The translations under genes and the position numbers were made by a program. Below, one piece after another: positions 1 to 64,000 of a DNA stretch of 64,000 nt. The notes below the pieces were generated by a model. It was not told the DNA's origin and did not search any database. It was given only the letters and a program-made list of their open reading frames with translations. Origin of the DNA: Nitratidesulfovibrio sp. SRB-5 (lineage in GTDB: Bacteria; Desulfobacterota; Desulfovibrionia; Desulfovibrionales; Desulfovibrionaceae). Where the stretch lies: contig NZ_JAIOTY010000001.1 in NCBI RefSeq assembly GCF_019931275.1, positions 1,116,001 to 1,180,000 on the forward strand, read 5' to 3'. Every line of letters begins with the position of its first letter. Position 1 is the first letter of the stretch.

Positions 1-954
1 GCGCACCTCACCGGTGACGGCCCAGCCGCCGGGCCGCGCCCACGACAGCAGGTCGCGCGAGAGGGAGGCGGGCAGCAGCCCCTTTTCCGCCAGCAGGTCA
101 TGCTGGGCGCGAGTGAGCGGGCGGGCCTGCCATTCCGACGAACTGGCGGGCATGTAGGGCCACAGGTCGCGCGGGATTTCCACCAGGCAGTAAGCGCCGG
201 GGTATTCGCGCACGTTGCGCGCGGCCAGAAAGAAGTCCGGTCCCATGCCGGTGGCGGCGGGGATGATGTCGGTGCCCAGCAGCATGCGGTTGCTGTCGGT
301 CAGGCGGCGCAGACGCAGGTATTCGTCGTCCGTGCCTGCCGCCTCGGAAAAGCCGTGCTGGATGGTGTCGTCGCCGGTCAGGGTGGCGCTGCGGTCGTAG
401 GCCCAGATGGCCCCGGCGCCGCCGGAGGGCGCGACGTACAGCCCGCGCGCTCCCGTGCGGCGCAGCAGTTCCTGCGTTCTGGGCTGGGCCAGGATGGCGA
501 AGGCCGAAGGCGTGCCGTCGGCGATGAGCGCCATGGGGTGCACCAGCAGCCAGGTATCGGCGGCGCGCAGCAGGTTGTCCGGGTCGGGCGGCAGCGAAGG
601 AGAGCGCCAGCCCAGCTGGCTGCCGGAGACCACGCGCGAAAGTTCCGCCCCGGCCCCCAGCAGCGACTGCTTTTCCAGCCACTGCATATAGCCGGGGTCC
701 GCCCGGGTGACCGAGGGGCCTTGCGGCAACAGCAACGATTTCTGTTTGGCCTGAGGTGCCCCGCACCCTGTCAGGAGCAGGCCGAGGGCCAGACCCAGCA
801 CCAGGTGCAGTACCATGCCCGGAACAGGGGCGGCGGGCTGCATGGCCGAACGGCTGGGCGCGGCAGCGGCGCGCGGAAGGCCGGATTGCGGAAGGATTGC
901 GGGCAGGCTGCGGAGCATCAGGGCAATGGTGCGGAGCGCGGCGCGGTTCGGCAT
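1..954 (-). CDS. Exported lipoprotein, 3' part missing; possible glycoside-hydrolase-like fold
   Basis: The frame is open from an ATG at 954 to the window edge (318 codons, no stop), so the C-terminus lies outside. The start is fixed by AAGGAGA a few bases upstream. A long N-terminal stretch of about 46 residues precedes a hydrophobic segment ending in the lipobox LLLTGC, with the lipidated Cys at about residue 64. An internal ATG at 816 would give a shorter signal peptide but has no ribosome-binding site. The mature part, with phrases such as GARGLYVAPSGGAGAIWAYD and LLGTDIIPAATGMGPDFFLA, faintly recalls alpha-amylase-superfamily barrels. That is only an impression and the function is unknown. 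Export and lipidation are well supported. Confidence 0.72.
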   Translation of the reverse strand, partial: MPNRAALRTIALMLRSLPAILPQSGLPRAAAAPSRSAMQPAAPVPGMVLHLVLGLALGLLLTGCGAPQAKQKSLLLPQGPSVTRADPGYMQWLEKQSLLGAGAELSRVVSGSQLGWRSPSLPPDPDNLLRAADTWLLVHPMALIADGTPSAFAILAQPRTQELLRRTGARGLYVAPSGGAGAIWAYDRSATLTGDDTIQHGFSEAAGTDDEYLRLRRLTDSNRMLLGTDIIPAATGMGPDFFLAARNVREYPGAYCLVEIPRDLWPYMPASSSEWQARPLTRAQHDLLAEKGLLPASLSRDLLSWARPGGWAVTGEVR

Positions 955-1112
955 GCAAGTCTCCTTTATCATGCCGACATTACAGGGGGGCGGGGGGGCT
1001 GTCAAAGGCGGTATTGCGGTCATGCCACGCCATTTTCGCTTTACACGCGGCGTGAAGCGGGGCAAACCGGCACCTGTGGCCATTCGGGCCACGGAGTACA
1101 GGGAGGATCTTC

Positions 1113-1937
1113 ATGCCGTTTTTCGAAGTGGACGCGCAGAAATGCAAGCGCGACAACATCTGTATCGACGAATGCCCCATCCGCATCCTGATCGCCGACA
1201 AGGAAACGGGCGTGGCCAAGATGCGCCAGGGCGCCGAGGATGCCTGCATCCGCTGCGGCCATTGCGTGGCCGTCTGTCCGAGCGGGGCGGTGCGCCTTGA
1301 GGGCATGCCCTTCGACGAATTCGTCCCCGTCCGCCGCGAACTGGCCATCGAGGCCGACGCGGCGGAACAGTTCCTGCGCGGGCGCCGCTCCATCCGCACG
1401 TTCAAGGAGCAGCCGGTGGAGCACGACGTGCTGGCCCGGATCATGGACACCGTGCGCTGGGCACCCACCGCCAGCCACCGCCAGCCGGTGCGCTGGGTGA
1501 TGGTGGAAGACCCCGCCCGTACCCGTGAAATCGCCAGCCTGATCATCGACTGGATGATGTACCTGCGCGAACACGACCCCGAAATCGCCAAGCGCCACAA
1601 CGTGGCCGGGCTGATCGCCGGGTCGCGCAAGGGCGTGGACCTGGTGCTGCGCGGCGCGCCGCACATCGCCGTGGCCTGCTGCGACGGCGGGGCCACCTGG
1701 CCCGCCGTGGATTCGGCCATTGCCCTCACCTATCTGGAACTGGCCGCCCATGCCCACGGCGTGGGTGCCTGCTGGGGCGGGTACTTCACCTACGCGGCCA
1801 ACGCCTATGCCCCCCTGCGCGAACTGCTGGGCCTTGGCGAGGACGAGCGGGTGCAGGGCGCGCAGATGCTGGGGTATGCGAAGTATCGGTATCGCCGGTT
1901 GCCGTGGCGGAAGCCGCTCCCCGTCACCTGGAAATAA
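1113..1937 (+). CDS. Ferredoxin-nitroreductase fusion protein
   Basis: This 274-residue protein has an N-terminal ferredoxin-type domain (residues 1-65). It carries Cys11, Cys17 and Cys21-Pro, then the classical set Cys45-x2-Cys48-x2-Cys51-x3-Cys55-Pro. A nitroreductase domain (about 80-270) follows, opening with RRSIRTFKEQPV and APTASHRQPVRW, typical FMN-binding segments of the family. Family knowledge: such enzymes reduce nitro groups, quinones or flavins with two electrons. Inference: the attached Fe-S domain would let reduced ferredoxin supply electrons instead of NAD(P)H, which suits an anaerobe. GGGAGGA precedes the ATG. The gene stands alone and two family-A hairpins follow its stop. 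The substrate cannot be told from sequence. Confidence 0.9.
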   Translation: MPFFEVDAQKCKRDNICIDECPIRILIADKETGVAKMRQGAEDACIRCGHCVAVCPSGAVRLEGMPFDEFVPVRRELAIEADAAEQFLRGRRSIRTFKEQPVEHDVLARIMDTVRWAPTASHRQPVRWVMVEDPARTREIASLIIDWMMYLREHDPEIAKRHNVAGLIAGSRKGVDLVLRGAPHIAVACCDGGATWPAVDSAIALTYLELAAHAHGVGACWGGYFTYAANAYAPLRELLGLGEDERVQGAQMLGYAKYRYRRLPWRKPLPVTWK

Positions 1938-1969
1938 CCCCCGCGAGAATCGCGGGCGCTGACGGCGTC

Positions 1970-2031
1970 AAAACCGGTTTCCGCTCGGGTCATGTACCGA
2001 AGAGTACACTCCCCTCGCGGAAACCGGTTTT
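1970..2031 (+). terminator. Family-A gene-end hairpin, copy 1
   Basis: A perfect 15-bp stem (1970-1984 with 2017-2031) is followed by TTCC. It encloses a 32-nt apex (1985-2016) containing GGTCA-TGTAC-CGAAGA-GTACA-CTCCCC. The inner TGTAC/GTACA forms a 5-bp stem with a 6-nt loop. It follows the nitroreductase gene in the sense orientation. The apex differs from copies 2 and 3 at one base only, while the outer stem sequence is entirely different. Confidence 0.8.
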
Positions 2032-2104
2032 TCCTTGTCTTCGCCGCGCGCTTCTCGCGGGGGTGCCGCTGGCCGCGCGGATCGCGGGCGGTTGCTGCGT
2101 CAAG

Positions 2105-2176
2105 CACCGTTTCCGCTCTGCTGGCCGCTCGGGTCATGTACCAAAGAGTACACTCCCCTCGCGGAAATGGCGTTTT
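2105..2176 (+). terminator. Family-A gene-end hairpin, copy 2
   Basis: The outer stem TTTCCGC (2110-2116) pairs with GCGGAAA (2161-2167), with weaker pairing beyond. The 32-nt apex at 2129-2160 is the same as that of copy 3. An extra 12 nt sits between the left arm and the apex, so this copy looks partly degenerate. It shares flanks with copy 1: GCGTCAA upstream and TTTTCCTTG downstream. Confidence 0.7.
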
Positions 2177-2255
2177 CCTTGCCCTCGCCGCACGCTGCGC
2201 ACGGCCAGAAGGCCGTGATTTGACGCGCGGTTGGAAAGAATGAAGAAATGAAGTC

Positions 2256-2282
2256 GCCCCGACCGGAAGTTCCGGTCGGGGC
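2256..2282. terminator. Perfect 13-bp hairpin in the convergent spacer
   Basis: GCCCCGACCGGAA (2256-2268) pairs exactly with 2270-2282, leaving a tight loop. The rightward side continues GGTTGTCATTTG, which is moderately T-rich. It is a simple intrinsic-terminator-like structure that could serve either converging gene. It has no conserved apex. Confidence 0.65.
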
Positions 2283-2455
2283 GGTTGTCATTTGAAAACG
2301 AGAAAGAATGTAAATTGCCTCCAGGCATGGTCGGCAGGCGGAGCGGTGTTGTCCGAGGACAAGGAAAACGGCGATGCAGCGAGGGGAGGCTTCGGTATTT
2401 CTTGCAGCGGCTATACCCGACAAACGGCAGGATTTGGCCCGGCACGCAAGGAAAG

Positions 2456-2511
2456 CGGCCCCGGCGCGAGGGGAGTGTACTCTTTGGTACATGACCCGAG
2501 CGCCGGGGCCG
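2456..2511 (-). terminator. Family-A gene-end hairpin, copy 3
   Basis: A perfect 12-bp stem (2456-2467 with 2500-2511) encloses a 32-nt apex (2468-2499) that, read on the minus strand, matches copy 2. It sits 36 bp beyond the stop of the minus-strand chemoreceptor gene and reads in that gene's direction. The usual GCGTCAAA and TTTCCTTG flanks are present. Confidence 0.8.
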
Positions 2512-2547
2512 TTTGACGCAGTGGTCGCGGCCAAGGCCCGCCGTTTG

Positions 2548-4968
2548 TCAGCGCATGCGTGCCATGACGGATCGCAGCGCCTCCGCCTGCTCCGCCAGCG
2601 CGGCCACGGCCCGCGCGGCCTCGCGCATGGCGTCCACGGTCTCGCCGGAGATGCGGTCCACCTCGCCGGTCGCCCGGCTGATTTCCTCGCTGGCGGCGGA
2701 TTGCTGGGCCGCGGCGGTGGCAATGGCCCGCACCCTGTCGGCGGTTGTCACGGCAATGGTGACGATGTGCTGCAAGGTCTGGCCGGAGGCCCCGGCCAGT
2801 TCTGCGGAGCGGCCCACGTTGCGGGCGGCGTTTTCCGTGGCCTCCAGGTTGCGGGCGGCCCCGGCTCGGATGCGCGTGACGGCCTCGCCCACCTCGCGGG
2901 TGGCGCCCATGGTCTTTTCGGCCAGCTTGCGCACCTCGTCGGCAACGACGGCGAATCCGCGTCCGGCGTCACCGGCGCGGGCCGCCTCGATGGCGGCGTT
3001 CAGCGCCAGCAGGTTGGTCTGGTCGGCGATGTCCGAAATCACGTCCATGATCCGGCCAATGCCCTCCACCTGCGTGCCCAGTTCGCGCATGTCGGTGCGC
3101 AGGGCCTCTGCGTCGGCGGCCACGGCGGTGCTGGCGGCCACGGACTCGCGGGTGATGGAGGCGCCGTCCTCGGCCTTTGCGCGGGCTTCGTCGGCGCTGG
3201 CGGCGGCCTCGTCGGCGGCGCGGGCCACCTCGACCACCGATGCGTTCATCTGGTCCATGGCGCTGGCGGCCTCGCCAGCGCGGGCCTTCTGCACGTCGGC
3301 CCCGCGTTCGGCCAGTTCCACCTGGCGGGCCAGCCCGGCGGCAGCCTCTGCCACCACCTGCGAGATGCGGTCCGCCTCGACGGCCACCTCGCTGATGAGG
3401 GTGTTCTTGGCTTCCATTTCCTGCTGGTGAGCCTTGATGTCCGTCAGGTCGGCGAAGATGGAGAAGGCGCCGATGAGGTTGCCGTCCAGGTCCAGCAAGG
3501 GCGCGGTATCCAGGCGGGTATGCACTGTGCCGCCGGTGCGGCGGGACAGGGTCAGCTCCGTGTTCAGGATGGCCCGGCGTTCGCGCATGCAGCGGCCAAC
3601 CACGGTGTCGCGCCCGGACTCGCCGTAGAAGAACAGGGCAACGTCGGCGCCCAGGTGTTCGTCCGGCGTGCCGGAAACCCCCAGCAGGTCCAGCATGGCC
3701 TGGTTCACGTAGCTGATGCGGCCATCGGTATCCACCACGTAGCTCGGCATGGTCATGCCGCGCAGGATGCCGTTGGAAAAGCCCAGGCGGTGCTTGATCT
3801 CGGCCACCATGGCCCGCACGCCGCCGATGGTGCGCCCGATGTCGTCGTCGGCCAGGTAGTCGATGGCCGCGTCATAGTTGCCCTTGGCCACTTCCGCCGT
3901 GAAGCGGCGCAGGGTGCCCAGCGGGCGCGACACGGTGCGCAGCAGGCCGAACACGAAGACCAGGGCCACGCCCAGCGCCACCACGGCGATGACGGCGGCG
4001 CTCTGCAAGAGGTGCGCATCCAGCCCGTGCACCATTTCCGTGCGGGTCATGCGCACGGCCACGCGCCAGTCCCACGGTTCGAAATGGCGCACGTAGGCGC
4101 GCATGGGCACGCCGTCCATGGTATAGTCCACGGGGCCATCCTTCACGCCCTTGAAGAAGGGGCCGATGTCCGCCTCTTCAAGCGTCTTGCCGCGCAGCGT
4201 GGGATGGTGGAGGATCATGCCCGAGGCGTCGTAGACAAAGGCGTAGCCCGCACCGGCCACGCGCACCTTGTCCATCATTTCGGCAAGCTGCGGCGTGCGG
4301 ATGGGGCGGCCCACGAAAATGACGGCGATGATGGCGCCGTCTTCGTCGCGCACGGGCTTGTAGGCGGTAATGTACCAGTCATTCACCACGAAGGCGCGGC
4401 CAGAGTAGGTCTGCCCCCCCATGACCGCCTTGTAGACGGGGCTGTCTTCCGGAATATAGGTACCCACGGCGCGCTGGCCGTCCGCCGTGCGCACGTTGGT
4501 GGCAATGCGCACCAGCTTGCCGGGCAGCACCTGGAACAGGGTGGCGGCGCCGCCCGCCATCTGCTGCACGCGGTCGACCACCTCGTTGTTGTCGCGCATG
4601 GGCTTGCGGCCAAGCAGGGAATACTGGAACAGGCCGGGCATTTCGACCGTTTCCTTCTGCTTGGTGAGCTGGTTGACCACGTCGACCTTCTGCATGTCGT
4701 TTTTGCGCACCATCAGCGGGCCATCGGCCAGCAGTTGCGATTCGAACAGCGCAAGGTCGGAGGTGACCTTTTCCTGCGTGATGGCGTGCTGCATCTCGAT
4801 GGTGGAGACAAGATTGTCCGTGGCGGACTTCAGGTTGAGCTGCCCGAGGTCCACCAGGTCGCCCCGCACGACGATGGTGAGCACGATGGCCATGAAGGCC
4901 ACGGTGCTTGCCACGATGACGGCGCTGCCCAGGTAGAATTTGGTGCTGAAACGCATCCGCTGGAACAT
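2548..4968 (-). CDS. Methyl-accepting chemotaxis protein (Cache, HAMP, PAS, MCP signalling domain)
   Basis: An 806-residue transmembrane chemoreceptor. TM1 is at about residues 10-34 and a periplasmic Cache-type sensor at about 40-305. TM2 is at 321-344, HAMP at 345-395 and a cytoplasmic PAS at about 400-510. The MCP signalling hairpin is at about 530-800, with the conserved tip around [18 protein letters not shown] at 649-666. The start [11 protein letters not shown] is preferred to an ATG 41 codons upstream because it places TM1 at the N-terminus and has GGGGGG just upstream. Family role: ligand-dependent control of the CheA kinase and so of motility. The added PAS suggests a second, internal redox or energy input. 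No che gene is adjacent. The ligand cannot be inferred. Confidence 0.93.
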
Positions 4969-5135
4969 GAACCCCCCAAGGCTGATGGGGGCCGCAAGAC
5001 GTTGCCACGCAAGAACGCCGCGTGGACGGAATACGGCCCCGGTGTGAAACGAGTGTGTCTGGCTCTGTGAGTGTTGGATAGTGTTAATCAAAGAAGCTTC
5101 GAAATCAACATGATATATTAAGAAAGGAGTACGGA

Positions 5136-5678
5136 ATGAGCGGAAGCACAGGGAAGGACAGGTTCGATACCTCCGGGTTCGTCATGCGCAAACAGGACGT
5201 GGGCGATGCCAACGCGACAATGACCGTGTCGCGCGTGGGGCGCAGGCCCCCCTTCGACCCGGCGGCGGAGCGCATCGTGATCCTGGGGTTGCCGGGCAGC
5301 GGCAGGCGGCAACTGGCGGAGTTGGTGGCGCAACGTTTCGGCATGCAGGCGGCCACGCCCGATGACGACGCCGCGCCCGAGGTGGTGACGGAGCTGTGCT
5401 GCCGCACCGGCCTGGTGCTGGCGGCACCCGTTTCCGCCGTGCGCGACGAATATCTGCGGGCCTGCCTGCGCGACGGGGCGCGGGTGTTCTACATGATGAC
5501 CAATCCGGTGCGGCTGGCCGCGGAACTGGAGCTTTCCGGCGAGGTGGGCGAAAAGTTCTGCCGCGAGGCGCTGGAACTGGAAACCCTGAGCATGGGTGTG
5601 CTGCACTTTCTGCTGCCGGACGGAAGAACGCCGGAGCAACTGGTGGTCAACGTGTGCGAGAGCCTGGGGGTGGCCTGA
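5136..5678 (+). CDS. Degenerate shikimate-kinase-like P-loop protein
   Basis: A 180-residue protein with a convincing start (AAAGGAG six bases before the ATG). After about 45 polar residues comes a P-loop-like turn, [11 protein letters not shown], inside a fold order resembling shikimate kinase: ILGLPGSG, then [11 protein letters not shown], then [14 protein letters not shown]. The invariant Walker-A Lys is Arg and the following Ser/Thr is Gln, so ordinary ATP hydrolysis is doubtful. The C-terminal half ([20 protein letters not shown]) is unfamiliar. It may be a pseudo-kinase or a nucleotide-sensing protein. It stands alone, divergent from the chemoreceptor, and ends 3 bp from the convergent transferase gene. 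The gene is sure, the function is not. Confidence 0.75.
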
Positions 5679-5681
5679 GCA

Positions 5682-7301
5682 TCACCACGCGGCCACGCAG
5701 CCGTCGCCGCGCGGGTCTGCCGCGCCTTCCAGCGTGCCGTCGGGGTGGCGGACGATGCCACCGGCATGGCCCATGACCGGATCGTAGTCGTCCACCATGC
5801 GCACGGGGTGCCCGGCGGCGCGCAGCGCATCGGCAACATCCGGGGCGATGCGGCTCTCCAGCCGCAGATGCACGGCGTCGTCGCCCCAGGTCCGGCCCAG
5901 CAGCCAGCGCGGTGCGCTGACGGCCCGTTGCAGCGGCTGGCCGAAGACCACGTGGCGGGTGAACACGGCGGCCTGGGTCTGGGGTTGGCCCTCGCCGCCC
6001 ATGGTGCCGTATGGCATGACCCTGCCGTCGGCCAGCAGGGCCATGGCCGGGTTCAGGGTATGGAACGGCTTGCGGCGGGGGGCCAGCGCGGCAGGGCTGC
6101 CCGCCTGTAGGGAAAAGCCGCAGCCCCGGTTCTGCCAGGTGATGCCGGTACGCGGCAGAACCACGCCGGAGCCGAATTCGAAGTAGATGCTCTGGATGCA
6201 ACTGACGGCGCGCCCCTGTGCGTCCACGGCGCCCAGCCACACCGTGTCGCCGCCGGAGGGCGGCGCGGGCCACGGCAGGGCGCGGGCCATGTCCACGTCG
6301 CGGGCAAGGGCGTCCAGCCGGTCGGGGCGCAGGGGGTCCGTTGCAGAGCCGGGCGCAGGGTACGGGGCGTGGTCGGGATCACCCACAAGGCCGTCGCGCA
6401 TCCGGAAGGCGCGCTTGGTGGCCTCCACCACGGCGTGGATATGGGCGAAGGTTTCGGGTTCGATGGCGGCACCCGCATCGCGCAACCGTTCGAAGATGCC
6501 GAGGATGCACAGCGATGCCACCCCCTGCGAGGGCGGCGGCAGGTTGAACACCTGCCCGTGCGGCAGGCGCAGGGACAGCGGGGTGACCAGCGCCGCGCGA
6601 TGGTCCGCGAGGTCCGCCGCGGTGAGGGGCGAGCCCGCTTCGGCAAGGTCCGCGGCCATGGCGGCGGCCACCCGGCCTCGATAGAAGTCGTCCAGCCCGC
6701 GTGTGCCCAGCGTATGCAGGGTGTCGGCCAGGGCGGGCAGGCGCAGGGTGCTGCCTTCCGGCGGGCAGATGCCGTCCGGCAGGAACTGTGCGGCAAAGCC
6801 GGGTTGCGCGGCCAGCGCTTCCATGTTGTCGCGCACCAGCGCGTGGTGCCCGGCGGTGACGGCAACGCCGTGCCGGGCGTGCCACTGCGCTTCTTCCAGC
6901 AGGCGGGGCAGGGGCAGGGCCGGACCCCAGGCGCGGGCGTGCTCCAGCGCCGCCGCCCAGCCGGATACTGCCCCGGCCACGGTGATGGCGGCCAGCGGGC
7001 CGCGCCGGGGAATCTGGTGCGTATGCCCCGCCGCGCGCAGCAGGTCCGGGGTTACCGCCGCGCCGGAGCGTCCGCTGGCGTCGATGCCCACGGGCGCGGG
7101 AGCGCCGGGTTCGTGAATCAGCCAGAAGCCGTCGCCGCCAAGGCCGGTCATGTGCGGATAGGCGGCGCACAGGGTGGCGGCTGCGGCCACCACGGCTTCC
7201 ACGGCGTTGCCGCCCTCGCGCAGGATGGCCAGACCCGCCTGCGAGGCGAGATGGTGGGGGGTGACGACCATGCCCCTGCGGGCGCGCGGCGTGTGCAGCA
7301 T
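5682..7301 (-). CDS. Gamma-glutamyltransferase-family Ntn hydrolase
   Basis: A 539-residue protein of the gamma-glutamyltransferase superfamily. The start is chosen at MLHTPRARRG because AAGGAG lies 7 bases upstream. Family landmarks are GGNAVEAVVAAAATL (about residue 30), MTGLGGDGFW (about 51) and a candidate autocatalytic nucleophile Thr353 in GGDTVWLGAVD, which would split the chain into large and small subunits. YGTMGGEGQPQTQ lies in the small subunit. No signal peptide is visible, so it is probably cytoplasmic. That fits the amidase-like branch of the family (oxamate amidohydrolase or acylase type) as well as glutathione hydrolysis. It lies downstream of the ycaO-like gene, behind a family-C hairpin. 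Substrate unknown. Confidence 0.88.
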   Translation of the reverse strand: MLHTPRARRGMVVTPHHLASQAGLAILREGGNAVEAVVAAAATLCAAYPHMTGLGGDGFWLIHEPGAPAPVGIDASGRSGAAVTPDLLRAAGHTHQIPRRGPLAAITVAGAVSGWAAALEHARAWGPALPLPRLLEEAQWHARHGVAVTAGHHALVRDNMEALAAQPGFAAQFLPDGICPPEGSTLRLPALADTLHTLGTRGLDDFYRGRVAAAMAADLAEAGSPLTAADLADHRAALVTPLSLRLPHGQVFNLPPPSQGVASLCILGIFERLRDAGAAIEPETFAHIHAVVEATKRAFRMRDGLVGDPDHAPYPAPGSATDPLRPDRLDALARDVDMARALPWPAPPSGGDTVWLGAVDAQGRAVSCIQSIYFEFGSGVVLPRTGITWQNRGCGFSLQAGSPAALAPRRKPFHTLNPAMALLADGRVMPYGTMGGEGQPQTQAAVFTRHVVFGQPLQRAVSAPRWLLGRTWGDDAVHLRLESRIAPDVADALRAAGHPVRMVDDYDPVMGHAGGIVRHPDGTLEGAADPRGDGCVAAW

Positions 7302-7403
7302 GACCGGGCTCCTTGGCGTTGAAATTTCAACGGGCATCCGCTGTCGGCCATGCCGCCAGCCTGCCCGTCTGCGGCCTTGCGCCGCCTGCATCCACCCCTA
7401 CCA

Positions 7404-7474
7404 GAAAGTTTGAGGGAGGGGATGGGGGCCGGGGAAGGGGAGGGTACTTTTCAAAGTACCCTCCCCTTCCCCGG
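7404..7474 (-). terminator. Family-C gene-end module after the ycaO-like gene
   Basis: A perfect stem of at least 21 bp (7429-7449 with 7454-7474) starts 20 bp past the ycaO stop. It is followed, in the minus direction, by the conserved C-rich tail and CAAACTTTC (7404-7428). The same tail follows unrelated stems at seven other gene ends in the window. Confidence 0.8.
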
Positions 7475-7493
7475 TTCGTCTTCTCTCTTTCCC

Positions 7494-9272
7494 TTACCCC
7501 CGCAGCCTCAGATAATTGCGGAACAACCGGCGACTCATGCGCGACCAGGCATCGAAGTCGGCGGTGGATTCCAGCCCGGGCACCAGCGCCTTGACCACGG
7601 GGAATTCCAGGTCGGCGTGGGTGAGTTCCACGTACACGGGCGCCATGCGGTTGACGGCGAACAGGGTTTCCAGCAGCGCCAGGTTGCGCTGGGGCGATTC
7701 CAGGGCCAGGTCGGGCAGGTCTTCCAGCTTGCGTTCCGGCAGGCCGCGCACGCCGGGGCCGGAGGGACCGCCGTTGGGGTAGGCGAAGGGCGTTTCGGTC
7801 ATGGCGGAAAGCACGGCGCGCCGACCGGAAAGGCCCGCACCGGTGCCGCGCGCCACCTGGCCGCGTGGTCCCACCACGAAGCACTTGTAGCAGGGCACGC
7901 CGAACTCGGTGGTCAGGTCCTGGAACTGGATGTGGATGCCGCGCCCGGCGTAGTCGTCCAGCAGGGATTGCAGACGCGCATCGTCGGTGACCAGGCGGAA
8001 GCACTGCGAGCGGTCGTAGGGCACGGTGGCTTCGGCGTCGCGCTCGAGGATTTCGGTGAGCGCCGCCACCTTGGCCTCGGCCATGATGTTGCCGGTGGCA
8101 AGGCCCGTGGAGCCGGACGCCGAGAACAGGGCGATTTCGTCGAGGTTGCAGAACAGATAGGCCATCTGCGCGGGCACCAGCACGGGGCGCGAGCCGCCGG
8201 CATCGTCGGGGGTGTGCCCGGCAAGCCAGTACAGGGGCTGGTCCTGGTAGGGGGCTTCCAGCGGGATGGCGTGGGGGGACAGCACCTCGCGGCCATCGGC
8301 CAGCAATTCGGACAGACGGGCGCGCAACAGCGGCTGCGGCGTGGCCCGGTCGAGCACATGGAACTGGCCCCCAATTCCGTCGACCTCACCCACGGAAACG
8401 TAGGACGAGGCACGTTCCACCATCTCCATGGCGTACGAGGCGCGCGCGTCGGCCAGGGACAGGCCGCGCCCGTAGGTGGTGCCCTCACCCTTCAGGGTGT
8501 AGTCGAGCGCGCCGCAGCGCACGGTCATGTCCACGTTCCAGCGGCGCAGCAGGGCAATGGGCGAAAGGGACGCCTCGTGGCGCATCTCGACCCCGGCGAT
8601 GATGCCGTTTTCCACCAGCCGCTCCAGCGCAAGGGATGCCGTCTCGTGCGACGGAGGACGCTGCCAGGGGGCGGATTCCGGGGGCTCCATGGACAGCAGG
8701 GCGCGGATGTCGGCGGCTGTGACCACAGGACGCTCCGGTCCGTCGAGAATTTCCGCCGGGTCGTACAGCGGGGGGATGTCCATGTCTTCGAGCTGTGGCA
8801 GCATGCGATGGTTGTGCATGTTGTCGCGGAACACCTCGCACCAGGCGCGGTGCAGGTCGCGGTCGGGCTGGGCGTGCCAGCGCAGGGCGATGTGCGGAGT
8901 GGCGGCCTCGACGGCGGCAAGGGTTTCCGGCGTGGGGGCCGGGGCCGCCGCAAGCAGGCCGGAAAGATCGGGGTTCAGCAGGCACGCCTCGCGCAGCAGG
9001 GCGGCGGTGGCGGGACGGGCGGCGGGGTCAAGGCTGTCCAGCAGGGCGGACATGCGTTCCGGGGATAACACGGCGGCAAGACGCAGCAGATGGCTGTGCA
9101 GGAATTCGTCGAGGGGGGCGGCCTCCAGTCGGTCGAGGCCCTGCTCGAAGGTCATGTCTGCCGGGGGCTCGCAGGCGAAATAGCCCGTGGTGGCCTCGGT
9201 GGAGGTGTGGGCGTAGCGGTAGTGCAGGGTGGGGAGGGCGGCGGGGGCCGCAGGCTTGGTCGAGTGGGGCAT
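7494..9272 (-). CDS. YcaO-family protein with N-terminal extension
   Basis: A 592-residue protein. The ATG at 9272 is preceded by GGAGGAC. Residues 1 to about 250 form an alpha-helical, Ala/Leu/Pro-rich region. The YcaO domain follows, with the family's nucleotide-binding acidic helices recognisable as EMVERASSY and, further on, EAKVAALTEILERDA. Family knowledge: YcaO domains use ATP to activate backbone amides, making azolines, thioamides or amidines on peptides, and E. coli YcaO affects ribosomal protein S12 methylthiolation. No precursor peptide, dehydrogenase or TfuA gene is adjacent, so a housekeeping role is likelier than a natural-product role. It ends in a Pro-poor LRLRG, unlike azoline-forming YcaOs with proline-rich tails. 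Target unknown. Confidence 0.9.
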   Translation of the reverse strand: MPHSTKPAAPAALPTLHYRYAHTSTEATTGYFACEPPADMTFEQGLDRLEAAPLDEFLHSHLLRLAAVLSPERMSALLDSLDPAARPATAALLREACLLNPDLSGLLAAAPAPTPETLAAVEAATPHIALRWHAQPDRDLHRAWCEVFRDNMHNHRMLPQLEDMDIPPLYDPAEILDGPERPVVTAADIRALLSMEPPESAPWQRPPSHETASLALERLVENGIIAGVEMRHEASLSPIALLRRWNVDMTVRCGALDYTLKGEGTTYGRGLSLADARASYAMEMVERASSYVSVGEVDGIGGQFHVLDRATPQPLLRARLSELLADGREVLSPHAIPLEAPYQDQPLYWLAGHTPDDAGGSRPVLVPAQMAYLFCNLDEIALFSASGSTGLATGNIMAEAKVAALTEILERDAEATVPYDRSQCFRLVTDDARLQSLLDDYAGRGIHIQFQDLTTEFGVPCYKCFVVGPRGQVARGTGAGLSGRRAVLSAMTETPFAYPNGGPSGPGVRGLPERKLEDLPDLALESPQRNLALLETLFAVNRMAPVYVELTHADLEFPVVKALVPGLESTADFDAWSRMSRRLFRNYLRLRG

Positions 9273-9390
9273 GTGTCCTCCGTGAGTGTGCGTGGGGATG
9301 GCATAGCGTATGGGCGGCAGGGGGGGAAGGGGGGACAGGGGGACAGGGGGACAGGGAAAAGAGAGGGTTGCGCTATTGCACACCCGGCAT

Positions 9391-9634
9391 CTACGAAGGC
9401 AGTTGCGCCCCGGTGATCACGCCCGATCTCGTCATGCCTCCGGCGGGCAGGGGGCTGGCGCGTTGATGGGCACGGCCTCTACGAAGACAGTTGCGCCCTG
9501 TTTACCACGCCCGATCTCGTTATGCCTCCGGCGGGTGGGGGGCTGGCGTGTTGATGGGCACGGCCTCTACGAAGACAGTTGCGTCCTGTTTACCACGCCC
9601 GATCTCGTTATGCCTCCGGCGGGCAAGGGGCCAT
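9391..9634 (-). repeat. Family-D tandem repeat, three units of 88 bp
   Basis: Units begin at 9391, 9479 and 9567 with CTACGAAG-CAGTTGCG and run through CACGCCCGATCTCGTTATG and CCTCCGGCGGG to TTGATGGGCACGG. Units 2 and 3 are nearly the same; unit 1 is more diverged; unit 3 is truncated and joins the hairpin at 9623-9652. Two further units lie in inverse orientation at about 10708-10865. Confidence 0.85.
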
Positions 9635-9652
9635 TGAACGATGGCCCCTTGC
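9623..9652 (-). terminator. Family-D hairpin with CCGCCGGAGGC tail, copy 1
   Basis: A perfect 12-bp stem, GCAAGGGGCCAT with its complement (9623-9634, 9641-9652), has a 6-nt loop. Read on the minus strand it is followed by CCCGCCGGAGGCATAACGA. The same tail follows different stems at 10708 and 51293. Confidence 0.7.
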
Positions 9653-10305
9653 ATCCCCGCGTTCCAGGGGCTGCGCCCCCTGGACCCCCGGCGTTTCTTG
9701 CACCGCATTCTTACGCCTGGCAGCTTCCCTGCGGCGCTGGCGCACCTCGGGCGATCTGCCCGGCGGAATGCGAATGTGCATATATCTCTCGTAGTCTTGG
9801 CAAAGGTCCGGGGTGTGCCCTTGCCGTTGCGCGGTTTGCGGTGCACCCGCAACGCCGGAGCTTCCGCCGTCGCGAAGCCTCCGGCGGCGATCTCCGGCTG
9901 CGGGCGCAATCCGCGCGGATGTTGCGCTTTGTCTGGGGAGTTTGGCGCCTTGCAGGACGCACAGGTGCATCAGATATGAATTGCTGTCCAGTTCTTGCCT
10001 GAGTGATGACGTTCACTGTTTTATCATGTTTGTAGGTTAGAGGCGCGGGAAACCTGTGTGCGGCGATACCTATCCGTAGCCGGAGATTGTCACCGGAGGC
10101 TTTGCGACGGCGGACGTTTTGGATGTATGGGGGCGTGGGGGATATGGTCGGATTTTCATGCGGTGTTCAGAGGAAACGTCTCGTGCGTAGAAGCGTATGA
10201 CGCCGGGTTTTTACGGCGGCACATGCGTCGCAACGAGGGCGTGGGTAGTGGCATCTTCGTTGTGCGATGCCAGCGGGAGCCATGCGCGCATCCGCATTCA
10301 GTCGG

Positions 10306-10640
10306 GCAGATCGCCCGAGGCGCGCCAGCGCCGCAGGGAAGCTGCCCGGCGTAAGAATGCGGCGCAGGATAAGCGCGGTTGAGGCAACTGCGTGTGGTTG
10401 TGCCTGCGAGAGCGACGTACGCATTGGCGCCACCGGCGGCAGATCACCCGAAGGCGCCAGCGCCGCAGCGAAGCTGCCCAGCGTAAGAATGCGGCGCACT
10501 ATAGACGTGGTTGAGGCAACTGCGTGTGACTGTGCCTACGAGAGTGATGTATGCATTGGCGTCACCGGCGGCAGATCACCCGGAGGCGCTCTGCGCCGAA
10601 GGGAAGCTGCCGCCGAAGGGACGCCGCGTATGAAACGTCG
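10306..10640 (+). repeat. Family-E tandem repeat, about 2.5 units of 132-133 bp
   Basis: GCAGATC-CCCG recurs at 10306, 10439 and 10571. Each unit continues with GCGCCAGCGCCGCAG, GAAGCTGCC, GTAAGAATGCGGCGCA and GGTTGAGGCAACTGCGTGTG. The last unit degenerates after GAAGCTGCC. A single inverted copy lies at about 9695-9780. Confidence 0.8.
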
Positions 10641-10677
10641 GGGGTTCCAAGGGGCGGAGCCCCTGGAACGCGGGGGT

Positions 10678-10725
10678 GCAGGGGGTGTTCGTTACAACAC
10701 CCCCTGCCCGCCGGAGGCATAACGA
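10678..10725 (+). terminator. Family-D hairpin with CCGCCGGAGGC tail, copy 2
   Basis: GCAGGGGGTGTT (10678-10689) pairs perfectly with 10696-10707 around a 6-nt loop. It is followed by the tail CCGCCGGAGGCATAACGA. A second hairpin with AGGGGCGGAGCCCCT lies just upstream (about 10650-10670). Confidence 0.7.
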
Positions 10726-10865
10726 AATCGAGGGTGGTCAACGAGGCGCAACTGTCTTCGTAAAGGCCCAACCCATCAACGCACACCCCGTCCCCCTTGC
10801 CCGCCGGAGGCATAACGAAACCGGGCGTGGTCAATAACGCGCGACTGTCTTCGTGGAGGCCGGGT
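10708..10865 (+). repeat. Family-D tandem repeat, two inverted units
   Basis: These two units, about 90 bp each, are the reverse complement of the units at 9391-9634. CCGCCGGAGGCATAACGAAA leads to CTGTCTTCGT at 10753 and again at about 10846. They complete the mirror symmetry of the block. Confidence 0.8.
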
Positions 10866-10946
10866 GCAACAGCGCACTGCCTCTTCTTTTCCCCATCCCC
10901 ATCTCCTTTCCCTTTCCCCTTCCCAACACCGACCACCAAACAACAA

Positions 10947-10970
10947 GGGGGCCGCGTTTCCGCAGCCCCC
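10947..10970 (-). terminator. Intrinsic terminator after hisA
   Basis: GGGGGC-c-GCG (10947-10956) pairs with CGC-a-GCCCCC (10961-10970) around a 4-nt loop, with one mismatch. On the minus strand it is followed by TTGTTGTTT. It closes the tatA-tatC-hisB-lipoprotein-hisA run. Confidence 0.8.
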
Positions 10971-11031
10971 TCGCTCAGCTATCCAATTCCAACCTCTTGT
11001 CCGCGCGCGTTCATACTCGCGCCCCGCGCCC

Positions 11032-11763
11032 TCACTGCGCCGCAATCCACTCCATGGCCGCGTGCAGGTCGAGGGTGCCGGTGTAAATGGCCCGGCCCGT
11101 GATGGCCCCTTCCACGCTTGAGGTCAGCGTCAGCGGGTACAACGCCCGCACGTCTTCCAGCGTGGCCACGCCGCCCGCCGCGATGACCGGCACCGGGCAC
11201 ATGCCCGCCAGCCGTTCCAGCGCGGCCAGGTTCACCCCTGTCTGCATGCCGTCGCGGTCGATGTCGGTGTAGATGACGAAGGCGGTGCCCGCAGCCAGCA
11301 GGCGGGGCAGGACGTCGTCGACGGTCAGGCCGGAATCGGCCACCCAGCCCTTGGTCTTCAGCCTGCCGCCCTCGGCATCCAGCGAAACCCCGATGCGCCC
11401 CGGAAAGGTGGCGCACAGGCGGGCGTACAGGTCCGGTTCCTCCAGGGCCACGGTGCCGATGATCAGCCGTTCCACCCCGGCGTCGAGGTAGGCTTTCGCC
11501 GTGGCCTCGTCGCGGATGCCGCCGCCAAGCTGCACCGGCACGGAAAGGTCGGCGCAGATGCGGCGGATCAGCTCGAAGTTGGCGGGCATGCCGCTGAAGG
11601 CCCCGTCCAGGTCGATGACGTGCAGCCACTTGGCGCCCTGGTCCTGCCAGTGGCGGGCCATGGCGGCGGGGTCGTCGGAAAACACGGTTTCCGCGTCGGC
11701 GCGGCCCTGCCGCAGCCGCACGCAGCGACCGTCCTTGATGTCCACGGCGGGGAACAGGATCAC
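11032..11763 (-). CDS. hisA: Phosphoribosylformimino-5-aminoimidazole carboxamide ribotide isomerase
   Basis: A 243-residue TIM barrel of normal HisA length, catalysing the Amadori rearrangement of ProFAR to PRFAR in histidine synthesis. The two catalytic acids are seen in FPAVDIKDG (Asp8) and in [12 protein letters not shown] at about residue 170. Phosphate-binding loops QLGGGIRD and IAAGGVAT are present. The ATG overlaps the stop of the preceding lipoprotein gene by 4 nt (ATGA), so the two are translationally coupled. Gln follows the terminal Ala-Ala and the intrinsic terminator lies 60 bp on. Only hisB is nearby among the other his genes, so the pathway is dispersed in this genome. Confidence 0.97.
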
Positions 11764-12431
11764 AGGCCAAACTCCTTGATGGCCTTGCGCATCCCTTCCT
11801 TGGCCAGGTCAAGGGCCGACAGCCATTTGCCCTTGCGCCCCACGAACTTGCCCATTTCCAGCAGGTTGTCCGCAAGACCCATCTGCTTTTCGTCGTAGTT
11901 GGAGCGCATGACAAGGGTGCCGCCCTTCACGTCGATGAGGAAGACATCCATCATGATGCTGGCCGATTCGGTCACGCCCATGTCGCCGCCCTTGCGTTCG
12001 CGCATGTCGACGACCTGGGGCACCAGCAGAAAGTCCACCTCGGCCTTGCGGCCCACTTCCACCCAGTAGGCCAGCGCCTGCGGACGACCGCCGGTGCGGC
12101 TGCCAGCCTGGGGCGAAAGCGAGGGCTTGGTGGCGGCAAAGCTGTACACGCGCTTGGTTTCGCCGCGCAGGATGTCGCCGAAGGTGCGGTCGAGGTCGGC
12201 AAAGGTTTCTTCCGACACCCGCTGCTGGTCCTCGGGGATGTACCCGGCCAGCAGGTCGGCCATGGCCGTGGGCTGTGTGAAGGCGGCCACGCCGATGGTG
12301 GCATCCGGCAGCGGAGCCGGGCCCCGCTGACGCTGCGAGCAGCCGGGCAGGGCGACGAGCAGGGTGACGACGAGCAGCGCGAGCAGCGCGCCCGACACCG
12401 GGAAGGTGATGAAACCGCGATGGGTACGCAT
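11760..12431 (-). CDS. Hypothetical lipoprotein between hisB and hisA
   Basis: A 223-residue exported lipoprotein. The start MRTHRG is followed by a hydrophobic segment (residues 11-29) and the lipobox LPGC with Cys31. The mature domain includes [20 protein letters not shown] and [19 protein letters not shown]. It has the feel of small outer-membrane-associated lipoproteins with a beta-rich core and ends in a helical stretch [14 protein letters not shown] do not recognise a named family. It overlaps hisB by 1 nt and hisA by 4 nt, so it is co-translated with histidine genes and sits downstream of tat. A link to histidine synthesis is not implied by the sequence. Export through Sec is expected, as no twin-Arg motif is visible. 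Confidence 0.85.
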
Positions 12432-13021
12432 CAGTCTAGGCTCCCTTTGGTGCTGAGCAGCGTCTCGCGGTCACGGCGCACCGCCTGCCGCAGGGCAAGT
12501 CCCAGCCCCTTGGCGGCGGATTCCAGCAGGTGGTGACCGTTCCTGCCGTACAGGAACGAGACGTGCAGGTTCATGCGGGCGGCCGAGGCGAACGCCTTCA
12601 GGAATTCGCGCCACAGGTCGCGTTCCTGCCCGGCGATGACGGGCGGCAGAAGGTCGTCCCCGCGCCATTCAAGCCACGGGCGACCGGAAATGTCGATGCA
12701 TACGTCGGCCAGGGCCTCGTCCATGGGCACGCGGGCAAAACCCACGCGGGCGATGCCCGACCGTTCGCCCAGGGCTTCGGCCAGGGCCTGCCCCAGGCAC
12801 AGGCCCACGTCCTCTACGGTGTGGTGGGCGTCGATCTCGAGGTCGCCGGTGCAGGACAGGGTAAGGTCGAACCCGGCCCAGAACGCGGCCAGGGTGATGA
12901 CGTGGTCCGCCATGCCGAACCCGGTGTGCACGTTGACCAGGCCCTGTCCGTCCACCACGAGGTCGAGGCGGATGGAGGTTTCCTTGGTTTCGCGGAACAC
13001 GGCGGCGCTGCGCTGGCTCAT
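12431..13021 (-). CDS. hisB: Imidazoleglycerol-phosphate dehydratase
   Basis: A 196-residue monofunctional IGPD, the usual bacterial length, dehydrating imidazoleglycerol phosphate in histidine synthesis. The start [14 protein letters not shown] is chosen over an upstream ATG because AAAGGAG stands 7 bases before it. Metal-binding His/Glu motifs are seen as [18 protein letters not shown] (about residues 65-82) and [18 protein letters not shown] (about 160-177), and GDL/SGRP segments match the family. It begins 61 bp after tatC and runs directly into the lipoprotein gene with a 1-nt stop/start overlap. Confidence 0.96.
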
Positions 13022-13081
13022 CTCGGGCTCCTTTCTTGGTGCAGGGTTCATGTGTGGACCTTTGCGGGCTGCTGCGCGCCG

Positions 13082-14542
13082 CTAGTCGCCCTGTACGATG
13101 GTATCGGGGCCCGGCTTTGCTGCCTCGCCGTCCTTTTCTTCCGCGTCTTCGCCGTCTTCGCTGTCCGCGCCGGGCTTCTTCTTGCCGAACACGGCGGCAA
13201 CGATGATGCTTATTTCATACAGCACAAGCATGGGCGCCGCCATCATCAACTGCGAGAAAACATCCGGCGGGGTAAGGATGGCGGCCACGATGAAGATGGC
13301 GAGGATGGCGTACTTGCGGGTCTTGCGCATCCACTGCGCGGTGACGAGGCCAAGCCGCGCCAGGAAGAACGCGAAGAGCGGCATCTCGAAGATGAGGCCG
13401 AAGGCCAGCAGCATCTTGAGCGTGAAGCCCAGGTACTCGTCCAGCTTGGGCATGGGCGCGATGGTGTCGGTGGCGAAGCCCACGAAGAACTCGAAGGCGT
13501 ACGGGAACACCTGGAAATAACAGAACGCCGCGCCTGCCACGAAGAACAGCGCGGATGCCCCGGCAATGGGGATGACGTGGCGTTTTTCGTCGTCGTACAG
13601 GCCGGGCGCTATGAACGCCCATATCTGGTAGAACAGGTACGGGCTGGCCAGAAAGGCCCCGGCCACCAGCGCCACCTGCATGTAGACGAAGAACGCCTCC
13701 GGCAGGGCGGTGTAGATCAGCTTGGCCCCGGACGGCAGCGCCCGGGTCAGGGGGATCATCAGGTAGTTGAACAGCTCTTCGGCAAAACCGTAACAGGCGA
13801 AAAAGCCCACGGTCAGCGCGATGAGGCTGCGCACCAGACGCACGCGCAGTTCGGAAAGATGGTCCAGCAGGGTCATGGAGCGGCCACCCTCGGCGGCGGC
13901 TTCGCCTTCCTTGCTGGCGCGGTCCACGGCCTCGCTGAGGTCGCGCGGGGGGGCGGAAACCACGGCGGTCTCCGGGGAGGCGGCTGCGGCAGCGTCGTCC
14001 GGGGGCAGGGGGGCATCCGGGGGCGGGGTGTCGGAGCCGTCCTGACTGGCTTCCTGCCCGGCATCCTGACTGGCGGCGGGGGGCGTGTCGGAGCCGTCCG
14101 GCTCATAGTCGGGCAGCACGGCGGCGGCGATCACGCTCTCGACGGAGCGGGACTCGCCCGATTCGACTTCCGCCGAAACGGAATCCGCCGGGGCGGCGTC
14201 GGAAGTACCGCTGGCGGGCGCATCACTGGCGGGCGCGTCGGAAGGTGCCGGAGCATCCGCTGTAGTTTCCCCGATGGTGCCGCACGAGGCGTACGCCAGC
14301 CCGGCATCGGGGTCTGACTGCCATGCGGGCTTCTGCTCACAGGCGTCAATGGCGTCCAGTTCCCAGGAGTTGCGTTCAGCTGCGTCCGGATCGTACGCGT
14401 TGGGGGCGTGCGCTTCCGGTTCGGCTGCGTCCTGCTTGGCCGGGCTGTCCGGCTTGTCCTGCTTGTCCGGCGCCGCACGTTTCTCGCGGTCACCTTCGGA
14501 CACGGGCTCCGCCTTGGCGGCGTCCTTGTCGTCCCGGCTCAT
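13082..14542 (-). CDS. tatC: Sec-independent translocase subunit TatC with long N-terminal extension
   Basis: The conserved TatC core begins at residue 223 (MTLLDHLSELRVRL) and spans six membrane segments to about residue 460. It carries family motifs such as FFVYMQVALVAGAFLASPYL and the Glu of LIFEMPLFAF, and forms the twin-arginine signal receptor with TatA/B. Ahead of the core lie some 220 residues of disordered Ala/Pro/Asp/Ser sequence with repeats such as SDAPASDAPASGTSD. An ordinary TatC is about 250 residues. Met223 could be an internal start, but no good ribosome-binding site is visible there, and the ATG at 14542 overlaps tatA by 4 nt. A charged tail (EDGEDAEEKDGE) ends the protein. 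Confidence 0.93.
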   Translation of the reverse strand: MSRDDKDAAKAEPVSEGDREKRAAPDKQDKPDSPAKQDAAEPEAHAPNAYDPDAAERNSWELDAIDACEQKPAWQSDPDAGLAYASCGTIGETTADAPAPSDAPASDAPASGTSDAAPADSVSAEVESGESRSVESVIAAAVLPDYEPDGSDTPPAASQDAGQEASQDGSDTPPPDAPLPPDDAAAAASPETAVVSAPPRDLSEAVDRASKEGEAAAEGGRSMTLLDHLSELRVRLVRSLIALTVGFFACYGFAEELFNYLMIPLTRALPSGAKLIYTALPEAFFVYMQVALVAGAFLASPYLFYQIWAFIAPGLYDDEKRHVIPIAGASALFFVAGAAFCYFQVFPYAFEFFVGFATDTIAPMPKLDEYLGFTLKMLLAFGLIFEMPLFAFFLARLGLVTAQWMRKTRKYAILAIFIVAAILTPPDVFSQLMMAAPMLVLYEISIIVAAVFGKKKPGADSEDGEDAEEKDGEAAKPGPDTIVQGD

Positions 14543-14844
14543 GCGCTCTTACCGTTGGCTTCGGAGGCGGGCTTGGCGGACTCGGCCTTGGGTTGCTCGG
14601 CCTTGGGGGCTTCGGCCTTGGCCTTGTCGTCGAAGAATTCCTTTTCGGCTTCCTTCTTGCGGCGCTCGTGATCCTCGAGATCGATCTCGGTGTTCAACGT
14701 GCGCTGGAAGTCGGTGGAAACCCGGCGGAATTCACCCATGGCCTTGCCCAGCGTGCGTGCGATGTTGGGCAGGTTCTTGGGACCAAGGACAATGAGGGCC
14801 ACGACCATGATGACCAGAAGTTCCGTACTGCCGATGCCGAACAT
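14539..14844 (-). CDS. tatA: Twin-arginine translocase TatA/TatB-family subunit
   Basis: A 101-residue protein with the classic layout: MFGIGSTELLVIMVVALIVLGP (transmembrane helix plus hinge), an amphipathic helix (KNLPNIARTLGKAMGEF), then an acidic/basic tail rich in Ala, Glu and Lys. The Glu8 and the Pro-containing hinge are more TatB-like, while the length suits either. Family role: pore formation or substrate relay with TatC for folded, cofactor-bearing exports such as periplasmic hydrogenases. The start is set by homology (MFGIG) rather than by a strong ribosome-binding site. It overlaps tatC by 4 nt. No second TatA-like gene is in view. Confidence 0.92.
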   Translation of the reverse strand: MFGIGSTELLVIMVVALIVLGPKNLPNIARTLGKAMGEFRRVSTDFQRTLNTEIDLEDHERRKKEAEKEFFDDKAKAEAPKAEQPKAESAKPASEANGKSA

Positions 14845-14956
14845 TGAAGACAGACCGCCTTGGTTGCAGTGCTGCGGGCCGGAGCCGGGATGACCGGCCA
14901 TGCCCCGTGGGCGCCGCGCCGTGGCGCGGCCCTTCGGCCAAAGGTGGCGGGGGCGT

Positions 14957-14980
14957 CACGGGGGCCTTGCGGCCCCCGTG
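14957..14980 (-). terminator. Hairpin after guaA
   Basis: CACGGGGGCC (14957-14966) pairs perfectly with 14971-14980 around a 4-nt loop. It lies 62 bp past the guaA stop. No U-run follows on the minus strand, so termination would rely on the stem or on Rho. Confidence 0.6.
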
Positions 14981-15041
14981 CGTCCGCCGGGCGTTCATTC
15001 AGGGGCGCACTCTGGCGCGCACCTGGGCGAACGCGGTCCGC

Positions 15042-16589
15042 CTATTCCCATTCGATGGTGCTCGGCGGCTTCGAGGAGATGTCGTAGACCACGCGGTTCA
15101 CGCCCTTCACCTCGTTGATTATCCGGCTCGAAATACGCTCAAGCAGTTCGGAAGGCAAGCGCGCCCAGTCCGCCGTCATGGCGTCCACGCTGTCCACGAT
15201 GCGCAGGGCGATGACGTGCTCGTAGGTGCGGCCATCGCCCATGACGCCCACGGTCTTCAGCGGCAGCAGCACGGCAAAGCCCTGCCAGACCTTGCGGTAC
15301 CAGCCGGAGGACATCAGCTCGGCCTGCACGATCTTGTCGGCCTTGCGCAGGATGTCCAGGCGTTCCTCGGTGATTTCGCCGATGACGCGGATGGCCAGGC
15401 CCGGACCAGGGAAGGGGTGGCGCCAGATGATGAAGTCCGGCAGGCCCAGTTCGCCCGCCACCTTGCGCACTTCGTCCTTGAACAGTTCGCGCAGCGGCTC
15501 GATGAGCTTCAGGTTCATCTTTTCCGGCAGGCCGCCCACGTTGTGGTGGCTCTTGATGACGGCGGAAGGCCCCTTGTGCGACACCGATTCGATGACGTCG
15601 GGGTACAGGGTGCCCTGCGCCAGGAAGTCCACGTGCCCAAGGGCTTTCGCTTCCTCGTCGAACACTTCGATGAAGGTGTAGCCGATGATCTTGCGCTTCT
15701 GCTCGGGGTCTTCCACGCCCTCCAGCTTGTCGAGGAAGCGGCGCTGGGCCTGCACGTACTTCAGGTTCAGGTCGAAGTGCTCGCGCAGGTAGTCCACCAC
15801 TTCCTGGCCCTCGTTCAGGCGCAGCACGCCGTTGTCCACGAAGATGCAGTGCAGGCGCTTGCCGATGGCCTTGTGCAGCAGCACTGCCACCACGGTGGAG
15901 TCGATGCCGCCCGAAAGCGCGCACACCACGTGGCGGTCACCCACGGTTTCAGCCATTTCCTTGATGGCGCGCTCAACGAACGACGACATGGTCCAGTCGG
16001 CCTTCAGCTTGGCCACGTGGAACAGGAAGTTGTTGATGATGCGGGTGCCTTCCTCGGTGTGGTGCACTTCGGGGTGGAACTGCACGGCATAGATGCGGCG
16101 GGCGTCGTCGGCCATGGCCGCCACGTCCAGGGTGGCGGTGCGGCCCACCACGGCAAAGCCGGGCGGGGGCGTCTTGACCTTGTCGCCGTGGCTCATCCAC
16201 ACGCGGGTGGGGGCGGACTTGTCGATGCCGTCCCACAGCGGGCAGTCGCCCAGCAGGGTAAGGTCCGACGGGCCGTATTCGCGGGTTTCCGAGGTGGCCA
16301 GCTGGCCGCCCAGGTTGTGACCCAGAAGCTGCATGCCGTAGCAGATGGCCAGAACCGGCACGCCAAGCTCCAGCAGGCCCTTTTCCAGGGTGGGGGCGTC
16401 GGCCTCGCCCACGCTGGCCGGGCCGCCGGACAGGATGACGGCGGCGGGCTTCATGGCGCGCACCTGATCCGCCGTGACGATGCAGGGGTGGATTTCGGAG
16501 TAGACGCCAGCCTCGCGCACGCGACGGGCGATGAGCTGCGTCACCTGCGAACCGTAGTCGATGATGATGACCTTGGTCTGTGCTTCCAT
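15042..16589 (-). CDS. guaA: GMP synthase (glutamine-hydrolysing)
   Basis: A 515-residue two-domain enzyme converting XMP to GMP with glutamine and ATP. The class-I amidotransferase domain (about residues 1-190) has the nucleophile Cys in [11 protein letters not shown] and the His/Glu pair in [13 protein letters not shown]. The ATP-pyrophosphatase domain begins around [13 protein letters not shown], and the dimerisation domain ends in the conserved IEWE. The start [15 protein letters not shown] is supported by GAGGA upstream. It follows guaB by about 250 bp with a family-A hairpin between, so readthrough or a separate promoter must supply it. Confidence 0.98.
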
Positions 16590-16732
16590 GTGCTGTCCTC
16601 TGACGCCCGCGCGGGGTGCTTCGGGCAATCGTGATATGCGTTGTGAGGCCGTGGTGTCTGGCTTGGCGCTTGCGCGGAGGGCATTTCTGCCTTTCTGCTG
16701 CAATGCGCGATCTCAGCCGCGAAGGGAGTTTC

Positions 16733-16823
16733 GGTTCCGGCAAGGAAGGCGAGGGGCGGCAAGGGGAGCGTACTCTTCGGTACGTGACCCGCGCCGCCTC
16801 CGATGCCTGACGATGCCGGAACC
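16733..16823 (-). terminator. Family-A gene-end hairpin, copy 4 (guaB/guaA spacer)
   Basis: The outer stem GGTTCCGGCA (16733-16742) pairs with 16814-16823. An inner stem (16751-16760 with 16793-16800) encloses a 32-nt apex at 16761-16792. On the minus strand the apex reads GGGTCA-CGTAC-CGAAGA-GTACG-CTCCCC. The inner stem is CGTAC/GTACG instead of TGTAC/GTACA, a compensated change. It lies 16 bp past the guaB stop, in guaB orientation. Confidence 0.8.
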
Positions 16824-16838
16824 GGAAATACCGAGCGG

Positions 16839-18299
16839 CTAGTTGTTGTCGATGCGGTAGTTGGGCGATTCCTTCGTGATGATCACATCATGCACGTGGC
16901 TTTCGCGAAGCCCCGCCGCGGATATCTCCACGAACTGCGCCTTTTCCTGCAATTCCTTGATGTCCGCCGCGCCCACGTAACCCATGCCGGAGCGCAGGCC
17001 GCCCACCAGCTGGTACAGGCTTTCGGCCACCGGGCCCTTCACGGGCACGCGGCCCACGATGCCTTCGGGCACCAGCTTCTTGCTCTTTTCCTGGAAGTAG
17101 CGGTCGGAGCTGCCTTCCTTCATGGCGTCGATGGAACCCATGCCGCGATAGATCTTGTACGAGCGGCCCTGGTAAAGAATGGTTTCGCCCGGGCTTTCGT
17201 CGGTGCCCGCGAACAGGCTGCCGATCATCACGGTATCCGCGCCCATGGCGATGGCCTTGACCACGTCGCCCGAGAACTTCACGCCGCCGTCGGCAATGAC
17301 GCAGCGGCCAAGCTCTCGCGCGGCGCGCACGGATTCGAGGATGGCGGTCACCTGGGGCACGCCCACGCCCGCCACGATGCGGGTGGTGCAGATGGAGCCG
17401 GGGCCGATGCCCACCTTCACGGTGTCGGCGCCCGCCTTCAGGATGCCCTTGGCCCCTTCGTAGGTGGCCACGTTGCCCGCCACCAGCTGGCACTTGGGAA
17501 AGGCGCCCTTGACCATCTCGATGGCGCGCAGCACGTTGCGCGAATGGCCGTGGGCCGAATCCAGCACCAGAAAGTCCACGCCCGCGCCCAGCAGGGCGCC
17601 CGCGCGCTCTTCGCAGTCCTTGCCGATGCCGATGGCCGCACCCACGCGCAGGCGACCGTTATCGTCCTTGCACGAGTTCGGGTACTTCTGGACCTTGTCG
17701 ATGTCCTTCATGGTGATGAGGCCCTTCAGGCGATTGCCCTCGTCCACCACCAGCAGCTTTTCGATGCGGTGCGCGTGCAGCAGGTCCTTGGCCTCGTCCA
17801 GGGTGGTGCCCACGGGCACGGTGACCAGGTTCTTGCTGGTCATCACCTCGCGCACCTGGGTGCCTTCCAGGTCCTTGACGAAGCGCACGTCGCGGTTGGT
17901 CAGGATGCCCACCAGTTCCACCCCGCGCACCACCGGCAGGCCGGAGACGCGGTATTCGGCCATCAGCTCCAGGGCCTGGCGCACGGAATAGTCGGGGTCG
18001 ATGGTCACGGGGTCGATGATCATGCCGCTTTCGGACTTCTTGACCTTTTCGACCTCGATGCGCTGGCGATCCACGGGCATGTTCTTGTGGATGACGCCGA
18101 CACCGCCGTTGCGGGCCATGGAGATGGCCATGCCGGAATCGGTCACGGTGTCCATGGCGGCGCTGAGCAGGGGAATGTTGAGGCGGATTTCGGGGGTGAG
18201 CCAGGTGGAGACGTCCACGAGGTCGGGGGTGACTTCGGAATAGCCGGGCTGCAGCAGGACGTCGTCGAACGTCAGTGCCTTGCACACGATCTTGCTCAT
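16839..18299 (-). CDS. guaB: Inosine-5'-monophosphate dehydrogenase
   Basis: A 486-residue IMP dehydrogenase of normal length, committing IMP to guanine nucleotides by NAD-dependent oxidation to [26 protein letters not shown] opens the barrel. Two CBS motifs (about 95-205) form the regulatory Bateman module. The catalytic Cys is in [11 protein letters not shown] and the flap region around [10 protein letters not shown] is intact. GGAGAGAG precedes the ATG. A sigma70 promoter lies at 18433-18462 with a palindrome at 18403-18420, giving a leader of about 125 nt. It is followed by a family-A hairpin and then guaA. Confidence 0.98.
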
Positions 18300-18402
18300 G
18301 ATCTCTCTCCGGGCGGGTTGGTTGGAGCGTCCGGGCCGCGCGGCTCCGGACCGTTTTCCCCGTCTGCCTCCGAACGAAGGGCGGGTCGTTGGGCTTGGCA
18401 GG

Positions 18403-18420
18403 TTTGACAAATATGTCAAA
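18403..18420. promoter_or_regulatory. Palindrome just downstream of the guaB promoter (candidate operator)
   Basis: TTTGACA-AATA-TGTCAAA is a perfect 7-4-7 inverted repeat, 12 to 29 bp past the -10 box at 18433-18438. A repressor bound there would block initiation or early elongation of guaB. The binding protein is unknown. Confidence 0.6.
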
Positions 18421-18432
18421 ATTTAATCAACC

Positions 18433-18462
18433 ATCATATCTGTCCGGGCGCCGCATTGTCAA
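18433..18462 (-). promoter_or_regulatory. Sigma70-type promoter of guaB
   Basis: Read on the minus strand: -35 TTGACA (18457-18462), an 18-nt spacer and -10 TATGAT (18433-18438). This is a six-of-six and a five-of-six match, the best promoter seen in the window. It lies in an AT-rich patch that stands out from its surroundings. Confidence 0.75.
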
Positions 18463-18607
18463 GATTCGGATTGTTTCCCCAATCAGTGACGCCGGGTGGC
18501 GCCGGGTGGCGCCTGACGACACCTGACGAGGACCAGCGGCCGGGCTGGGCCGGGGCCTGGCGTCTTGTCGGGCATCGTGCCGTCATCCCCGTCCCGTGCA
18601 TGCGCGA

Positions 18608-18629
18608 AAGGGGCGGTGGCCCGCCCCTT
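18608..18629. terminator. Hairpin after the ccm-cluster TPR gene
   Basis: AAGGGGCGG (18608-18616) pairs with CCGCCCCTT (18621-18629) around a 4-nt loop, 36 bp beyond the TPR gene stop. It probably ends the ccm transcript. Confidence 0.65.
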
Positions 18630-18664
18630 CCGGTGTGTGACATCATGCGGCGGGGCTGCGCCCG

Positions 18665-19285
18665 CTACTGCTTCTTGTCCTGCTGCTTCTTGTCGCCGTG
18701 CACGGCGGATTCCAGTTCCTGCCGGGCCTGCGCCTTGAGGTCTTCCGGGGCCTTGGCGTCTTCGATGATGGCCTTGAGGTGGGCGTTGCCCTTGGCTTCG
18801 GCCTTCAGGTAGTGGCGGTACAGGATGCCCAGATTGTAGCGCGCGGCGGGCTGGGGATCGATTTCGATGAGCCGTTCGAAGGTTTCCGCCGCCTTTTCGA
18901 AAGACTGTTGCTGGTACTGGGCGATGCCCAGCATGTACAGCGGCTGCGGGTCCGCCGGAGAGGCCACCACGGCGCGGGCCAGGAAGCTTTCGGCGCGCGC
19001 CCAGTCGGCGTGGTCCAGAAAGTGCTGGCCAAGGGCGAACAGGGCACCCGCGTCGGTGGGGTTCTGCTGTACCTTCTGCATCAGCGCGGAGACCACTTCC
19101 ATCTCGCCCGCGTGTTCCCCTTCCTCTTGCGCGACGGGCTCGCGGCCCTGCTGCACCAGCGACGGGTTGGACAGGCGGTACAGGAACGAGGAACCCAGCA
19201 TGGCGGCCAGGCCAACGCATACGGCCAGAAGCACAAGCTTGCGGCCACCGTCCAGCGGATTCATGGTCAGGGAACTATTTGTCAT
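18665..19285 (-). CDS. Membrane-anchored TPR protein of the cytochrome c maturation cluster
   Basis: About 206 residues. A cytoplasmic stub is followed by one membrane helix (KLVLLAVCVGLAAMLGSSF), an acidic linker and about three tetratricopeptide repeats, e.g. GALFALGQHFLDHADWARAE and PLYMLGIAQYQQQSFEKAAE. The C-terminus is charged (DKKQQDKKQ). It resembles the TPR part of CcmI/NrfG, which holds apocytochromes for heme ligation. The ATG at 19285 overlaps the ccmD stop by 11 nt. A TTG at 19291 and an ATG at 19264 are other possible starts. As last gene of the cluster it probably replaces the apocytochrome-chaperone role of CcmH/CcmI, neither of which is present here. Confidence 0.85.
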   Translation of the reverse strand: MTNSSLTMNPLDGGRKLVLLAVCVGLAAMLGSSFLYRLSNPSLVQQGREPVAQEEGEHAGEMEVVSALMQKVQQNPTDAGALFALGQHFLDHADWARAESFLARAVVASPADPQPLYMLGIAQYQQQSFEKAAETFERLIEIDPQPAARYNLGILYRHYLKAEAKGNAHLKAIIEDAKAPEDLKAQARQELESAVHGDKKQQDKKQ

Positions 19286-19415
19286 CGCCAAGCATCTCCA
19301 TGTGGCGGATGCGCCGGTCCAGGTTCTGTTGCGCGCGGGCCATCAGGAACAGGTAGGCGCCGATGCCGAGCCACACGGCCGCGTTGGCGACCAGGAGCCA
19401 TTGGGTGCTTTCCAT
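19275..19415 (-). CDS. ccmD: CcmD-family small membrane protein
   Basis: A 46-residue protein read on the minus strand from the ATG at 19415, with AGGAGG about 13 bases upstream. It begins MESTQWLLVANAAVWLGIGA, spans the membrane once, and ends in a charged helix (RAQQNLDRRIRHMEMLGDDK). Size, single helix followed by basic/acidic heptads, and position directly after ccmC match CcmD. In System I, CcmD is needed to release holo-CcmE from the CcmABC complex. It is too short for automatic gene tracks but is almost certainly real. The following TPR gene starts inside its last codons. Confidence 0.88.
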   Translation of the reverse strand: MESTQWLLVANAAVWLGIGAYLFLMARAQQNLDRRIRHMEMLGDDK

Positions 19416-19445
19416 ATTTTTTCGAACCTCCTGCCTTTCGCAAGG

Positions 19446-20132
19446 CTAGATGGTGGTTTCCGTCGCAAGCACGTCGATGCGTCCCGCCATGCGCCGCTGC
19501 GCCGCGCGCAGCCAGGTAAGCGCCACCCACAGAAAGCCGAAGGCGACGATGCAGGCGATGACGGTGGTCTTCATTTCCGGTTCCAGTCCCCCGCCCTTGG
19601 ACGCGAACACGGCGGGGTGGATGGAGCGCCACAGCCGGGCGGACAGGAACACCAGCGGCACGTCGAGGAAGGCCACGATGCCCACCACGGCGGAGACGGT
19701 GCCCAACCGCTCGCGCGGCAGGTCGAGGGTGCGCAGCACAAGGTAGCCCGCGTACACGAACCACATGACCAAGGTGGTGGTCAGACGCGGATCCCACGTC
19801 CACCACACGCCCCAGGAGTGGCGGCCCCAGATGGAGCCGGTGATGAGGGCAAGGCCGCTGAACAGCACGCCCACTTCGGCGGCGGCGCCGGACAACGCGT
19901 CCCACTTCCAGTTGCGGGTGCGCAGAAAGGCGATGCTGGCCGCGAACACGGTAAGGAAGCTGATCAGCGACCACCACGCCAGCGGCATGTGGAAGTAGAA
20001 TATCTTCTGCACGATGCCCATGGTCTGTTCCACGGGGGCGTACACGAAGATCATGTATTGGCAGAGCGCGAGGGCCAGGCCCGCGACAATCCCGACAAGG
20101 GGCATCACGGGGGAAAGCCGGTTCGTTTGCAT
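19446..20132 (-). CDS. ccmC: Heme-handling membrane protein CcmC
   Basis: A 228-residue six-helix membrane protein of the heme-handling family. The tryptophan-rich WWD segment WGRHSWGVWWTWDPRLTTTL is present near residue 100, between the flanking His-bearing helices (FYFHMPLAWW and RLWRSIHPAVF). In System I, CcmC delivers heme to CcmE. The start MQTNRLSP is chosen with GAGG upstream; an ATG eight codons earlier is possible. It lies 83 bp after ccmB, separated by a GC-rich hairpin that could reduce expression of the distal genes, and 30 bp before ccmD. Confidence 0.96.
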   Translation of the reverse strand: MQTNRLSPVMPLVGIVAGLALALCQYMIFVYAPVEQTMGIVQKIFYFHMPLAWWSLISFLTVFAASIAFLRTRNWKWDALSGAAAEVGVLFSGLALITGSIWGRHSWGVWWTWDPRLTTTLVMWFVYAGYLVLRTLDLPRERLGTVSAVVGIVAFLDVPLVFLSARLWRSIHPAVFASKGGGLEPEMKTTVIACIVAFGFLWVALTWLRAAQRRMAGRIDVLATETTI

Positions 20133-20181
20133 GGGTGCCTCGCAATAAGGGGTCAAGGGGGCGCGGCCCCTTTGCGGGGGC

Positions 20182-20200
20182 CAGGGGGCGGAGCCCCCTG
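20182..20200. terminator. GC hairpin inside the ccm operon (between ccmB and ccmC)
   Basis: CAGGGGGC (20182-20189) pairs with GCCCCCTG (20193-20200) around GGA. A further GGGGGCGCGGCCCC arm lies just beyond (about 20157-20175). No T-run follows, so it is more likely an attenuating or RNA-stabilising element than a full stop. Confidence 0.5.
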
Positions 20201-20215
20201 ATCAATTACGTTCAG

Positions 20216-20893
20216 CTACTCTTCCCCACCGTACACGAAGGGAAAGAGCACGATGCCCGCGCCAAGGAACAGCGCGTCGAAGGCGGCCACCAGCCCCAGC
20301 CATGACTCCACCCCTTCGGGGATGTCGTCGGCAAAGGCGGCGGCGCCCACCCGGATGCCCGCGAGCAGCACCGGGACCAGCAGCGGAAACAGCACGATGC
20401 TGAGCAGCGATTCGCGGGCGGCCTGCCCTTGCGACAGCGCGCCCAGCAGCGCGCCCAGAGCCACGATGCCCACGTCCGCCAGCAGCACGGTGGCCAGGCC
20501 CACGTGCCACAGGGGCGACACGGACTGGCCCAGGAAGACGATGGCGGCGGGCAGGAACACGGCCTGGGCGCAGAGCAGCAGGGTAAACCCGGCAATGCCC
20601 TTGCCCAGCCATACGGCCTGCACCGGCACAGGGGCCAGCAGCAGCCCGAAGCGGGCGCCGTTGGCTTCCTCGATGGCGAACAGGGTATTGAAGATGAGCA
20701 CCTGGCAGAAAGCGGACGCCAGCCAGAAGATGGCGGCGGCCCCTTGCGGTCCCATCACCTCGCCCACGCGCTGGGACAGGCTGAACACGAAGATCAGCAA
20801 CAGCCCCAGCAGCAGGGCCTGGACCAGGCCGGTGCCGCGTGACAGCAGCAGGCGCAGGTCTTTCGATGCGATGGCGATGGCGGCGCTCAGCAT
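20216..20893 (-). CDS. ccmB: Heme exporter subunit CcmB
   Basis: A 225-residue polytopic membrane protein with about six helices, of normal CcmB length. It includes RDLRLLLSRG-like cytoplasmic N-terminal sequence (KDLRLLLSRGTG), the family segment IEEANGARFGLLLAPVP, and C-terminal helices ending in FPFVYGGEE. With CcmA and CcmC it forms the ABC complex that releases heme-loaded CcmE from CcmC. Its ATG overlaps the ccmA 3' end by 7 nt, so translation is coupled. Confidence 0.95.
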   Translation of the reverse strand: MLSAAIAIASKDLRLLLSRGTGLVQALLLGLLLIFVFSLSQRVGEVMGPQGAAAIFWLASAFCQVLIFNTLFAIEEANGARFGLLLAPVPVQAVWLGKGIAGFTLLLCAQAVFLPAAIVFLGQSVSPLWHVGLATVLLADVGIVALGALLGALSQGQAARESLLSIVLFPLLVPVLLAGIRVGAAAFADDIPEGVESWLGLVAAFDALFLGAGIVLFPFVYGGEE

Positions 20894-21549
20894 GCCACGG
20901 CCTCCGGAACGTAGTCGGCGGCGGGGCCGCTGTAGGTCACGCGTTTTTCGGCAATGGCCAGCACCTGGTCGGCCCGGGCAAGGTCTTCGGCCACGGAATG
21001 GCTGATCCAGACAATGCCCGCGCCCCGGTCGCGCGCGGCGGCGATTTCGCGGTGCAGGATGGCCATGGACCGGGTGTCGAGCCCGGTGCCCGGTTCATCC
21101 AGCAGCAACAGCGATGGGGACAGCAGCAGCACCCGTGCAAGGTTCAGCCGCTGGGCCATGCCGCGCGAAAAGCCGCCCGCCCGCTCGAAGGCGAAGCGCT
21201 TCAGTTCCATGCGCTCCAGGGCCGCGAGCAGGGCGTCTTCGGAGCAGCGCTCCGGCGCAAGGCCGTGCAGGCGGGCCCAGAAGGCCAGGTTCTCGAAGGC
21301 GGTGAGTTCAGGATAGATGAACGTCTGGTGGCCAAGGTAGCCAAGGGCGTCTTCCGCGATGCCGCGCTCCACGCTGCCCGCGCTGGGCCGGGAAAGCCCG
21401 GCCATGAGCTTGAGCAGCGTGGACTTGCCCGCCCCGTTGGGGCCGGCCAGCAGCGTCACCGTGCCTGGGTGGATATCGAACGAAACGTCCTTTATCACCA
21501 GCCGGTTGCCGTAGAACTTGGCGACCTTGGTCAGCCGGAGCAGCATCAT
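20887..21549 (-). CDS. ccmA: Heme exporter ATP-binding subunit CcmA
   Basis: A 220-residue ABC ATPase. Walker A is GPNGAGKST, the signature is FSRGMAQRLNLAR, Walker B is SLLLLDEPGTGLD and the switch His is in WISHS. The signature carries FSRGM rather than LSGGQ, as is common in CcmA. Two adjacent ATGs (21549 and 21546) share the GGAGG site; the first gives a 4-nt ATGA overlap with ccmF and the second a better spacing. It powers release of holo-CcmE in cytochrome c maturation together with CcmB. Confidence 0.95.
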   Translation of the reverse strand: MMLLRLTKVAKFYGNRLVIKDVSFDIHPGTVTLLAGPNGAGKSTLLKLMAGLSRPSAGSVERGIAEDALGYLGHQTFIYPELTAFENLAFWARLHGLAPERCSEDALLAALERMELKRFAFERAGGFSRGMAQRLNLARVLLLSPSLLLLDEPGTGLDTRSMAILHREIAAARDRGAGIVWISHSVAEDLARADQVLAIAEKRVTYSGPAADYVPEAVAC

Positions 21550-23471
21550 GCCTCCTGCCTGTCTCCGGTGTCGCCGTCCTCGTCGCGGGACGAGGACGGA
21601 CGGCGCAACCCCAGAAAGGGCGCGATGCACATCAGCGTGCCGCCGATCCACACCCAGTTCACCAGCGGATTGACACTGATCTTGAGGGTGGCGGCGCCGG
21701 AAGCGTCGACCCCCAGCAGGGTGGCGTACAGTTCGTCGCCAAGGCCGAAGATGGTGGCCGCTTCGGCATAGGCCTGGCGGTCGAACTTGGCGTACAGGCG
21801 GCGCTGGGGCGACAGCACGCCCACGGGCGCGCCCTCGCGGGTGACGTTCAGCTCGGCCTCGATGAAGATGTAGCCCGCGCCTTCACCCTCGTACAGGTTC
21901 ACGTAGCGCAGGTCGTACTTGCCCAGCTTTACCGTGGCATCGCGGGGAATCTCCACTTCCTGCTCCAGCTTGTACGGGCCGGAAAAGGCCACGCCCAGCA
22001 CCATCAGGGCCAGGCCCAGGTGCACGCCGTGGGCGGCCAGCGAGGCGTTGTTGCGCCGCACGTGGCTTTCCGTGGTCAGGAGGATGATGATGCCCGCCAC
22101 GCAGGCCGCGCCCGCGCCCGCGCCCAGCGCGGCCATGGGCATGCGGTAGGTGTACCAGGTCATGGCGGTGACGGCGGCCATCACCCCCAGCACGGCCAGC
22201 AGCTTGGGCATGCTGCGCACGCCGCCCTTCCAGCCCAGCCAGGGGCAGATGGACAGCAGCACGGCAATGCCCGCGAACAGCGGCAGACACACCCGGTTGT
22301 AGAAGGCGGGTTCCAGCCCCATGGGCTTTTCGACCCAGAACTTGCTGAACACGGGCCACATGGTGGCAACGAGGATGATGGCGGAAAGGGCCAGCAGAAC
22401 CCAGGCCACCAGCACCAGGAAGCCTTCGCGGCTGTCGATGCCGGACAGGGGCTTGGCGTCGTCCTTGCGCCAGATCAGCGTTACCGCCACGGTAAGCGCG
22501 ATGGAGGCCAGGATGAAGACCAGCAGCGGGCGGCCCACGCCGCCGTCGCCGAAGGCGTGCAGCGAATCCACCACCCCGCTGCGCACCAGGTAGGTGGCGA
22601 AGAAGGCGGAAATGGTGGTCAGCGCCATGAGCAGGATGTTGACGCGGTGCAGTTTGCCGCGCCGCGACTCGATGACCGAGGTGTGCAGGAACGCGGTGGA
22701 GACCAGCCACGGGATGAGCGAGGCGTTTTCCACCGGGTCCCATGCCCAGTAGCCGCCCCAGCCCAGTTCCATGTACGACCACCAACCGCCCAGCACGATG
22801 CCCGCGGTCAGGAACAGCCATGCCGTCAGGGTGAAGGGCCGGGAAATGCCCGCCCACGCGCCCTCGCGGCCATAGCCGTTGCTCATGGCCTGGGCCAGGG
22901 CGAGACAGCCGGGGATGGCGAAGCCGCCGTAGCCCAGAAAGAGCAGCGGCGGATGGAAGATCATGCCGGGGTTCTGGAGCAGCGGGTTCAGGCCGTTGCC
23001 ATCGGCAGGGGCCGGGGCGGCGGTGAGGAACGGGTTGCTCCACGCGGTGAGGATGAGCAGGAAGAAGGCCATCACGGCCAGGAAGAACAGCCAGTACCAC
23101 AGTTTGGTCTGGGGGCTGAGGTCGCGGTAGCCGCTGGTGACGGCGAAGATGACCCCGAACAGGGCCACGGACCACGCCCAGAACAGCATGGACCCGGCCT
23201 GCCCGGCCCAGAAGGCCGTCATGCGGTAGAACAGCGGCAGTGCGCGGTCGGTGTAGCTGGCGACGTAGACGAGCGAGAAGTCGAAGTTGACAAGGGCGTA
23301 CAGCAGCACCACGGATGACAGGGTCATGAACCCGGTCAGCATCAGGTGCGCCTTTTCGATCCACGGCAGCGCCGAGGAACGCCCCTGCCACAGTTGCGCG
23401 GCTGCCGCCCCGGCGAAGAAGAGGGCGAAAAGCAGCGACGCGACAAGCAGCAAGTAGGCGGAAAGGTGCAT
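21546..23471 (-). CDS. ccmF: Cytochrome c heme lyase subunit CcmF
   Basis: A 641-residue membrane protein with about 13-15 helices and the WWD heme-binding segment seen as GGYWAWDPVENASLIPWL near residue 240. The flanking ELGWGG and the conserved His positions of the heme-ligation site are in place. The start MHLSAYLLLVASLLF has AGGAGAC upstream. In System I this subunit takes heme from CcmE and attaches it to apocytochrome. Here it must do so without a neighbouring CcmH or CcmG. It begins 217 bp after ccmE and overlaps ccmA. Confidence 0.97.
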   Translation of the reverse strand: MHLSAYLLLVASLLFALFFAGAAAAQLWQGRSSALPWIEKAHLMLTGFMTLSSVVLLYALVNFDFSLVYVASYTDRALPLFYRMTAFWAGQAGSMLFWAWSVALFGVIFAVTSGYRDLSPQTKLWYWLFFLAVMAFFLLILTAWSNPFLTAAPAPADGNGLNPLLQNPGMIFHPPLLFLGYGGFAIPGCLALAQAMSNGYGREGAWAGISRPFTLTAWLFLTAGIVLGGWWSYMELGWGGYWAWDPVENASLIPWLVSTAFLHTSVIESRRGKLHRVNILLMALTTISAFFATYLVRSGVVDSLHAFGDGGVGRPLLVFILASIALTVAVTLIWRKDDAKPLSGIDSREGFLVLVAWVLLALSAIILVATMWPVFSKFWVEKPMGLEPAFYNRVCLPLFAGIAVLLSICPWLGWKGGVRSMPKLLAVLGVMAAVTAMTWYTYRMPMAALGAGAGAACVAGIIILLTTESHVRRNNASLAAHGVHLGLALMVLGVAFSGPYKLEQEVEIPRDATVKLGKYDLRYVNLYEGEGAGYIFIEAELNVTREGAPVGVLSPQRRLYAKFDRQAYAEAATIFGLGDELYATLLGVDASGAATLKISVNPLVNWVWIGGTLMCIAPFLGLRRPSSSRDEDGDTGDRQEA

Positions 23472-23688
23472 GAAGTCTCCTGCCGATATGTGAGGGATGC
23501 GCGGCGCGGCATGTCGTGCGGCCAGAAGCGGAGCGCCGGGTGGCGCCCGCCATGCCGCGTGTTCCACATGTGTGTCGCGGACGCAGGGCGCGGGGCACAG
23601 GGACGCGGCACGTGCCGAGATGGCCATCCGTCAGCCGCAAGGCCGGTACGGAAGGCTGGCCGGTTCGCGCCGCGTCAACCGCCGCTCA

Positions 23689-24111
23689 TCATCCCTTACG
23701 GTTTTCTTTTTCGTATTTCGAGGGACACTTGGTCATCAGCGTCTTGGCGCGGAATTCGCTGGCGGCCCCGCCCTGGGGCATGCCGCCTTCCACGATGACC
23801 TCGACGCCTTCCTTGAAGGTATCGGGCACGGCTCCGCGGTACATCACCCGCACGGTCTGCCCGGGATTGTCCTTGTCCTCGAGAAGGAAACGCACGCCCG
23901 GCCCGTCGTCCAGCCTGGCGATGCCTTCGGTGGCCACCGTGCCGAACATGCGGATGGACTGCAATTTTTCCGAAGGCATGGCGAGGGCTTCCGAAACGTT
24001 CAGGAAGTACACGCTGTTCTGGGAAAAGCCCGAAAACACCAGATAGCCCACCCCGCCCAGAAACAGGGCGAGGGCCACGAGGTACAGGCTTTTGCCGTTC
24101 TTCTTCGACAT
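23689..24111 (-). CDS. ccmE: CcmE heme chaperone, Cys-x3-Tyr variant
   Basis: A 140-residue protein with an N-terminal membrane anchor (SLYLVALALFLGGVGYLVF) and an OB-fold periplasmic domain (VRFLLEDKDNPGQTVRVMYRG, then MPQGG). At the position of the heme-binding HxxxY of classical CcmE it has TKCPSKYE, i.e. Cys129-x3-Tyr133. This Cys-type CcmE is known from Desulfovibrio and some archaea, which run a reduced System I lacking CcmG and CcmH. The gene order here, with neither present, agrees. It is the first gene of the cluster; a 513-bp spacer lies upstream. Confidence 0.95.
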   Translation of the reverse strand: MSKKNGKSLYLVALALFLGGVGYLVFSGFSQNSVYFLNVSEALAMPSEKLQSIRMFGTVATEGIARLDDGPGVRFLLEDKDNPGQTVRVMYRGAVPDTFKEGVEVIVEGGMPQGGAASEFRAKTLMTKCPSKYEKENRKG

Positions 24112-24624
24112 GTGTGGTCCTTGTGGCTTCCCTTCCCGCTCCGGCGGCGTCGGTCGAATCCTGTTTCTGACCGTGTCCGGAAAGGAGGGAAATGCGCCGC
24201 TGCATCACGCGTAGGCCGGGGGCTGTGCCCACCCGTGCCGTTGCGAAAGGGCCGTCCCTTTGGCTGCGCGGGCGCGTTCATGGTGCAGGCGCGGAGGGCG
24301 CCGCGCAGGCGGCTGGCGTTGCCGCCCGCATGATCCGCCGGTCGGTGACCGGCTGCGAACTGTGTATCGTCTCGCGGCGCCGTGTGGCGGTGCCGGATTG
24401 CATCGGAGCAGTGCCGCGCGTTGCGTCCGAAGGGGAAGCGGAACGGCCTGAAGCGGCCCCGCTCCCTACGGAAACGTCATGTGCGGTTGCGTCTGGCATA
24501 CGGCGTTTCCGCCGTCGTGGCAAGGGGGTAGCGTGCGTGCAAAGGCTTTCACAACAGGTTGTACTCCTGGGTAACTTGCCGAAATCAGGAGGTAAGCTTA
24601 AACATATCCAATCGCTATTGGTAG
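24112..24624. other. 513-bp spacer upstream of ccmE
   Basis: No gene is seen. On the minus strand a weak promoter-like pair occurs near 24495-24525 (TTGCCA, about 17 bp, TATGCC), which I do not trust. A small AT-rich hairpin (24608-24621) follows the CBS-protein stop. The rest is GC-rich and featureless. Confidence 0.5.
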
Positions 24625-25662
24625 CTATTCCTTGTTGTGTGCCAGTTCCGCGCGGCGGCGCCGGGCCAGTTCCTGCAAATCGTCCACCCTGTCGGTTTCG
24701 TCCACGATTTCGCGACCCAGTATTTCTTCCAGCACGTCCTCCAGCGAAATGACGCCAGCAAGGCCGCCGTACTCGTCCAGCACCACGAACAGGTGGGTGC
24801 GGGCATCCAGAAATTGCAACAGGGTGCGGTCCAGGGTCTGGGTGTCGGGCACGAAGTGCACCGGCTGCATCACCTCGGACAGGCGCAGCGTGTCGTTGTC
24901 CTCCGCAACTTCCTTGAGCACCCGGCGGCGGGTGGCTATGCCCACCACATCCTCGTTGTGCTCTCCCCACACCGGCACCCGGCTGTAGTGCCAGAAGTCC
25001 GGCTGCTCGTGGGCCTCGGCCACGGTCATGGCGGCAGGCAGCGAAAAGACAACCGTGCGCGGGGTCATGATTTCGTGTACCCGCTTCTGGTCCAGGGACA
25101 GGATGTTGCGGATGGAAAGTTCTTCATAGGGCTGGATGCGCCCGGCCCGGCGTGACAGGCTGACGATGGCCCGGATGTCGTCTTCCGTGGCGTGCGGCGC
25201 GCCGCCGCCGGGCGGGGTGAACAGCCGGGTGATGCGCCCGCCCAGCCATATGACCGGCATCAGCAGCGCCACCAGCACGCGCACCGGGCGGGCCACGTAT
25301 TCCGAAAGCGGGCGCGCATGGGCCACCCCGATGGTCTTGGGGATGATCTCGCCAAGGATCAGGATGAGCACCGTGAACCCGGCGGCAAAGGCGGCCATGT
25401 GTTCGTCGCCCAGCACGTCCGCAGCGTAGGCCCCGGCAATGGCGGCGCCCGCCGTGTTGGCCACGGTGTTCAGGGTGAGCACGGCGGTGATGGGCTGCTC
25501 GATGCGCGAACGCAGTTCGAACAGCACCTGGCCCGCCTTGCGCCCCGATTTGCGCAACTGCTCCACGTGGCTCCAGGGCACGGAATACAGGATGGCCTCG
25601 GTGACGGAACAGCAGGCCGAAATGATGAGCGAAAGCGAAACAGCCACGGTGAGCGCAAGCAT
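24625..25662 (-). CDS. CNNM-type membrane protein with paired CBS domains
   Basis: A 345-residue protein. An N-terminal transmembrane (DUF21/CNNM) domain of three to four helices occupies about residues 1-150, with LGEIIPKTIGVAHARP typical of the family. A CBS pair (about 180-320) follows, seen as IMTPRTVVFSLPA and FVVLDEYGGLAGVISLEDVL. The C-terminal transporter-associated domain usual in CorC-like members is absent; a short charged helix ends the protein. The family is linked to Mg2+/Co2+ efflux or homeostasis, older annotations calling it hemolysin-like. The start MLALTVAVSLSLI has AGGACA upstream. It is divergent from gmhB, so the 253 bp between them must hold both promoters. Confidence 0.9.
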   Translation of the reverse strand: MLALTVAVSLSLIISACCSVTEAILYSVPWSHVEQLRKSGRKAGQVLFELRSRIEQPITAVLTLNTVANTAGAAIAGAYAADVLGDEHMAAFAAGFTVLILILGEIIPKTIGVAHARPLSEYVARPVRVLVALLMPVIWLGGRITRLFTPPGGGAPHATEDDIRAIVSLSRRAGRIQPYEELSIRNILSLDQKRVHEIMTPRTVVFSLPAAMTVAEAHEQPDFWHYSRVPVWGEHNEDVVGIATRRRVLKEVAEDNDTLRLSEVMQPVHFVPDTQTLDRTLLQFLDARTHLFVVLDEYGGLAGVISLEDVLEEILGREIVDETDRVDDLQELARRRRAELAHNKE

Positions 25663-25915
25663 GCTATGTCCTGTGCGCCGATACGCGGCGTACGAGTGAG
25701 GGGCGTTCCGCGCGGATGTTCCGACGGCGGAATCGACAGGAGCGGGCGGCGGGCGCGGGTATTGCCGGACCGCCGCATCGGAACAGCCTATGCGGCCCGG
25801 CGTCGAATGGCAACGCAGGGCCGCATGATGGCCGGTTGCCGCAAGCCGCCGCGCTGCGCCGTGACGCGCCGCCGCCTTGAAAAAAGCGGCCCGCCGTGCC
25901 ACAAGTTGCCCCACC

Positions 25916-26617
25916 ATGAACCGGGCATCAACAACCACCAGGGCAATTCCCGGCGCCGTGCTGCTTGACCGCGACGGCACCGTCATCGAGGACCGCCACT
26001 ACCTGTCCGACCCTTCCGGCGTCACCCTGCTGCCGGGCGCGGCTCGGGGGCTTGCGGCCCTTGCCGCCGCCGGGGCGCGGCTGTTCCTCGTCACCAATCA
26101 GTCGGGCATCGGCAGGGGCTATTTCACCGAGGCGGACCTGCACGCCTGCAACGCCCGGCTGGGCGAACTGCTGGGCGAACACGGCGTGGCGCTGGCCGAC
26201 ACGGCCTTCTGCCCGCACGGCCCGGACGACGGCTGCGCCTGTCGCAAACCCGCGCCGGGCATGTGGCTGGCCCTGCGCGACCGGCACGGCCTGTGCGCCG
26301 CCGCCACCGCCATGGTGGGCGACAAGCGTGAGGACGTGGCCTTCGGGCGTGGCGCGGGCCTGGGCCGCGTGGTGCTGGTGCTGACCGGCAAGGGGCAGGC
26401 CGCCGCGCAAGCGCTGGGCGTGCCCGTGCCCGAAGGTGATGCCGCCGTGCGCGAACCCGCCCCCGCCGAGCTTGCCGCCCGCCCGGACTGGCCGCACGCC
26501 GTGGCGCGCGATCTTGCCGCCGCCGCGGAATGGCTGCTGGGCGGTACCGCCGCCGCTTCGGGTGCATCCCCCTCCGGCCCCTCTTTCACGGACCTTTCGC
26601 GGAGCGAACCGTCATGA
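25916..26617 (+). CDS. gmhB: D-glycero-beta-D-manno-heptose-1,7-bisphosphate 7-phosphatase
   Basis: A 233-residue HAD phosphatase. The nucleophile motif is LLDRDGTVIED, motif II is LVTNQSGIGRG and motif III/IV is MVGDKREDVAFG. The zinc-binding loop FCPHGPDDGCACRKP (Cys-x-His, Cys-x-Cys) marks GmhB. It removes the 7-phosphate in ADP-heptose synthesis for lipopolysaccharide inner core. The next gene, a heptosyltransferase, starts within its stop (ATGA overlap), which fits the pathway. An Ala/Pro/Ser-rich C-terminal tail of about 40 residues exceeds the usual length. The start is uncertain, as no strong ribosome-binding site is visible. Confidence 0.93.
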   Translation: MNRASTTTRAIPGAVLLDRDGTVIEDRHYLSDPSGVTLLPGAARGLAALAAAGARLFLVTNQSGIGRGYFTEADLHACNARLGELLGEHGVALADTAFCPHGPDDGCACRKPAPGMWLALRDRHGLCAAATAMVGDKREDVAFGRGAGLGRVVLVLTGKGQAAAQALGVPVPEGDAAVREPAPAELAARPDWPHAVARDLAAAAEWLLGGTAAASGASPSGPSFTDLSRSEPS

Positions 26618-27648
26618 GCCGTATCGGCGTCTGGAACACCGCCTTTCTGGGCGACGCGGTACTTACGTTGCCGCTGCTGCGCACCCTGCGCGCCAACTAC
26701 CCCGATGCGGAGCTGCACTTCTGGGTGCGGCGCGGCGTGGGCAGCCTGTTCGCCGCCCAGCCGGAGCTTTCCGGCGTGCACGAGTTCGACAAGCGCGGCG
26801 GCGAAAGCGGCATCATGGCCGCCGCCCGCGTGGGGCGGCAACTGGCGCGCGAGCGGCATTCGCTGTGGATATCCGCCCACACCAGCCTGCGCAGCGCCTG
26901 CATCGCCCGCTGGACCAGCGCCAAGGTGCGCATCGGCTACGACGCGCCGTGGTTCAATTCGTGGTTCTACACCCACACCGTGCCGCGTCGCTTCGACGAA
27001 CTGGACGAGATCGAACGGCTGCTGCAACTGGTGCGGCCCCTGAACCTGCCGCAGATTCTGGACTGGCCGGAACTGGTGCTGCCCGAACCCGCCCGCGAAC
27101 GCGCCGCCGCCTTCCGCGCCGCGCACGCCGCCCCCGGCGCGCCCCTGCTGGGCGTGCATCCCGGTTCCGTGTGGGCCACCAAGCGCTGGCCCGCCGAATA
27201 CTTCGCCGAGGTGGTCCGCCGCGCCGCCGCAGCAGGCGCGCGCATCGTGCTGTTTGCCGGTCCCGGCGAGGAAGCCGTGGCCCGCGAAGTGGCCGAACGC
27301 TCCGGCACCCTCGGCACGCCCGCGCTCATCGACCTGTCCGGCGCGCTCAGCCTCGTGGACCTTGCCGCGCACCTCGCCATCCTCGACTGCTACCTGTCCA
27401 ACGACTCCGGCCCCATGCACATCGCCTGGGCACAGCGCACTCCCGTCACCGCCATTTTCGGCCCCACCGTGCGTCGCCACGGCTTCTACCCGCGCGGCCC
27501 CAAAGCCACCGTGCTCGAAACCGGGCTGGACTGCCGCCCCTGCGGCCTGCACGGCCCGCAGCAATGCCCCCTGGGGCACCACCGCTGCATGCGCGACATC
27601 ACCCCCGACACCGTGTGGCAGGACGTGCACGCGAAATTGTTCGGGTAG
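26614..27648 (+). CDS. waaF: ADP-heptose:LPS heptosyltransferase (GT9)
   Basis: A 344-residue glycosyltransferase family 9 enzyme transferring L-glycero-D-manno-heptose to the lipopolysaccharide core at the cytoplasmic membrane face. Family motifs are the N-terminal FLGDAVLTLPLLRTL, the nucleotide-sugar-binding GVHPGSVWATKRWPAEYFAE, and SNDSGPMHIAWAQRTPVTAIFGPT. A Cys-containing tail (DCRPCGLHGPQQCPLGHHRC) resembles that of WaaF. GGAG precedes the ATG, which overlaps gmhB by 4 nt. Assignment to WaaF rather than another GT9 member rests on the GmhB pairing and these motifs. Confidence 0.9.
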   Translation: MSRIGVWNTAFLGDAVLTLPLLRTLRANYPDAELHFWVRRGVGSLFAAQPELSGVHEFDKRGGESGIMAAARVGRQLARERHSLWISAHTSLRSACIARWTSAKVRIGYDAPWFNSWFYTHTVPRRFDELDEIERLLQLVRPLNLPQILDWPELVLPEPARERAAAFRAAHAAPGAPLLGVHPGSVWATKRWPAEYFAEVVRRAAAAGARIVLFAGPGEEAVAREVAERSGTLGTPALIDLSGALSLVDLAAHLAILDCYLSNDSGPMHIAWAQRTPVTAIFGPTVRRHGFYPRGPKATVLETGLDCRPCGLHGPQQCPLGHHRCMRDITPDTVWQDVHAKLFG

Positions 27649-27660
27649 ATGGCGGGGCAA

Positions 27661-27755
27661 CCGGGGGAAGGGGAGAAGCCCCTTTTCCAAAAGGGGCTTC
27701 TCCCCTTCCCCCGGACCCCCATCCCCTCTTCCCCAAAACGTTTTCATTGGGGGGA
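27661..27755 (+). terminator. Family-C gene-end module after waaF
   Basis: A perfect 26-bp stem (27661-27686 with 27689-27714) has a 2-nt loop and begins 12 bp past the stop. It is followed by the conserved tail: ACCCCCATCCCCTC, then CCCCAAAACGTTTTCATTGG. Confidence 0.85.
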
Positions 27756-27802
27756 TGAGCCATGGGATGAGAGGAGCATCGCAGCCGGTGGCTGGTGCCC
27801 TT

Positions 27803-27883
27803 GTTGAAAAGTTTGGAAGGATGGAGAGGGGGTGCGGGGGAGAGGAAGGGAACTTTTTCAAAAGTTCCCTTCCTCTCCCCCGC
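27803..27883 (-). terminator. Family-C gene-end module after cbiO
   Basis: A perfect 24-bp stem (27834-27857 with 27860-27883) begins 18 bp past the minus-strand cbiO stop. The conserved tail follows on the minus strand (27803-27833): ACCCCCTCTCCATCC, then TTCCAAACTTTTCAAC. It faces the waaF module tail to tail. Confidence 0.85.
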
Positions 27884-27901
27884 ATTTGTTTTCTTTTGGT
27901 T

Positions 27902-28753
27902 TTACCCGTGGTGATGGTGCACGTCGCCGCCGGTGTGGGTGTGCACGTGGGTATGGGGCGTATGGGTGGCGATGCGGACGGTGCCGTCCTGCACGCCGAG
28001 GAAACTGTCGCAGGTCCGGGCCAGAAAGTCCCAGTCGTGCGAGATGATCAGGTGGGTGGGGCTGTGCGCGGCCAGGGTGGCGATGAGCCGGTCGCGGGTG
28101 CGCGGGTCGAGGTCGTTGGTGGGTTCGTCCAGCAGCAGTGCCTGCGGCTGCATGGCCAGCACGGCGGCCAGGGCGATCATCTTCTTTTCGCCGCCGGACA
28201 GGCGGTGGGTAACCCGAGCGCCGAATCCGGCAAACCCCAGGCGTTCCAGTGTGGCCTGGGCCACGTGGCGGGCCTCTGCTGGGGATGCGCCGTGGTTCAG
28301 CGGGCCGAAGGCCACGTCTTCGAGCACGGTGGGGCAGAACAGCTGATCGTCGGAATTCTGGAACAGGAACCCCACCTCGCGGCGCAACGGCGCAAAGTCG
28401 GCCTCGCACGTCAGGGGCGCGCCGCGATGCAGCACCCGGCCCGACTGGGGGCGCAGCAGGCCCATGAGCAGGTGCAGCAGCGTTGACTTGCCGCTGCCGT
28501 TGTGCCCCAGAAGGCCGATGCGCCGCCCCGGGCGCAAGGCCAGCGAGGCGCCACGCAATACGGGGTCCGCGCTGCCGGGATAGGTGAAGTGGATGTCCTC
28601 AACGGCGGCCAGCGGCGGGGTGGCGTCGTCGAAATGGGGATGCGGATGCGCGTGTCCGTGCTCGTGGCCATCCGCATGTTCGTGGTCATGCTCGTGCCCG
28701 GGGGCGTGATGATCCGGATGCCCGTGATTCGGGGGGGTGGCGGCGGTGCTCAT
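27902..28753 (-). CDS. cbiO: Cobalt/nickel ECF transporter ATPase with His-rich ends
   Basis: A 283-residue ABC ATPase. Walker A is GHNGSGKST, the signature LSGGEKKM and Walker B ALLLDEPTNDLD. It is unusual in carrying a His/Asp/Glu-rich N-terminal segment (about residues 9-41, including HEHDHEHADGHEHGHAH) and a second His cluster at the very C-terminus (HTHVHTHTGGDVHHHHG). These probably bind or buffer Co2+/Ni2+ in the cytoplasm. Its ATG overlaps the cbiQ stop by 4 nt. With CbiM and CbiQ it makes an energy-coupling-factor importer supplying cobalt for corrinoids or nickel for hydrogenases. Confidence 0.95.
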   Translation of the reverse strand: MSTAATPPNHGHPDHHAPGHEHDHEHADGHEHGHAHPHPHFDDATPPLAAVEDIHFTYPGSADPVLRGASLALRPGRRIGLLGHNGSGKSTLLHLLMGLLRPQSGRVLHRGAPLTCEADFAPLRREVGFLFQNSDDQLFCPTVLEDVAFGPLNHGASPAEARHVAQATLERLGFAGFGARVTHRLSGGEKKMIALAAVLAMQPQALLLDEPTNDLDPRTRDRLIATLAAHSPTHLIISHDWDFLARTCDSFLGVQDGTVRIATHTPHTHVHTHTGGDVHHHHG

Positions 28754-29562
28754 GGCAGTGCGGTGAGGGGCTGAAGGATGTCGGCGGCCAGCAAGATTGC
28801 CGCGCACAGGATTATGGCGGCGGCCAGCAGACGGTCGCCGGGGTGTCCGGCGGGTTCGGCCAGCATGTGGAAGCGCCCGTCAAAGCCGCGCAGGCGCATG
28901 GCCTGGCCCACGCGTTCGGCCCGGTCGAAGCTGCGCACCAGCACCATGCCCGCAAGGTTTGCGTACGTGCGATAGGTGTGCAGGTTGGTGCCGGGGGTGA
29001 AGCCGCGTACCTTGGCTGCGGTGCGCAGGCGGTGGTATTCTTGGGCCACCACGTGCAGTTGCCGCCAGGTGAACAGCAGCAGCAGCGCCAGCTTGTTTGG
29101 CAGCCCCAGCCCGGCCATGGCATGGCCCACGGCGGTGATGTCCGAGGTGCCCGCCAGGGCGATGAAGGCCAGCACGATGGCGTTGGATTTCAGGGTGACC
29201 AGCACGGCCTGGGCCACGCCCGCGTTGGTGGCGGTCAGAGACAGCCAGTTCGGGGCCAGCCAGTCCGGCAGGCCGGGAAAGGGGCCGATGCGCAGCAGCG
29301 GTTCGCCGGGCAGCGAAAAGGGCAGGAACACCCACAGAAAGGCCACGAACACGTTCACGGCGGCCAGCCGTCGCAGCAGACGGGGCAGGGGCAGACGCGC
29401 CCACGCGCACAGGGCCGCGCCCAGCAGCAGGGCCAGGGCCGCCGGGCCGGGCGAGCGCAGCAGGGCGACGCATACGGCAACGGCAAGCGCCGCCGCCAGC
29501 TTGCAGCGCGGGTCGGCCAGATGCAGGCGCGAGGCGCCCCGGCTGAAGGGTTCGTCCAGCAC
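28750..29562 (-). CDS. cbiQ: Cobalt/nickel ECF transporter transmembrane subunit
   Basis: A 270-residue CbiQ-type T component with about five to six helices. The coupling-helix motifs that contact the ATPases are recognisable as FTWRQLHVVAQEYHRLRTA and RSFDRAERVGQAMRLRGFDG, the latter carrying the Ala-Arg-Gly-type signature of the family. It lies 6 bp after cbiM and overlaps cbiO by 4 nt, so the three are one transcription unit (cbiM-cbiQ-cbiO). A separate cbiN gene, often found between M and Q, is missing. Confidence 0.95.
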   Translation of the reverse strand: MLDEPFSRGASRLHLADPRCKLAAALAVAVCVALLRSPGPAALALLLGAALCAWARLPLPRLLRRLAAVNVFVAFLWVFLPFSLPGEPLLRIGPFPGLPDWLAPNWLSLTATNAGVAQAVLVTLKSNAIVLAFIALAGTSDITAVGHAMAGLGLPNKLALLLLFTWRQLHVVAQEYHRLRTAAKVRGFTPGTNLHTYRTYANLAGMVLVRSFDRAERVGQAMRLRGFDGRFHMLAEPAGHPGDRLLAAAIILCAAILLAADILQPLTALP

Positions 29563-29568
29563 CGTGAG

Positions 29569-30183
29569 CTAGCCGTGAGCCGCAGAGGTGAAGGCCAGCA
29601 TTTCGGGCCGCACCCGGGCGATGAATGACACCACCAGCGCCGTCACCACGCCTTCCACGATCATGACCGGGATGTGCGCCAGCATCAGCGCCCGCGCGGC
29701 GGGGATGAACGCCTCGCCGGACAGTCCCAGTGACACGGCGGTGAGCAGGGCGGACGCGCCCACGGACAGGAAGCCGCAGGCAAAGGCAGCGCCCCCGCGC
29801 AGGCGGGACGGGCCGGTCAGCATGGGGCGGAAGACGTAGAAGCACAGCACCGGGGGCAGGGCCATGTTGAAGGTGTTCACCCCCAGCACGGTAAGCCCGC
29901 CGAACTGGAACAGCAGCGCCTGCAACGCCAGCGCCACGAAGATGGCGGGAAAGGCGGCCCAGCCCAGCATGACGCCCAAAAGCCCGTTGAGCACGAGGTG
30001 GGCGCTGGAGGGGCCGATGGGCACGTGGATCAGCGAGGCCACGAAAAAGGCGGAGGACAGGATGGCCACGGTCATCAGACGATCGTAGTCCAGCCGCTTC
30101 AGCCCTGCCGTGACGCCAAGGGCGGCCAACGCCGCGCCCGCGCCGAGCACCGCCGGAGAAAGCACCCCTTCCGAAATGTGCAT
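29569..30183 (-). CDS. cbiM: Cobalt/nickel ECF substrate-binding membrane protein
   Basis: A 204-residue CbiM. The mature family N-terminus MHISEGVLSP is present; His2 and the N-terminal amine ligate the metal. Core motifs HVPIGPSSAHLVLNGLLGVMLGW and GVNTFNMALPP follow, with six to seven helices. Metal choice (Co versus Ni) cannot be read from sequence. GAGG stands upstream of the ATG. The upstream region (30184-30518) shows no recognisable cobalamin-riboswitch core, and only a lone GTGTTAC half-site reminiscent of NikR boxes. Confidence 0.94.
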   Translation of the reverse strand: MHISEGVLSPAVLGAGAALAALGVTAGLKRLDYDRLMTVAILSSAFFVASLIHVPIGPSSAHLVLNGLLGVMLGWAAFPAIFVALALQALLFQFGGLTVLGVNTFNMALPPVLCFYVFRPMLTGPSRLRGGAAFACGFLSVGASALLTAVSLGLSGEAFIPAARALMLAHIPVMIVEGVVTALVVSFIARVRPEMLAFTSAAHG

Positions 30184-30518
30184 GCATGCCTCGCGCTGTC
30201 TGCGCGCCCGTCGCGGCGCGCGGAAAATCCGGCGTCACGGGCGTGCCGAAAGGGGTAGCAGATGGCACATGGAGCGTCAACGTGTTACGAATCCGCAAGG
30301 CGTGCCGGGGCGTCGTCCGACAGGGTGTTCCGCCCCCGAGGGGGGCTTTCGGAATGCCGCAGACGCCGAGGGGGGCGAGAAAGCAGGGATGCCGCAGGCC
30401 GCGCGCAAGGCGGCGTTCACTGCCCCACCTCCTTCCCTCCGGCTGGCAGTTGCAACGGAAACCGCCCCCGCATGCGCGGGGCATGCGGGGGCGGCGTTGA
30501 TTGGCAATGCGGTGGGCG
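30184..30518. other. Spacer upstream of cbiM
   Basis: No gene. It contains the terminator of the transporter gene (30462-30494), a GC-rich hairpin near 30330-30360 and a solitary GTGTTAC at 30282-30288. I found no convincing riboswitch or promoter for cbiM. Confidence 0.5.
30462..30494 (-). terminator. Terminator hairpin after the antiporter-like gene
   Basis: CCGCCCCCGCATGC (30462-30475) pairs perfectly over 14 bp with 30481-30494 around a 5-nt loop. It is followed on the minus strand by TTTCCGTTG and lies 24 bp past the stop. Confidence 0.8.
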
Positions 30519-31970
30519 CTACATGAAGAAGACCAGCGTCACCAGAATGAACGAGGGCACCAGGATGCCGCACGACCAGGCCATGTAGCCGAAGAAGCTG
30601 GGCATCTTCACGCCCTGGTCTTCGGCGATGGAACGCACCATGAAGTTGGGCGCGTTGCCGATGTACGTGTTGGCCCCCATGAACACGGCACCGGCGGAGA
30701 TGGCCAGCAGGGTCTGGGGCATGTCGTGCATCAGGTGCATGGCATCACCGCCTGCGGTGTTGAAGAACACCAGGTAGGTGGGCGCATTGTCCAGAAAGCT
30801 GGACAGCAGGCCGGTCAGCCAGAAGTACATGACGTTCACCGGCTGGCCGTCGTGGGTCACCATCTGGATCACCGGGCGCAGCGCGCCGCTTTCGCCCGCC
30901 TTCAGGATGGCGATGGCCGGAATCATGCTGACGAAGATGCCCGCGAACAGTTTGGCCACTTCCTCGATGGGGCCCCAGCTGAAGTCGTTCCTGATGCGCG
31001 ACTCTGGGTCGGTCAGCTTCAGGGACAGCCCGGCGATGGCCAGCAGGATGATGTCGCGTACGATGTTCTGGAGTTCCACCGGCACGTGGTACACGTTGAA
31101 TTCCACGCCCGGCTTCCAGAAGCCGCTCAGCAGCACGGCGCCCACCACGCCGCCCAGCAGCAGCAGGTTCACGCTGCCTTCCAGGCCCAGCTTTTCACCG
31201 CCGTCTTGCCGGGGCGGCACGGGGCGGCCTTCCTTGCCGAACAGCACGGTATCCAGCGCGAAGAACACGGCCAGCAGCAGCACCGAAACCAGCAGCATGG
31301 GGGGCAGCATGTGGATGGTGGTCCAGAAGAACGAGACGCCCTTGAGGAAGCCGAGGAACAGCGGCGGGTCGCCCAGCGGGGTCAGCGAGCCGCCGACGTT
31401 GGCCACCAGGAAAATGAAGAACACCACCGAATGGACCTTGTGCTTGCGGTGGGCGTTGGCGCGCAACAGCGGGCGGATCAGCAGCATGGCCGCGCCGGTG
31501 GTGCCCATCCAGCTTGCCAGTACCGTGCCGATGGCCAGCAGCAGGGTGTTGACCACGGGCGTGCCCGCCAGCGAACCGGTCAGGCGCACGCCGCCCGCCA
31601 CGGTGAACAGCGCGAACAGCAGGATGATGAACGGGATGTATTCCAGCAGCAGGGTGTGCAGCACTTCGTACAGAGCCAGCGACGCACCGAACTTGAGGGC
31701 GAAGGGCACCAGGAAGGCCAGGCCCCAGAACGCGGAAACCTTGCCGAAGTGATGGTGCCAGAAGTGCGGCGCCATCAGGGGCAGGATGGCGATGGACAGC
31801 AGCATGCAGGCGAAGGGGGCGGCCCACAGGCCGCCCAGCACCGCACCGTCGAAGTGGGGCGCACCACCCTGCGAGGCAAGCGCAGCGGCGGGGAGCAGCG
31901 CTACCACCATGGCCGCGGCAAGCGCCACGGTCGCAGAAACGGGGGCGGCAATATCGCGGAAACGTTTCAC
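30519..31970 (-). CDS. NhaD/ArsB-superfamily ion transporter (putative Na+/H+ antiporter)
   Basis: A 483-residue polytopic membrane protein of about 11-13 helices, of the ion-transporter superfamily. The start is a GTG at 31970 (VKRFRDIAAP), chosen because AGGAGG lies 8 bases before it; upstream ATGs have none. An N-terminal signal-like helix ends LLPAAALASQ. Family-type motifs are NVGGSLTPLGDPPLFLGFL and SSFLDNAPTYLVFFN, repeated half-site motifs typical of citrate/Na+ and NhaD-type carriers. The ion is not certain from sequence; sodium-proton exchange is the usual annotation. It is monocistronic and divergent from the TrmH-type gene. Confidence 0.88.
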   Translation of the reverse strand: MKRFRDIAAPVSATVALAAAMVVALLPAAALASQGGAPHFDGAVLGGLWAAPFACMLLSIAILPLMAPHFWHHHFGKVSAFWGLAFLVPFALKFGASLALYEVLHTLLLEYIPFIILLFALFTVAGGVRLTGSLAGTPVVNTLLLAIGTVLASWMGTTGAAMLLIRPLLRANAHRKHKVHSVVFFIFLVANVGGSLTPLGDPPLFLGFLKGVSFFWTTIHMLPPMLLVSVLLLAVFFALDTVLFGKEGRPVPPRQDGGEKLGLEGSVNLLLLGGVVGAVLLSGFWKPGVEFNVYHVPVELQNIVRDIILLAIAGLSLKLTDPESRIRNDFSWGPIEEVAKLFAGIFVSMIPAIAILKAGESGALRPVIQMVTHDGQPVNVMYFWLTGLLSSFLDNAPTYLVFFNTAGGDAMHLMHDMPQTLLAISAGAVFMGANTYIGNAPNFMVRSIAEDQGVKMPSFFGYMAWSCGILVPSFILVTLVFFM

Positions 31971-32340
31971 CGTTGGGCCTCCTGGATTCGCATGGGGTGT
32001 CGGCCATCCTCCGCCATCGGGCACCGGGGGCGGAGGCGGTCGGGTTTATCGATACGGCACGGTCCCGGTAGCATGGACCGGAGCAGGGCGGAACCGTGCG
32101 CAATCGAACGGGCGACGTGTATCGTGCAGCACATTGCGGGGAGAGTCACCCCGCCTGCCTGCCCGGCCGGATGCATGCGCTTGTCATTTTCTGCAACCTG
32201 CCGTTCTTGTTCGTCAAGCGCGAAGATGACATTTTGGCGGAACGAAGGTACACAGGTGCCCCGCGCCACGGCGCTCACGGCAACCGCCACGAACCCTCCA
32301 CCGGCCCGCAGCATGGGCCGGACAGCACACACGGATACCC
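31971..32340. other. Divergent promoter region, no gene
   Basis: 370 bp lie between the divergent transporter and methylase genes. A hairpin GCGGGG-AGAGTCA-CCCCGC lies at about 32137-32155. On the minus strand TTGACG near 32210 could be a -35, but no clear -10 follows. Nothing coding is seen. Confidence 0.5.
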
Positions 32341-32931
32341 ATGGCACCACAGATAACACCCCGGCGCATGGAACGCATCCGCCGCGTTCTCGGCTGGCGG
32401 CAGAAGGACCTGACCCTTGTGCTGGCCAACATTCACGACCCGCACAACGTTTCGGCCATCTACCGCAGTTGCGACGCCTTCGGCGTGGCCCAGGTGCACC
32501 TGTACTATACCGATACCGCCTTTCCCGTGCTGGGCCGCAAGTCGTCGGCCTCGGCCCGCAAGTGGGTGGACACGGTGCGCCACTCCGATGCCCAGAGCCT
32601 GATGCGCACCCTGAAGGAAGGCGGCCACCGCGTGCTGGCCACCAGTTGTACTCCGGCGGCCAAACCGCTGGGCGACTACGACATGACCCAGCCCACCGCC
32701 ATCATCATGGGCAACGAGCATTCCGGCGTGGCCCCGGAACTGGTGGAACTGGTGGACGGCGAAGTATACATCCCCATGTACGGCATGATCCAGAGCTTCA
32801 ACGTGTCGGTGGCGGCGGCGGTGCTGCTGGCCGAGGCCTCGCGCCAGCGCGTGGTGGCGGGCATGTACGATCGGCCTTCCTGGCCCGAAGAGGAACTGGA
32901 AGCCCGCATCGCGGCATGGGCTGAGAAATAG
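32341..32931 (+). CDS. TrmH-type (SpoU family) RNA 2'-O-methyltransferase
   Basis: A 196-residue SPOUT-fold methylase. The three knot motifs are clear: motif 1 in DPHNVSAIYRSCDAFGVAQV (the Asn-Arg-Ser core), motif 2 in AIIMGNEHSGVAPELV, and motif 3 in IPMYGMIQSFNVSVAAAVLL. It transfers a methyl group from S-adenosylmethionine to a ribose 2'-hydroxyl. Size and the motif-3 wording fit tRNA Gm18 methylase TrmH better than the larger rRNA enzymes, but the target is not provable here. No strong ribosome-binding site is seen before the ATG. A strong terminator follows. Confidence 0.92.
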   Translation: MAPQITPRRMERIRRVLGWRQKDLTLVLANIHDPHNVSAIYRSCDAFGVAQVHLYYTDTAFPVLGRKSSASARKWVDTVRHSDAQSLMRTLKEGGHRVLATSCTPAAKPLGDYDMTQPTAIIMGNEHSGVAPELVELVDGEVYIPMYGMIQSFNVSVAAAVLLAEASRQRVVAGMYDRPSWPEEELEARIAAWAEK

Positions 32932-32956
32932 CGGGGGACACTGCCCCGAAAAGGCG

Positions 32957-32998
32957 CGACGGCGGCGTATCCGGATGGTTCCGGGTACGCCGCCGTCG
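32957..32998 (+). terminator. Terminator after the TrmH-type gene
   Basis: CGACGGCGGCGTA (32957-32969) pairs over 13 bp with 32986-32998, with GG/CC pairing inside the loop, 25 bp past the stop. Only GTCTGG follows on the plus strand, so a U-run is lacking. Confidence 0.75.
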
Positions 32999-33114
32999 TG
33001 TCTGGCGGGGATGAGCGGGCCGCCGCCGGGATGTTGCCGGGGCGTCGTCAGTGGTCCCGCCCGGCAGGCCACCCGCGTCACTTGCCTGCGTCACTTGCCT
33101 GCATCATCGGTGCG

Positions 33115-34407
33115 TCATTCGTCCGTACCATCGGGGGCGCCGGGGCCGTCGGGTTCGTCGCCTTCCAGCGGCAGGCCAAGGTCGGTCAGCCAGCCTTCGT
33201 ACAGCGCGCCCACCTCTCGCTCGCCCGCGCGCCGCGCCCAGCGGGCCAGCCCGTGCGCCTTGCGCACCAGCGGTTCCGGGTCTTCCAGCAGGCCGGTGAC
33301 GTGCTCGATCTTGCGGGCTGCCTGCCCGGCCAGGTCCGGGTTGCCCGCCTGCGCCGCCACCAGGGCCAGGCGGCGGTACCCCGGCAGGCTGGGAAAGAAG
33401 TAGCAGTGCAGCAGCCGCACGCCGGAAGCTTCCAGATACCTGTCGTGTCGTTCCAGAAAACCCGCCAGCAGTTCGTAGCCGGACTGCCACAGCGGGTCGG
33501 CCTGCAAGGCCTGCCAGCATCTGCCGGCCTCGAAGTCGGCGTGGGTCGCCAGCAGTTCCGCCTCGCGCGTGGGCGGCAGGGTCAGGTAGGTTTCCAGCCA
33601 CGGGGTCAGCGCCAGTTCGAAGCCATCGCGCCGGGCCAGCTTGTGCAGGTCCGGACCGAAGCAGCCGGAGCAGCGCCGGTTGAGCCGGGCGGCGTTGGCC
33701 GCGTCGTGGTCGCGGCGTCCGGGGGTGCGGCTTTCCAGATGGTACACCCGGCTTTCCGCCACGCAGGCCACCTTCAGCCCCCGCTCGCGGATGCGCCAGC
33801 ACAGTTCCAGATCCTCGCTGCCGTTCAGGTACCCTTCATGGAAGCCGCCGCAGTCGGCGAACACCGTGCGCTTCATGAGCATGGCCGCGCCGGTGATGGC
33901 CTGCAATGGCCGTCGCGCGGCCACCGCCGGGTGCGTTGCCGGAAAGTTGGCGTACAGGTGCTCGGTGGACAGCGAGGGCGTGAAGGCGATGCCGCAGTGC
34001 TGCACCCTGTCCGTATCCGGATAGAGCAGCAGCGGCCCCACGGCGCCCAGCCGGGCGTCGTCGTCCAGCGCGCGCAGCAGGGGGGGCAGCCAGCCGGGGG
34101 TTGCCAGGGTGTCGTTGTTCAGGAACAGCAGTCTGTCCGCGCGGGCCTGGGCCGCGCCAAGGTTGCTGGCCACGGCGAAGCCCTTGTTCTCCGGCAGTCG
34201 GACGGCCCGGAAAAGATCGCCGAACAGGGAACGTCCCAGCGGTTCAAGGTCGCTGGCGGTGGCGTCGGTAGAGCCGTTGTCCACCACGATGACCTCCAGC
34301 ACCCCGCCGGGGGTATGCTCGTGCAGGCTTTCAAGGCAGCCGCGCGTGAGATCCCAGAGGTTCCAGGCGGGGATGATGACGGAGACGAGGGGGGCTTTGG
34401 CGGTCAT
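33115..34407 (-). CDS. Family-2 glycosyltransferase (GT-A fold)
   Basis: About 430 residues. The GT2 domain begins at once (PLVSVIIPAWNLWDLTRGCL) with the nucleotide-binding VVDNGSTDAT and the DxD-like metal site in LLFLNNDTLATPGW. ITGAAMLMKRTVFADCGGF and GSEDLELCWRIRERG are the usual acceptor-loop and catalytic-base regions of rhamnosyl-type GT2 enzymes. A helical C-terminal part of about 180 residues follows. The sugar and acceptor are unknown. It is the downstream partner of the larger transferase gene, 58 bp away, and probably decorates a surface glycan or flagellin. The ATG at 34407 has only a weak GAG upstream. Confidence 0.88.
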   Translation of the reverse strand: MTAKAPLVSVIIPAWNLWDLTRGCLESLHEHTPGGVLEVIVVDNGSTDATASDLEPLGRSLFGDLFRAVRLPENKGFAVASNLGAAQARADRLLFLNNDTLATPGWLPPLLRALDDDARLGAVGPLLLYPDTDRVQHCGIAFTPSLSTEHLYANFPATHPAVAARRPLQAITGAAMLMKRTVFADCGGFHEGYLNGSEDLELCWRIRERGLKVACVAESRVYHLESRTPGRRDHDAANAARLNRRCSGCFGPDLHKLARRDGFELALTPWLETYLTLPPTREAELLATHADFEAGRCWQALQADPLWQSGYELLAGFLERHDRYLEASGVRLLHCYFFPSLPGYRRLALVAAQAGNPDLAGQAARKIEHVTGLLEDPEPLVRKAHGLARWARRAGEREVGALYEGWLTDLGLPLEGDEPDGPGAPDGTDE

Positions 34408-34465
34408 GCGATGTGGCTCGTGTGCGCGGCGCGCGCGGTGCAGCAGGTGGGAGTGAGAAGGGGAA

Positions 34466-36265
34466 TTACCCGGCGCCCGGCGCGGGCAGGGCCGCCAGCG
34501 CGGCGGTTTTGCGCAGCAGATCCTGCCGGGCCAGCGCCGCGGATGTCTCGCGCGCCTGCCTGACCTTGTCGGCCGGGTACAGGTGCTCCAGCTTGATGCG
34601 GTTGCCGAAGATATGTGCGCTGCGCGCCCGGCTGCTGGCCTGGCGCAGGCTGGAATGCTGCATGTGGCGCACCCGCACCGTGCCCGCGTACCATACCGGC
34701 AGCCCGGCCAGCGTGCAGCGGATGTCCCGTTCCAGGTCGTCGAACTGGCTGGGGGTGAAGCGCACGTCGAAGGCGCCCACCTGGTGCACCGAAGCCATGG
34801 AGACCATGTGGCAGCAGCCGGAAACGGACAGGCAGGGCCGGGTGTAGGCGGTAAGCAGCGGGTCGGGGTTGCCTGCCGCGTTGCCGTGGATGTGCCAGAG
34901 TTCGTCAAGATCGGCAAAGCTGCGGGTGCCCATGTTCGGAGGCAGGGCGAAAAAGTCGGCGCATTGCAGCGCGTGGGGCGGCGTGTGGTCGGTGACCGCG
35001 CACCCTATGGCCCCCCAGCCGGGCCGGGCGTGGGCCACGGCCAGCAGGCCATCCATCCAGCCGGGTTCCAGCAGCACGTCGTCGTCCAGGAACACGGCAT
35101 GGTCGCGCTGGCGCACATCCGGCAGGGACAGCAGCCAATTGCGGGCAGCGGGGGCTCCCACGTTCACCGGCAGGCGCACCATGGTGAACGGCGAACCCCA
35201 GTCCGCCGCCATGGCGCGGAACATTGCTTCCGTGCCGTCCTGCGAGCCGTTGTCCAGCGCGAAGACCGGCGCGCCGCGAAAGCCCGCCGCGCGCAACGAG
35301 CGCAGGGTCTGCGCCGCAAGGTCACGCTTGTTCCAGGTGTACAGCAGGATGGCGGGCGGGGCCATGGCCGCCGGGGGCGCGGGCAGCGGGTACAGCAGTT
35401 CGTGCAGGGCCAGCGTGAGGTTGGGATGGTACGGGGCCTCGCGCCACAGGGGCAGCAGCAGGGCGGCGGCGTCCGCCGCATGGCCCGGCTGTTCCAGCCG
35501 GGTCAGCAGTTCGGCGCGGCGCAATGCGTACCACGAGGCAAAGGGGGATACGCGAGCGGTGGTAGTGTCCTGTCCCGCCAGTTGCTCCAGTCGTCGTAGT
35601 GCCTCGGCGGGGTCCAGGCGGCGAACCGCCCATTCGGCGCGCAGCCGGTGAACCAGGGTTTCCGGTAGGGGTTGCGCTGTCGACAGCGCGGCGCGCAGCA
35701 GGGTTTCCAGCGTGGTGTCGTCCGCAGGCGGAAGTGCCGGGGAGTCTGTTCCGTCCGTGGTCGCGACAACGGAATTCTCGTGGCGCACGCACCATTCCAC
35801 GCCCCGCGCCAGCCAGAACAGCCCGTGCGTCGGGTCGGCCAGCCGGGGCAGCACCACGTCCAGCACGGCCTGCACCGGGGCGGTTGCCGGGCCGCCGTGG
35901 GCATTCAGGGCAGTATCCAGCGCGCCGAAGTCGGCGGGTACGCGCACCCGGTCATGCAGGCGGGCCACCAGTTCGCGCAGGGTCGGGTCGAACGCCTGCG
36001 GGGCGTCGTCCATGATGGCGCGCAGCAGTGCGGCAAGGCGGGTGTCCAGCGGGTTGTCGCGCCAGCCCCACAGGGCCATGCCCACTCCGGCGGCCACCAC
36101 GCCGGGGTCGCCCCCCGCGTTTTCGATGGCCCCGCGCGCCAGCCGGAACTGGTTGTCCGCGCCCATGGCCCCGCATTCCCACAGGGGTACGCGGTCCATG
36201 AGGGTTGCCAGCAGCGCCGTGACCTGGGCCGGATGGGGTGCGGGGATGCCGTGCGGTTGCGCCAT
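34466..36265 (-). CDS. Large family-2 glycosyltransferase with helical N-terminal half
   Basis: About 599 residues. The first ~320 are helical, TPR-like and Ala/Leu-rich. A GT2 domain follows: ILLYTWNKRDLAAQTLRSL, FALDNGSQDGTEA, the donor-site VNVGAPAARNWLL, and the DxD motif VFLDDDVLLEPGWMD. Late motifs SVSGCCHMVS and FTPSQFDDLERDIR contain the likely catalytic acid. These match, nearly motif for motif, the divergent neighbour at 36370-38094, so the two are paralogues. No good ribosome-binding site precedes the ATG at 36265, leaving the start soft. The function is likely glycan or glycoprotein assembly. Confidence 0.87.
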   Translation of the reverse strand: MAQPHGIPAPHPAQVTALLATLMDRVPLWECGAMGADNQFRLARGAIENAGGDPGVVAAGVGMALWGWRDNPLDTRLAALLRAIMDDAPQAFDPTLRELVARLHDRVRVPADFGALDTALNAHGGPATAPVQAVLDVVLPRLADPTHGLFWLARGVEWCVRHENSVVATTDGTDSPALPPADDTTLETLLRAALSTAQPLPETLVHRLRAEWAVRRLDPAEALRRLEQLAGQDTTTARVSPFASWYALRRAELLTRLEQPGHAADAAALLLPLWREAPYHPNLTLALHELLYPLPAPPAAMAPPAILLYTWNKRDLAAQTLRSLRAAGFRGAPVFALDNGSQDGTEAMFRAMAADWGSPFTMVRLPVNVGAPAARNWLLSLPDVRQRDHAVFLDDDVLLEPGWMDGLLAVAHARPGWGAIGCAVTDHTPPHALQCADFFALPPNMGTRSFADLDELWHIHGNAAGNPDPLLTAYTRPCLSVSGCCHMVSMASVHQVGAFDVRFTPSQFDDLERDIRCTLAGLPVWYAGTVRVRHMQHSSLRQASSRARSAHIFGNRIKLEHLYPADKVRQARETSAALARQDLLRKTAALAALPAPGAG

Positions 36266-36369
36266 GCGTGTTGCGGGGATGCGGGTTGGCGGGATACAAC
36301 GCGCCGAAACGTGTGCCCGTCGCGGCGCGCGGATCGACCGATGCGGCACTGTGGGCGGTAACGCCCGGA

Positions 36370-38094
36370 ATGTCAATTGAACCTGCCGGAGCCCCCGTGA
36401 CCTCACCCGCCCTTGCCCGACCATGCTGGCGCGATTTGCCCCGCGACCTCGCCGCCGCCCTGCTCAAGGGCGGGGTGGGGCAGTTGCACCTTGTCGGCAT
36501 TGCCGAGATGGCCCTTGGGGCCATGAACACGCCGGAAGGCTCGGCGTACGGTCCCGCCGACCTGTTCGCCCTGGGGGCAGACGCCCTGTGCGCCGCCTGG
36601 GAGTCCGACCCGCTGGATGCCCGCACCGCAGGCCAACTGGTGGCGTTGCACAAGGCCCGGCCCTTTCTGCCCACGCCGGTGTTCCGGGTGGCGGAGCTGC
36701 TGGCCTCTCTGGACGTGCCCCCGCCGGATGCCGAAGTGCGGCAGTTGGTCCAGTTGCTCCAGCAGCGCGATGCCGACGCCTCGTGCCGCCTGCTGGATCG
36801 CCAGCGCCGCGCCCAGCCGGGCAACACCTTCTGGCTGCGGCAGGCCATGGTGGTGGGCATGACCGAGGCCCGCCACCAGTGGCTGGATGCATGGCTGTCC
36901 GGGCTGCCTTCCGGCTCTCGGGACAAGGGAGGCATTCCCGCGCCCATTGTCGCCTCCCTGCGCGGCGACGTGGCCTTTGCGCGCGGGGACATGGCCGGGG
37001 CCGCCGCCCTGTACGCCGCCGCGTGCAAGGCCCTGCCGCTGGCTGCGTGGAGGGTCCGGCACGCCGAGTGCCTGTACCGCGCGGACGACCGTGACGGCGC
37101 CGTTGCCCTGTGGCGCGCGGCGGCGGCAGCCCGCCCCTGGCAGGTCAATCTTCTGCTGCGCCTCGACGACGTGGCAAGGGGGCGCGACCTGCCGGGCGAT
37201 TTGCCCGCCGGGCGCGGCGCGGTGCTGTTCTACACCTGGAACAAGGCCGAGTGCATCGACGAGGCGCTGGCCTCCGTGGCCGCGTCCGACCTGGGCGATG
37301 CCCGCGTGGTGGTGCTGGACAACGGCTGCACCGACGCCACCCCCGTCGTGCTGGCCCGCTGGGCCGAACGCGCTCCCGGTCGCCTGGGTGAGCGGCTGTA
37401 TACCGTCACCCTGCCGCTGAACATCGGCGCGCCCCCCGCCCGCAACTGGCTGCTGACCCTGCCGGAAGTCCGCGCCTGCGACTGGGTGGCCTTTCTGGAC
37501 GACGACGCCACCGTGCCGGTTGATTGGCTGCGCCTGTTCGGTGCCGCCATGGACGCCCACCCCGCCGCCAACGTCTATGGCTGCCGCGTGGTGGATTATT
37601 CGGTCCCCATGCTGCTCCAGTCCGTGGACCTGCATCTGGACCCCGGTGGCGACATGGCCGCCGCGCCGGAGAACGCCCCCGGCTATCGCCGCCGGTTCTC
37701 CGTCTCCGACCTGCATTTGCAGGAACTGGACTTCGGCCAGTTCTCCTACCAGCGTCCGTGCGTGTCCGTGACCGGCTGCTGCCACCTGTTCCGCCGCGCC
37801 GTGTTCGACACCGTGGGCCCCTTCGACCTGCGCTACGCCCCCAGCCAGTACGATGACCTGGAACACGACCTGCGCCGCAGCCTGCGCAACGATCTGCCCG
37901 TCTATCAGGGACATCTGGCCGTGCGCCACATGAAGCGCACCGGCCGCGCCGCCTGGACCGATCCCGCCCAATTCTCCAATGCCTGGGCCAACATGTACAA
38001 GCTTCAGTACCGCTATACCCGCCCCGACTTTGATACCCTGCGCCAGCACGACCACGCCGCCCTGCTGGCCGATGTGGAAGCAAGAGGTTTTTGA
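36370..38094 (+). CDS. Large family-2 glycosyltransferase, paralogue of the divergent neighbour
   Basis: About 574 residues. A helical N-terminal region (to about 280) is followed by a GT2 domain with VLFYTWNKAECIDEAL, VLDNGCTDATPVV, LNIGAPPARNWLLTLP, AFLDDDATVPVDWL, SVTGCCHLFRRAVFD and YAPSQYDDLEHDLRRSL. These are the same motifs, in the same order, as in the gene at 34466-36265. The ATG at 36370 has no ribosome-binding site; a GTG at 36397 has GGAG 5 bases upstream and may be the true start, 9 codons in. The two paralogues diverge from a spacer of only about 100 bp, suggesting inverted duplication and shared control. Confidence 0.87.
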   Translation: MSIEPAGAPVTSPALARPCWRDLPRDLAAALLKGGVGQLHLVGIAEMALGAMNTPEGSAYGPADLFALGADALCAAWESDPLDARTAGQLVALHKARPFLPTPVFRVAELLASLDVPPPDAEVRQLVQLLQQRDADASCRLLDRQRRAQPGNTFWLRQAMVVGMTEARHQWLDAWLSGLPSGSRDKGGIPAPIVASLRGDVAFARGDMAGAAALYAAACKALPLAAWRVRHAECLYRADDRDGAVALWRAAAAARPWQVNLLLRLDDVARGRDLPGDLPAGRGAVLFYTWNKAECIDEALASVAASDLGDARVVVLDNGCTDATPVVLARWAERAPGRLGERLYTVTLPLNIGAPPARNWLLTLPEVRACDWVAFLDDDATVPVDWLRLFGAAMDAHPAANVYGCRVVDYSVPMLLQSVDLHLDPGGDMAAAPENAPGYRRRFSVSDLHLQELDFGQFSYQRPCVSVTGCCHLFRRAVFDTVGPFDLRYAPSQYDDLEHDLRRSLRNDLPVYQGHLAVRHMKRTGRAAWTDPAQFSNAWANMYKLQYRYTRPDFDTLRQHDHAALLADVEARGF

Positions 38095-38111
38095 GAAGAA
38101 AGAATGCGAAT

Positions 38112-38246
38112 CGGGGAGGGGAAGGAAACTTTTTGCGCTTTGCGGTCGCCATCCGTAAGGCTCGAAGATTCGCCTAACGGCTGCCGCAAAAAGTTTCCTT
38201 CCCCTCCCCGAACCCCACCCCTTCCTTCCAAAACTTTTCAAATGGG
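38112..38246 (+). terminator. Family-C gene-end module carrying a family-B core, after the plus-strand glycosyltransferase
   Basis: A perfect 26-bp stem (38112-38137 with 38185-38210) begins 17 bp past the stop. Its loop is a 53-nt family-B core that folds on itself (CCGTTAGGC against GCCTTACGG, read on the minus strand). The C-tail follows on the plus strand (38211-38246): AACCCCACCCCTTCC, then TTCCAAAACTTTTCAAATGG. Confidence 0.85.
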
Positions 38247-38333
38247 TGGCGAAAGTAACTCGACATGGAATGGTTGAAGCGAATTCATATTGAGTTAAGG
38301 GGGTTATACCTTCATAGCCCATGCTTCAGAATA

Positions 38334-38394
38334 AAAAGTTTGCGGGGGATGGGGTTCGGGGAAGGGGGAGCTTTTTAAAGCTCCCCCTTCCCGG
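38334..38394 (-). terminator. Family-C gene-end module after trmFO
   Basis: A 16-bp stem (38359-38374 with 38377-38392) lies 9 bp past the minus-strand trmFO stop. The tail follows (38334-38358): GAACCCCATCCCCCG, then CAAACTTTTTATTC. Confidence 0.8.
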
Positions 38395-38401
38395 ATTCTC
38401 T

Positions 38402-39742
38402 TCAGATTTTATCCAGTGGGGGCACACCCACCATCCATGCGGCAAAGCTGGCGCGGGCGCGTTCGGCGTACAGGGCCTTGCGGTCGCGTTTCTTGGCGCG
38501 CTGGGTCAGTTCGGGCATCAGGCCGAAGTTGACGTTGGAGGGCTGGAAGTTCTTGGCGGGGGTGCGCAGGTGGTGGAGCAGCGCGCCGAGCGCGGTGTCC
38601 ACGGGCGGGGCGGGCAGGTCGCGGCCCAGTGCGCGGGCGGCCAGCAGCATGCCCAGCCACAGGCCGCAGGCGGCGGATTCCACGTAGCCTTCCACGCCGG
38701 TGATCTGCCCGGCCAGATGCACGTGGCGGTGGGGGCGCAGGGCAAGGTCGTCTGCCAGCACGAGGGGCGCGTTGACGTAGGTGTTGCGGTGCATGGAGCC
38801 GTGGCGCACGAATTCGGCGTTGGCGAGGCCGGGGATCATGCGGAACACGCGTTCCTGCTCGCCGTACTTGAGCTTGGTCTGGCAGCCCACGAGGTTGTAT
38901 GCGGTGCGGTTCAGGTTTTCGGCGCGCAGTTGCACGATGGCGTAGGGGCGCTGGCCGGTGCGCGGGTCGGTGAAGCCCACGGGCTTGAACGGCCCGAAGA
39001 CCAGGGTGCGTTCGCCGCGTTCGGCCAGTGCCTCGATGGGCATGCAGCCCTCGAAGTGGACTTCCTTCTCGAACTCGTGGGTGGGGGCCTTTTCGGCGGC
39101 CAGCAGGGCGGCGTGAAAGGCCTCGTACTCCTCGCGGTTCATGGGGCAGTTCAGGTAGTCGCCCTCGCCCTCGTCGTAGCGCGAGCCCTGAAAGGCAATG
39201 GAGGTGTCGACGGATTCGGCGGAGATGATGGGCGCGATGGCATCGTAGAAATACAGATGGCGCGAGCCGACGACCTCGGCCAGCGATGCGGCCAGCGGCT
39301 CGCTGGCCAGCGGCCCGGCGGACACCACGGCCACGTCGGCGGCGGCCAGTTCCGGCGCGTGGATGGAGGTGATTTCGCGGCGCACCACGGTGATGTTCGG
39401 TTCCGCCTCCATGGTCTCGGTCATGCGCCGGGCAAACAGCTCGCGGTCCACCGCCAGGGCCTTGCCCGCGGGCACGCGGGTGGCCTCGGCCACCTGCATG
39501 ACCAGGCTGTCCAGTTCGCGCATCTCCTGCTTCAGCAGCCCCACGCCGGAGGCGATGTCATCCGAACGCAAAGAATTGGAACACACCAGTTCGGCAAGGT
39601 CCGGGCTGGCATGGGCCGGGGAAAATGTCTGGGGCTTCATTTCGTACAGGGTGACGGCAACCCCGGCGCGGGCGAGCCTGCGGGCGCATTCGCAGCCTGC
39701 AAGGCCCCCCCCGGCGATGGCGGCGGTGACGAGAGCGGTCAA
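38402..39742 (-). CDS. trmFO: Methylenetetrahydrofolate-tRNA-(uracil-5-)-methyltransferase TrmFO
   Basis: A 446-residue FAD enzyme forming m5U54 in the T-loop of tRNA with folate as carbon donor. The start is a TTG at 39742, giving LTALVTAAIAGGGLAGCECA; GGAGG sits 5 bases upstream, and the FAD-binding GGGLAG falls at the family's usual position. Other motifs include LVCSNSLRSD (with the family's conserved Cys), YDAIAPIISAESVD, FGPFKPVGFTDPRTG and GQITGVEGYVESAACGLW. It is monocistronic, with the family-C hairpin 9 bp past its stop. ATG-led starts further upstream would add an unlikely Pro/Ala-rich leader. Confidence 0.96.
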   Translation of the reverse strand: MTALVTAAIAGGGLAGCECARRLARAGVAVTLYEMKPQTFSPAHASPDLAELVCSNSLRSDDIASGVGLLKQEMRELDSLVMQVAEATRVPAGKALAVDRELFARRMTETMEAEPNITVVRREITSIHAPELAAADVAVVSAGPLASEPLAASLAEVVGSRHLYFYDAIAPIISAESVDTSIAFQGSRYDEGEGDYLNCPMNREEYEAFHAALLAAEKAPTHEFEKEVHFEGCMPIEALAERGERTLVFGPFKPVGFTDPRTGQRPYAIVQLRAENLNRTAYNLVGCQTKLKYGEQERVFRMIPGLANAEFVRHGSMHRNTYVNAPLVLADDLALRPHRHVHLAGQITGVEGYVESAACGLWLGMLLAARALGRDLPAPPVDTALGALLHHLRTPAKNFQPSNVNFGLMPELTQRAKKRDRKALYAERARASFAAWMVGVPPLDKI

Positions 39743-39991
39743 GATGTCCTCCGGAAGGGCTGGGCGGATGGGATGAAAACGGCCTGCGGCGCGGCGGGCG
39801 CGCCAAGCCTGCGGGTGAGGTAGGGCATTTCCGCCCGGCAGGCAAGCGGGGCAGGGGGGATGTGGCGCTGGAAGCGGTACGGTGGGGCGCATGCCGCCGG
39901 GCCGATGGTTGGGCGGGCCGCCATGCCGCAGGAAGCCATGCCGTGGCCGTAACCGTGCCGGGCTGGGGCAGGGCGGGATGTCTGATGCGGG

Positions 39992-41149
39992 TTACTGCCC
40001 TGCCGGTTGCTCCTCGGTCAGGCGACGCATTTCGCGGTGCAGTTCGTCCAGCAGCCCGGAGGCGCGTATGGTGGCCAGCCCCCTGTCGAAGGCCTCGCGC
40101 AGGGCGGCATGGTCGGGCCGCGCGCGTGAAAAGCACACATGCAGGTCGCGTTCGCCCAGGATGGGGTCGAATTCGGCAAGGCTGGCGGCCTGTGCGGGCA
40201 GGTCGCGCCGCAGCAGAAAGTGCACCACGTTGCGGTCTGCGGCCATGGCGTCGATGCGCCCGGCCAGCAGCTTGCGCAGGTTGGCCAGTTCGTCGTTGGC
40301 GGGCTCCTTGCGCAGGAAGGCCGCGGCGTCGAAGGCCTGGGTATGGGCGTAGCCGCGCACCACGCCGATGCGCAGCCCGGCCAGGTCGCGCAGGTCGTTC
40401 CAGTGCAGGGTGTTGGCCGTCAGCCCGAACAACGCCAGCGGGCCGCCGGGGAACGGGGCGGACAGGTCGCATTCGCTTTCCCGCTCGGCGGTTCTGTAAG
40501 CGGGCGCCACGGCGGTCACCTTGCCGTCGCGCAGCAGGGACATGCCCCTGGCCCACGGCATGAATTCGAGGCGCGCCTCAAGCCCCACGGAAGCCAGCGC
40601 GGCCCGGATGACCCGCGCCACGTAGCCGCCGTGCGGCAGATTGTGTTCCACGTAGGGTGGCCAGTCGTAGGTGGCAATGTGCAGGGCGGAACCCCCGCCA
40701 GACCCCTTGGCCGGACGGGCCGGGGGCGGGGTGGTCCGCTGGCCGCCGGGATGCGCTGTTCCGTTGATTGCGGACGCGGGCGCGGTGGATGCCGGGGCAG
40801 ACTCCGAGGATACGGCGGACCCCCCGGATATGGACACGTCCTGGCCCGGCGCGGGCATGTCAGGGCGATGCGGCTCCGGTCGAGACGGCTCCGGTCGAGA
40901 CGTATCTGGCAGAGACGCCTCCGACCGGGCTTGCCCCGGCTGGGCCATGGCCGCTGACGGCGTGATGCTACCCGTGACCGACAGGCCAGGCAGCCCGGCC
41001 CGCTCCGCCAATCCGGCCAATCCCGCCAAACCCGTGAGCCCCGCCAGAGCGCACGCCACCGTCAACGGCACCATGTGCCGCCGGAAGGCCTGCGCCGCCG
41101 CCCGCATCCGGTGGCGGATGCAGGCGGCGCGCCCTGCGCGCGGGCGCAT
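39992..41149 (-). CDS. Periplasmic solute-binding protein (family 3-like) with low-complexity linker
   Basis: About 385 residues. Basic N-terminal residues and a hydrophobic segment (HMVPLTVACALAGLTGLAGL) form a signal peptide or anchor. About 100 residues of Pro/Ser/Ala linker follow, including the repeat SRPEPSRPEPHRPD, encoded by 14-bp tandem DNA units near 40866-40905. The binding-protein domain (about 155-385) starts LHIATYDWPPYVEHNLPHGG and includes LRIGVVRGYAHT and DAMAADRNVVHFLL, typical of type-3 solute-binding folds. The ligand is unknown and there is no permease or ATPase beside it. It may serve as a sensor or orphan receptor. It lies 12 bp after glgP. The exact start is uncertain. 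Confidence 0.82.
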   Translation of the reverse strand: MRPRAGRAACIRHRMRAAAQAFRRHMVPLTVACALAGLTGLAGLAGLAERAGLPGLSVTGSITPSAAMAQPGQARSEASLPDTSRPEPSRPEPHRPDMPAPGQDVSISGGSAVSSESAPASTAPASAINGTAHPGGQRTTPPPARPAKGSGGGSALHIATYDWPPYVEHNLPHGGYVARVIRAALASVGLEARLEFMPWARGMSLLRDGKVTAVAPAYRTAERESECDLSAPFPGGPLALFGLTANTLHWNDLRDLAGLRIGVVRGYAHTQAFDAAAFLRKEPANDELANLRKLLAGRIDAMAADRNVVHFLLRRDLPAQAASLAEFDPILGERDLHVCFSRARPDHAALREAFDRGLATIRASGLLDELHREMRRLTEEQPAGQ

Positions 41150-41161
41150 CACGCGGGCTGC

Positions 41162-43732
41162 CTATGCGGGCGAGGCCCAGCGGATGAGGCCCAGCGAATG
41201 CGGGTCTGCCAGCAGCGGGTGCACCGGTGCGGCCCGCACGGTAAAGCCGAAGCGTCCGGCCTCCGCCGGGCGGGTGCTGCCGCTGAAGGTCTGCCAGCCG
41301 TCGCGCCGTTCGCCCTCGGGGGTCATGACCGTCAGCTGGCGCTGGGCAAAGGAGCCGTCCTGCCCCAGCGGCCCGGCGTACAACTGGACGAGCACGTGTT
41401 CCGCCGCGATGTCGTCGAGGTACAGTTCCGCCTCCACCCGCAGCGAATCGCCCACGTGCAGGGTGTCCTCCACCCGGCTGCGCACGTTGCGGATCTGTAC
41501 CGCGCTCCACTTGGTCATCATGTCCATGCGCCATTCGGAAAGCTCGCGCGCCGGGACGAAGCCGTCGCGCGCGAGGCGCATGTAGTAGCCGTGGGCCGGG
41601 GAATAGGCCGTGCCCAGATAGTCCAGCACCATGCGGTGCGAGTTGTAGCGGGGGGCAAGCTCCTTCAGCGCGGCCTTCATGCGGCGTATCCACGAGCGGG
41701 GCAGGCCGCCCCGGCCTCGGTCGTAGAATTCCGGGATGATGTCGTTTTCCAGGATGTTGTAGAGGGTCTGCATCTCCACGAAGTCCTGGTAGTCCGGGTC
41801 GTCGTATTCCTCGCCCTTGCCGATGGCCCAGCCCAGGCTGTTGTCCGGCCTGTAGGCCTCGTCCCACCAGCCGTCCAGGGTGGAGAACTGCACCACGCCG
41901 TTGAGCATGGCCTTCATGCCGCTGGTGCCGCAGGCCTCCAGGGGGCGACGGGGGTTGTTCAGCCACACGTCGCAGCCCGTGACCAGGTACGAGGCCACCT
42001 CCATGTCGTAGTCTTCCAGAAAGACCACGCTCATGTTCGCGCCCTGCGAACGGCTGAAGGCGATCAGATCCTTGATCAGCTGCTTGCCGCCCTGGTCCTG
42101 GGGGTGCGCCTTGCCCGCGATGATGAACTGCACCGGGCGTTCGCGGTCGCCCAGGATGCGTTCCAGCCGTTCGCGGTCCTGCAACAGCAGGTTGGCGCGC
42201 TTGTAGGTGGCGAAGCGCCGGGCAAAGCCGATGGTCAGGGCCTCGGGGTTCAGCACCTCTTCGGCGGCCTGGATGTCCTGCCGCCGCGCCCCCTGCGCGG
42301 CCAGCTGGCGGCGCAGCCGCTCGCGCACGAAGTCCACCAGCCGGGCGCGCAGCCGTTCGTGGGTGCGCCAGAACTCGGCGTCGGAAATGGTGTCCACCTG
42401 GCTCCAGGCGCGGGCGCAGTCCGGGTCCTCGCGCCAGTTGGAGCCAAGGTACCTGTCGTACAGCATGCCGATGTCCTGGGCCACCCAGGTGGGCGCGTGC
42501 ACCCCGTTGGTCAGTGCGCCGATGGGCACGTCCTCCACCGGGAACTGGTGCCACACCTGCTTCCACATGTTGCGCGACACGCGGCCATGCAGGGTGGAGA
42601 CGCCGTTGTTGGCGCGCGACAGGCGCAGGGCCAGCACGGTCATGCAGAAGGGTTCCGCGTCGTCGTGGGGGGCTTCTCGCCCAAGGGCCATGAACACCTT
42701 GAAGGCCAGCCCCATGTCGCGGGCGTAGGATTCGAAGTAGCGGTGCATCAGGTCCGGGGCGAAGCGATCGTTGCCTGCGGGCACCGGGGTGTGCGTGGTG
42801 AAGATGGAGCCGGAGGCGGCAACCTCCGTTGCGGCCTCGAAGGGCAGCCCGTGCTCCTTCATGTACAGCCGCACCCGCTCAAGCCCCGCGAAGGCGGAAT
42901 GCCCCTCGTTCATGTGGATGACCTTGGGGTCGATGCCCAGCACCTTCAGCGCCTTGATGCCGCCGATGCCCAGCAGGATTTCCTGCCACAGGCGCATTTC
43001 GATGTTGCCGCCGTACAGCCGTTCGGTGATCTGGCGGAAGTCGGGCGGGTTTTCCGGCAGGTTGGTGTCCAGCAGGTACAGGGTCACGCGGCCAACGGCC
43101 ACCTGCCAGATGCGCGCCGCAAGGGGGCGGTCGCCCACGTCCAGCCGCACCACGGCGGGCTGGCCGTCGGGCGTCAGGGCAGGGCGCATGGGCATCTGCT
43201 CGAAATCGTAGACGGGGTAGCGTTCCTGCTGCCAGCCGTCGGGGGTCATGTACTGGCGGAAATATCCCTGCTGATAGGCAATGCCGATGCCCACCAGCGG
43301 CACGTTGAGGTCGCTGGCCGACTTCAGGTGGTCGCCCGCCAGAATGCCGAGGCCGCCGGAATAGATGGGCAGGCACAGGGCCAGGCCGAATTCCAGGCTG
43401 AAATAGGCCACGGCGGGCGTGCCGGTGGCGACGCCCTCGAACTTGTGGGGCGACGGCCTGCCCACGTACTGGCGCAACTGCTCCACGGCATCGGCCAATC
43501 GTTCCTTGAAGAACGCGTCGCGAGAGAGTTCCTCAAGGGTGCGCTGGGGCACGTGGTTCAGGAACCATACCGGGTTGCGGTAGCTTTCCTGCCACAGGCG
43601 CTGGTCCATCTGCGAGAAGATGGTCTCCATGTCGCTGTTCCACGAGAACCAGAGGTTGTAGGCCAGTTCCCACAACCCTTCGAGCCCTTCGGGCAGCTTG
43701 GGGATGACGCTGAAGACCTTGAGCGGCTGCAT
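41162..43732 (-). CDS. glgP: Alpha-glucan (glycogen) phosphorylase, short bacterial type
   Basis: 856 residues, of the Thermotoga-like phosphorylase subgroup. It releases glucose-1-phosphate from storage glucan. Motifs include AYFSLEFGLALCLPIYSGGLGILAGDHLK, cut here to its parts: the glycine loop (YSGGLG) and GDHLKSASDLN. HMNEGHSAFAGLERVR and the pyridoxal-phosphate lysine in ACGTSGMKAMLNG are also present. The domain of unknown role preceding the first motif (residues 1-100, LWELAYNLWFSWN) is diagnostic of the subgroup. GGGAGG precedes the start MQPLKVFS. The linked solute-binding gene follows after 12 bp; no other glg gene is in view. Confidence 0.95.
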   Translation of the reverse strand: MQPLKVFSVIPKLPEGLEGLWELAYNLWFSWNSDMETIFSQMDQRLWQESYRNPVWFLNHVPQRTLEELSRDAFFKERLADAVEQLRQYVGRPSPHKFEGVATGTPAVAYFSLEFGLALCLPIYSGGLGILAGDHLKSASDLNVPLVGIGIAYQQGYFRQYMTPDGWQQERYPVYDFEQMPMRPALTPDGQPAVVRLDVGDRPLAARIWQVAVGRVTLYLLDTNLPENPPDFRQITERLYGGNIEMRLWQEILLGIGGIKALKVLGIDPKVIHMNEGHSAFAGLERVRLYMKEHGLPFEAATEVAASGSIFTTHTPVPAGNDRFAPDLMHRYFESYARDMGLAFKVFMALGREAPHDDAEPFCMTVLALRLSRANNGVSTLHGRVSRNMWKQVWHQFPVEDVPIGALTNGVHAPTWVAQDIGMLYDRYLGSNWREDPDCARAWSQVDTISDAEFWRTHERLRARLVDFVRERLRRQLAAQGARRQDIQAAEEVLNPEALTIGFARRFATYKRANLLLQDRERLERILGDRERPVQFIIAGKAHPQDQGGKQLIKDLIAFSRSQGANMSVVFLEDYDMEVASYLVTGCDVWLNNPRRPLEACGTSGMKAMLNGVVQFSTLDGWWDEAYRPDNSLGWAIGKGEEYDDPDYQDFVEMQTLYNILENDIIPEFYDRGRGGLPRSWIRRMKAALKELAPRYNSHRMVLDYLGTAYSPAHGYYMRLARDGFVPARELSEWRMDMMTKWSAVQIRNVRSRVEDTLHVGDSLRVEAELYLDDIAAEHVLVQLYAGPLGQDGSFAQRQLTVMTPEGERRDGWQTFSGSTRPAEAGRFGFTVRAAPVHPLLADPHSLGLIRWASPA

Positions 43733-43879
43733 GCTGCGTACCTCCCGGCGGTGCGGCGTGTGTGCTTTTGACTTGCCTGCGAGAGTGGCATAGGAACAGA
43801 CGGTCCGGCGGCCCCCCGCTTGATCGTCGGGGGCCAGCGGGTCTGTGGAGTTACGGTATTCTTTCACAGGAGCTTTTTC

Positions 43880-44389
43880 GTGACAAGTGCAAGCAGCGTT
43901 ATCGAGGGAACTCCGGCGTTGCGGGTGCGGGTGCGCTACCTGCGCGACGCCCGGGCGCTGTACGCTCTTGGCGACGGCCCCGGCGGCCTTGCCCCGGCCA
44001 CGCCGTTTTCCGCGGGCATGGACCTGCGCGCCTGCATGGACGCGGAAGAGGCGATCCTGCCTGCCGGGTCGCGGCTGGCCATCCCCGCCGGGGTGGCCGT
44101 GGAGCCCCTGTCGCCCGGCGCGGCGGGGTTCGTGTACTCGCGCAGCGGGCTTGGCACGCGCATGGGGCTTACCGTCAGCCAGGGGGTCGGCGTCATCGAC
44201 CCCGACTATCGCGGCGAGATCGTGGTCTCGCTGCTGAACACCTCTGGCGAGGAACGACGAATTCGCCGTGGCGAGCGCATCGCGCAGCTAGTGTTCCAGC
44301 CGTATTTCCACGCCCTCGTCGAAGAGGCGAATGCCCTTGGCGAGACGGCGCGCGGCGCGGGCGGGTTCGGGCATACCGGCGCTCTGTAG
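43880..44389 (+). CDS. dut: Deoxyuridine 5'-triphosphate nucleotidohydrolase
   Basis: A 169-residue trimeric dUTPase. The five motifs are visible: GMDLRA (1), SRSGLGTR (2), GVIDPDYRGEI (3), RIAQLVFQP (4) and GAGGFGHTG (5, with His where Ser is usual in GFGSTG). It hydrolyses dUTP to dUMP, protecting DNA from uracil. The start is taken as the GTG at 43880 because CAGGAG stands 7 bases upstream; an earlier ATG at 43820 would add 20 residues with no support. It is divergent from glgP and precedes argD by 93 bp. Confidence 0.94.
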   Translation: MTSASSVIEGTPALRVRVRYLRDARALYALGDGPGGLAPATPFSAGMDLRACMDAEEAILPAGSRLAIPAGVAVEPLSPGAAGFVYSRSGLGTRMGLTVSQGVGVIDPDYRGEIVVSLLNTSGEERRIRRGERIAQLVFQPYFHALVEEANALGETARGAGGFGHTGAL

Positions 44390-44482
44390 AAACTGTTTCC
44401 GACCGGAAACTGCCAGAGACGTGGGCAACCCCACCGCACTCCGCCGCATCCGAATACTTCCATCATTCTCCGGAGACACGCC

Positions 44483-45691
44483 ATGAGCGAACGGTTCGAA
44501 GCGCTGAAAGCGCGCGAGGAATCCCTGTTGTGCCGCACCTACGGCCGGTACCCCATTTCCGTTGCGCGGGGCCAGGGGTCGCGCCTGTGGGACGTTGACG
44601 GGCGTGAATACGTGGATCTGCTGTCCGGCATCGCCGTGACCTCGCTGGGCCACTGCCACGAGGAACTGGCCGAGGTGGCCGCCGCCCAGGCCCGCAAGCT
44701 GGTGCACGTCAGCAATCTTTTCTACCAGGAAGAACAGCTGGACCTGGCCGAAAGGCTGCTGTCCACCAGCCATTGCGCCAAGGTGTTCTTCTGCAATTCC
44801 GGTGCGGAGGCCAACGAGGCGGCCATCAAGCTGGCCCGGCGCTACATGCAGCGCGTGCAGGGGCGCGAAGCCTACGAAATCATTACCCTGACCGGCGCCT
44901 TCCACGGGCGCACCCTGGCCACGGTGGCCGCCACCGGGCAGGCCAAGTTCCAGGACGGCTTCCACCCCATGCCGGAAGGGTTCCGGCAGGTTCCGTCGGG
45001 CGACATCGAGGCCCTGCGCGCCGCCATGGGGCCGCAGACCGCCGGGGTGCTGGTGGAAATCGTGCAGGGCGAAGGCGGCGTGTGCCCGCTGGACCCCGAC
45101 TACGCCCGCGCCGTGCAGGCCCTGTGCCGCGAGAAGGGCGTGCTGTTCATGACCGATGAAATCCAGGCGGGCATGTGCCGCACCGGCCGGTTCTGGTCCT
45201 TCCAGAACTACGGCCTCACGCCGGACATCGTCAGTTGCGCCAAGGCATTGGCCAACGGCCTGCCCATGGGCGCCATGATGACCACCGACGAGGTGGCGCG
45301 CGGCTTCGTGGCGGGCAGCCACGCCACCACCTTCGGGGCGGGGGCGCTGGTTTCCGCCGTGGCGTCCAGGACCGTGGAAATCATGCTGCGCGACGATCTG
45401 GCGGGCCGGGCCGCCACGGAAGGCGAGCGCATCATGGACCGCTTCCGGGCCATGGGGCAAAAGCTGCCCGGCACCATCGACCACGTGCGCGGCCTTGGCC
45501 TGATGATCGGCGTGGTGCTGGCCTTCCCCGGCAAGGAAGTCTGGCAGGCGCTCATCGACAGGGGGTTCATTTGCAACCTGACCCAGGATTGCGTGCTGCG
45601 CCTGCTGCCCGCGCTGACCATTCCCCGCGCCGACCTGGATGCCTTTGCCGACGCGCTGGAGGATATCCTGTCCGCGCGCACGTCGGCATAG
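44483..45691 (+). CDS. argD: Acetylornithine aminotransferase (class III)
   Basis: A 402-residue class-III pyridoxal-phosphate aminotransferase. The cofactor lysine is Lys254 in SCAKALANGLPMGAM, the phosphate-binding motif is NSGAEANEAAIKLAR, and the Asp contacting the pyridine nitrogen is in FMTDEIQAG. It interconverts N-acetylornithine and the semialdehyde in arginine synthesis. GGAGA precedes the ATG. Related enzymes (succinylornithine or putrescine transaminases) share these motifs, so ArgD is by length and usual assignment. An intrinsic terminator follows. Confidence 0.92.
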   Translation: MSERFEALKAREESLLCRTYGRYPISVARGQGSRLWDVDGREYVDLLSGIAVTSLGHCHEELAEVAAAQARKLVHVSNLFYQEEQLDLAERLLSTSHCAKVFFCNSGAEANEAAIKLARRYMQRVQGREAYEIITLTGAFHGRTLATVAATGQAKFQDGFHPMPEGFRQVPSGDIEALRAAMGPQTAGVLVEIVQGEGGVCPLDPDYARAVQALCREKGVLFMTDEIQAGMCRTGRFWSFQNYGLTPDIVSCAKALANGLPMGAMMTTDEVARGFVAGSHATTFGAGALVSAVASRTVEIMLRDDLAGRAATEGERIMDRFRAMGQKLPGTIDHVRGLGLMIGVVLAFPGKEVWQALIDRGFICNLTQDCVLRLLPALTIPRADLDAFADALEDILSARTSA

Positions 45692-45744
45692 CGCATGCCT
45701 GCCTGACGCACCGCACGGGAATCCCCCTTCACGCATGATGCACG

Positions 45745-45785
45745 ACGCCCCGTCGGCTGGTCTTTCGGACCGCCCGGCGGGGCGT
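45745..45785 (+). terminator. Intrinsic terminator after argD
   Basis: ACGCCCCG (45745-45752) pairs with CGGGGCGT (45778-45785), and inner GGTC/GACC pairing extends the structure. A TTTC run follows. It lies 54 bp past the argD stop. Confidence 0.75.
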
Positions 45786-45955
45786 TTCGCATGGCGCGGG
45801 CAAGCCCGGCAAAATAATGGCGTGACCCGGTTGCCGGACTTACGGTATGCAGTGAACATGGGAAAACCGTGCGGCGGGACGTGGCCGCGCGGTACATGCA
45901 TGGCGCGCCCGCCGCACGGCACGGATGCCCGGCCAGCGCGCAGGAGGTGAGGGGC

Positions 45956-46306
45956 ATGAGCGACCTCGGCATATCGTCTACCAGTTTTGGCAGTTCCGGC
46001 AGCTTCGGCAGTTCCGGCGCATGGGACAGCCAGACCTTCGGCGCGGCGGTGGTGAGCAAGACGCTGGACACCATGAACGGCGTGGCGTCTTCGCCGTTGC
46101 AGGCGGCACCCTGGGACAAGCAGACCTTCGGCGCCGCCGTGGTGGGCAAGACCCTGGACTACATGAATGCGCCGGGCATGGGCAGCACGGGCGGAACCAG
46201 CCCCACGGGCTGGTCAGGCTCCATGAGCGCAGATTACGATTTCCAGAAGTCGGTACTGGGGGCGGCCTATTCCGGCGCGGGCGCCCTGGTGGACATGTAC
46301 GCCTGA
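45956..46306 (+). CDS. Small protein with internal QTFGAAVV-KTLD-MN repeats
   Basis: A 116-residue protein with an excellent AGGAGGTGA site 6-8 bases upstream, so it is well translated. Residues 9-22 are Ser/Gly/Phe-rich (SFGSSGSFGSSGAW). Two near-copies of a 17-residue unit follow: SQTFGAAVVSKTLDTMN (25-41) and KQTFGAAVVGKTLDYMN (55-71). A third, looser version, DFQKSVLGAAYSGAGALVDM, ends the chain. There is no signal peptide, cysteine or membrane helix. I do not recognise the family; the pattern loosely recalls short 'putative motility' proteins with V-LKKALD repeats. It stands alone between argD and the amino-acid transporter. Confidence 0.8.
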   Translation: MSDLGISSTSFGSSGSFGSSGAWDSQTFGAAVVSKTLDTMNGVASSPLQAAPWDKQTFGAAVVGKTLDYMNAPGMGSTGGTSPTGWSGSMSADYDFQKSVLGAAYSGAGALVDMYA

Positions 46307-46865
46307 TGGCTGCCCTGTGTGGCGCGGCCAGACAGGGGCTGACCGATTGATGCACGGCGTCTGCCCGCAAGGGTGGGCGCCGTTTCACGTTCTTGATTTC
46401 TTGCAGGGGGTTGCACTCGCGCGGGGCAGGGGATGCCAGCGCCGGGCAGACATGGCGGAGACGGCGGAGCGGTCGGGGCCGCTGGGTAGCGCATTGTTCC
46501 CGCAATCCCCCGCAGGCATAGGCTATTTACGTTTTTGTTAATGATTTCGCTTGACAGCGCTTCAAGCCGTCCGCTACAACACCGCAACACGCCTGTAGAA
46601 ACGTGTGGCACTTCCTGCGACCGATGCGGTGGCTTTCCCGTGTCGGCAGTATGGCTTTCGCGGTGCAGTGGCCAATGGAGCCGTGCAGGGGCACCCACCC
46701 CTGCCCGTGCATGTCCGGTCACGCCGCGCAAGGGGGCCAGCGCGCCGTCCGGGGTTCTGCCCGGGGTGGTGCAGTGTACTGCATCGCGGGGCGCATTCCT
46801 GACAATATGGTAAAAAGACGGCGGCGGCCCGCGCCCCCGCCGGTACAGCATACGGACGGCCGCGC
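46307..46865. other. 559-bp spacer upstream of the amino-acid transporter
   Basis: No gene is seen. It contains an AT-richer patch at 46515-46560 and a promoter-like pair at 46551-46580. Open frames in the rest have no ribosome-binding sites. Confidence 0.55.
46551..46580 (+). promoter_or_regulatory. Candidate sigma70 promoter for the glnQ-glnH-permease run
   Basis: TTGACA (46551-46556), an 18-bp spacer and TACAAC (46575-46580) lie just after the AT-rich patch GTTTTTGTTAATGATTTCGC. The leader to the first ATG would be about 280 nt. Confidence 0.5.
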
Positions 46866-47594
46866 ATGGCGATGATCGAATTCCACGACGTGCACAAGTG
46901 GTACGGCGAATTCCACGTGCTCAAGGGCATCACCCAAAAGGTGGAGAAGGGCGAGGTGCTGGTCATCTGTGGCCCCTCCGGCTCCGGCAAGAGCTCCTTC
47001 ATCCGGTGCCTGAACCGCCTGGAGCCCATCCAGAAGGGGCAGATCCTGCTCGAAGGCAAGAGCATCCACGACAAGGGCGTGGACGTGAACGAACTGCGCA
47101 CCGAGGTGGGCATCGTCTTCCAGCAGTTCAACCTGTACCCGCATCTTTCCGTGCTGCACAACGTGACCCTTGCGCCCACCAAGGTGCGCAAGATGCCCAA
47201 GGCCAAGGCGGAATCCATCGCCATGGAATTGCTGGAGCGCGTGGGCATCCACGATCAGGCCCGCAAGTACCCCGTGGAGCTTTCCGGCGGCCAGCAGCAG
47301 CGCGTGGCCATTGCCCGCGCCCTGGCCATGCAGCCCAAGGTCATGCTGTTCGACGAGCCCACCAGCGCGCTCGACCCCGAAATGATCAACGAAGTGCTCA
47401 ATGCCATGAAGGACCTGGCTCGCGCGGGCATGACCATGCTCTGCGTGACCCATGAAATGGGCTTTGCGCGCGAGGTGGCGGACAGGGTCGTCTTCATGGA
47501 CGGGGGCAAGGTGATCGAAGAGGCCCCGCCGGACGTCTTCTTCTCCAGCCCCAAGCACGAGCGCACCCAGGCCTTCTTGCGGGAAATTCTGTAG
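46866..47594 (+). CDS. glnQ: Polar amino-acid ABC transporter ATPase
   Basis: A 242-residue ABC ATPase. Walker A is GPSGSGKSS, the Q-loop [15 protein letters not shown], the signature [16 protein letters not shown], Walker [16 protein letters not shown] and the switch [15 protein letters not shown]. This wording is typical of the GlnQ/HisP/GltL branch. It energises uptake through the two permeases encoded downstream with the binding protein. Two possible starts (MAM or MIEF) lie close together. Its transcript continues through two hairpins into the binding-protein gene. Confidence 0.93.
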
Positions 47595-47600
47595 CGCTTC

Positions 47601-47744
47601 CTGCCGACGCGCGCCGTCGGCAGGCCCTCAGCCGGGCGGCGCGCCTGCGCCTCGGGCACGACACGCGATACCCCCGGCAGCCGCGTAGCGGCACGCCGGG
47701 TTCGGACGACGGACGAACGCCCATCCCGGGGGCCTGCGGCCCCC
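47601..47744 (+). terminator. Two hairpins between glnQ and glnH
   Basis: CTGCCGACG (47601-47609) pairs with 47615-47623, and GGGGGCC (47728-47734) pairs with 47738-47744. Neither has a T-run. Such intergenic stems often leave more binding-protein mRNA than ATPase mRNA by partial termination or by protecting the 5' end. Confidence 0.5.
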
Positions 47745-47771
47745 CGAACCGCATCAGCAGGGAGAACTCTC

Positions 47772-48587
47772 ATGAAGCGTCTTGTGCTACTGGCCGTGGC
47801 CCTGTGCGTGGTGCTTACCGGCACCATGGCTCACGCGGGCAAGATCGAGGACATCAAGGCCCGCGGCGCGCTCGTCTGCGGCGTCAAGGATTCCACCGTG
47901 CCCTTCGGGTATATCGACGAACAGAGCAAGCAGATCGTCGGCTTCGACATCGACATCTGCAAGGCCGTCGCCGACAAGATGGGCGTGAAGCTGGAACTGA
48001 AGACCGTCACCAGCGCCACCCGCATCCCCATGCTGACCCAGGGCTCCGTGGACATGGTGGCCGCCACCATGACCCACAAGTTCGAGCGTGACGACGTCAT
48101 CGACTTCTCCATCACCTACTTCATGGACGGCCAGAAGCTGCTGGTGAAGAAGGGCGGCGGCGTGAAGAGCGCGGCGGACCTGAAGGGCAAGAAGGTCGCC
48201 ACCGCCAAGGGCTCCACCTCCGAAAAGAACATCAAGGCCGCCCAGCCCGAGGCCACCGTGGTCTCCTTCGACGAGTACCCGCAGGCGTTCCTGGCCCTCA
48301 AGCAGGGCAAGGCCGAAGCCGTCACCACCGACTCCACCATCCTGCTCGGCCTGCGCAATTCCGACCCCGAGCCCGACAAGTGGGAAATCGTGGGCGACTA
48401 CATCTCGCCCGAACCCTACGGCCTGGGCCTTGCCGAAAACGATTCCAAGTTCCGCGACCTGGTCAACCGCACCCTGGTGGACCTGTGGAATTCCGGCGAA
48501 TACGTGAAGCTTTACGACAAGTGGTTCGGCAAGGACACCAAGTACTACCTGCCGCTCACCTGGAAGATGGAAACCTGGCCCTACTAG
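47772..48587 (+). CDS. Periplasmic amino-acid-binding protein (family 3)
   Basis: A 271-residue solute-binding protein. A classical signal peptide (MKRLVLLAVALCVVLTGTMAHA) ends at an AHA-type cleavage site. The type-3 fold begins GALVCGVKDSTVPFGYIDE and includes VGFDIDICKAVADKMG and the ligand-site SVDMVAATMTHKFERDD; ATAKGSTSEKNIKAA marks the second lobe. AGGGAGA precedes the ATG. It captures a polar amino acid (Gln, Glu/Asp or similar; ligand not determinable) for the flanking ATPase and permeases. The codons are strongly biased to C/G endings, fitting high expression. Confidence 0.93.
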   Translation: MKRLVLLAVALCVVLTGTMAHAGKIEDIKARGALVCGVKDSTVPFGYIDEQSKQIVGFDIDICKAVADKMGVKLELKTVTSATRIPMLTQGSVDMVAATMTHKFERDDVIDFSITYFMDGQKLLVKKGGGVKSAADLKGKKVATAKGSTSEKNIKAAQPEATVVSFDEYPQAFLALKQGKAEAVTTDSTILLGLRNSDPEPDKWEIVGDYISPEPYGLGLAENDSKFRDLVNRTLVDLWNSGEYVKLYDKWFGKDTKYYLPLTWKMETWPY

Positions 48588-48653
48588 CACGCACCAACCC
48601 GACGGGGGACGCGGCGCCATCGCCGCGCCCCCCGTTTTCACGCGGATACCGTC

Positions 48654-49355
48654 TTGCAGTACAACTTCGACTGGAAACTCGTCCTCTCCGGCGAATACTT
48701 GCAGTGGATCATCGACGGCGTCGTGGTCACCTGCCAGATTTCCGCCCTTTCGCTGGTGCTGGCCATGGCCCTCGGCACCCTCATCGCGGTGATGCGCCTT
48801 TCCGCCGTGCGCCCGCTGGTGTGGTTCAGCGCGGGCTTTACGGAGTTCTTCCGCAACACGCCGCTGCTGGTCCAGATCTTCTTCTGGTACTTCGGTTCCG
48901 ACGCGGTGTTGCCCACAGCCGTCAACCAGTGGCTGTACAAGCAGAATTTCGAGTTCGCGGCGGGGGTCATCTCCCTTGCGGTGTACACCGCCGCGTTCAT
49001 CGCCGAAGAGATCCGCTCCGGCATCTTTTCCATTCCGCGCACGCAGCTTGAAGCTTCGCGCGCCTGCGGCCTCACCTTCCTTCAGGCCATGCGCTACGTG
49101 GTCCTGCCGCAGGCCTTCCGCATCATCGTGCCGCCGCTGATCTCGCAGGCGCTCAACCTGTTCAAGAACTCGTCGCTGTGCATGACCATCGGGGTCATGG
49201 AACTTACCTACATGGCCCGCCAGATCGAGTCATACACCTTCCACGGGTTCGAGGCGTTCACGGTCAGCACCCTGATCTACCTCACCATCTCGCTGCTGGT
49301 GTCGTTCAGCATCACCCAGTACAACAAGTACTTCCTGCGGACCATCAAGTACTGA
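48654..49355 (+). CDS. Amino-acid ABC transporter permease 1
   Basis: A 233-residue inner-membrane permease of the HisMQ type with about five helices and the coupling EAA loop IPRTQLEASRACGLTFLQAM followed by RYVVLPQAFRIIVPP. The start is a TTG at 48654 (LQYNFDWKLVLSGEY), since the family N-terminus begins about there and no ATG lies nearby; only a weak site precedes it. It pairs with permease 2 to form the channel. It begins 66 bp after the binding-protein stop. Confidence 0.9.
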   Translation: MQYNFDWKLVLSGEYLQWIIDGVVVTCQISALSLVLAMALGTLIAVMRLSAVRPLVWFSAGFTEFFRNTPLLVQIFFWYFGSDAVLPTAVNQWLYKQNFEFAAGVISLAVYTAAFIAEEIRSGIFSIPRTQLEASRACGLTFLQAMRYVVLPQAFRIIVPPLISQALNLFKNSSLCMTIGVMELTYMARQIESYTFHGFEAFTVSTLIYLTISLLVSFSITQYNKYFLRTIKY

Positions 49356-49472
49356 CGATCCCCGCGCCGCACTGGCGGCCCGGCCTTTTCGCGCGGCGGC
49401 GCCGCGTGACCCCGGATACCGCCGGGCAGCGCGCCGCCCATGTTTCAGAATCAGTCGCAAGGAGCAACCGGC

Positions 49473-50162
49473 GTGCAGTGGGACGTCGTCTGGAGAAATT
49501 TCGATTACCTGCTCGTGGGCTCGTGGCCGCAGGGGCCGCTGGGCGGTCTTGCCATGAGTGTGGTGCTGGCCATCGGCGGCATTTTCGGCGCGTTCTGGCT
49601 GGGCCTCGGCTTCGGCCTGCTGCGCCTGTCCGACCGCTGGTGGCTGCGCCTGCCCGCCATCATCTACGTGGAAGTCATTCGCGGCATCCCGCTGCTGATG
49701 CTGATCTTCTGGTTCTACTTCCTTGCGCCCATCGTGCTCGGCCATACCCTGCCAGAGGCGGAGAGCGCCCTTGTGGCTTTCATCGTGTTCACTGGCGCCT
49801 ACATCGCCGAAATCGTGCGCGCCGGGGTCATTGCGCTACCGCACGGCCAGATGGAGGCCGCGCGCGGCACCGGGCTTTCCAAGACCCAGGCCATGATCTA
49901 CGTCATCCTGCCGCAGGCCCTGCGCAACATGATTCCCTCGTTCGTGAACCAGTTCGTCAGCTTGACCAAGGACACCTCGCTCGCCTACATCATCGGCGTT
50001 TCCGAACTTACCCGCACGGCCACCCAGATCAACAACCGCGAGCTGACCGCTCCGGCGGAACTCTTCTTCACCATCGCCGTGCTGTACTTCATCGTCTGCT
50101 GGACCCTGACCGCCGCAAGCCGGCGCATGGAACGGCAGATGGCCCGATACCAGGCAAGGTAA
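49473..50162 (+). CDS. Amino-acid ABC transporter permease 2
   Basis: A 229-residue permease. The EAA loop is LPHGQMEAARGTGLSKTQAM followed by IYVILPQALRNMIPSF. The start is taken as the GTG at 49473 (VQWDVVWRNFDYLLVG) because AAGGAG is 8 bases upstream; an ATG at 49440 has none and would add an 11-residue polar tail. Both permeases thus use non-ATG starts. It ends 4 bp before prmA, so prmA is probably co-transcribed with this transporter. Confidence 0.9.
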   Translation: MQWDVVWRNFDYLLVGSWPQGPLGGLAMSVVLAIGGIFGAFWLGLGFGLLRLSDRWWLRLPAIIYVEVIRGIPLLMLIFWFYFLAPIVLGHTLPEAESALVAFIVFTGAYIAEIVRAGVIALPHGQMEAARGTGLSKTQAMIYVILPQALRNMIPSFVNQFVSLTKDTSLAYIIGVSELTRTATQINNRELTAPAELFFTIAVLYFIVCWTLTAASRRMERQMARYQAR

Positions 50163-50166
50163 CCAC

Positions 50167-51027
50167 GTGTCCGACCTTATCCGCATCAGCATCGTCATTG
50201 CCGCCGACTGCCCCGAAGATCTCGAAACCGTCGACGCCGTCCTGGCCCTTGCCGTGCCCTTCGGCTGGGAAGAGGAAAGCCTGCCCGACGGCTCCGTGCG
50301 CCTGCGCGTGCACACCGACAACCCCGCCTTTTGCGAACAGCTTCTGGCCACCCTGCGCGCCGAACTGCCCCGCGCCGAGGTGACCCGCGATTCCGTGCCC
50401 GATACCGACTGGACCCTGGCCTGGCGCGATTTCTTCACGCCCGTGCCCTGCGGCACCCACTTCATGGTCATCGCCCCATGGATGATCAACACCGTGGACC
50501 TTGAAGGCCGCACCCCCATCGTCATCGAGCCCAAGACCGCCTTCGGCACCGGCCACCATCCTACCACCGCCCTGTGTCTCGGCGCCGTCTCCGAGCTGGC
50601 CGCCTCCGGTCGGCTGCGGCCAGGTCTGCGCTTTCTCGACCTCGGCACCGGCTCCGGCATCCTCGCCATCGGTTGCGCCAAGCTGGGCATGACCGGCGTG
50701 GCCACCGACATCGACATGCTGGCCGTGGAAAACGCCGAGGAAAACCGTGTCATCAATGCCGTGGCCCCCGCCATTGACGTGCGCCTCGGCAGCACCGGCG
50801 TCGCCCAGGGCGAACGCTACGACGTGCTGCTCGCCAACATCCTCGCCCAGCCCCTGAAAGACCTCGCCCCCGACATCCTCGGCCTGCTGGCCCCCGGCGG
50901 GTGCCTCGTGCTCTCCGGCCTGCTCGCCGTACAGGCCGATGGCGTGGAAGCCGCCTACACCAGCCTCGGCATGCCCCCCGCACGCCGCCGCGTGGAAGGC
51001 GAATGGGCCGCCCTGATCTGGGAGTAG
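50167..51027 (+). CDS. prmA: Ribosomal protein L11 methyltransferase
   Basis: 286 residues. A small N-terminal substrate-recognition domain (about 1-90) precedes a class-I methyltransferase domain: KTAFGTGHHPTTALCL, the S-adenosylmethionine loop FLDLGTGSGILAIG, the acidic GVATDIDMLAVENAEEN, and ANILAQPL in place of the usual NILA motif IV. It trimethylates L11. The start is a GTG at 50167 with AAGG upstream. It sits 4 bp behind the permease gene. A family-C module with a family-B core begins 31 bp past the stop. Confidence 0.95.
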   Translation: MSDLIRISIVIAADCPEDLETVDAVLALAVPFGWEEESLPDGSVRLRVHTDNPAFCEQLLATLRAELPRAEVTRDSVPDTDWTLAWRDFFTPVPCGTHFMVIAPWMINTVDLEGRTPIVIEPKTAFGTGHHPTTALCLGAVSELAASGRLRPGLRFLDLGTGSGILAIGCAKLGMTGVATDIDMLAVENAEENRVINAVAPAIDVRLGSTGVAQGERYDVLLANILAQPLKDLAPDILGLLAPGGCLVLSGLLAVQADGVEAAYTSLGMPPARRRVEGEWAALIWE

Positions 51028-51057
51028 GGAAGAAGAGTTACGAAATTACGGAAGTAC

Positions 51058-51182
51058 CGGGGAGGGGACCTTTTGCGGCAGCCGTTAGATGAGCGCGAAG
51101 CGCGAATCTTACGGATGGCGACCGCAGAGCGTAAAAAGGTCTCCCTCCCCGGACCCCTCCCCCCAAAACTTTTCAATTGGGG
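51058..51182 (+). terminator. Family-C gene-end module carrying a family-B core, after prmA
   Basis: An imperfect outer stem (51058-51074 with 51133-51152) encloses a 58-nt family-B core (51075-51132). The core begins GCGGCAGCCGTTAG and has a central GCGC-GAA-GCGC hairpin. The C-tail follows (51151-51182): GGACCCCTCCCC, then CCCAAAACTTTTCAATTGG. Confidence 0.85.
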
Positions 51183-51271
51183 TAGTGAAGGGGAAGGCCG
51201 AGAATTTTTGTACCGCGTTACTCGATGTAGTGACGCGGTATTTTTATTGGAAAAATATTCCCTTAAGGGGT

Positions 51272-51310
51272 GCAGGGGGCCATGCCCCCTGCCCGCCGGA
51301 GGCGTAAAAA
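51272..51310 (+). terminator. Family-D hairpin with CCGCCGGAGGC tail, copy 3
   Basis: GCAGGGGGC (51272-51280) pairs with 51284-51292 around CAT. It is followed by CCGCCGGAGGCGTAAAAA, the same tail as the two hairpins in the 9-11 kb block. An AT-rich patch (TTTTTATTGGAAAAATATTC) precedes it. Confidence 0.7.
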
Positions 51311-51407
51311 AAGACACGACCTGCTGCCGGAGGCATATGCACAGCCCCCGAAACAGAGACGCGCCATCGGTTGCGGGGCATGCGCGATGAGGCTAGGGTG
51401 TCGGCCT

Positions 51408-52079
51408 ATGCGAGGGAAACGGGAACGCCTGCTGCGAGAGATGTACGCGGCCATGCACGCCCGGCTGGGGCCGAGCGGCTGGTGGCCGGGCGAGACGCCG
51501 CTGGAAATCTGCGTGGGCGCGGTGCTGACGCAGAACACCGCGTGGACCAACGTGGAAAAGGCCATCTATCGCCTGCGGGACGCGGGCGCGCTGGCCAGCG
51601 GCCAGACGCTGCTGTCCCTGCCCGAGGCGGAACTGTCAGAGCTGATCCGCCCCGCGGGCTTCTTTCGGCTGAAGGCGGTGCGCCTGCGCAACCTGCTGCG
51701 TTTCCTGGACGATGCCTGCGGCTTCGACTTCGGCGTGCTGGCCGGTAAGGACCTCGACGACCTGCGCCCCCGGCTGCTCAAGGTGTCGGGCGTCGGACCG
51801 GAAACGGCGGATTCCGTGCTGCTGTACGCCGTGGGGCTGCCTACCTTCGTGGTGGATGCCTACACCCGGCGCATCCTGCACCGGCACGGCATGGTGCCGG
51901 ACGACATCCCCTACCACGAACTGCGCGACGTGTTCATGGACGTACTGGAACCGGACGTGCCCCTGTACAACGAATACCACGCCCTCATCGTGCGGGTGGC
52001 CAAGGACTGGTGCCGCGCCCGCGCCCCCCGTTGCGCCGACTGCCCCCTGTGCTCCTTCCTTGACGGCGGGGTGGCCTGA
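51408..52079 (+). CDS. HhH-GPD DNA glycosylase (endonuclease III/MagIII-like)
   Basis: 223 residues. The helix-hairpin-helix is LLKVSGVGPETADSVLLYAV, and the catalytic Asp is in FVVDAYTRRIL. The Lys of bifunctional endonuclease III (GVGRKTA) is replaced by Glu (GVGPETA), so no lyase step is expected. That, and the wording, resemble the 3-methyladenine glycosylase branch (MagIII). Four Cys near the C-terminus (CRARAPRCADCPLC, spacing 6-2-2) suggest an Fe-S cluster with shorter final spacing than the usual 6-2-5. The start MRGKRERLL is chosen with AGGGTG upstream. It runs into the envC-like gene 3 bp later. Confidence 0.88.
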   Translation: MRGKRERLLREMYAAMHARLGPSGWWPGETPLEICVGAVLTQNTAWTNVEKAIYRLRDAGALASGQTLLSLPEAELSELIRPAGFFRLKAVRLRNLLRFLDDACGFDFGVLAGKDLDDLRPRLLKVSGVGPETADSVLLYAVGLPTFVVDAYTRRILHRHGMVPDDIPYHELRDVFMDVLEPDVPLYNEYHALIVRVAKDWCRARAPRCADCPLCSFLDGGVA

Positions 52080-52082
52080 GCC

Positions 52083-53471
52083 ATGCGTCTGATCCGGCTT
52101 CCGTTCCTGCCGTTCCGGGCGGCTGCCGCCGGGAACGGGCAGGGTGCCGGACGGCCTGCCGGCCGAACCTGCGAACGTCCCGGCGTGGCGGCATGCTGCC
52201 TGCTGTGCCTGGCGCTTGCGCTGGCGGTGTGGCTGGCCGTGCGGCCAGATCCGTTGCTGGCGGCCACGTCCGGCTCCATCGGCAAGGCGGGACCGATCAG
52301 GCCTGCTCCGGGTGACACGGATGACGATGACGATGCACCCGCTTCGCCCGGAACGTCGGGCAGGGGAGGGAGGGGCGCCCCGCAACGCCAGGAGGCGCGC
52401 GGCAAGGCGGCGCCGGTGGGCCAGCTGACCACGGAAGAAGACATCCGCAAGGCGCTGGAGGCCCAGCAGGCCCGCCTGCGCGCCAGGCAGGAGAGCATCA
52501 CCAAGCTTTCGGTGCAGGAACGCGCCCTGAACACCGACCTTGCCATGGCCGAAGACCGCATCACCGCGCTGGAGGCCAAGGTGGCCCGGCAGGAACAGGA
52601 ACTGGTCCAACTGGAGGCAGCCGCCACCGACGTGCGCGCCGCGTACGAACGGCTGGCCGCCGAGCGTTCCCGCACGGAAGCGTCGCTCTCCGGGTTGCTG
52701 CAACTGCTGTGGCCGCTGTACGTGCGCCAGAAGGGGGTGGGCGCGCGCGACCTGACCGACTGGCGCATGGCCGAGCGCGACTACGCCTGGACGCAGGAAA
52801 TCTACAAGGTCATCGGCGAGCGGCAGCAGGAACTGCATGCCCAGGAAACCGCCATGGCAGAGGCCCTGACCCGGCGCGAGGCCCTGTCCGAACAGGTGCG
52901 CAAGCAGGTGGAGGCGCTGGGGGCGGACCGTTCGAAGCTGCTGGCCGACAAGCAGCGCTTCCGCCAGTCGCTGTCTTCGGTGCGCCAGCAGCGCGAGGAC
53001 GCAGAGGCGGAACTGGCCGACCTTTTCGAGATGATCCAGACCCTCAATGCCCGGCTGGAACAGGCCCTGTCGCGTGGCGACATAGAGAAGCAGAAGGGCC
53101 GCCTGCCGTGGCCGGCCAAGGGCCGGGTGGTGCGCCGCTACGCGCCGGAGGCCAAGACCCCCGTGCGCGGGCTGGGCATTTCGGTGGGGCAGGGCGAACC
53201 GGTGCGCGCGGTGGCCTATGGCCGCGTGGTGCACAACGACACCATGCGCGGCTTCGGTCGCGTGGTCATTCTGATGCACGGGCAGGCGTACTATACGCTG
53301 TATGCCTTCCTGGCCGACAGCCCGTTGCGGCTGGGGCAGGAGGTGGGCGGCGGCCAGCAGGTAGGCACCGCCGGGTTCTACCCGGACGCCAATGGCCCCG
53401 GAGTCTATTTCGAATTGCGTTTTCACCAAAAAGCCATTAACCCTGATGCGTGGCTTCTCTCAGCAAATTAG
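52083..53471 (+). CDS. EnvC-like coiled-coil protein with degenerate M23 domain
   Basis: 462 residues. An N-terminal hydrophobic segment (about 37-60) serves as signal or anchor, an acidic linker (DTDDDDDAP) follows, then a long coiled coil (about 120-335). The LytM/M23 domain (about 345-462) contains GLGISVGQGEPVRAVAYGRV and HGQAYYTLYAFLADS, and it ends GVYFELRFHQKAINPDAWL. The zinc ligands of active M23 enzymes (first His-x3-Asp and the HxH of HLHFE) are absent, as in EnvC, which activates cell-wall amidases at division rather than cutting itself. It precedes ctpA, a common order. The start overlaps no gene and the ribosome-binding site is weak. Confidence 0.9.
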   Translation: MRLIRLPFLPFRAAAAGNGQGAGRPAGRTCERPGVAACCLLCLALALAVWLAVRPDPLLAATSGSIGKAGPIRPAPGDTDDDDDAPASPGTSGRGGRGAPQRQEARGKAAPVGQLTTEEDIRKALEAQQARLRARQESITKLSVQERALNTDLAMAEDRITALEAKVARQEQELVQLEAAATDVRAAYERLAAERSRTEASLSGLLQLLWPLYVRQKGVGARDLTDWRMAERDYAWTQEIYKVIGERQQELHAQETAMAEALTRREALSEQVRKQVEALGADRSKLLADKQRFRQSLSSVRQQREDAEAELADLFEMIQTLNARLEQALSRGDIEKQKGRLPWPAKGRVVRRYAPEAKTPVRGLGISVGQGEPVRAVAYGRVVHNDTMRGFGRVVILMHGQAYYTLYAFLADSPLRLGQEVGGGQQVGTAGFYPDANGPGVYFELRFHQKAINPDAWLLSAN

Positions 53472-53500
53472 CCTCTTTTCGGGCTTTCGGAGGTTTCATT

Positions 53501-54802
53501 ATGCGTGTGACGCTGTGGACGGCCACGCTGCTCATTCTTGGCGTGCTCGCCATTTCCGGCGGGGCGGCGCTGGTGCCCGGCACCGTCGGTGCAGCCAGTG
53601 AGGAAGGCAAATACGACTCGCTGAAGCGCTTCAGCCAGGTGCTCGACCTGGTGGAGCGCTATTACGTGCGCGACGTGCCCCGCAAGGACCTGATCAACGG
53701 GGCCGTCAAGGGCATGCTGCAAGGGCTGGACCCCCATTCGACGTTCCTGTCGGTGGAGGAATTCAAGGAGATGCAGGAAAGCACCTCCGGCGAATTCTTC
53801 GGCATCGGCATCGAAATTTCCAGCGAGAACGGTCAGCTCATCGTGGTGGCCCCCATCGAGGACACCCCCGCCCACAAGGCGGGTCTGAAGAGCGGCGACA
53901 TCATTCTTGCCGTGGACGGCGTGCCCACCCAGGACATGACCACCCAGGAAGCGGTCACCCGCATCCGTGGCGCCAAGGGCACCGAAGTGGAGCTGTCCAT
54001 CCTGCACCGCGACGCCAAGGCCCCCGAAGTGGTGCGCCTGGTGCGCGACGCCATTCCGCTCATCAGCGTCAAGTCCAAGATGCTCGAGGACGGCTACCAC
54101 TGGGTTCGCCTGACCCGCTTCAGCGAACGCACCACCGGTGAGCTGGTGGACGCGTTGAAGGAAGCCAACAAGAAGGGCATGAAGGGCATCATCCTCGACC
54201 TGCGCAACAACCCCGGCGGGTTGCTGGACCAGGCCGTGAGCGTGTCCGACACCTTCCTGAAGGACGGGGTGATCGTGTCCATCCGTGGCCGCATGGAAGA
54301 CGCCAGCCGGGAATACCGCGCCAAGGCCCAGCCCGGCGACGTGACCGTGCCCATGGTGGTGCTGGTCAACGCCGGTTCCGCCTCGGCCTCGGAAATCGTG
54401 GCCGGTGCCCTGCGCGACCACAACCGCGCGCTCATCCTGGGTGAACGCACCTTCGGCAAGGGGTCGGTGCAGAACGTCATTCCGCTGTCCGACGGGGCTG
54501 GCCTGAAGCTGACCGTGGCCCTGTACTACACGCCCAATGGCCGCTCCATCCAGGCGGAAGGCGTGGAGCCCGACTTCGAGGTGCCCTTCGAACTGCCGCG
54601 CGAGGAAGAAAAGGCCCACCGCCTGAACATGGTGCGCGAAAAGGATCTGAACCGCCACATCGAGAACGGTTCTTCCGGCAAGGATGCGCGTCCTTCGGCC
54701 AAGGCCGCGGACGACGTGAAGCAGGCCCTGGAAAAGGACAACCAGCTGCGCATGGCGTTGCAGTTCGTGAAGCGCCTGCCCCGCCTCAAGGATATCCAGT
54801 AG
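53501..54802 (+). CDS. ctpA: C-terminal processing protease (S41)
   Basis: A 433-residue exported serine protease. The signal segment is at residues 3-25 and a PDZ domain lies at about 100-180 (FFGIGIEISSENGQLIVVAP, AGLKSGDIILAVDG). In the S41 catalytic core, Ser295 (AGSASASEIVAGAL) and Lys320 (RTFGKGSVQ) form the dyad at the family's 25-residue spacing. CGGAGG lies 8 bases before the ATG, 30 bp after the envC-like stop. Family role: trimming or degrading periplasmic proteins, often cell-wall hydrolases, which agrees with its position between the envC-like gene and a polysaccharide-deacetylase gene. Confidence 0.96.
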   Translation: MRVTLWTATLLILGVLAISGGAALVPGTVGAASEEGKYDSLKRFSQVLDLVERYYVRDVPRKDLINGAVKGMLQGLDPHSTFLSVEEFKEMQESTSGEFFGIGIEISSENGQLIVVAPIEDTPAHKAGLKSGDIILAVDGVPTQDMTTQEAVTRIRGAKGTEVELSILHRDAKAPEVVRLVRDAIPLISVKSKMLEDGYHWVRLTRFSERTTGELVDALKEANKKGMKGIILDLRNNPGGLLDQAVSVSDTFLKDGVIVSIRGRMEDASREYRAKAQPGDVTVPMVVLVNAGSASASEIVAGALRDHNRALILGERTFGKGSVQNVIPLSDGAGLKLTVALYYTPNGRSIQAEGVEPDFEVPFELPREEEKAHRLNMVREKDLNRHIENGSSGKDARPSAKAADDVKQALEKDNQLRMALQFVKRLPRLKDIQ

Positions 54803-54862
54803 GCGCGCCGCCGCGCAGGCGGTGGGCTGCCGATGCCGTTGTAACGCTACACGATGAAAAAC

Positions 54863-54888
54863 CAGGGGCGCGGGAGACCGCGCCCCTG
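54863..54888. terminator. Hairpin after ctpA
   Basis: CAGGGGCGCGG (54863-54873) pairs perfectly with 54878-54888 around GAGA. On the minus strand a T-rich run (TTTTTCATCG) follows, on the plus strand none, so for ctpA it may act by structure alone. Confidence 0.6.
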
Positions 54889-54946
54889 TCATGTCAGGGC
54901 ATGTCGGGACATGTCGGGCAGTGGCGGGTCATGCCGGGTCATATCG
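54889..54946 (+). repeat. Short tandem repeat, CATGTCGGG-like units
   Basis: Five to six degenerate units of about 10 bp (CATGTCAGGG, CATGTCGGGA, CATGTCGGGC, then CATGCCGGGT and CATATCG) occupy the spacer between ctpA and the deacetylase gene. It looks like a slippage tract. Confidence 0.7.
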
Positions 54947-55023
54947 ATCAAGGCAGGGCATGCCGCAGGCCGGGCGGCGCCACGGGTGGCGCGGCATGAC
55001 CCGGGCATGGAGCAGGAGAGTGC

Positions 55024-56652
55024 ATGGCAGGGGAGAAAACCCCCGGAAAGAAGCCCCCCCGCAAGGATGACGCCAAGGGGGGCACGGGACGCAAGCCCGC
55101 CCAATCGGGCCAGTCGGATAAATCAGGCAAGTCGGGCAAATCGGGCAAGCCGTCGGGAACATCCGGATCGCGGCGTTCCGGCGGCAAGCGCGGCAAGCCC
55201 ACCCTGACGCCGCTGGTGGCGCGGGCCGTGCTGGCCATTTGCGTGGCCGCCACGCTGCTGGTGATGCTGTTGTTCGTGTTCGGTTCGCCGGTGAAGCAAT
55301 TCACGGACAGCGGCGCGCGCAAGCCCGCCGTGGCCGAAAAGAGCGACAGGAAACCGCAAGCCCCGCAGCCGGGGCAGAAGCCGCAGAAGGGCGAGCCGAA
55401 GCGCGGGGAGCAGGCCGAACTGCCCCAGCTTCCCCAGTTTCCCCAACTGCCCCAAACCCCGGTGGGTGATGCGCCCAGGGGAGAGGCCGCAACCGACCAG
55501 GCAAAGGGCGATGCCGATGCCGATGCGTCGCAGCCTGCCCAGCCCGAACGCGCGGCCAACGGCAAGCCCGCTCCCGCTGACACGGGCGGGGCGGACGGCG
55601 AGGTGCGCCAGCCGGTGACCCCCGGCAACCTGCCGTACGAAGAGACCCTGGACGCCCCCGTGGAGGCGGGCGTGAAGCAGGTGGACTACGCCCTGGTCCA
55701 GACCGTGACCCGCCTGGGCCTTGGCCGCGACCGGCTGCGCCTGGCGTCCATCGAAAACCGCCAGGCCAAGGGCCAGACCTTCCACTTCCAGCGCATGGAA
55801 ATGCGGCTGGACGGCGCGCCCGACCGCTTCGTGCAGACCCTGAAGGAAACGCTGGCCGCCTGGTCCGATACCGCCAACGTCGAGCAGCGGGCCGACGACC
55901 TGCTCATCGTCACCGTGGACGGCCTGCCCACCCACGAGATTTCGCTGCTGCTCTACGAGGGGGCGCCGCCCCCCGTGGCCGTGGCCCCGGGCGGGGCGCG
56001 GCTGGCCATCGTCATCGACGACATTGGCGAAAGCATGTCCGCCGCGCGCGACCTTGCCGCGCTGGACTACCCGGTGACCTTCTCCGTCTGGCCGCGCAGC
56101 ACGCACGCCCGCGAGGCAGCGGAGCTTGCCCACAAGGCCCGGCGCGAGGTGATGATCCACCTGCCCATGGAGCCCGTGCGCTACCCGCAGGTAAAGCCCG
56201 GCCCCGGCGCCATCCTGTCCGGCCAGCAGCCGCAGGAAATGGCCGCGCTGGTGCGCGATGCCGTGCGCCGCGTGCCCTACGCCGTGGGGCTGAACAACCA
56301 CATGGGCTCGCGCGCCACCCAGAATGCGGCGGCCATGCGCACCGTGTGCGAAGCCCTTGACGGCACCGGCATGTTCGTGCTCGACAGCATGACGCATCCC
56401 GCATCGAAACTGTACTTCGAGGCGAAGCGCGCGGGACTGCCCGCCTACAAGCGGAACGTGTTCCTCGACGTCATCGCCGACAAGCGCAACATAATGTTCC
56501 AGTTGGACAAGGCGGCCCGCATCGCGCAGGCCGAGGGGCAGGCCATCGCCATCGGCCACCCCCTGCCGGAAACCGTGGCCGCCCTGAAGGAGTGGGCGCG
56601 GACGCGGGATCGCACGGTTACCATCGTAACCGTCCGGCAACTCGTCCATTGA
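55024..56652 (+). CDS. Divergent polysaccharide deacetylase (YibQ-like), membrane-anchored
   Basis: 542 residues. A basic Lys/Ser/Gly-rich N-terminus with KSGKSGKSGKPSG repeats precedes one membrane helix (about 66-87). A 110-residue Pro/Gln/Glu linker (PQLPQFPQLPQ) follows. The NodB-like domain lies at about 320-540, with LAIVIDDIGESMSAARDL carrying the paired Asp residues, MIHLPMEP, NNHMGSRATQ, DSMTHPASKLYFEAKRAGLP and GHPLPET. AGGAG precedes the ATG. The family is common in proteobacteria downstream of envC and ctpA, as here. Enzymatic activity is not proven for it, though the Asp-Asp/His motif is retained. Confidence 0.92.
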   Translation: MAGEKTPGKKPPRKDDAKGGTGRKPAQSGQSDKSGKSGKSGKPSGTSGSRRSGGKRGKPTLTPLVARAVLAICVAATLLVMLLFVFGSPVKQFTDSGARKPAVAEKSDRKPQAPQPGQKPQKGEPKRGEQAELPQLPQFPQLPQTPVGDAPRGEAATDQAKGDADADASQPAQPERAANGKPAPADTGGADGEVRQPVTPGNLPYEETLDAPVEAGVKQVDYALVQTVTRLGLGRDRLRLASIENRQAKGQTFHFQRMEMRLDGAPDRFVQTLKETLAAWSDTANVEQRADDLLIVTVDGLPTHEISLLLYEGAPPPVAVAPGGARLAIVIDDIGESMSAARDLAALDYPVTFSVWPRSTHAREAAELAHKARREVMIHLPMEPVRYPQVKPGPGAILSGQQPQEMAALVRDAVRRVPYAVGLNNHMGSRATQNAAAMRTVCEALDGTGMFVLDSMTHPASKLYFEAKRAGLPAYKRNVFLDVIADKRNIMFQLDKAARIAQAEGQAIAIGHPLPETVAALKEWARTRDRTVTIVTVRQLVH

Positions 56653-56653
56653 T

Positions 56654-56780
56654 CACGCTGCGTTCTTTCGCCCTCCGGCGGCGTCGGACGTCGCCTTTTA
56701 CTCCGGTCACGTACGTCTTGGTACGCTCCCTTCGTAAAAGGCTTGTCCTCCTTGCCGGAGAACGAAATCTCCGCAGCGTG
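56654..56780 (+). terminator. Family-A gene-end hairpin, copy 5, with extended outer stems
   Basis: Nested stems are CACGCTGCG (56654-56662 with 56772-56780), CTCCGGC (56673-56679 with 56754-56760) and GCCTTTTAC (56693-56701 with 56734-56742). They enclose a 32-nt apex (56702-56733): TCCGGTCA-CGTAC-GTCTTG-GTACG-CTCCCTTC. The 6-nt loop differs from the other copies but the inner CGTAC/GTACG stem is retained. It begins 2 bp past the deacetylase stop. Confidence 0.82.
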
Positions 56781-56937
56781 GCGCGTGCGTGTAGTGCAGG
56801 CTGAAACCGCAAGTGAGTGAGGCGTTTTCAGCCCGGCCTGCCGCACCTGATGGCATGTCCCCTGTACGGGCGCGGGTGAACCGTTCCGTTGCCGCCCGCG
56901 CCGCAACCGCAACCCTTGCAGTATCCGGAGGAAATGA

Positions 56938-57357
<420 letters not shown>

Positions 57358-57361
57358 CGCA

Positions 57362-58171
57362 ATGGGCACCGTTCTCGGCTGCATCGGCTGCGGCAACATG
57401 GGGGCCGCCATCCTGCGCGGTCTTTCGGGCCGCCAGGGGCTTTCCCTGCTGGGGTACAATCCCACGCCCGCCAAGGTGCTTGCGCTGGCCGACGCCGGCG
57501 TGCGCGCCATGCCCGACGCCGCCGCGCTGGCCGCACAGGCCGACGTGGTGCTGCTGGGGGTGAAGCCGTATCTGGTGCCCGACGTGCTGCGCGCCATCGC
57601 GCCGTCGCTCACGCCGGGCAAGGTGGTGGTGTCCATCGCCTCCGGCGTGTCCATCGCGGCCATGAAGGCCGCCATTGCGGAAGCGGGCGGTCCCGAATGC
57701 CCGGTGGTGCGCGTCATGCCCAACACCCCCGCCATGGTGGGCAAGGGCGTGTACGCGCTGTGCTTCGAAGACCCGGCACTGGATGCGCCCCGGCGCGATC
57801 TGGTGCGGGGCCTGTTCGAATCCATCGGCACGGTCATCGTGCTGCCGGAAGCCCGGTTCACCGCCTTCACGGCGGTGGTGGGCTGCGGCCCGGCCTACGT
57901 CTTCTACTTCATGGAGGCGGTGACCGAGGTGGCCGTGACGCTGGGCTTCACCCGGCAGGACGCCACGGAACTGGTCAAGGGCCTGTTCTCCGGCTCGGTG
58001 GCCCTGGCGGAGCAGTCCGGCACGCACCTTTCGGTGCTGCGCGAACAGGTCTGCTCCCCCGCGGGCAACACCATCGCCGCCATGAACCAGCTGGACCGCG
58101 AGGCCGTGCGGGGCCGCATCATGGATGCGGTGCTGGCGGCCTACAGGCGCGGGCTGGAAATGGAGAAGTAG
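57362..58171 (+). CDS. proC: Pyrroline-5-carboxylate reductase
   Basis: A 269-residue enzyme of normal length, making proline from pyrroline-5-carboxylate with NAD(P)H. The Rossmann glycine motif is LGCIGCGNMGAAILRGL. Family motifs VRVMPNTPAMVGKGVYAL and VGCGPAYVFYFMEAVTEV follow, then the C-terminal EQVCSPAGNTIAAMNQLD. It starts 4 bp after ndk and ends with the terminator at 58245-58274. Confidence 0.97.
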   Translation: MGTVLGCIGCGNMGAAILRGLSGRQGLSLLGYNPTPAKVLALADAGVRAMPDAAALAAQADVVLLGVKPYLVPDVLRAIAPSLTPGKVVVSIASGVSIAAMKAAIAEAGGPECPVVRVMPNTPAMVGKGVYALCFEDPALDAPRRDLVRGLFESIGTVIVLPEARFTAFTAVVGCGPAYVFYFMEAVTEVAVTLGFTRQDATELVKGLFSGSVALAEQSGTHLSVLREQVCSPAGNTIAAMNQLDREAVRGRIMDAVLAAYRRGLEMEK

Positions 58172-58244
58172 CGGGGCATTCCGCCCTTCCCCGGATTCCC
58201 GGCTTTCCCCGGCCTTGTGCCGCGGAGGGACCATGGAACGCACG

Positions 58245-58274
58245 ATCCCCCGTCGCGGCAACGCGGCGGGGGAT
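58245..58274 (+). terminator. Intrinsic terminator after proC
   Basis: ATCCCCCGTCGCG (58245-58257) pairs with CGCGGCGGGGGAT (58262-58274), with one G-T contact, followed by TTTCTGCGTTTGG. It is the most classical rho-independent terminator in the window. Confidence 0.8.
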
Positions 58275-58387
58275 TTCTGCGTTTGGAGAATGCGTAGTGG
58301 CGGGGTGCCAGCGCGTGGGGTGGCTCGCACCTTGGGGAGACAGGCGGCAAGGGCCAACCCGAACTGAGCGGACAGGCCCGACGTGGT

Positions 58388-58783
58388 TCATTCGTCGCCG
58401 TTGCCGTCGGGCACGCTCCAGCGGCGCAGCCACGCAGCCAGCGCAGCTTGCGGCACGTCGCCCCGGCCCAGTCGTTCGAATACCAGAATCCTGTCGCGGG
58501 GCGGGGCGTGGCAGACCTTGCCGTGCAGGCGCAGGAACAGCATGGCGGTGACATAGGCTGTACGCTTGTTGCCGTCCACGAAAGGGTGGTTGCGCGCAAG
58601 GCCGAAGGCATAGGCGGCGGCAAGCCCGAAGATGTCTGGCGCGTCATAGTTGGCCAGTTGTTTCGGACGCGACAGGGCGCTTTCCAGAAGCCCCGTGTCG
58701 CGCACGCCGGTGGCACCGCCGTGTTCGTCTATCTGCCGGTCGTGGATGGCCAGAACCACGTCGGCGGGTATCCACCGGATCAT
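58388..58783 (-). CDS. doc: Doc-type toxin (Fic superfamily)
   Basis: A 131-residue protein. The Fic/Doc catalytic loop is HPFVDGNKRTA (His66 to Arg74); the Lys in place of the Fic glycine is typical of Doc, which phosphorylates elongation factor EF-Tu instead of AMPylating targets. IHDRQIDEHGGATGVRDTGLLESAL is the conserved N-terminal region, of which only parts vary within the family. Its ATG lies in the stop of the upstream antitoxin gene (4-nt overlap), the usual antitoxin-toxin coupling. The final residues (VPDGNGDE) are short and polar. It is probably a chromosomal toxin-antitoxin module. Confidence 0.93.
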   Translation of the reverse strand: MIRWIPADVVLAIHDRQIDEHGGATGVRDTGLLESALSRPKQLANYDAPDIFGLAAAYAFGLARNHPFVDGNKRTAYVTAMLFLRLHGKVCHAPPRDRILVFERLGRGDVPQAALAAWLRRWSVPDGNGDE

Positions 58784-59010
58784 CGTTTGGCCAGTTCGCG
58801 CAGGATGTTCCGGTCTTCGCGCATGATGTCGTCGGCAAGGCCGATCTGTTCGGCGAATTCTTCGTTGACCGGGGTAAGCCGGAACCCGCCGTCCGGAGCT
58901 TCCGTGAGGTAGATGGTGTCACCTTCGCGTACGTTCATGCGTGCCACGGCTTCCTTCGGCAGGACCATGCCCAGCGAATTCCCCACCTTGCGTACCTTGA
59001 CGGTTTGCAT
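58780..59010 (-). CDS. AbrB/MazE-type antitoxin
   Basis: A 76-residue protein. The swapped-hairpin SpoVT-AbrB DNA-binding domain occupies residues 1-45 (TVKVRKVGNSLGMVLPKEAV, then VREGDTIYLTEAPDGG). A helical acidic tail (NEEFAEQIGLADDIMRED) follows and would wrap the toxin. GGAGGTG precedes the ATG. Antitoxins of this fold normally pair with MazF; here the partner is a Doc toxin, a less usual but known combination. An imperfect palindrome at 59021-59040, just upstream, is the likely autoregulatory operator. Confidence 0.92.
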   Translation of the reverse strand: MQTVKVRKVGNSLGMVLPKEAVARMNVREGDTIYLTEAPDGGFRLTPVNEEFAEQIGLADDIMREDRNILRELAKR

Positions 59011-59020
59011 ATGCACCTCC

Positions 59021-59040
59021 GTTATTACGAATGTACTAAC
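59021..59040. promoter_or_regulatory. Imperfect palindrome upstream of the antitoxin gene
   Basis: GTTATTACGAATGTACTAAC pairs with its complement at 7 of 10 positions per half and overlaps the expected transcription start, close to the ribosome-binding site. It is the likely binding site of the AbrB-type antitoxin. Confidence 0.6.
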
Positions 59041-59137
59041 AATGCAGGGCGACGCAGGCAAGCGGATGCGACCGGATGCGGCCGGAAGCCGAAAGCCAGG
59101 ATACGAGCCGACGGAGTGGCCGCCCGGCGCACCGCCC

Positions 59138-60451
59138 TTACAGGAACAGGTCGGCGTCTGTCGGCGTTCGGTCCCACTGGATCTTGCCGCGAGACTTCTT
59201 GTACTTGCGCAGCAGCACGTACAGCGCGCCCGCGCCGCCGTGGGTGGGCTGGGCCGTGCAGAAGGCCAGCACCACCCGCTTGAACGGGTCGTGCGTCAGC
59301 CAGGCCTGCACCTTTTCGCGCAGCACGCCCATGCCGTCGGGCGAGTTTTTGCCCCGGCCCGGTATGACCAGCACGGTGCGCATGCCCTTGTGGTAGGCCG
59401 CGCGCATGAAGCCGATCATGGCCTCGTAGGCTTGCAGGGCGTTCATGCCGTGCAGGTCCAGGTGGCCTTCCGGGCTGTACTGCCCGGCGCGCAGCTTGCC
59501 CACGGTCAGCGCGTCCAGCCCCACCACGTGGCCTTCCAGGTATTCGTCGGTGAATTCCAGCGCGAATTCCACCGTTCCGTCCATGAAGTCCTGCAACGGG
59601 TGCCCCACGGCGGGCGCGGCGGCCTCGCGCGGGGCCGTTTCCGGCGGCACTTCGCGTCCCTTGCCCGCCAGCGTGCGCACGCCGGACATGGCCTTGGTGA
59701 ACAGGTTGTCCTCGTCGGGGGGCGGGGTGTGATCGTGATCGGTCACGGCCTGCCGCGAACGCTGGCGTACCGCCTCCTTGCGTTCGGAGGCGGTGACGGG
59801 CACGGCATGGGGCTTGCCGGGGGGGGCTGCGCCTGCTGAGCCTGTTGCGCCTGTCACGCCTGTCATGCCTGTCATGATTGAGGAGGCAGACGGGGGAGCG
59901 GCAGGAGCGTTTTCAGCTACGGGCGTACCCTCCGCGTGTTCCAGCAGCCGCCGGAACCCCGGCTGGTCCTGCAAGGAAAAGCCGTTGCGGCTCGCATCCG
60001 CATCCAGTCTTGCCGCCGTGTTCGGCGCCAGTTTGTCGCGTTCGGCGGCGCGCATCGCGGATGCGGGCGCGGCGGGCCGGGTGCTCTGCCCGCCACCGGG
60101 GCGGGGGGACGACGAAACGTTGGGCACCGGGGGCGATGCGGGCATCTCCGGCGTTACGGACGCCGGAGCAGGCTTCTGGTTCGCGTGTCCTTGCGGTGTG
60201 CCCTTGCCGGGCTTTTTCGGCGCATCCAGCCGCTGCACGGTGCCCATGGCCGACATGAAGGCCTCGGCATCCTCGGAGGAAAGGGGCTCGTCCGGCAACT
60301 TCTGGCTGCCGCCGGGCCGCGTCCCGGGCTTGGGCGCGGAAGGGGCGGGGCGAACGGCGGACTTGGGAGCACGGGCGTCGCGAAAGGCGCGCTTGTTCAG
60401 CGAGCGGAAGGGATTGGCGCTGTCGAAATCGTCGTCTGGGGTGTCGGCCAT
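59138..60451 (-). CDS. Smr-domain protein with long disordered N-terminal part
   Basis: 437 residues. About 300 residues of Pro/Ala/Ser-rich disordered sequence come first, including the tandem TGMTGVTGATGSAG (DNA repeat near 59836-59876). The Smr domain (about 325-415) follows: HLDLHGMNALQAYEAMIGFM, the phosphate-site MRTVLVIPGRGKNSPDG, and FCTAQPTHGGAGALYVLLRK. Smr domains nick branched DNA or cleave RNA. Standalone Smr proteins are implicated in mRNA rescue after ribosome collisions or in DNA repair. The substrate here is unknown. The long leader is far above the usual length of about 180. Confidence 0.9.
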   Translation of the reverse strand: MADTPDDDFDSANPFRSLNKRAFRDARAPKSAVRPAPSAPKPGTRPGGSQKLPDEPLSSEDAEAFMSAMGTVQRLDAPKKPGKGTPQGHANQKPAPASVTPEMPASPPVPNVSSSPRPGGGQSTRPAAPASAMRAAERDKLAPNTAARLDADASRNGFSLQDQPGFRRLLEHAEGTPVAENAPAAPPSASSIMTGMTGVTGATGSAGAAPPGKPHAVPVTASERKEAVRQRSRQAVTDHDHTPPPDEDNLFTKAMSGVRTLAGKGREVPPETAPREAAAPAVGHPLQDFMDGTVEFALEFTDEYLEGHVVGLDALTVGKLRAGQYSPEGHLDLHGMNALQAYEAMIGFMRAAYHKGMRTVLVIPGRGKNSPDGMGVLREKVQAWLTHDPFKRVVLAFCTAQPTHGGAGALYVLLRKYKKSRGKIQWDRTPTDADLFL

Positions 60452-60699
60452 GGGGCGTCTCCGGGATATGTGGGCGGGGTGGGCAGGGCGCGTCCGGAAG
60501 GAGAGGGAGCGCCGTCGTCCCCGGCGGAATACGGGGTGGTTCCAGGTGGGGGATTCTCCGTGCCGGGCGGGGTGGTGTCAAGGCCCGCGCAGCGTCGGCA
60601 GCGGCCCCCGCTTATTACACGCTGTTACATGTGCGCCCGTGCCCCTGCATTGTCCACGGTCAGCCGGATGTGGTAGTCACCAGCGCAACGGAGGTTCTC

Positions 60700-61707
60700 A
60701 TGACCACATCGTATTCCCCGCGCCGCGTGGCGCGCGTTCTGCCTGTTCTCATCCTGCTGCTGGCGCTTTCCACCCTGCTTGCCGGGTGCGGCGCGCGTTC
60801 GTCGTTCTTTGGCGGGCCGGAGCCCTTCGGCGAGGACACCGTGTTCGGCCAGGGCCGTCACAAGGCCGTGCTGATCAACGTCAACGGCGTCATAGACAAC
60901 CGGTCCAAGTCCGGCCTGTTCCGCGAACGTCCCGGCATGGTGCAGGAAGTGGTGGCGCAGTTGCGCCTGGCCGCCGAAGACCCGGACGTGAAGGCCGTCA
61001 TCGTGGCCATCGACAGCCCCGGCGGCGGCGTTACCGCCAGCGACGTGCTGTACCACGAGCTGATGCGCCACCGCGAGCGCACCGGCCAGAAGGTCGTCGC
61101 CCTGATGATGGATACCGCCGCCTCCGGCGGGTACTACACCGCCCTCGCCGCCGACCGCATCGTGGCGCACCCCTCCACGGTCACCGGCAGCATCGGGGTC
61201 ATCTTCCTGCGGCCCGAGGTGGCCGGGCTCATGGACAAGATTGGCGTGCGCGCCGTGGTCAGCAAGTCCGGCGACCACAAGGACATGGGATCGCCCTTCC
61301 GCGAGGGCACCGACGAGGAACGCGCCCTGTTCCAGTCCATCATCGCCGACATGAATGGCCGCTTTCAGGGCCTTGTGCGCGAGCGCAGGCCCGCCAGCCA
61401 CGGGCACGAAGCCGCATTTGCCGATGCGCGCATCCTGACCGCCCGTCAGGCCCTGGCCGCAGGGCTGGTGGACCGCATCGGCTACTTCGAGGACGCCCTG
61501 GCCGAAACCGCCAGCCTGACCGGAACCAGCGACCTGCGCGTGGTCACCTATCGGCGCGACCCCCTGCCCGGCGCCACCGAATACGCCACCGCCACCACCC
61601 CCGCAGGGTCGGGCCGCATGGCGCTCATCGACCTTGGCCTGCCCGGCATGGACGCCGCCTCGCGCGCCGGGTTCCATTACCTGTGGTTGCCCGAGGCCGG
61701 GATGTAG
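60700..61707 (+). CDS. sppA: Signal peptide peptidase SppA, lipoprotein form
   Basis: A 335-residue S49 protease. The N-terminal signal (VLPVLILLLALSTLLAGC) ends in a lipobox with Cys30, unusual as most short SppA proteins are anchored by a helix. The catalytic pair is Ser142 (TAASGGYYTALAADRIV) and Lys194 (SGDHKDMGSPFR), 52 residues apart as in the Bacillus enzyme; a further motif is VAIDSPGGGVTASD. ACGGAGG precedes the ATG. It digests remnant signal peptides at the membrane. It faces the convergent mrp gene, with two gene-end modules between them. Confidence 0.94.
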   Translation: MTTSYSPRRVARVLPVLILLLALSTLLAGCGARSSFFGGPEPFGEDTVFGQGRHKAVLINVNGVIDNRSKSGLFRERPGMVQEVVAQLRLAAEDPDVKAVIVAIDSPGGGVTASDVLYHELMRHRERTGQKVVALMMDTAASGGYYTALAADRIVAHPSTVTGSIGVIFLRPEVAGLMDKIGVRAVVSKSGDHKDMGSPFREGTDEERALFQSIIADMNGRFQGLVRERRPASHGHEAAFADARILTARQALAAGLVDRIGYFEDALAETASLTGTSDLRVVTYRRDPLPGATEYATATTPAGSGRMALIDLGLPGMDAASRAGFHYLWLPEAGM

Positions 61708-61725
61708 GGAGGTTTGGGAAGTAAT

Positions 61726-61808
61726 CGGGGGAAGGGGAGGAAAATTTGGAAATTTTCCTCCCCTTCCCCCGAACCCCCATCCCCTCCTTCAAACTTTTTA
61801 ATTGGCTG
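61726..61808 (+). terminator. Family-C gene-end module after sppA
   Basis: A perfect 22-bp stem (61726-61747 with 61750-61771) has a 2-nt loop and begins 18 bp past the stop. It is followed by the tail AACCCCCATCCCCTCC, then TTCAAACTTTTTAATTGG. Confidence 0.85.
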
Positions 61809-61865
61809 TTTTCGCACGGGTAAAAGAAACCCCTGCTGCGTAGTTGCAACAGGGGTACAACGGAC

Positions 61866-61990
61866 CAAATGAAAAGTTTGGGAGGTTGGGGGTCCGGGGG
61901 ACGGAACCTTTTGCGGCAGCCGTTAGGTGAGCGCGAAGCGCGAACCTTACGGATGGTGACCGCAGAGCGTCAAAAGGTTCCTTCCCCCGG
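61866..61990 (-). terminator. Family-C gene-end module carrying a family-B core, after mrp
   Basis: A 20-bp stem with one mismatch (61894-61913 with 61971-61990) begins 12 bp past the minus-strand mrp stop. The loop is a 58-nt family-B core. The tail follows on the minus strand (61866-61893): ACCCCCAACCTCCC, then AAACTTTTCATTTGG. It meets the sppA module tail to tail. Confidence 0.85.
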
Positions 61991-62002
61991 GTGCGTTTGT
62001 AA

Positions 62003-62956
62003 CTACGCCCCCGGCGCGTCCGCTTCCACCAGCGCGTCCACGATGGTGCGCAGCACGGTGGCGGCGGGGCGGTCGGGGTGCGAGGCGATGTAGATGTTGC
62101 CCTCGTCGCCCGCGCGGACGATTTCCGGGTCCAGCGGCACCGCGCCCAGGAAGGGCACGTTCATTTCCTTGGCCAGTCGTTCGCCGCCGCCCTGTCCGAA
62201 CAGCGATTCCACGTTGCCGCACTTGGAGCAGACGATGCCGCTCATGTTCTCTATGACGCCCAGCACCGGCACGTTCAGGTCTTCGCAGAAGCCCAGCGAG
62301 CGGCGCACGTCATCCACGGCCACGGCCTGCGGCGTGGTGACGATGAGCGCGCGGGCGGCGTCGCCCAGCAGCTGAAGCACGGACAGGGGCTCGTCGCCGG
62401 TGCCGGGAGGGCAGTCCACCACCAGAAAGTCCAGTTCGCCCCAGGCCACGTCGGACAGCAGTTGCTTGATGAAGCCCATCTTCACCGGGCCGCGCCAGAT
62501 TACCGCCTGGCGGCCATCAGGCAAAAAGAAGCCCAGCGACATGACGGAAAGCGAAACCCCCTCGCGCCACTGCACGGGGTGGATGACGTCGCCATCCGTT
62601 TCGGCCTGTGCCGCGTCCAGCTTGAGCAGGCGGGGGATGGACGGGCCGTGCACGTCCACGTCCAGCAGGCCCACGCGCTTGCCCGCCAGGGCAAGGCCTG
62701 CGGCGATGTTGGCGGCGGTGGAGCTTTTGCCCACGCCCCCCTTGCCGGACATGACCACGATGGTGTTGCGGATGTGCGACAGGGTGGCCTGCAGGCGGGC
62801 CTCTTCGGCCTGCTGTTCCGGGGTGGGGCCGCCGCACCCGCCGCCGCAGCCCGAGCTGGCGGCAGGAGTAGAGGCGGAGGGGCAGCCCTCGGGATTTCCG
62901 GCGGAGCCGCAACCGGCCGCGCTGGGGCAGCCCTGACAGGAAGAAGAATCGCTCAT
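62003..62956 (-). CDS. Mrp/NBP35-type Fe-S cluster carrier ATPase
   Basis: A 317-residue P-loop protein. The N-terminal 45 residues are Cys/Ser/Gly-rich (CQGCPSAAGC, CGGGCGG), like the cluster-binding leader of NBP35. The ATPase domain has the deviant Walker A VMSGKGGVGKSSTAANIA, DVDVHGPSIPRLL and VVDCPPGTGDEPLS. A C-terminal CSKCG bridges a cluster between two monomers. GGAGG precedes the start MSDSSSC. It follows hypB and hypA, suggesting delivery of Fe-S clusters to hydrogenases or other redox enzymes. Confidence 0.93.
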   Translation of the reverse strand: MSDSSSCQGCPSAAGCGSAGNPEGCPSASTPAASSGCGGGCGGPTPEQQAEEARLQATLSHIRNTIVVMSGKGGVGKSSTAANIAAGLALAGKRVGLLDVDVHGPSIPRLLKLDAAQAETDGDVIHPVQWREGVSLSVMSLGFFLPDGRQAVIWRGPVKMGFIKQLLSDVAWGELDFLVVDCPPGTGDEPLSVLQLLGDAARALIVTTPQAVAVDDVRRSLGFCEDLNVPVLGVIENMSGIVCSKCGNVESLFGQGGGERLAKEMNVPFLGAVPLDPEIVRAGDEGNIYIASHPDRPAATVLRTIVDALVEADAPGA

Positions 62957-63126
62957 GGGGTGTTGCCTCCGGCAATGGCATACCCCCGGAACCGTCCGGG
63001 TACGCACAGGGCGCCGGACGGGCCGGGGGGTGAATTCTGCGTCGGAACGGGGATATTGCCCGACGTATGCAACTGTAACCACGCGCCCGCCATGCCGCAA
63101 GCCCGTGGGCAATGTTCCGTTTGCCG

Positions 63127-63783
63127 CTACCCGCGCTTGGCGGCCCGCGCCGTGCGCAGCCAGTCGTACCAGCCTTCCAGCCCTTCGCCGCTGCGGCAGG
63201 ACATGGGGAAGATGGTCAGTTCCTTGTTCAGGTGCGTGGCAAAGCGCTTGGCCCGCTCCACGTCAAAGTCCACGTAGGGCAGCAGGTCCACCTTGTTCAG
63301 CAGCATTACCTTGGAAAGATTGAACAGCAGCGGGTATTTCTCGGGCTTGTCGTCGCCCTCGGTCACGCTGAGCAGGGCCACCTTGTGGTCTTCGCCGCAG
63401 TCGAATTCCACCGGGCAGACCAGGTTGCCCACGTTCTCGATGAACAGGATGTCGATTTCCGCGAGGTCGAAGTTGGACAGCGCTTCGAGAATCATGTTGC
63501 TGTCCAGATGGCAGCCGCCGTCGGTGTTGATCTGCACGGCCTTGGCGCCGGTGGCTGCCACGCGGCGGGCGTCGTTGTCGGTTTGCAGGTCGCCCTCGAT
63601 GACCGCCATGCGGAATTCGCCGCGCAGGTCGGACAGGGTGCGCTCGAGCACCGAGGTCTTGCCCGCGCCGGGCGAACTGATCATGTTCAGGACCAGAATG
63701 CCGTGCCGGGCAAACAGGCTTTTCAGTTGTACGGCCATCTTGTCGTTGGCTTCCAGCACGTTCCTGACCACGGGTATTTCCAC
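63127..63783 (-). CDS. hypB: Hydrogenase nickel-insertion GTPase HypB
   Basis: A 218-residue GTPase that inserts nickel into [NiFe]-hydrogenase large subunits with HypA. The P-loop is ISSPGAGKTSVLERTL, and the metal/GTP-linked Cys and His are in NLVCPVEFDCGEDHKV. Base-recognition NKVD and GDLQTDNDARR are also present. The N-terminal CxxCGC nickel site of the E. coli protein is absent, as in many HypB proteins. The start is a GTG at 63783 with AGGGGGG upstream. It lies 10 bp after hypA. Confidence 0.96.
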   Translation of the reverse strand: MEIPVVRNVLEANDKMAVQLKSLFARHGILVLNMISSPGAGKTSVLERTLSDLRGEFRMAVIEGDLQTDNDARRVAATGAKAVQINTDGGCHLDSNMILEALSNFDLAEIDILFIENVGNLVCPVEFDCGEDHKVALLSVTEGDDKPEKYPLLFNLSKVMLLNKVDLLPYVDFDVERAKRFATHLNKELTIFPMSCRSGEGLEGWYDWLRTARAAKRG

Positions 63784-63793
63784 GCCAGCCCCC

Positions 63794-64000
63794 CTATTCG
63801 GCTTCGATGTGTTCGACGTACAACTCGCGCCCGGCCAGCACGTGGTGCCCGGCCTCCTCGCCGCAGGCGGGGCAGGGCGCGAACAGCAGTTCCTTGCCCT
63901 GCGGCTCGAACTCCTTGCCGCAGCCGCCGCACAGCAACTTCACCGGGGCCATGGCCAGTTCCAGCTTGGCGCCCTCGAAGTCGGTGCCGATGGTCATGGC
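63794..64000 (-). CDS. hypA: Hydrogenase nickel chaperone HypA, 5' part beyond the window
   Basis: The visible 69 codons are the C-terminal part. The frame remains open to the window edge (Ala before MTIGTDFEG, as in the family's FEA-T-GT stretch), so the start and N-terminal nickel-binding MHE lie outside. The zinc site is complete: CGGCGKEF and CPACGEE, two CxxC pairs 20-25 residues apart. HypA passes nickel to hydrogenase with HypB, encoded next. The sequence ends LYVEHIEAE. Confidence 0.93.

Follow-up and report, generated by a model that had tools for sequence, protein, structure and literature searches.

Palindromic elements behind stop codons in Nitratidesulfovibrio, a likely family of mini-insertions

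The YPAL elements of Yersinia insert closely downstream of stop codons, and the attC sites of integrons, whose structure is more conserved than their sequence, lie behind the stop codon in the orientation of the gene. As portrayed in one source (PMC2229807), YPAL is a palindromic mini-insertion of ~168 bp that is known from empty and filled sites and is expressed with the upstream gene; its termini are given there without TA, and its target duplications measure 3 to 26 bp. The same source presents ERIC, RUP, and Correia/NEMIS as small, hairpin-forming elements with TA at the termini and terminal inverted repeats, the ends of RUP matching IS630-Spn1 (PMC2229807). The GTAG and CGTC REPs appear in PMC3733652 as dispersed palindromes of 20 to 40 bp with tagged ends, mostly downstream of coding regions; those of the CGTC type are credited there with 8- to 9-bp stems, 4- to 5-nt loops, mostly a CCA tail, and no known dedicated transposase. 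YPAL, ERIC, RUP, and REPs are the closest known kinds to the element considered here. No earlier description of this element family was found in the literature searched, which leaves out most subscription papers, and the word Desulfovibrio is absent from PMC2267715, PMC3733652, and PMC12306157.

The window, a 64,000-nt stretch of the Nitratidesulfovibrio sp. SRB-5 genome, contains five hairpins to which the first-pass annotation, made from the letters of the window, had ascribed an apex of 32 nt. The apex was found in all five and has exactly this length in each (Table 1). The motif GTAC-N6-GTAC occurs five times in the window versus a mean of 0.06 in 100 shuffles, which rules out a chance origin. 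When folding was compared to that of shuffled sequences, z-scores of −6.9, −1.7, −5.4, −5.9, and −6.6 were obtained for copies 1 to 5. Thus, four of the five copies fold far better than shuffled sequence; copy 2 is the weak one, probably because of ~12 extra nt in its 5′ arm. The hairpins as annotated are real but represent only the core of a larger element of ~125 nt, which begins 0 to 2 nt past a stop codon. The four well-bounded copies are 122 to 128 nt long, and elements exceed ~125 nt when a second hairpin is nested in them. Element ends derived from MFE folding were too noisy for use. Rfam covariance models at the gathering score gave no match in the window and, on 17 foreign loci, matched only two tRNAs and one tmRNA.

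Table 1. Positions of the five elements and of a terminator-like hairpin in the window.
Feature	Position	Strand	32-nt apex	Remarks
Copy 1	1938..2063	+	1985-2016	Whole element; starts at the first base past TAA (1935-1937) of the nitroreductase-family gene 1113-1937; outer arms CCCCCGCGAGAA/TTCTCGCGGGGG
Copy 2	2072..2206 (ends approximate)	+	2129-2160	In tandem, behind copy 1
Copy 3	2420..2547	-	2468-2499 (minus strand)	Starts directly after TGA (2548-2550, minus strand) of the chemotaxis-receptor gene ending at 2548
Copy 4	16717..16838	-		Directly after TAG of the IMP dehydrogenase gene 16839-18299 (minus strand)
Copy 5	56654..56780	+		One base past TGA of gene 55216-56652 (divergent polysaccharide deacetylase); apex loop GTCTTG
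Terminator-like hairpin	2255..2283			Between convergent genes, outside the elements; consensus match only

From the center outward, a typical copy shows a loop of 6 nt closed by a 5-bp stem (TGTAC or CGTAC), then an internal loop of 3 × 3 nt (TCA/CTC), GG/CC, another small internal loop, ~10 to 15 bp of middle stem, a third internal loop (GCGTCA/TTCCTTG), and finally the outer stem, which starts no more than 2 nt from the stop codon. The flanks GCGTCA and TTCCTTG, initially taken to be shared by all copies, are so only in part: copies 1 to 3 have the former, in place of which copy 4 has TCGTCA and copy 5 has GCGTCG, and the latter is found in copies 1 to 4 and replaced by CTCCTTG in copy 5. 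The arms are self-complementary and mostly unrelated to each other; the first-pass annotation had called the outer stems unrelated, but copies 1 and 2 have TTTCCGC/GCGGAAA in common. These two copies look like a tandem duplication because in four relatives (G001, G004, G005, and G007) both flanks of the pair align to overlapping DNA of a single copy. Terminal arms vary between subfamilies and are shared within one subfamily. The constancy claimed for the apex holds for the five copies of the window but not genome-wide, where loop length differs and a second hairpin may sit inside. A separate hairpin of ~50 nt (CGGTCGCCATCCGTAAGGCTC...; L081:467-521 and, in the window’s own genome, G000, C3:168370-168477 and C1:1232870-1232972) is dispersed alone and is also seen nested in the element apex or, reversed, in the 5′ GCGTCA loop; its presence varies between orthologous copies (C2:495268 and C1:741874).

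A first covariance model, built from nine copies, gave 69 matches in the window’s genome at E ≤ 1, of which 60 remain at E ≤ 0.01. All seven other members of the genus that were searched, among them Desulfovibrio sp. A2 (G004), Nitratidesulfovibrio liaohensis XJ01 (G006), and the MAG Rs511_bin20 (G001), contain 46 to 79 matches each at E ≤ 0.01. Another genus is represented by G015, with 32 matches; G010 gave one marginal match, and 20 other genomes of the family and order gave none in the same search. When strict filters were applied to the window’s class, matches were found in 37 of 297 genomes, belonging to one family only and to 8 of 53 genera; per-genome copy numbers from this class-wide search are lower bounds, with the best 18 candidates scored per genome. 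Copies in the window’s own genome are dispersed, single or in small tandem groups. Window positions 9384-10899, largely devoid of called genes, match many places in the four genus relatives searched (~74 to 96% identity over 180 to 520 nt) and possibly belong to a second, longer dispersed repeat family.

The core is not confined to this class. A pattern search of species genomes returned at least 118 stretches with the core. Among the 80 of these matches that were listed, most come from gut Clostridia (Borkfalkia, Coproplasma, Gallimonas, Scatosoma, and Pumilibacter), and alpha- and gammaproteobacterial, Myxococcales, Verrucomicrobia, and Seleniivibrio records also occur among them. A second covariance model, applied to 20 pattern-positive genomes, detected 1 to 74 copies in each at E ≤ 0.001. 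Scatosoma pullicola has 74, Seleniivibrio has 6, and G316 has just one; one MAG each of Clostridia, Lysobacterales, Myxococcales, and Verrucomicrobia has 34, 30, 15, and 5, respectively. The core in other taxa is thus mostly multicopy, and it mostly lies directly behind stop codons. Two Clostridia loci (G304:C3:49293-49648 and G302:C58:10591-10952) carry tandem runs of three copies with a spacing of ~147 to 151 nt. Viral contigs yielded two pattern matches. One is within a gene and probably due to chance; the contig IMGVR_UViG_3300006045_001033 (L219:4892) carries a copy with the Desulfovibrio-type CGAAGA loop.

To relate the elements to genes, we used a home-made codon-usage caller trained on two sure genes (the genome is high-GC). 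Each of the five window copies reads in the direction of the gene upstream of it, in agreement with the first-pass annotation, and placement relative to genes is non-random in every larger set. In the window’s own genome, the upstream gene is on the same strand for 65 of 69 matches and the core lies 30 to 52 nt past the stop codon in 51 of 69; several of the exceptions to this spacing are later tandem copies or copies whose 5′ loop contains a second hairpin. For G005, 1.2 Mb chosen without regard to the elements was examined: all 38 matches follow a same-strand gene (5 of 43 matches, with E above 0.05, were left out), none is inside a called gene or between divergent genes, and the core is 30 to 52 nt past the stop codon in 30. 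The collections from other taxa comprise 134 pattern matches, including four loci (L105, L145, L158, and L177) from three Nitratidesulfovibrio-type genomes. For 25 of the 134, no upstream gene was called, and these were left out; of the remaining 109, 96 have a same-strand gene before them, with the core 30 to 70 nt past the stop codon in 71 of the 96. In a Clostridia MAG, a tmRNA gene (2198-2559) is found upstream of two copies (L122:2823 and L122:2986), a setting that is among the few in which copies do not follow a same-strand protein gene.

Stop codons at the elements of this genus differ from those elsewhere. In the DNA examined from the window’s genome and G005, TGA, the stop codon that contains no TA, is used at 9 of 81 elements versus 360 of 1014 other called genes (p = 2e-6), which supports a role of TA at the insertion site in this genus. 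In other taxa, TGA is not depleted (24 of 74 at elements versus 204 of 670; p = 0.79), so the TA targeting discussed below may not be general. A CTAG target, suggested by the TAG stops at elements, was dropped because TAG is in any case the most frequent stop codon (130 of 225 called genes in the window’s genome and 431 of 870 in G005); therefore, the scarcity of TGA is the only stop-codon signal left. Extension of pairing through the stop codon into the coding sequence is weak, with only some positions above shuffles.

The pairing inferred from five copies also found support when many copies were aligned. Among 92 cores from many taxa, 80.0% of cells are paired versus 70.5% in shuffled controls, both sides have changed in 192 cells versus 106, and the covariation score is 0.286 versus 0.145; slid controls, too, were lower by all three measures. 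Two measures did not behave in this way: the number of pairs with a change on both sides (8 versus 8.0 in controls) showed no separation, and the number of pair types (37 versus 34.7) was reached by 29 of 500 shuffles and was also 37 at slide +2. One row of alignment A3 (L007) is out of register and was retained. The search pattern itself fixes the inner pairs, which therefore do not vary, while the free position beside GTAC is C-G in 57 cores, T-A in 33, and otherwise in 2. Over phyla, only 59.9% of middle-stem cells are paired, probably because the register of this stem varies between taxa. The loop is not conserved over phyla, there being 65 different loops in the 92 cores. When 3′ arms were swapped among 91 cores, a core’s own arm scored a mean of 6.75 versus 5.03 for foreign arms; only for 22 of the 91 was the own arm equaled by less than 5% of the foreign arms, probably because many arms are related. 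Overall, covariation supports the pairing, with two of the five measures not clearly above controls.

The two strands of the element are not equivalent. In the window’s genome, better folding of the antisense strand is seen for 50 of 51 elements with RNA parameters and for all 51 with DNA parameters; the same is true of 85 of 87 foreign cores. On the sense (mRNA) strand, the internal loops mostly oppose pyrimidine to pyrimidine, whereas the antisense strand has G-A/A-G arrangements, which we take to be of the sheared tandem type.

Element sites were compared among relatives. A FlgE/F/G-type flagellar gene ends in a bare stop (CTAG or ATAG) in G004, G006, and G007, with the next possible start ~20 bp away. 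In the window’s genome and G001, the same site is filled with an element of the ~187-nt type containing a second hairpin in the apex; in G002, G003, and G005, a different element occupies the same place, apex-less in G002 and with the second hairpin in its 5′ loop in G003. Of the 69 sites in the window’s genome, 30 could be placed with both flanks in the relatives’ DNA examined, and most of these are occupied in some form (an earlier comparison with 0.4 Mb of G007 had located one site). Clean empty sites were found in G005 at C2:1546388 and C1:641055, and apex-less remnants at C1:515468 and C2:516069. At C1:294425, G005 has no element. The site C2:1587909 is empty in G005, yet G005 has a copy on the stop of the convergent gene, in the direction of that gene, and at C1:1230902, G007 seems to hold an additional element at the same stop. 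At L358, two left ends on neighboring genes are each located on the stop codon of their own gene. Both junctions clearly carry TA in two cases, C1:641055 and the convergent-gene copy of G005, while junctions are blurred at C2:1546388 and at the flagellar-gene site; right-hand junctions are blurred at two of the three clean empty sites. At the positions of copies 1 to 4, each of the four relatives examined has an element, the outcome expected of a host function, which argues against mobility. Since relatives show empty sites, different elements at the same stop, and apex-less remnants, the element nevertheless appears to be mobile. A protein, a small RNA, or a mobilization mechanism had been proposed to recognize the apex; these comparisons of sequence favor mobilization, and no protein or RNA partner was found.

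We searched for a mobilizer among two types of transposase, Y1 and IS630-type DDE_3, and among neighboring genes. Y1_Tnp has no match in six of the eight genus genomes (G002 to G007, with 46 to 72 copies each), of which three are incomplete drafts and G004, G005, and G007 are 99% complete. G001 has a partial match, and the only Y1-type match of the window’s genome (G000:C1:239748-240005) contains an internal TGA, so this gene is likely dead. The IS630-type DDE_3 domain (PF13358) is present in only 1 of 25 genomes tested, G015, and absent from all seven genus members tested and from nine element-bearing genomes of other taxa. Both Y1/RAYT and IS630 were rejected as mobilizers, as their distribution does not follow that of the element. 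Beside foreign copies, the widest protein cluster is an ABC transporter, found at 16 of 120 loci. The 8 of 25 listed neighbor clusters that were scanned contain transporter, AAA ATPase, queuosine, TGT, and SRP54 families (three of the eight have no family) and no transposase; they look like housekeeping or transporter neighbors, and a partner gene beside foreign copies was thus discarded. Nor did 138 matches in five genomes reveal an autonomous element bearing the ends of the best-defined subfamily, TAGGGGCTGTNTCNAAATTG. Facing ends are 129 to 358 bp apart; up to a limit of 5 kb, there is a single wider pair (1126 bp, G000:C2), which takes in two ordinary genes, and both of these have a left end at their stop codon.

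Elements also prefer one replication strand. In G007, GC skew in 20-kb samples flips sign at 0.5-0.7 Mb and 2.6-2.8 Mb, and 47 of 61 placed elements are on the leading strand compared to 51% of sampled genes (p = 3e-5; 1 of 62 matches was left out, its replichore being unclear). In the G005 DNA, where the skew is positive throughout, 32 of 38 elements are on the leading strand compared to 54% of genes (p = 1e-4). This bias suggests insertion via single-stranded DNA, probably at the replication fork, but could instead stem from a preference for highly expressed genes.

Four other explanations have to be weighed. The elements could be structured 3′-UTR RNAs that benefit the host, are bound by a conserved protein or small RNA, and are selected at their genes. 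The sense orientation, the tight spacing to the stop codon, the covariation, a core common to distant taxa, and the uniform filling of the copy 1 to 4 sites all fit such a role. It is made unlikely by the gain and loss of other sites between related species, by the superior structure of the antisense strand rather than the mRNA, by the patchy occurrence within the class under strict filters, and by the mixed functions of the ten host genes tested, which include genes for a nitroreductase, a chemotaxis receptor, IMP dehydrogenase, YbaB, and a type II/IV secretion ATPase. Intrinsic terminators with a decorated loop would likewise be expected at gene ends in this orientation, and many copies of the genus have a short T-rich stretch (TTTTCC or TTTCC) after the middle stem. 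That stretch sits within the 3′ arm of the element, and many, though not all, foreign copies have no T-run there. One copy occupies a site with only ~20 bp between the stop and the next possible start in relatives. Terminator-like hairpins are found further downstream at the two places examined: one in the window (Table 1) and a T-run hairpin at C1:294425 that the filled site shares with the element-free site of G005. In E. coli, a terminator a few base pairs behind a gene is reported to be almost completely repressed (PMC4824070). The element is thus probably not the terminator, in line with the doubt expressed in the first-pass annotation as far as these places go, and we give the terminator explanation very little weight.

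Still less credible is the view that these are REP/REPIN-type repeats moved by a RAYT (Y1) transposase. They are palindromic, dispersed, and downstream of genes, and the GCGTC of the 5′ arm resembles the CGTC-tagged REPs, but stem, loop, and tail are unlike those of CGTC REPs and Y1_Tnp is missing, stop-bearing, or partial across the genus, as detailed above. We regard as the most improbable of all that they are attC-like sites of integron gene cassettes. An imperfect palindrome with variable arms, directly behind the stop and oriented with the gene, would be expected of such sites; at the compared empty and filled sites, however, the gene stays and the hairpin alone comes and goes, and copies are scattered over the genome, single or in small tandem groups.

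Together, the data make it likely that the hairpins belong to a family of non-autonomous palindromic mini-insertions of ~125 nt that are moved to stop codons. An enzyme encoded elsewhere would recognize the folded single strand through the conserved apex and internal loops, while the arms could vary provided that pairing is kept; in this genus, the enzyme would insert the element at the TA of the stop codon, duplicating TA. A more far-reaching version, which we advance only tentatively, is that of a structure-recognized single-stranded DNA element present in several phyla, placed by an enzyme at stop codons of genes co-directional with replication, whose active form would be the antisense hairpin with its G-A internal loops and whose shape would be conserved more than its sequence. 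In the mRNA, the hairpin abuts the stop codon and may slow ribosome release in the manner of E. coli REPs; ribosome stalling has been reported for REPs no more than 15 nt from a stop codon (PMC12306157). By this analogy, ribosome stalling would be the likeliest effect on hosts, in which dozens of genes per genome bear a strong hairpin exactly where the ribosome stops.

The best reading of the family as a whole is that of new stop-codon-targeting palindromic mini-insertions working like Yersinia YPAL. A widespread family is thereby added to a poorly understood class, and the core shared across taxa, the strand asymmetry, the leading-strand preference, and the stop-codon targeting provide directly testable clues to how repeats without a transposase move. 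Like YPAL and RU-2, the element is palindromic, has both empty and filled sites, and is located just behind stop codons; unlike them, it measures ~125 nt, has TA at some of its junctions and varying arms, and shares its core with distant taxa. With the TA-type MITEs (ERIC, RUP, and Correia/NEMIS), it has in common its small size, hairpin formation, and TA junctions at some sites, but its terminal arms differ between subfamilies instead of forming constant terminal inverted repeats, and the IS630-type DDE_3 domain expected from the RUP case is absent from the seven genus members tested. It resembles REPs in consisting of dispersed palindromes mostly downstream of coding regions, and CGTC REPs in that no dedicated transposase was found for it; it departs from REPs in its length of ~125 nt, its usually 6-nt loop, and its several conserved internal loops, and from REP/RAYT systems in that the distribution of RAYT does not match its own. 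As in attC sites, structure is conserved over sequence behind the stop codon and in gene orientation, but at the sites compared, no gene cassette moves with the element.
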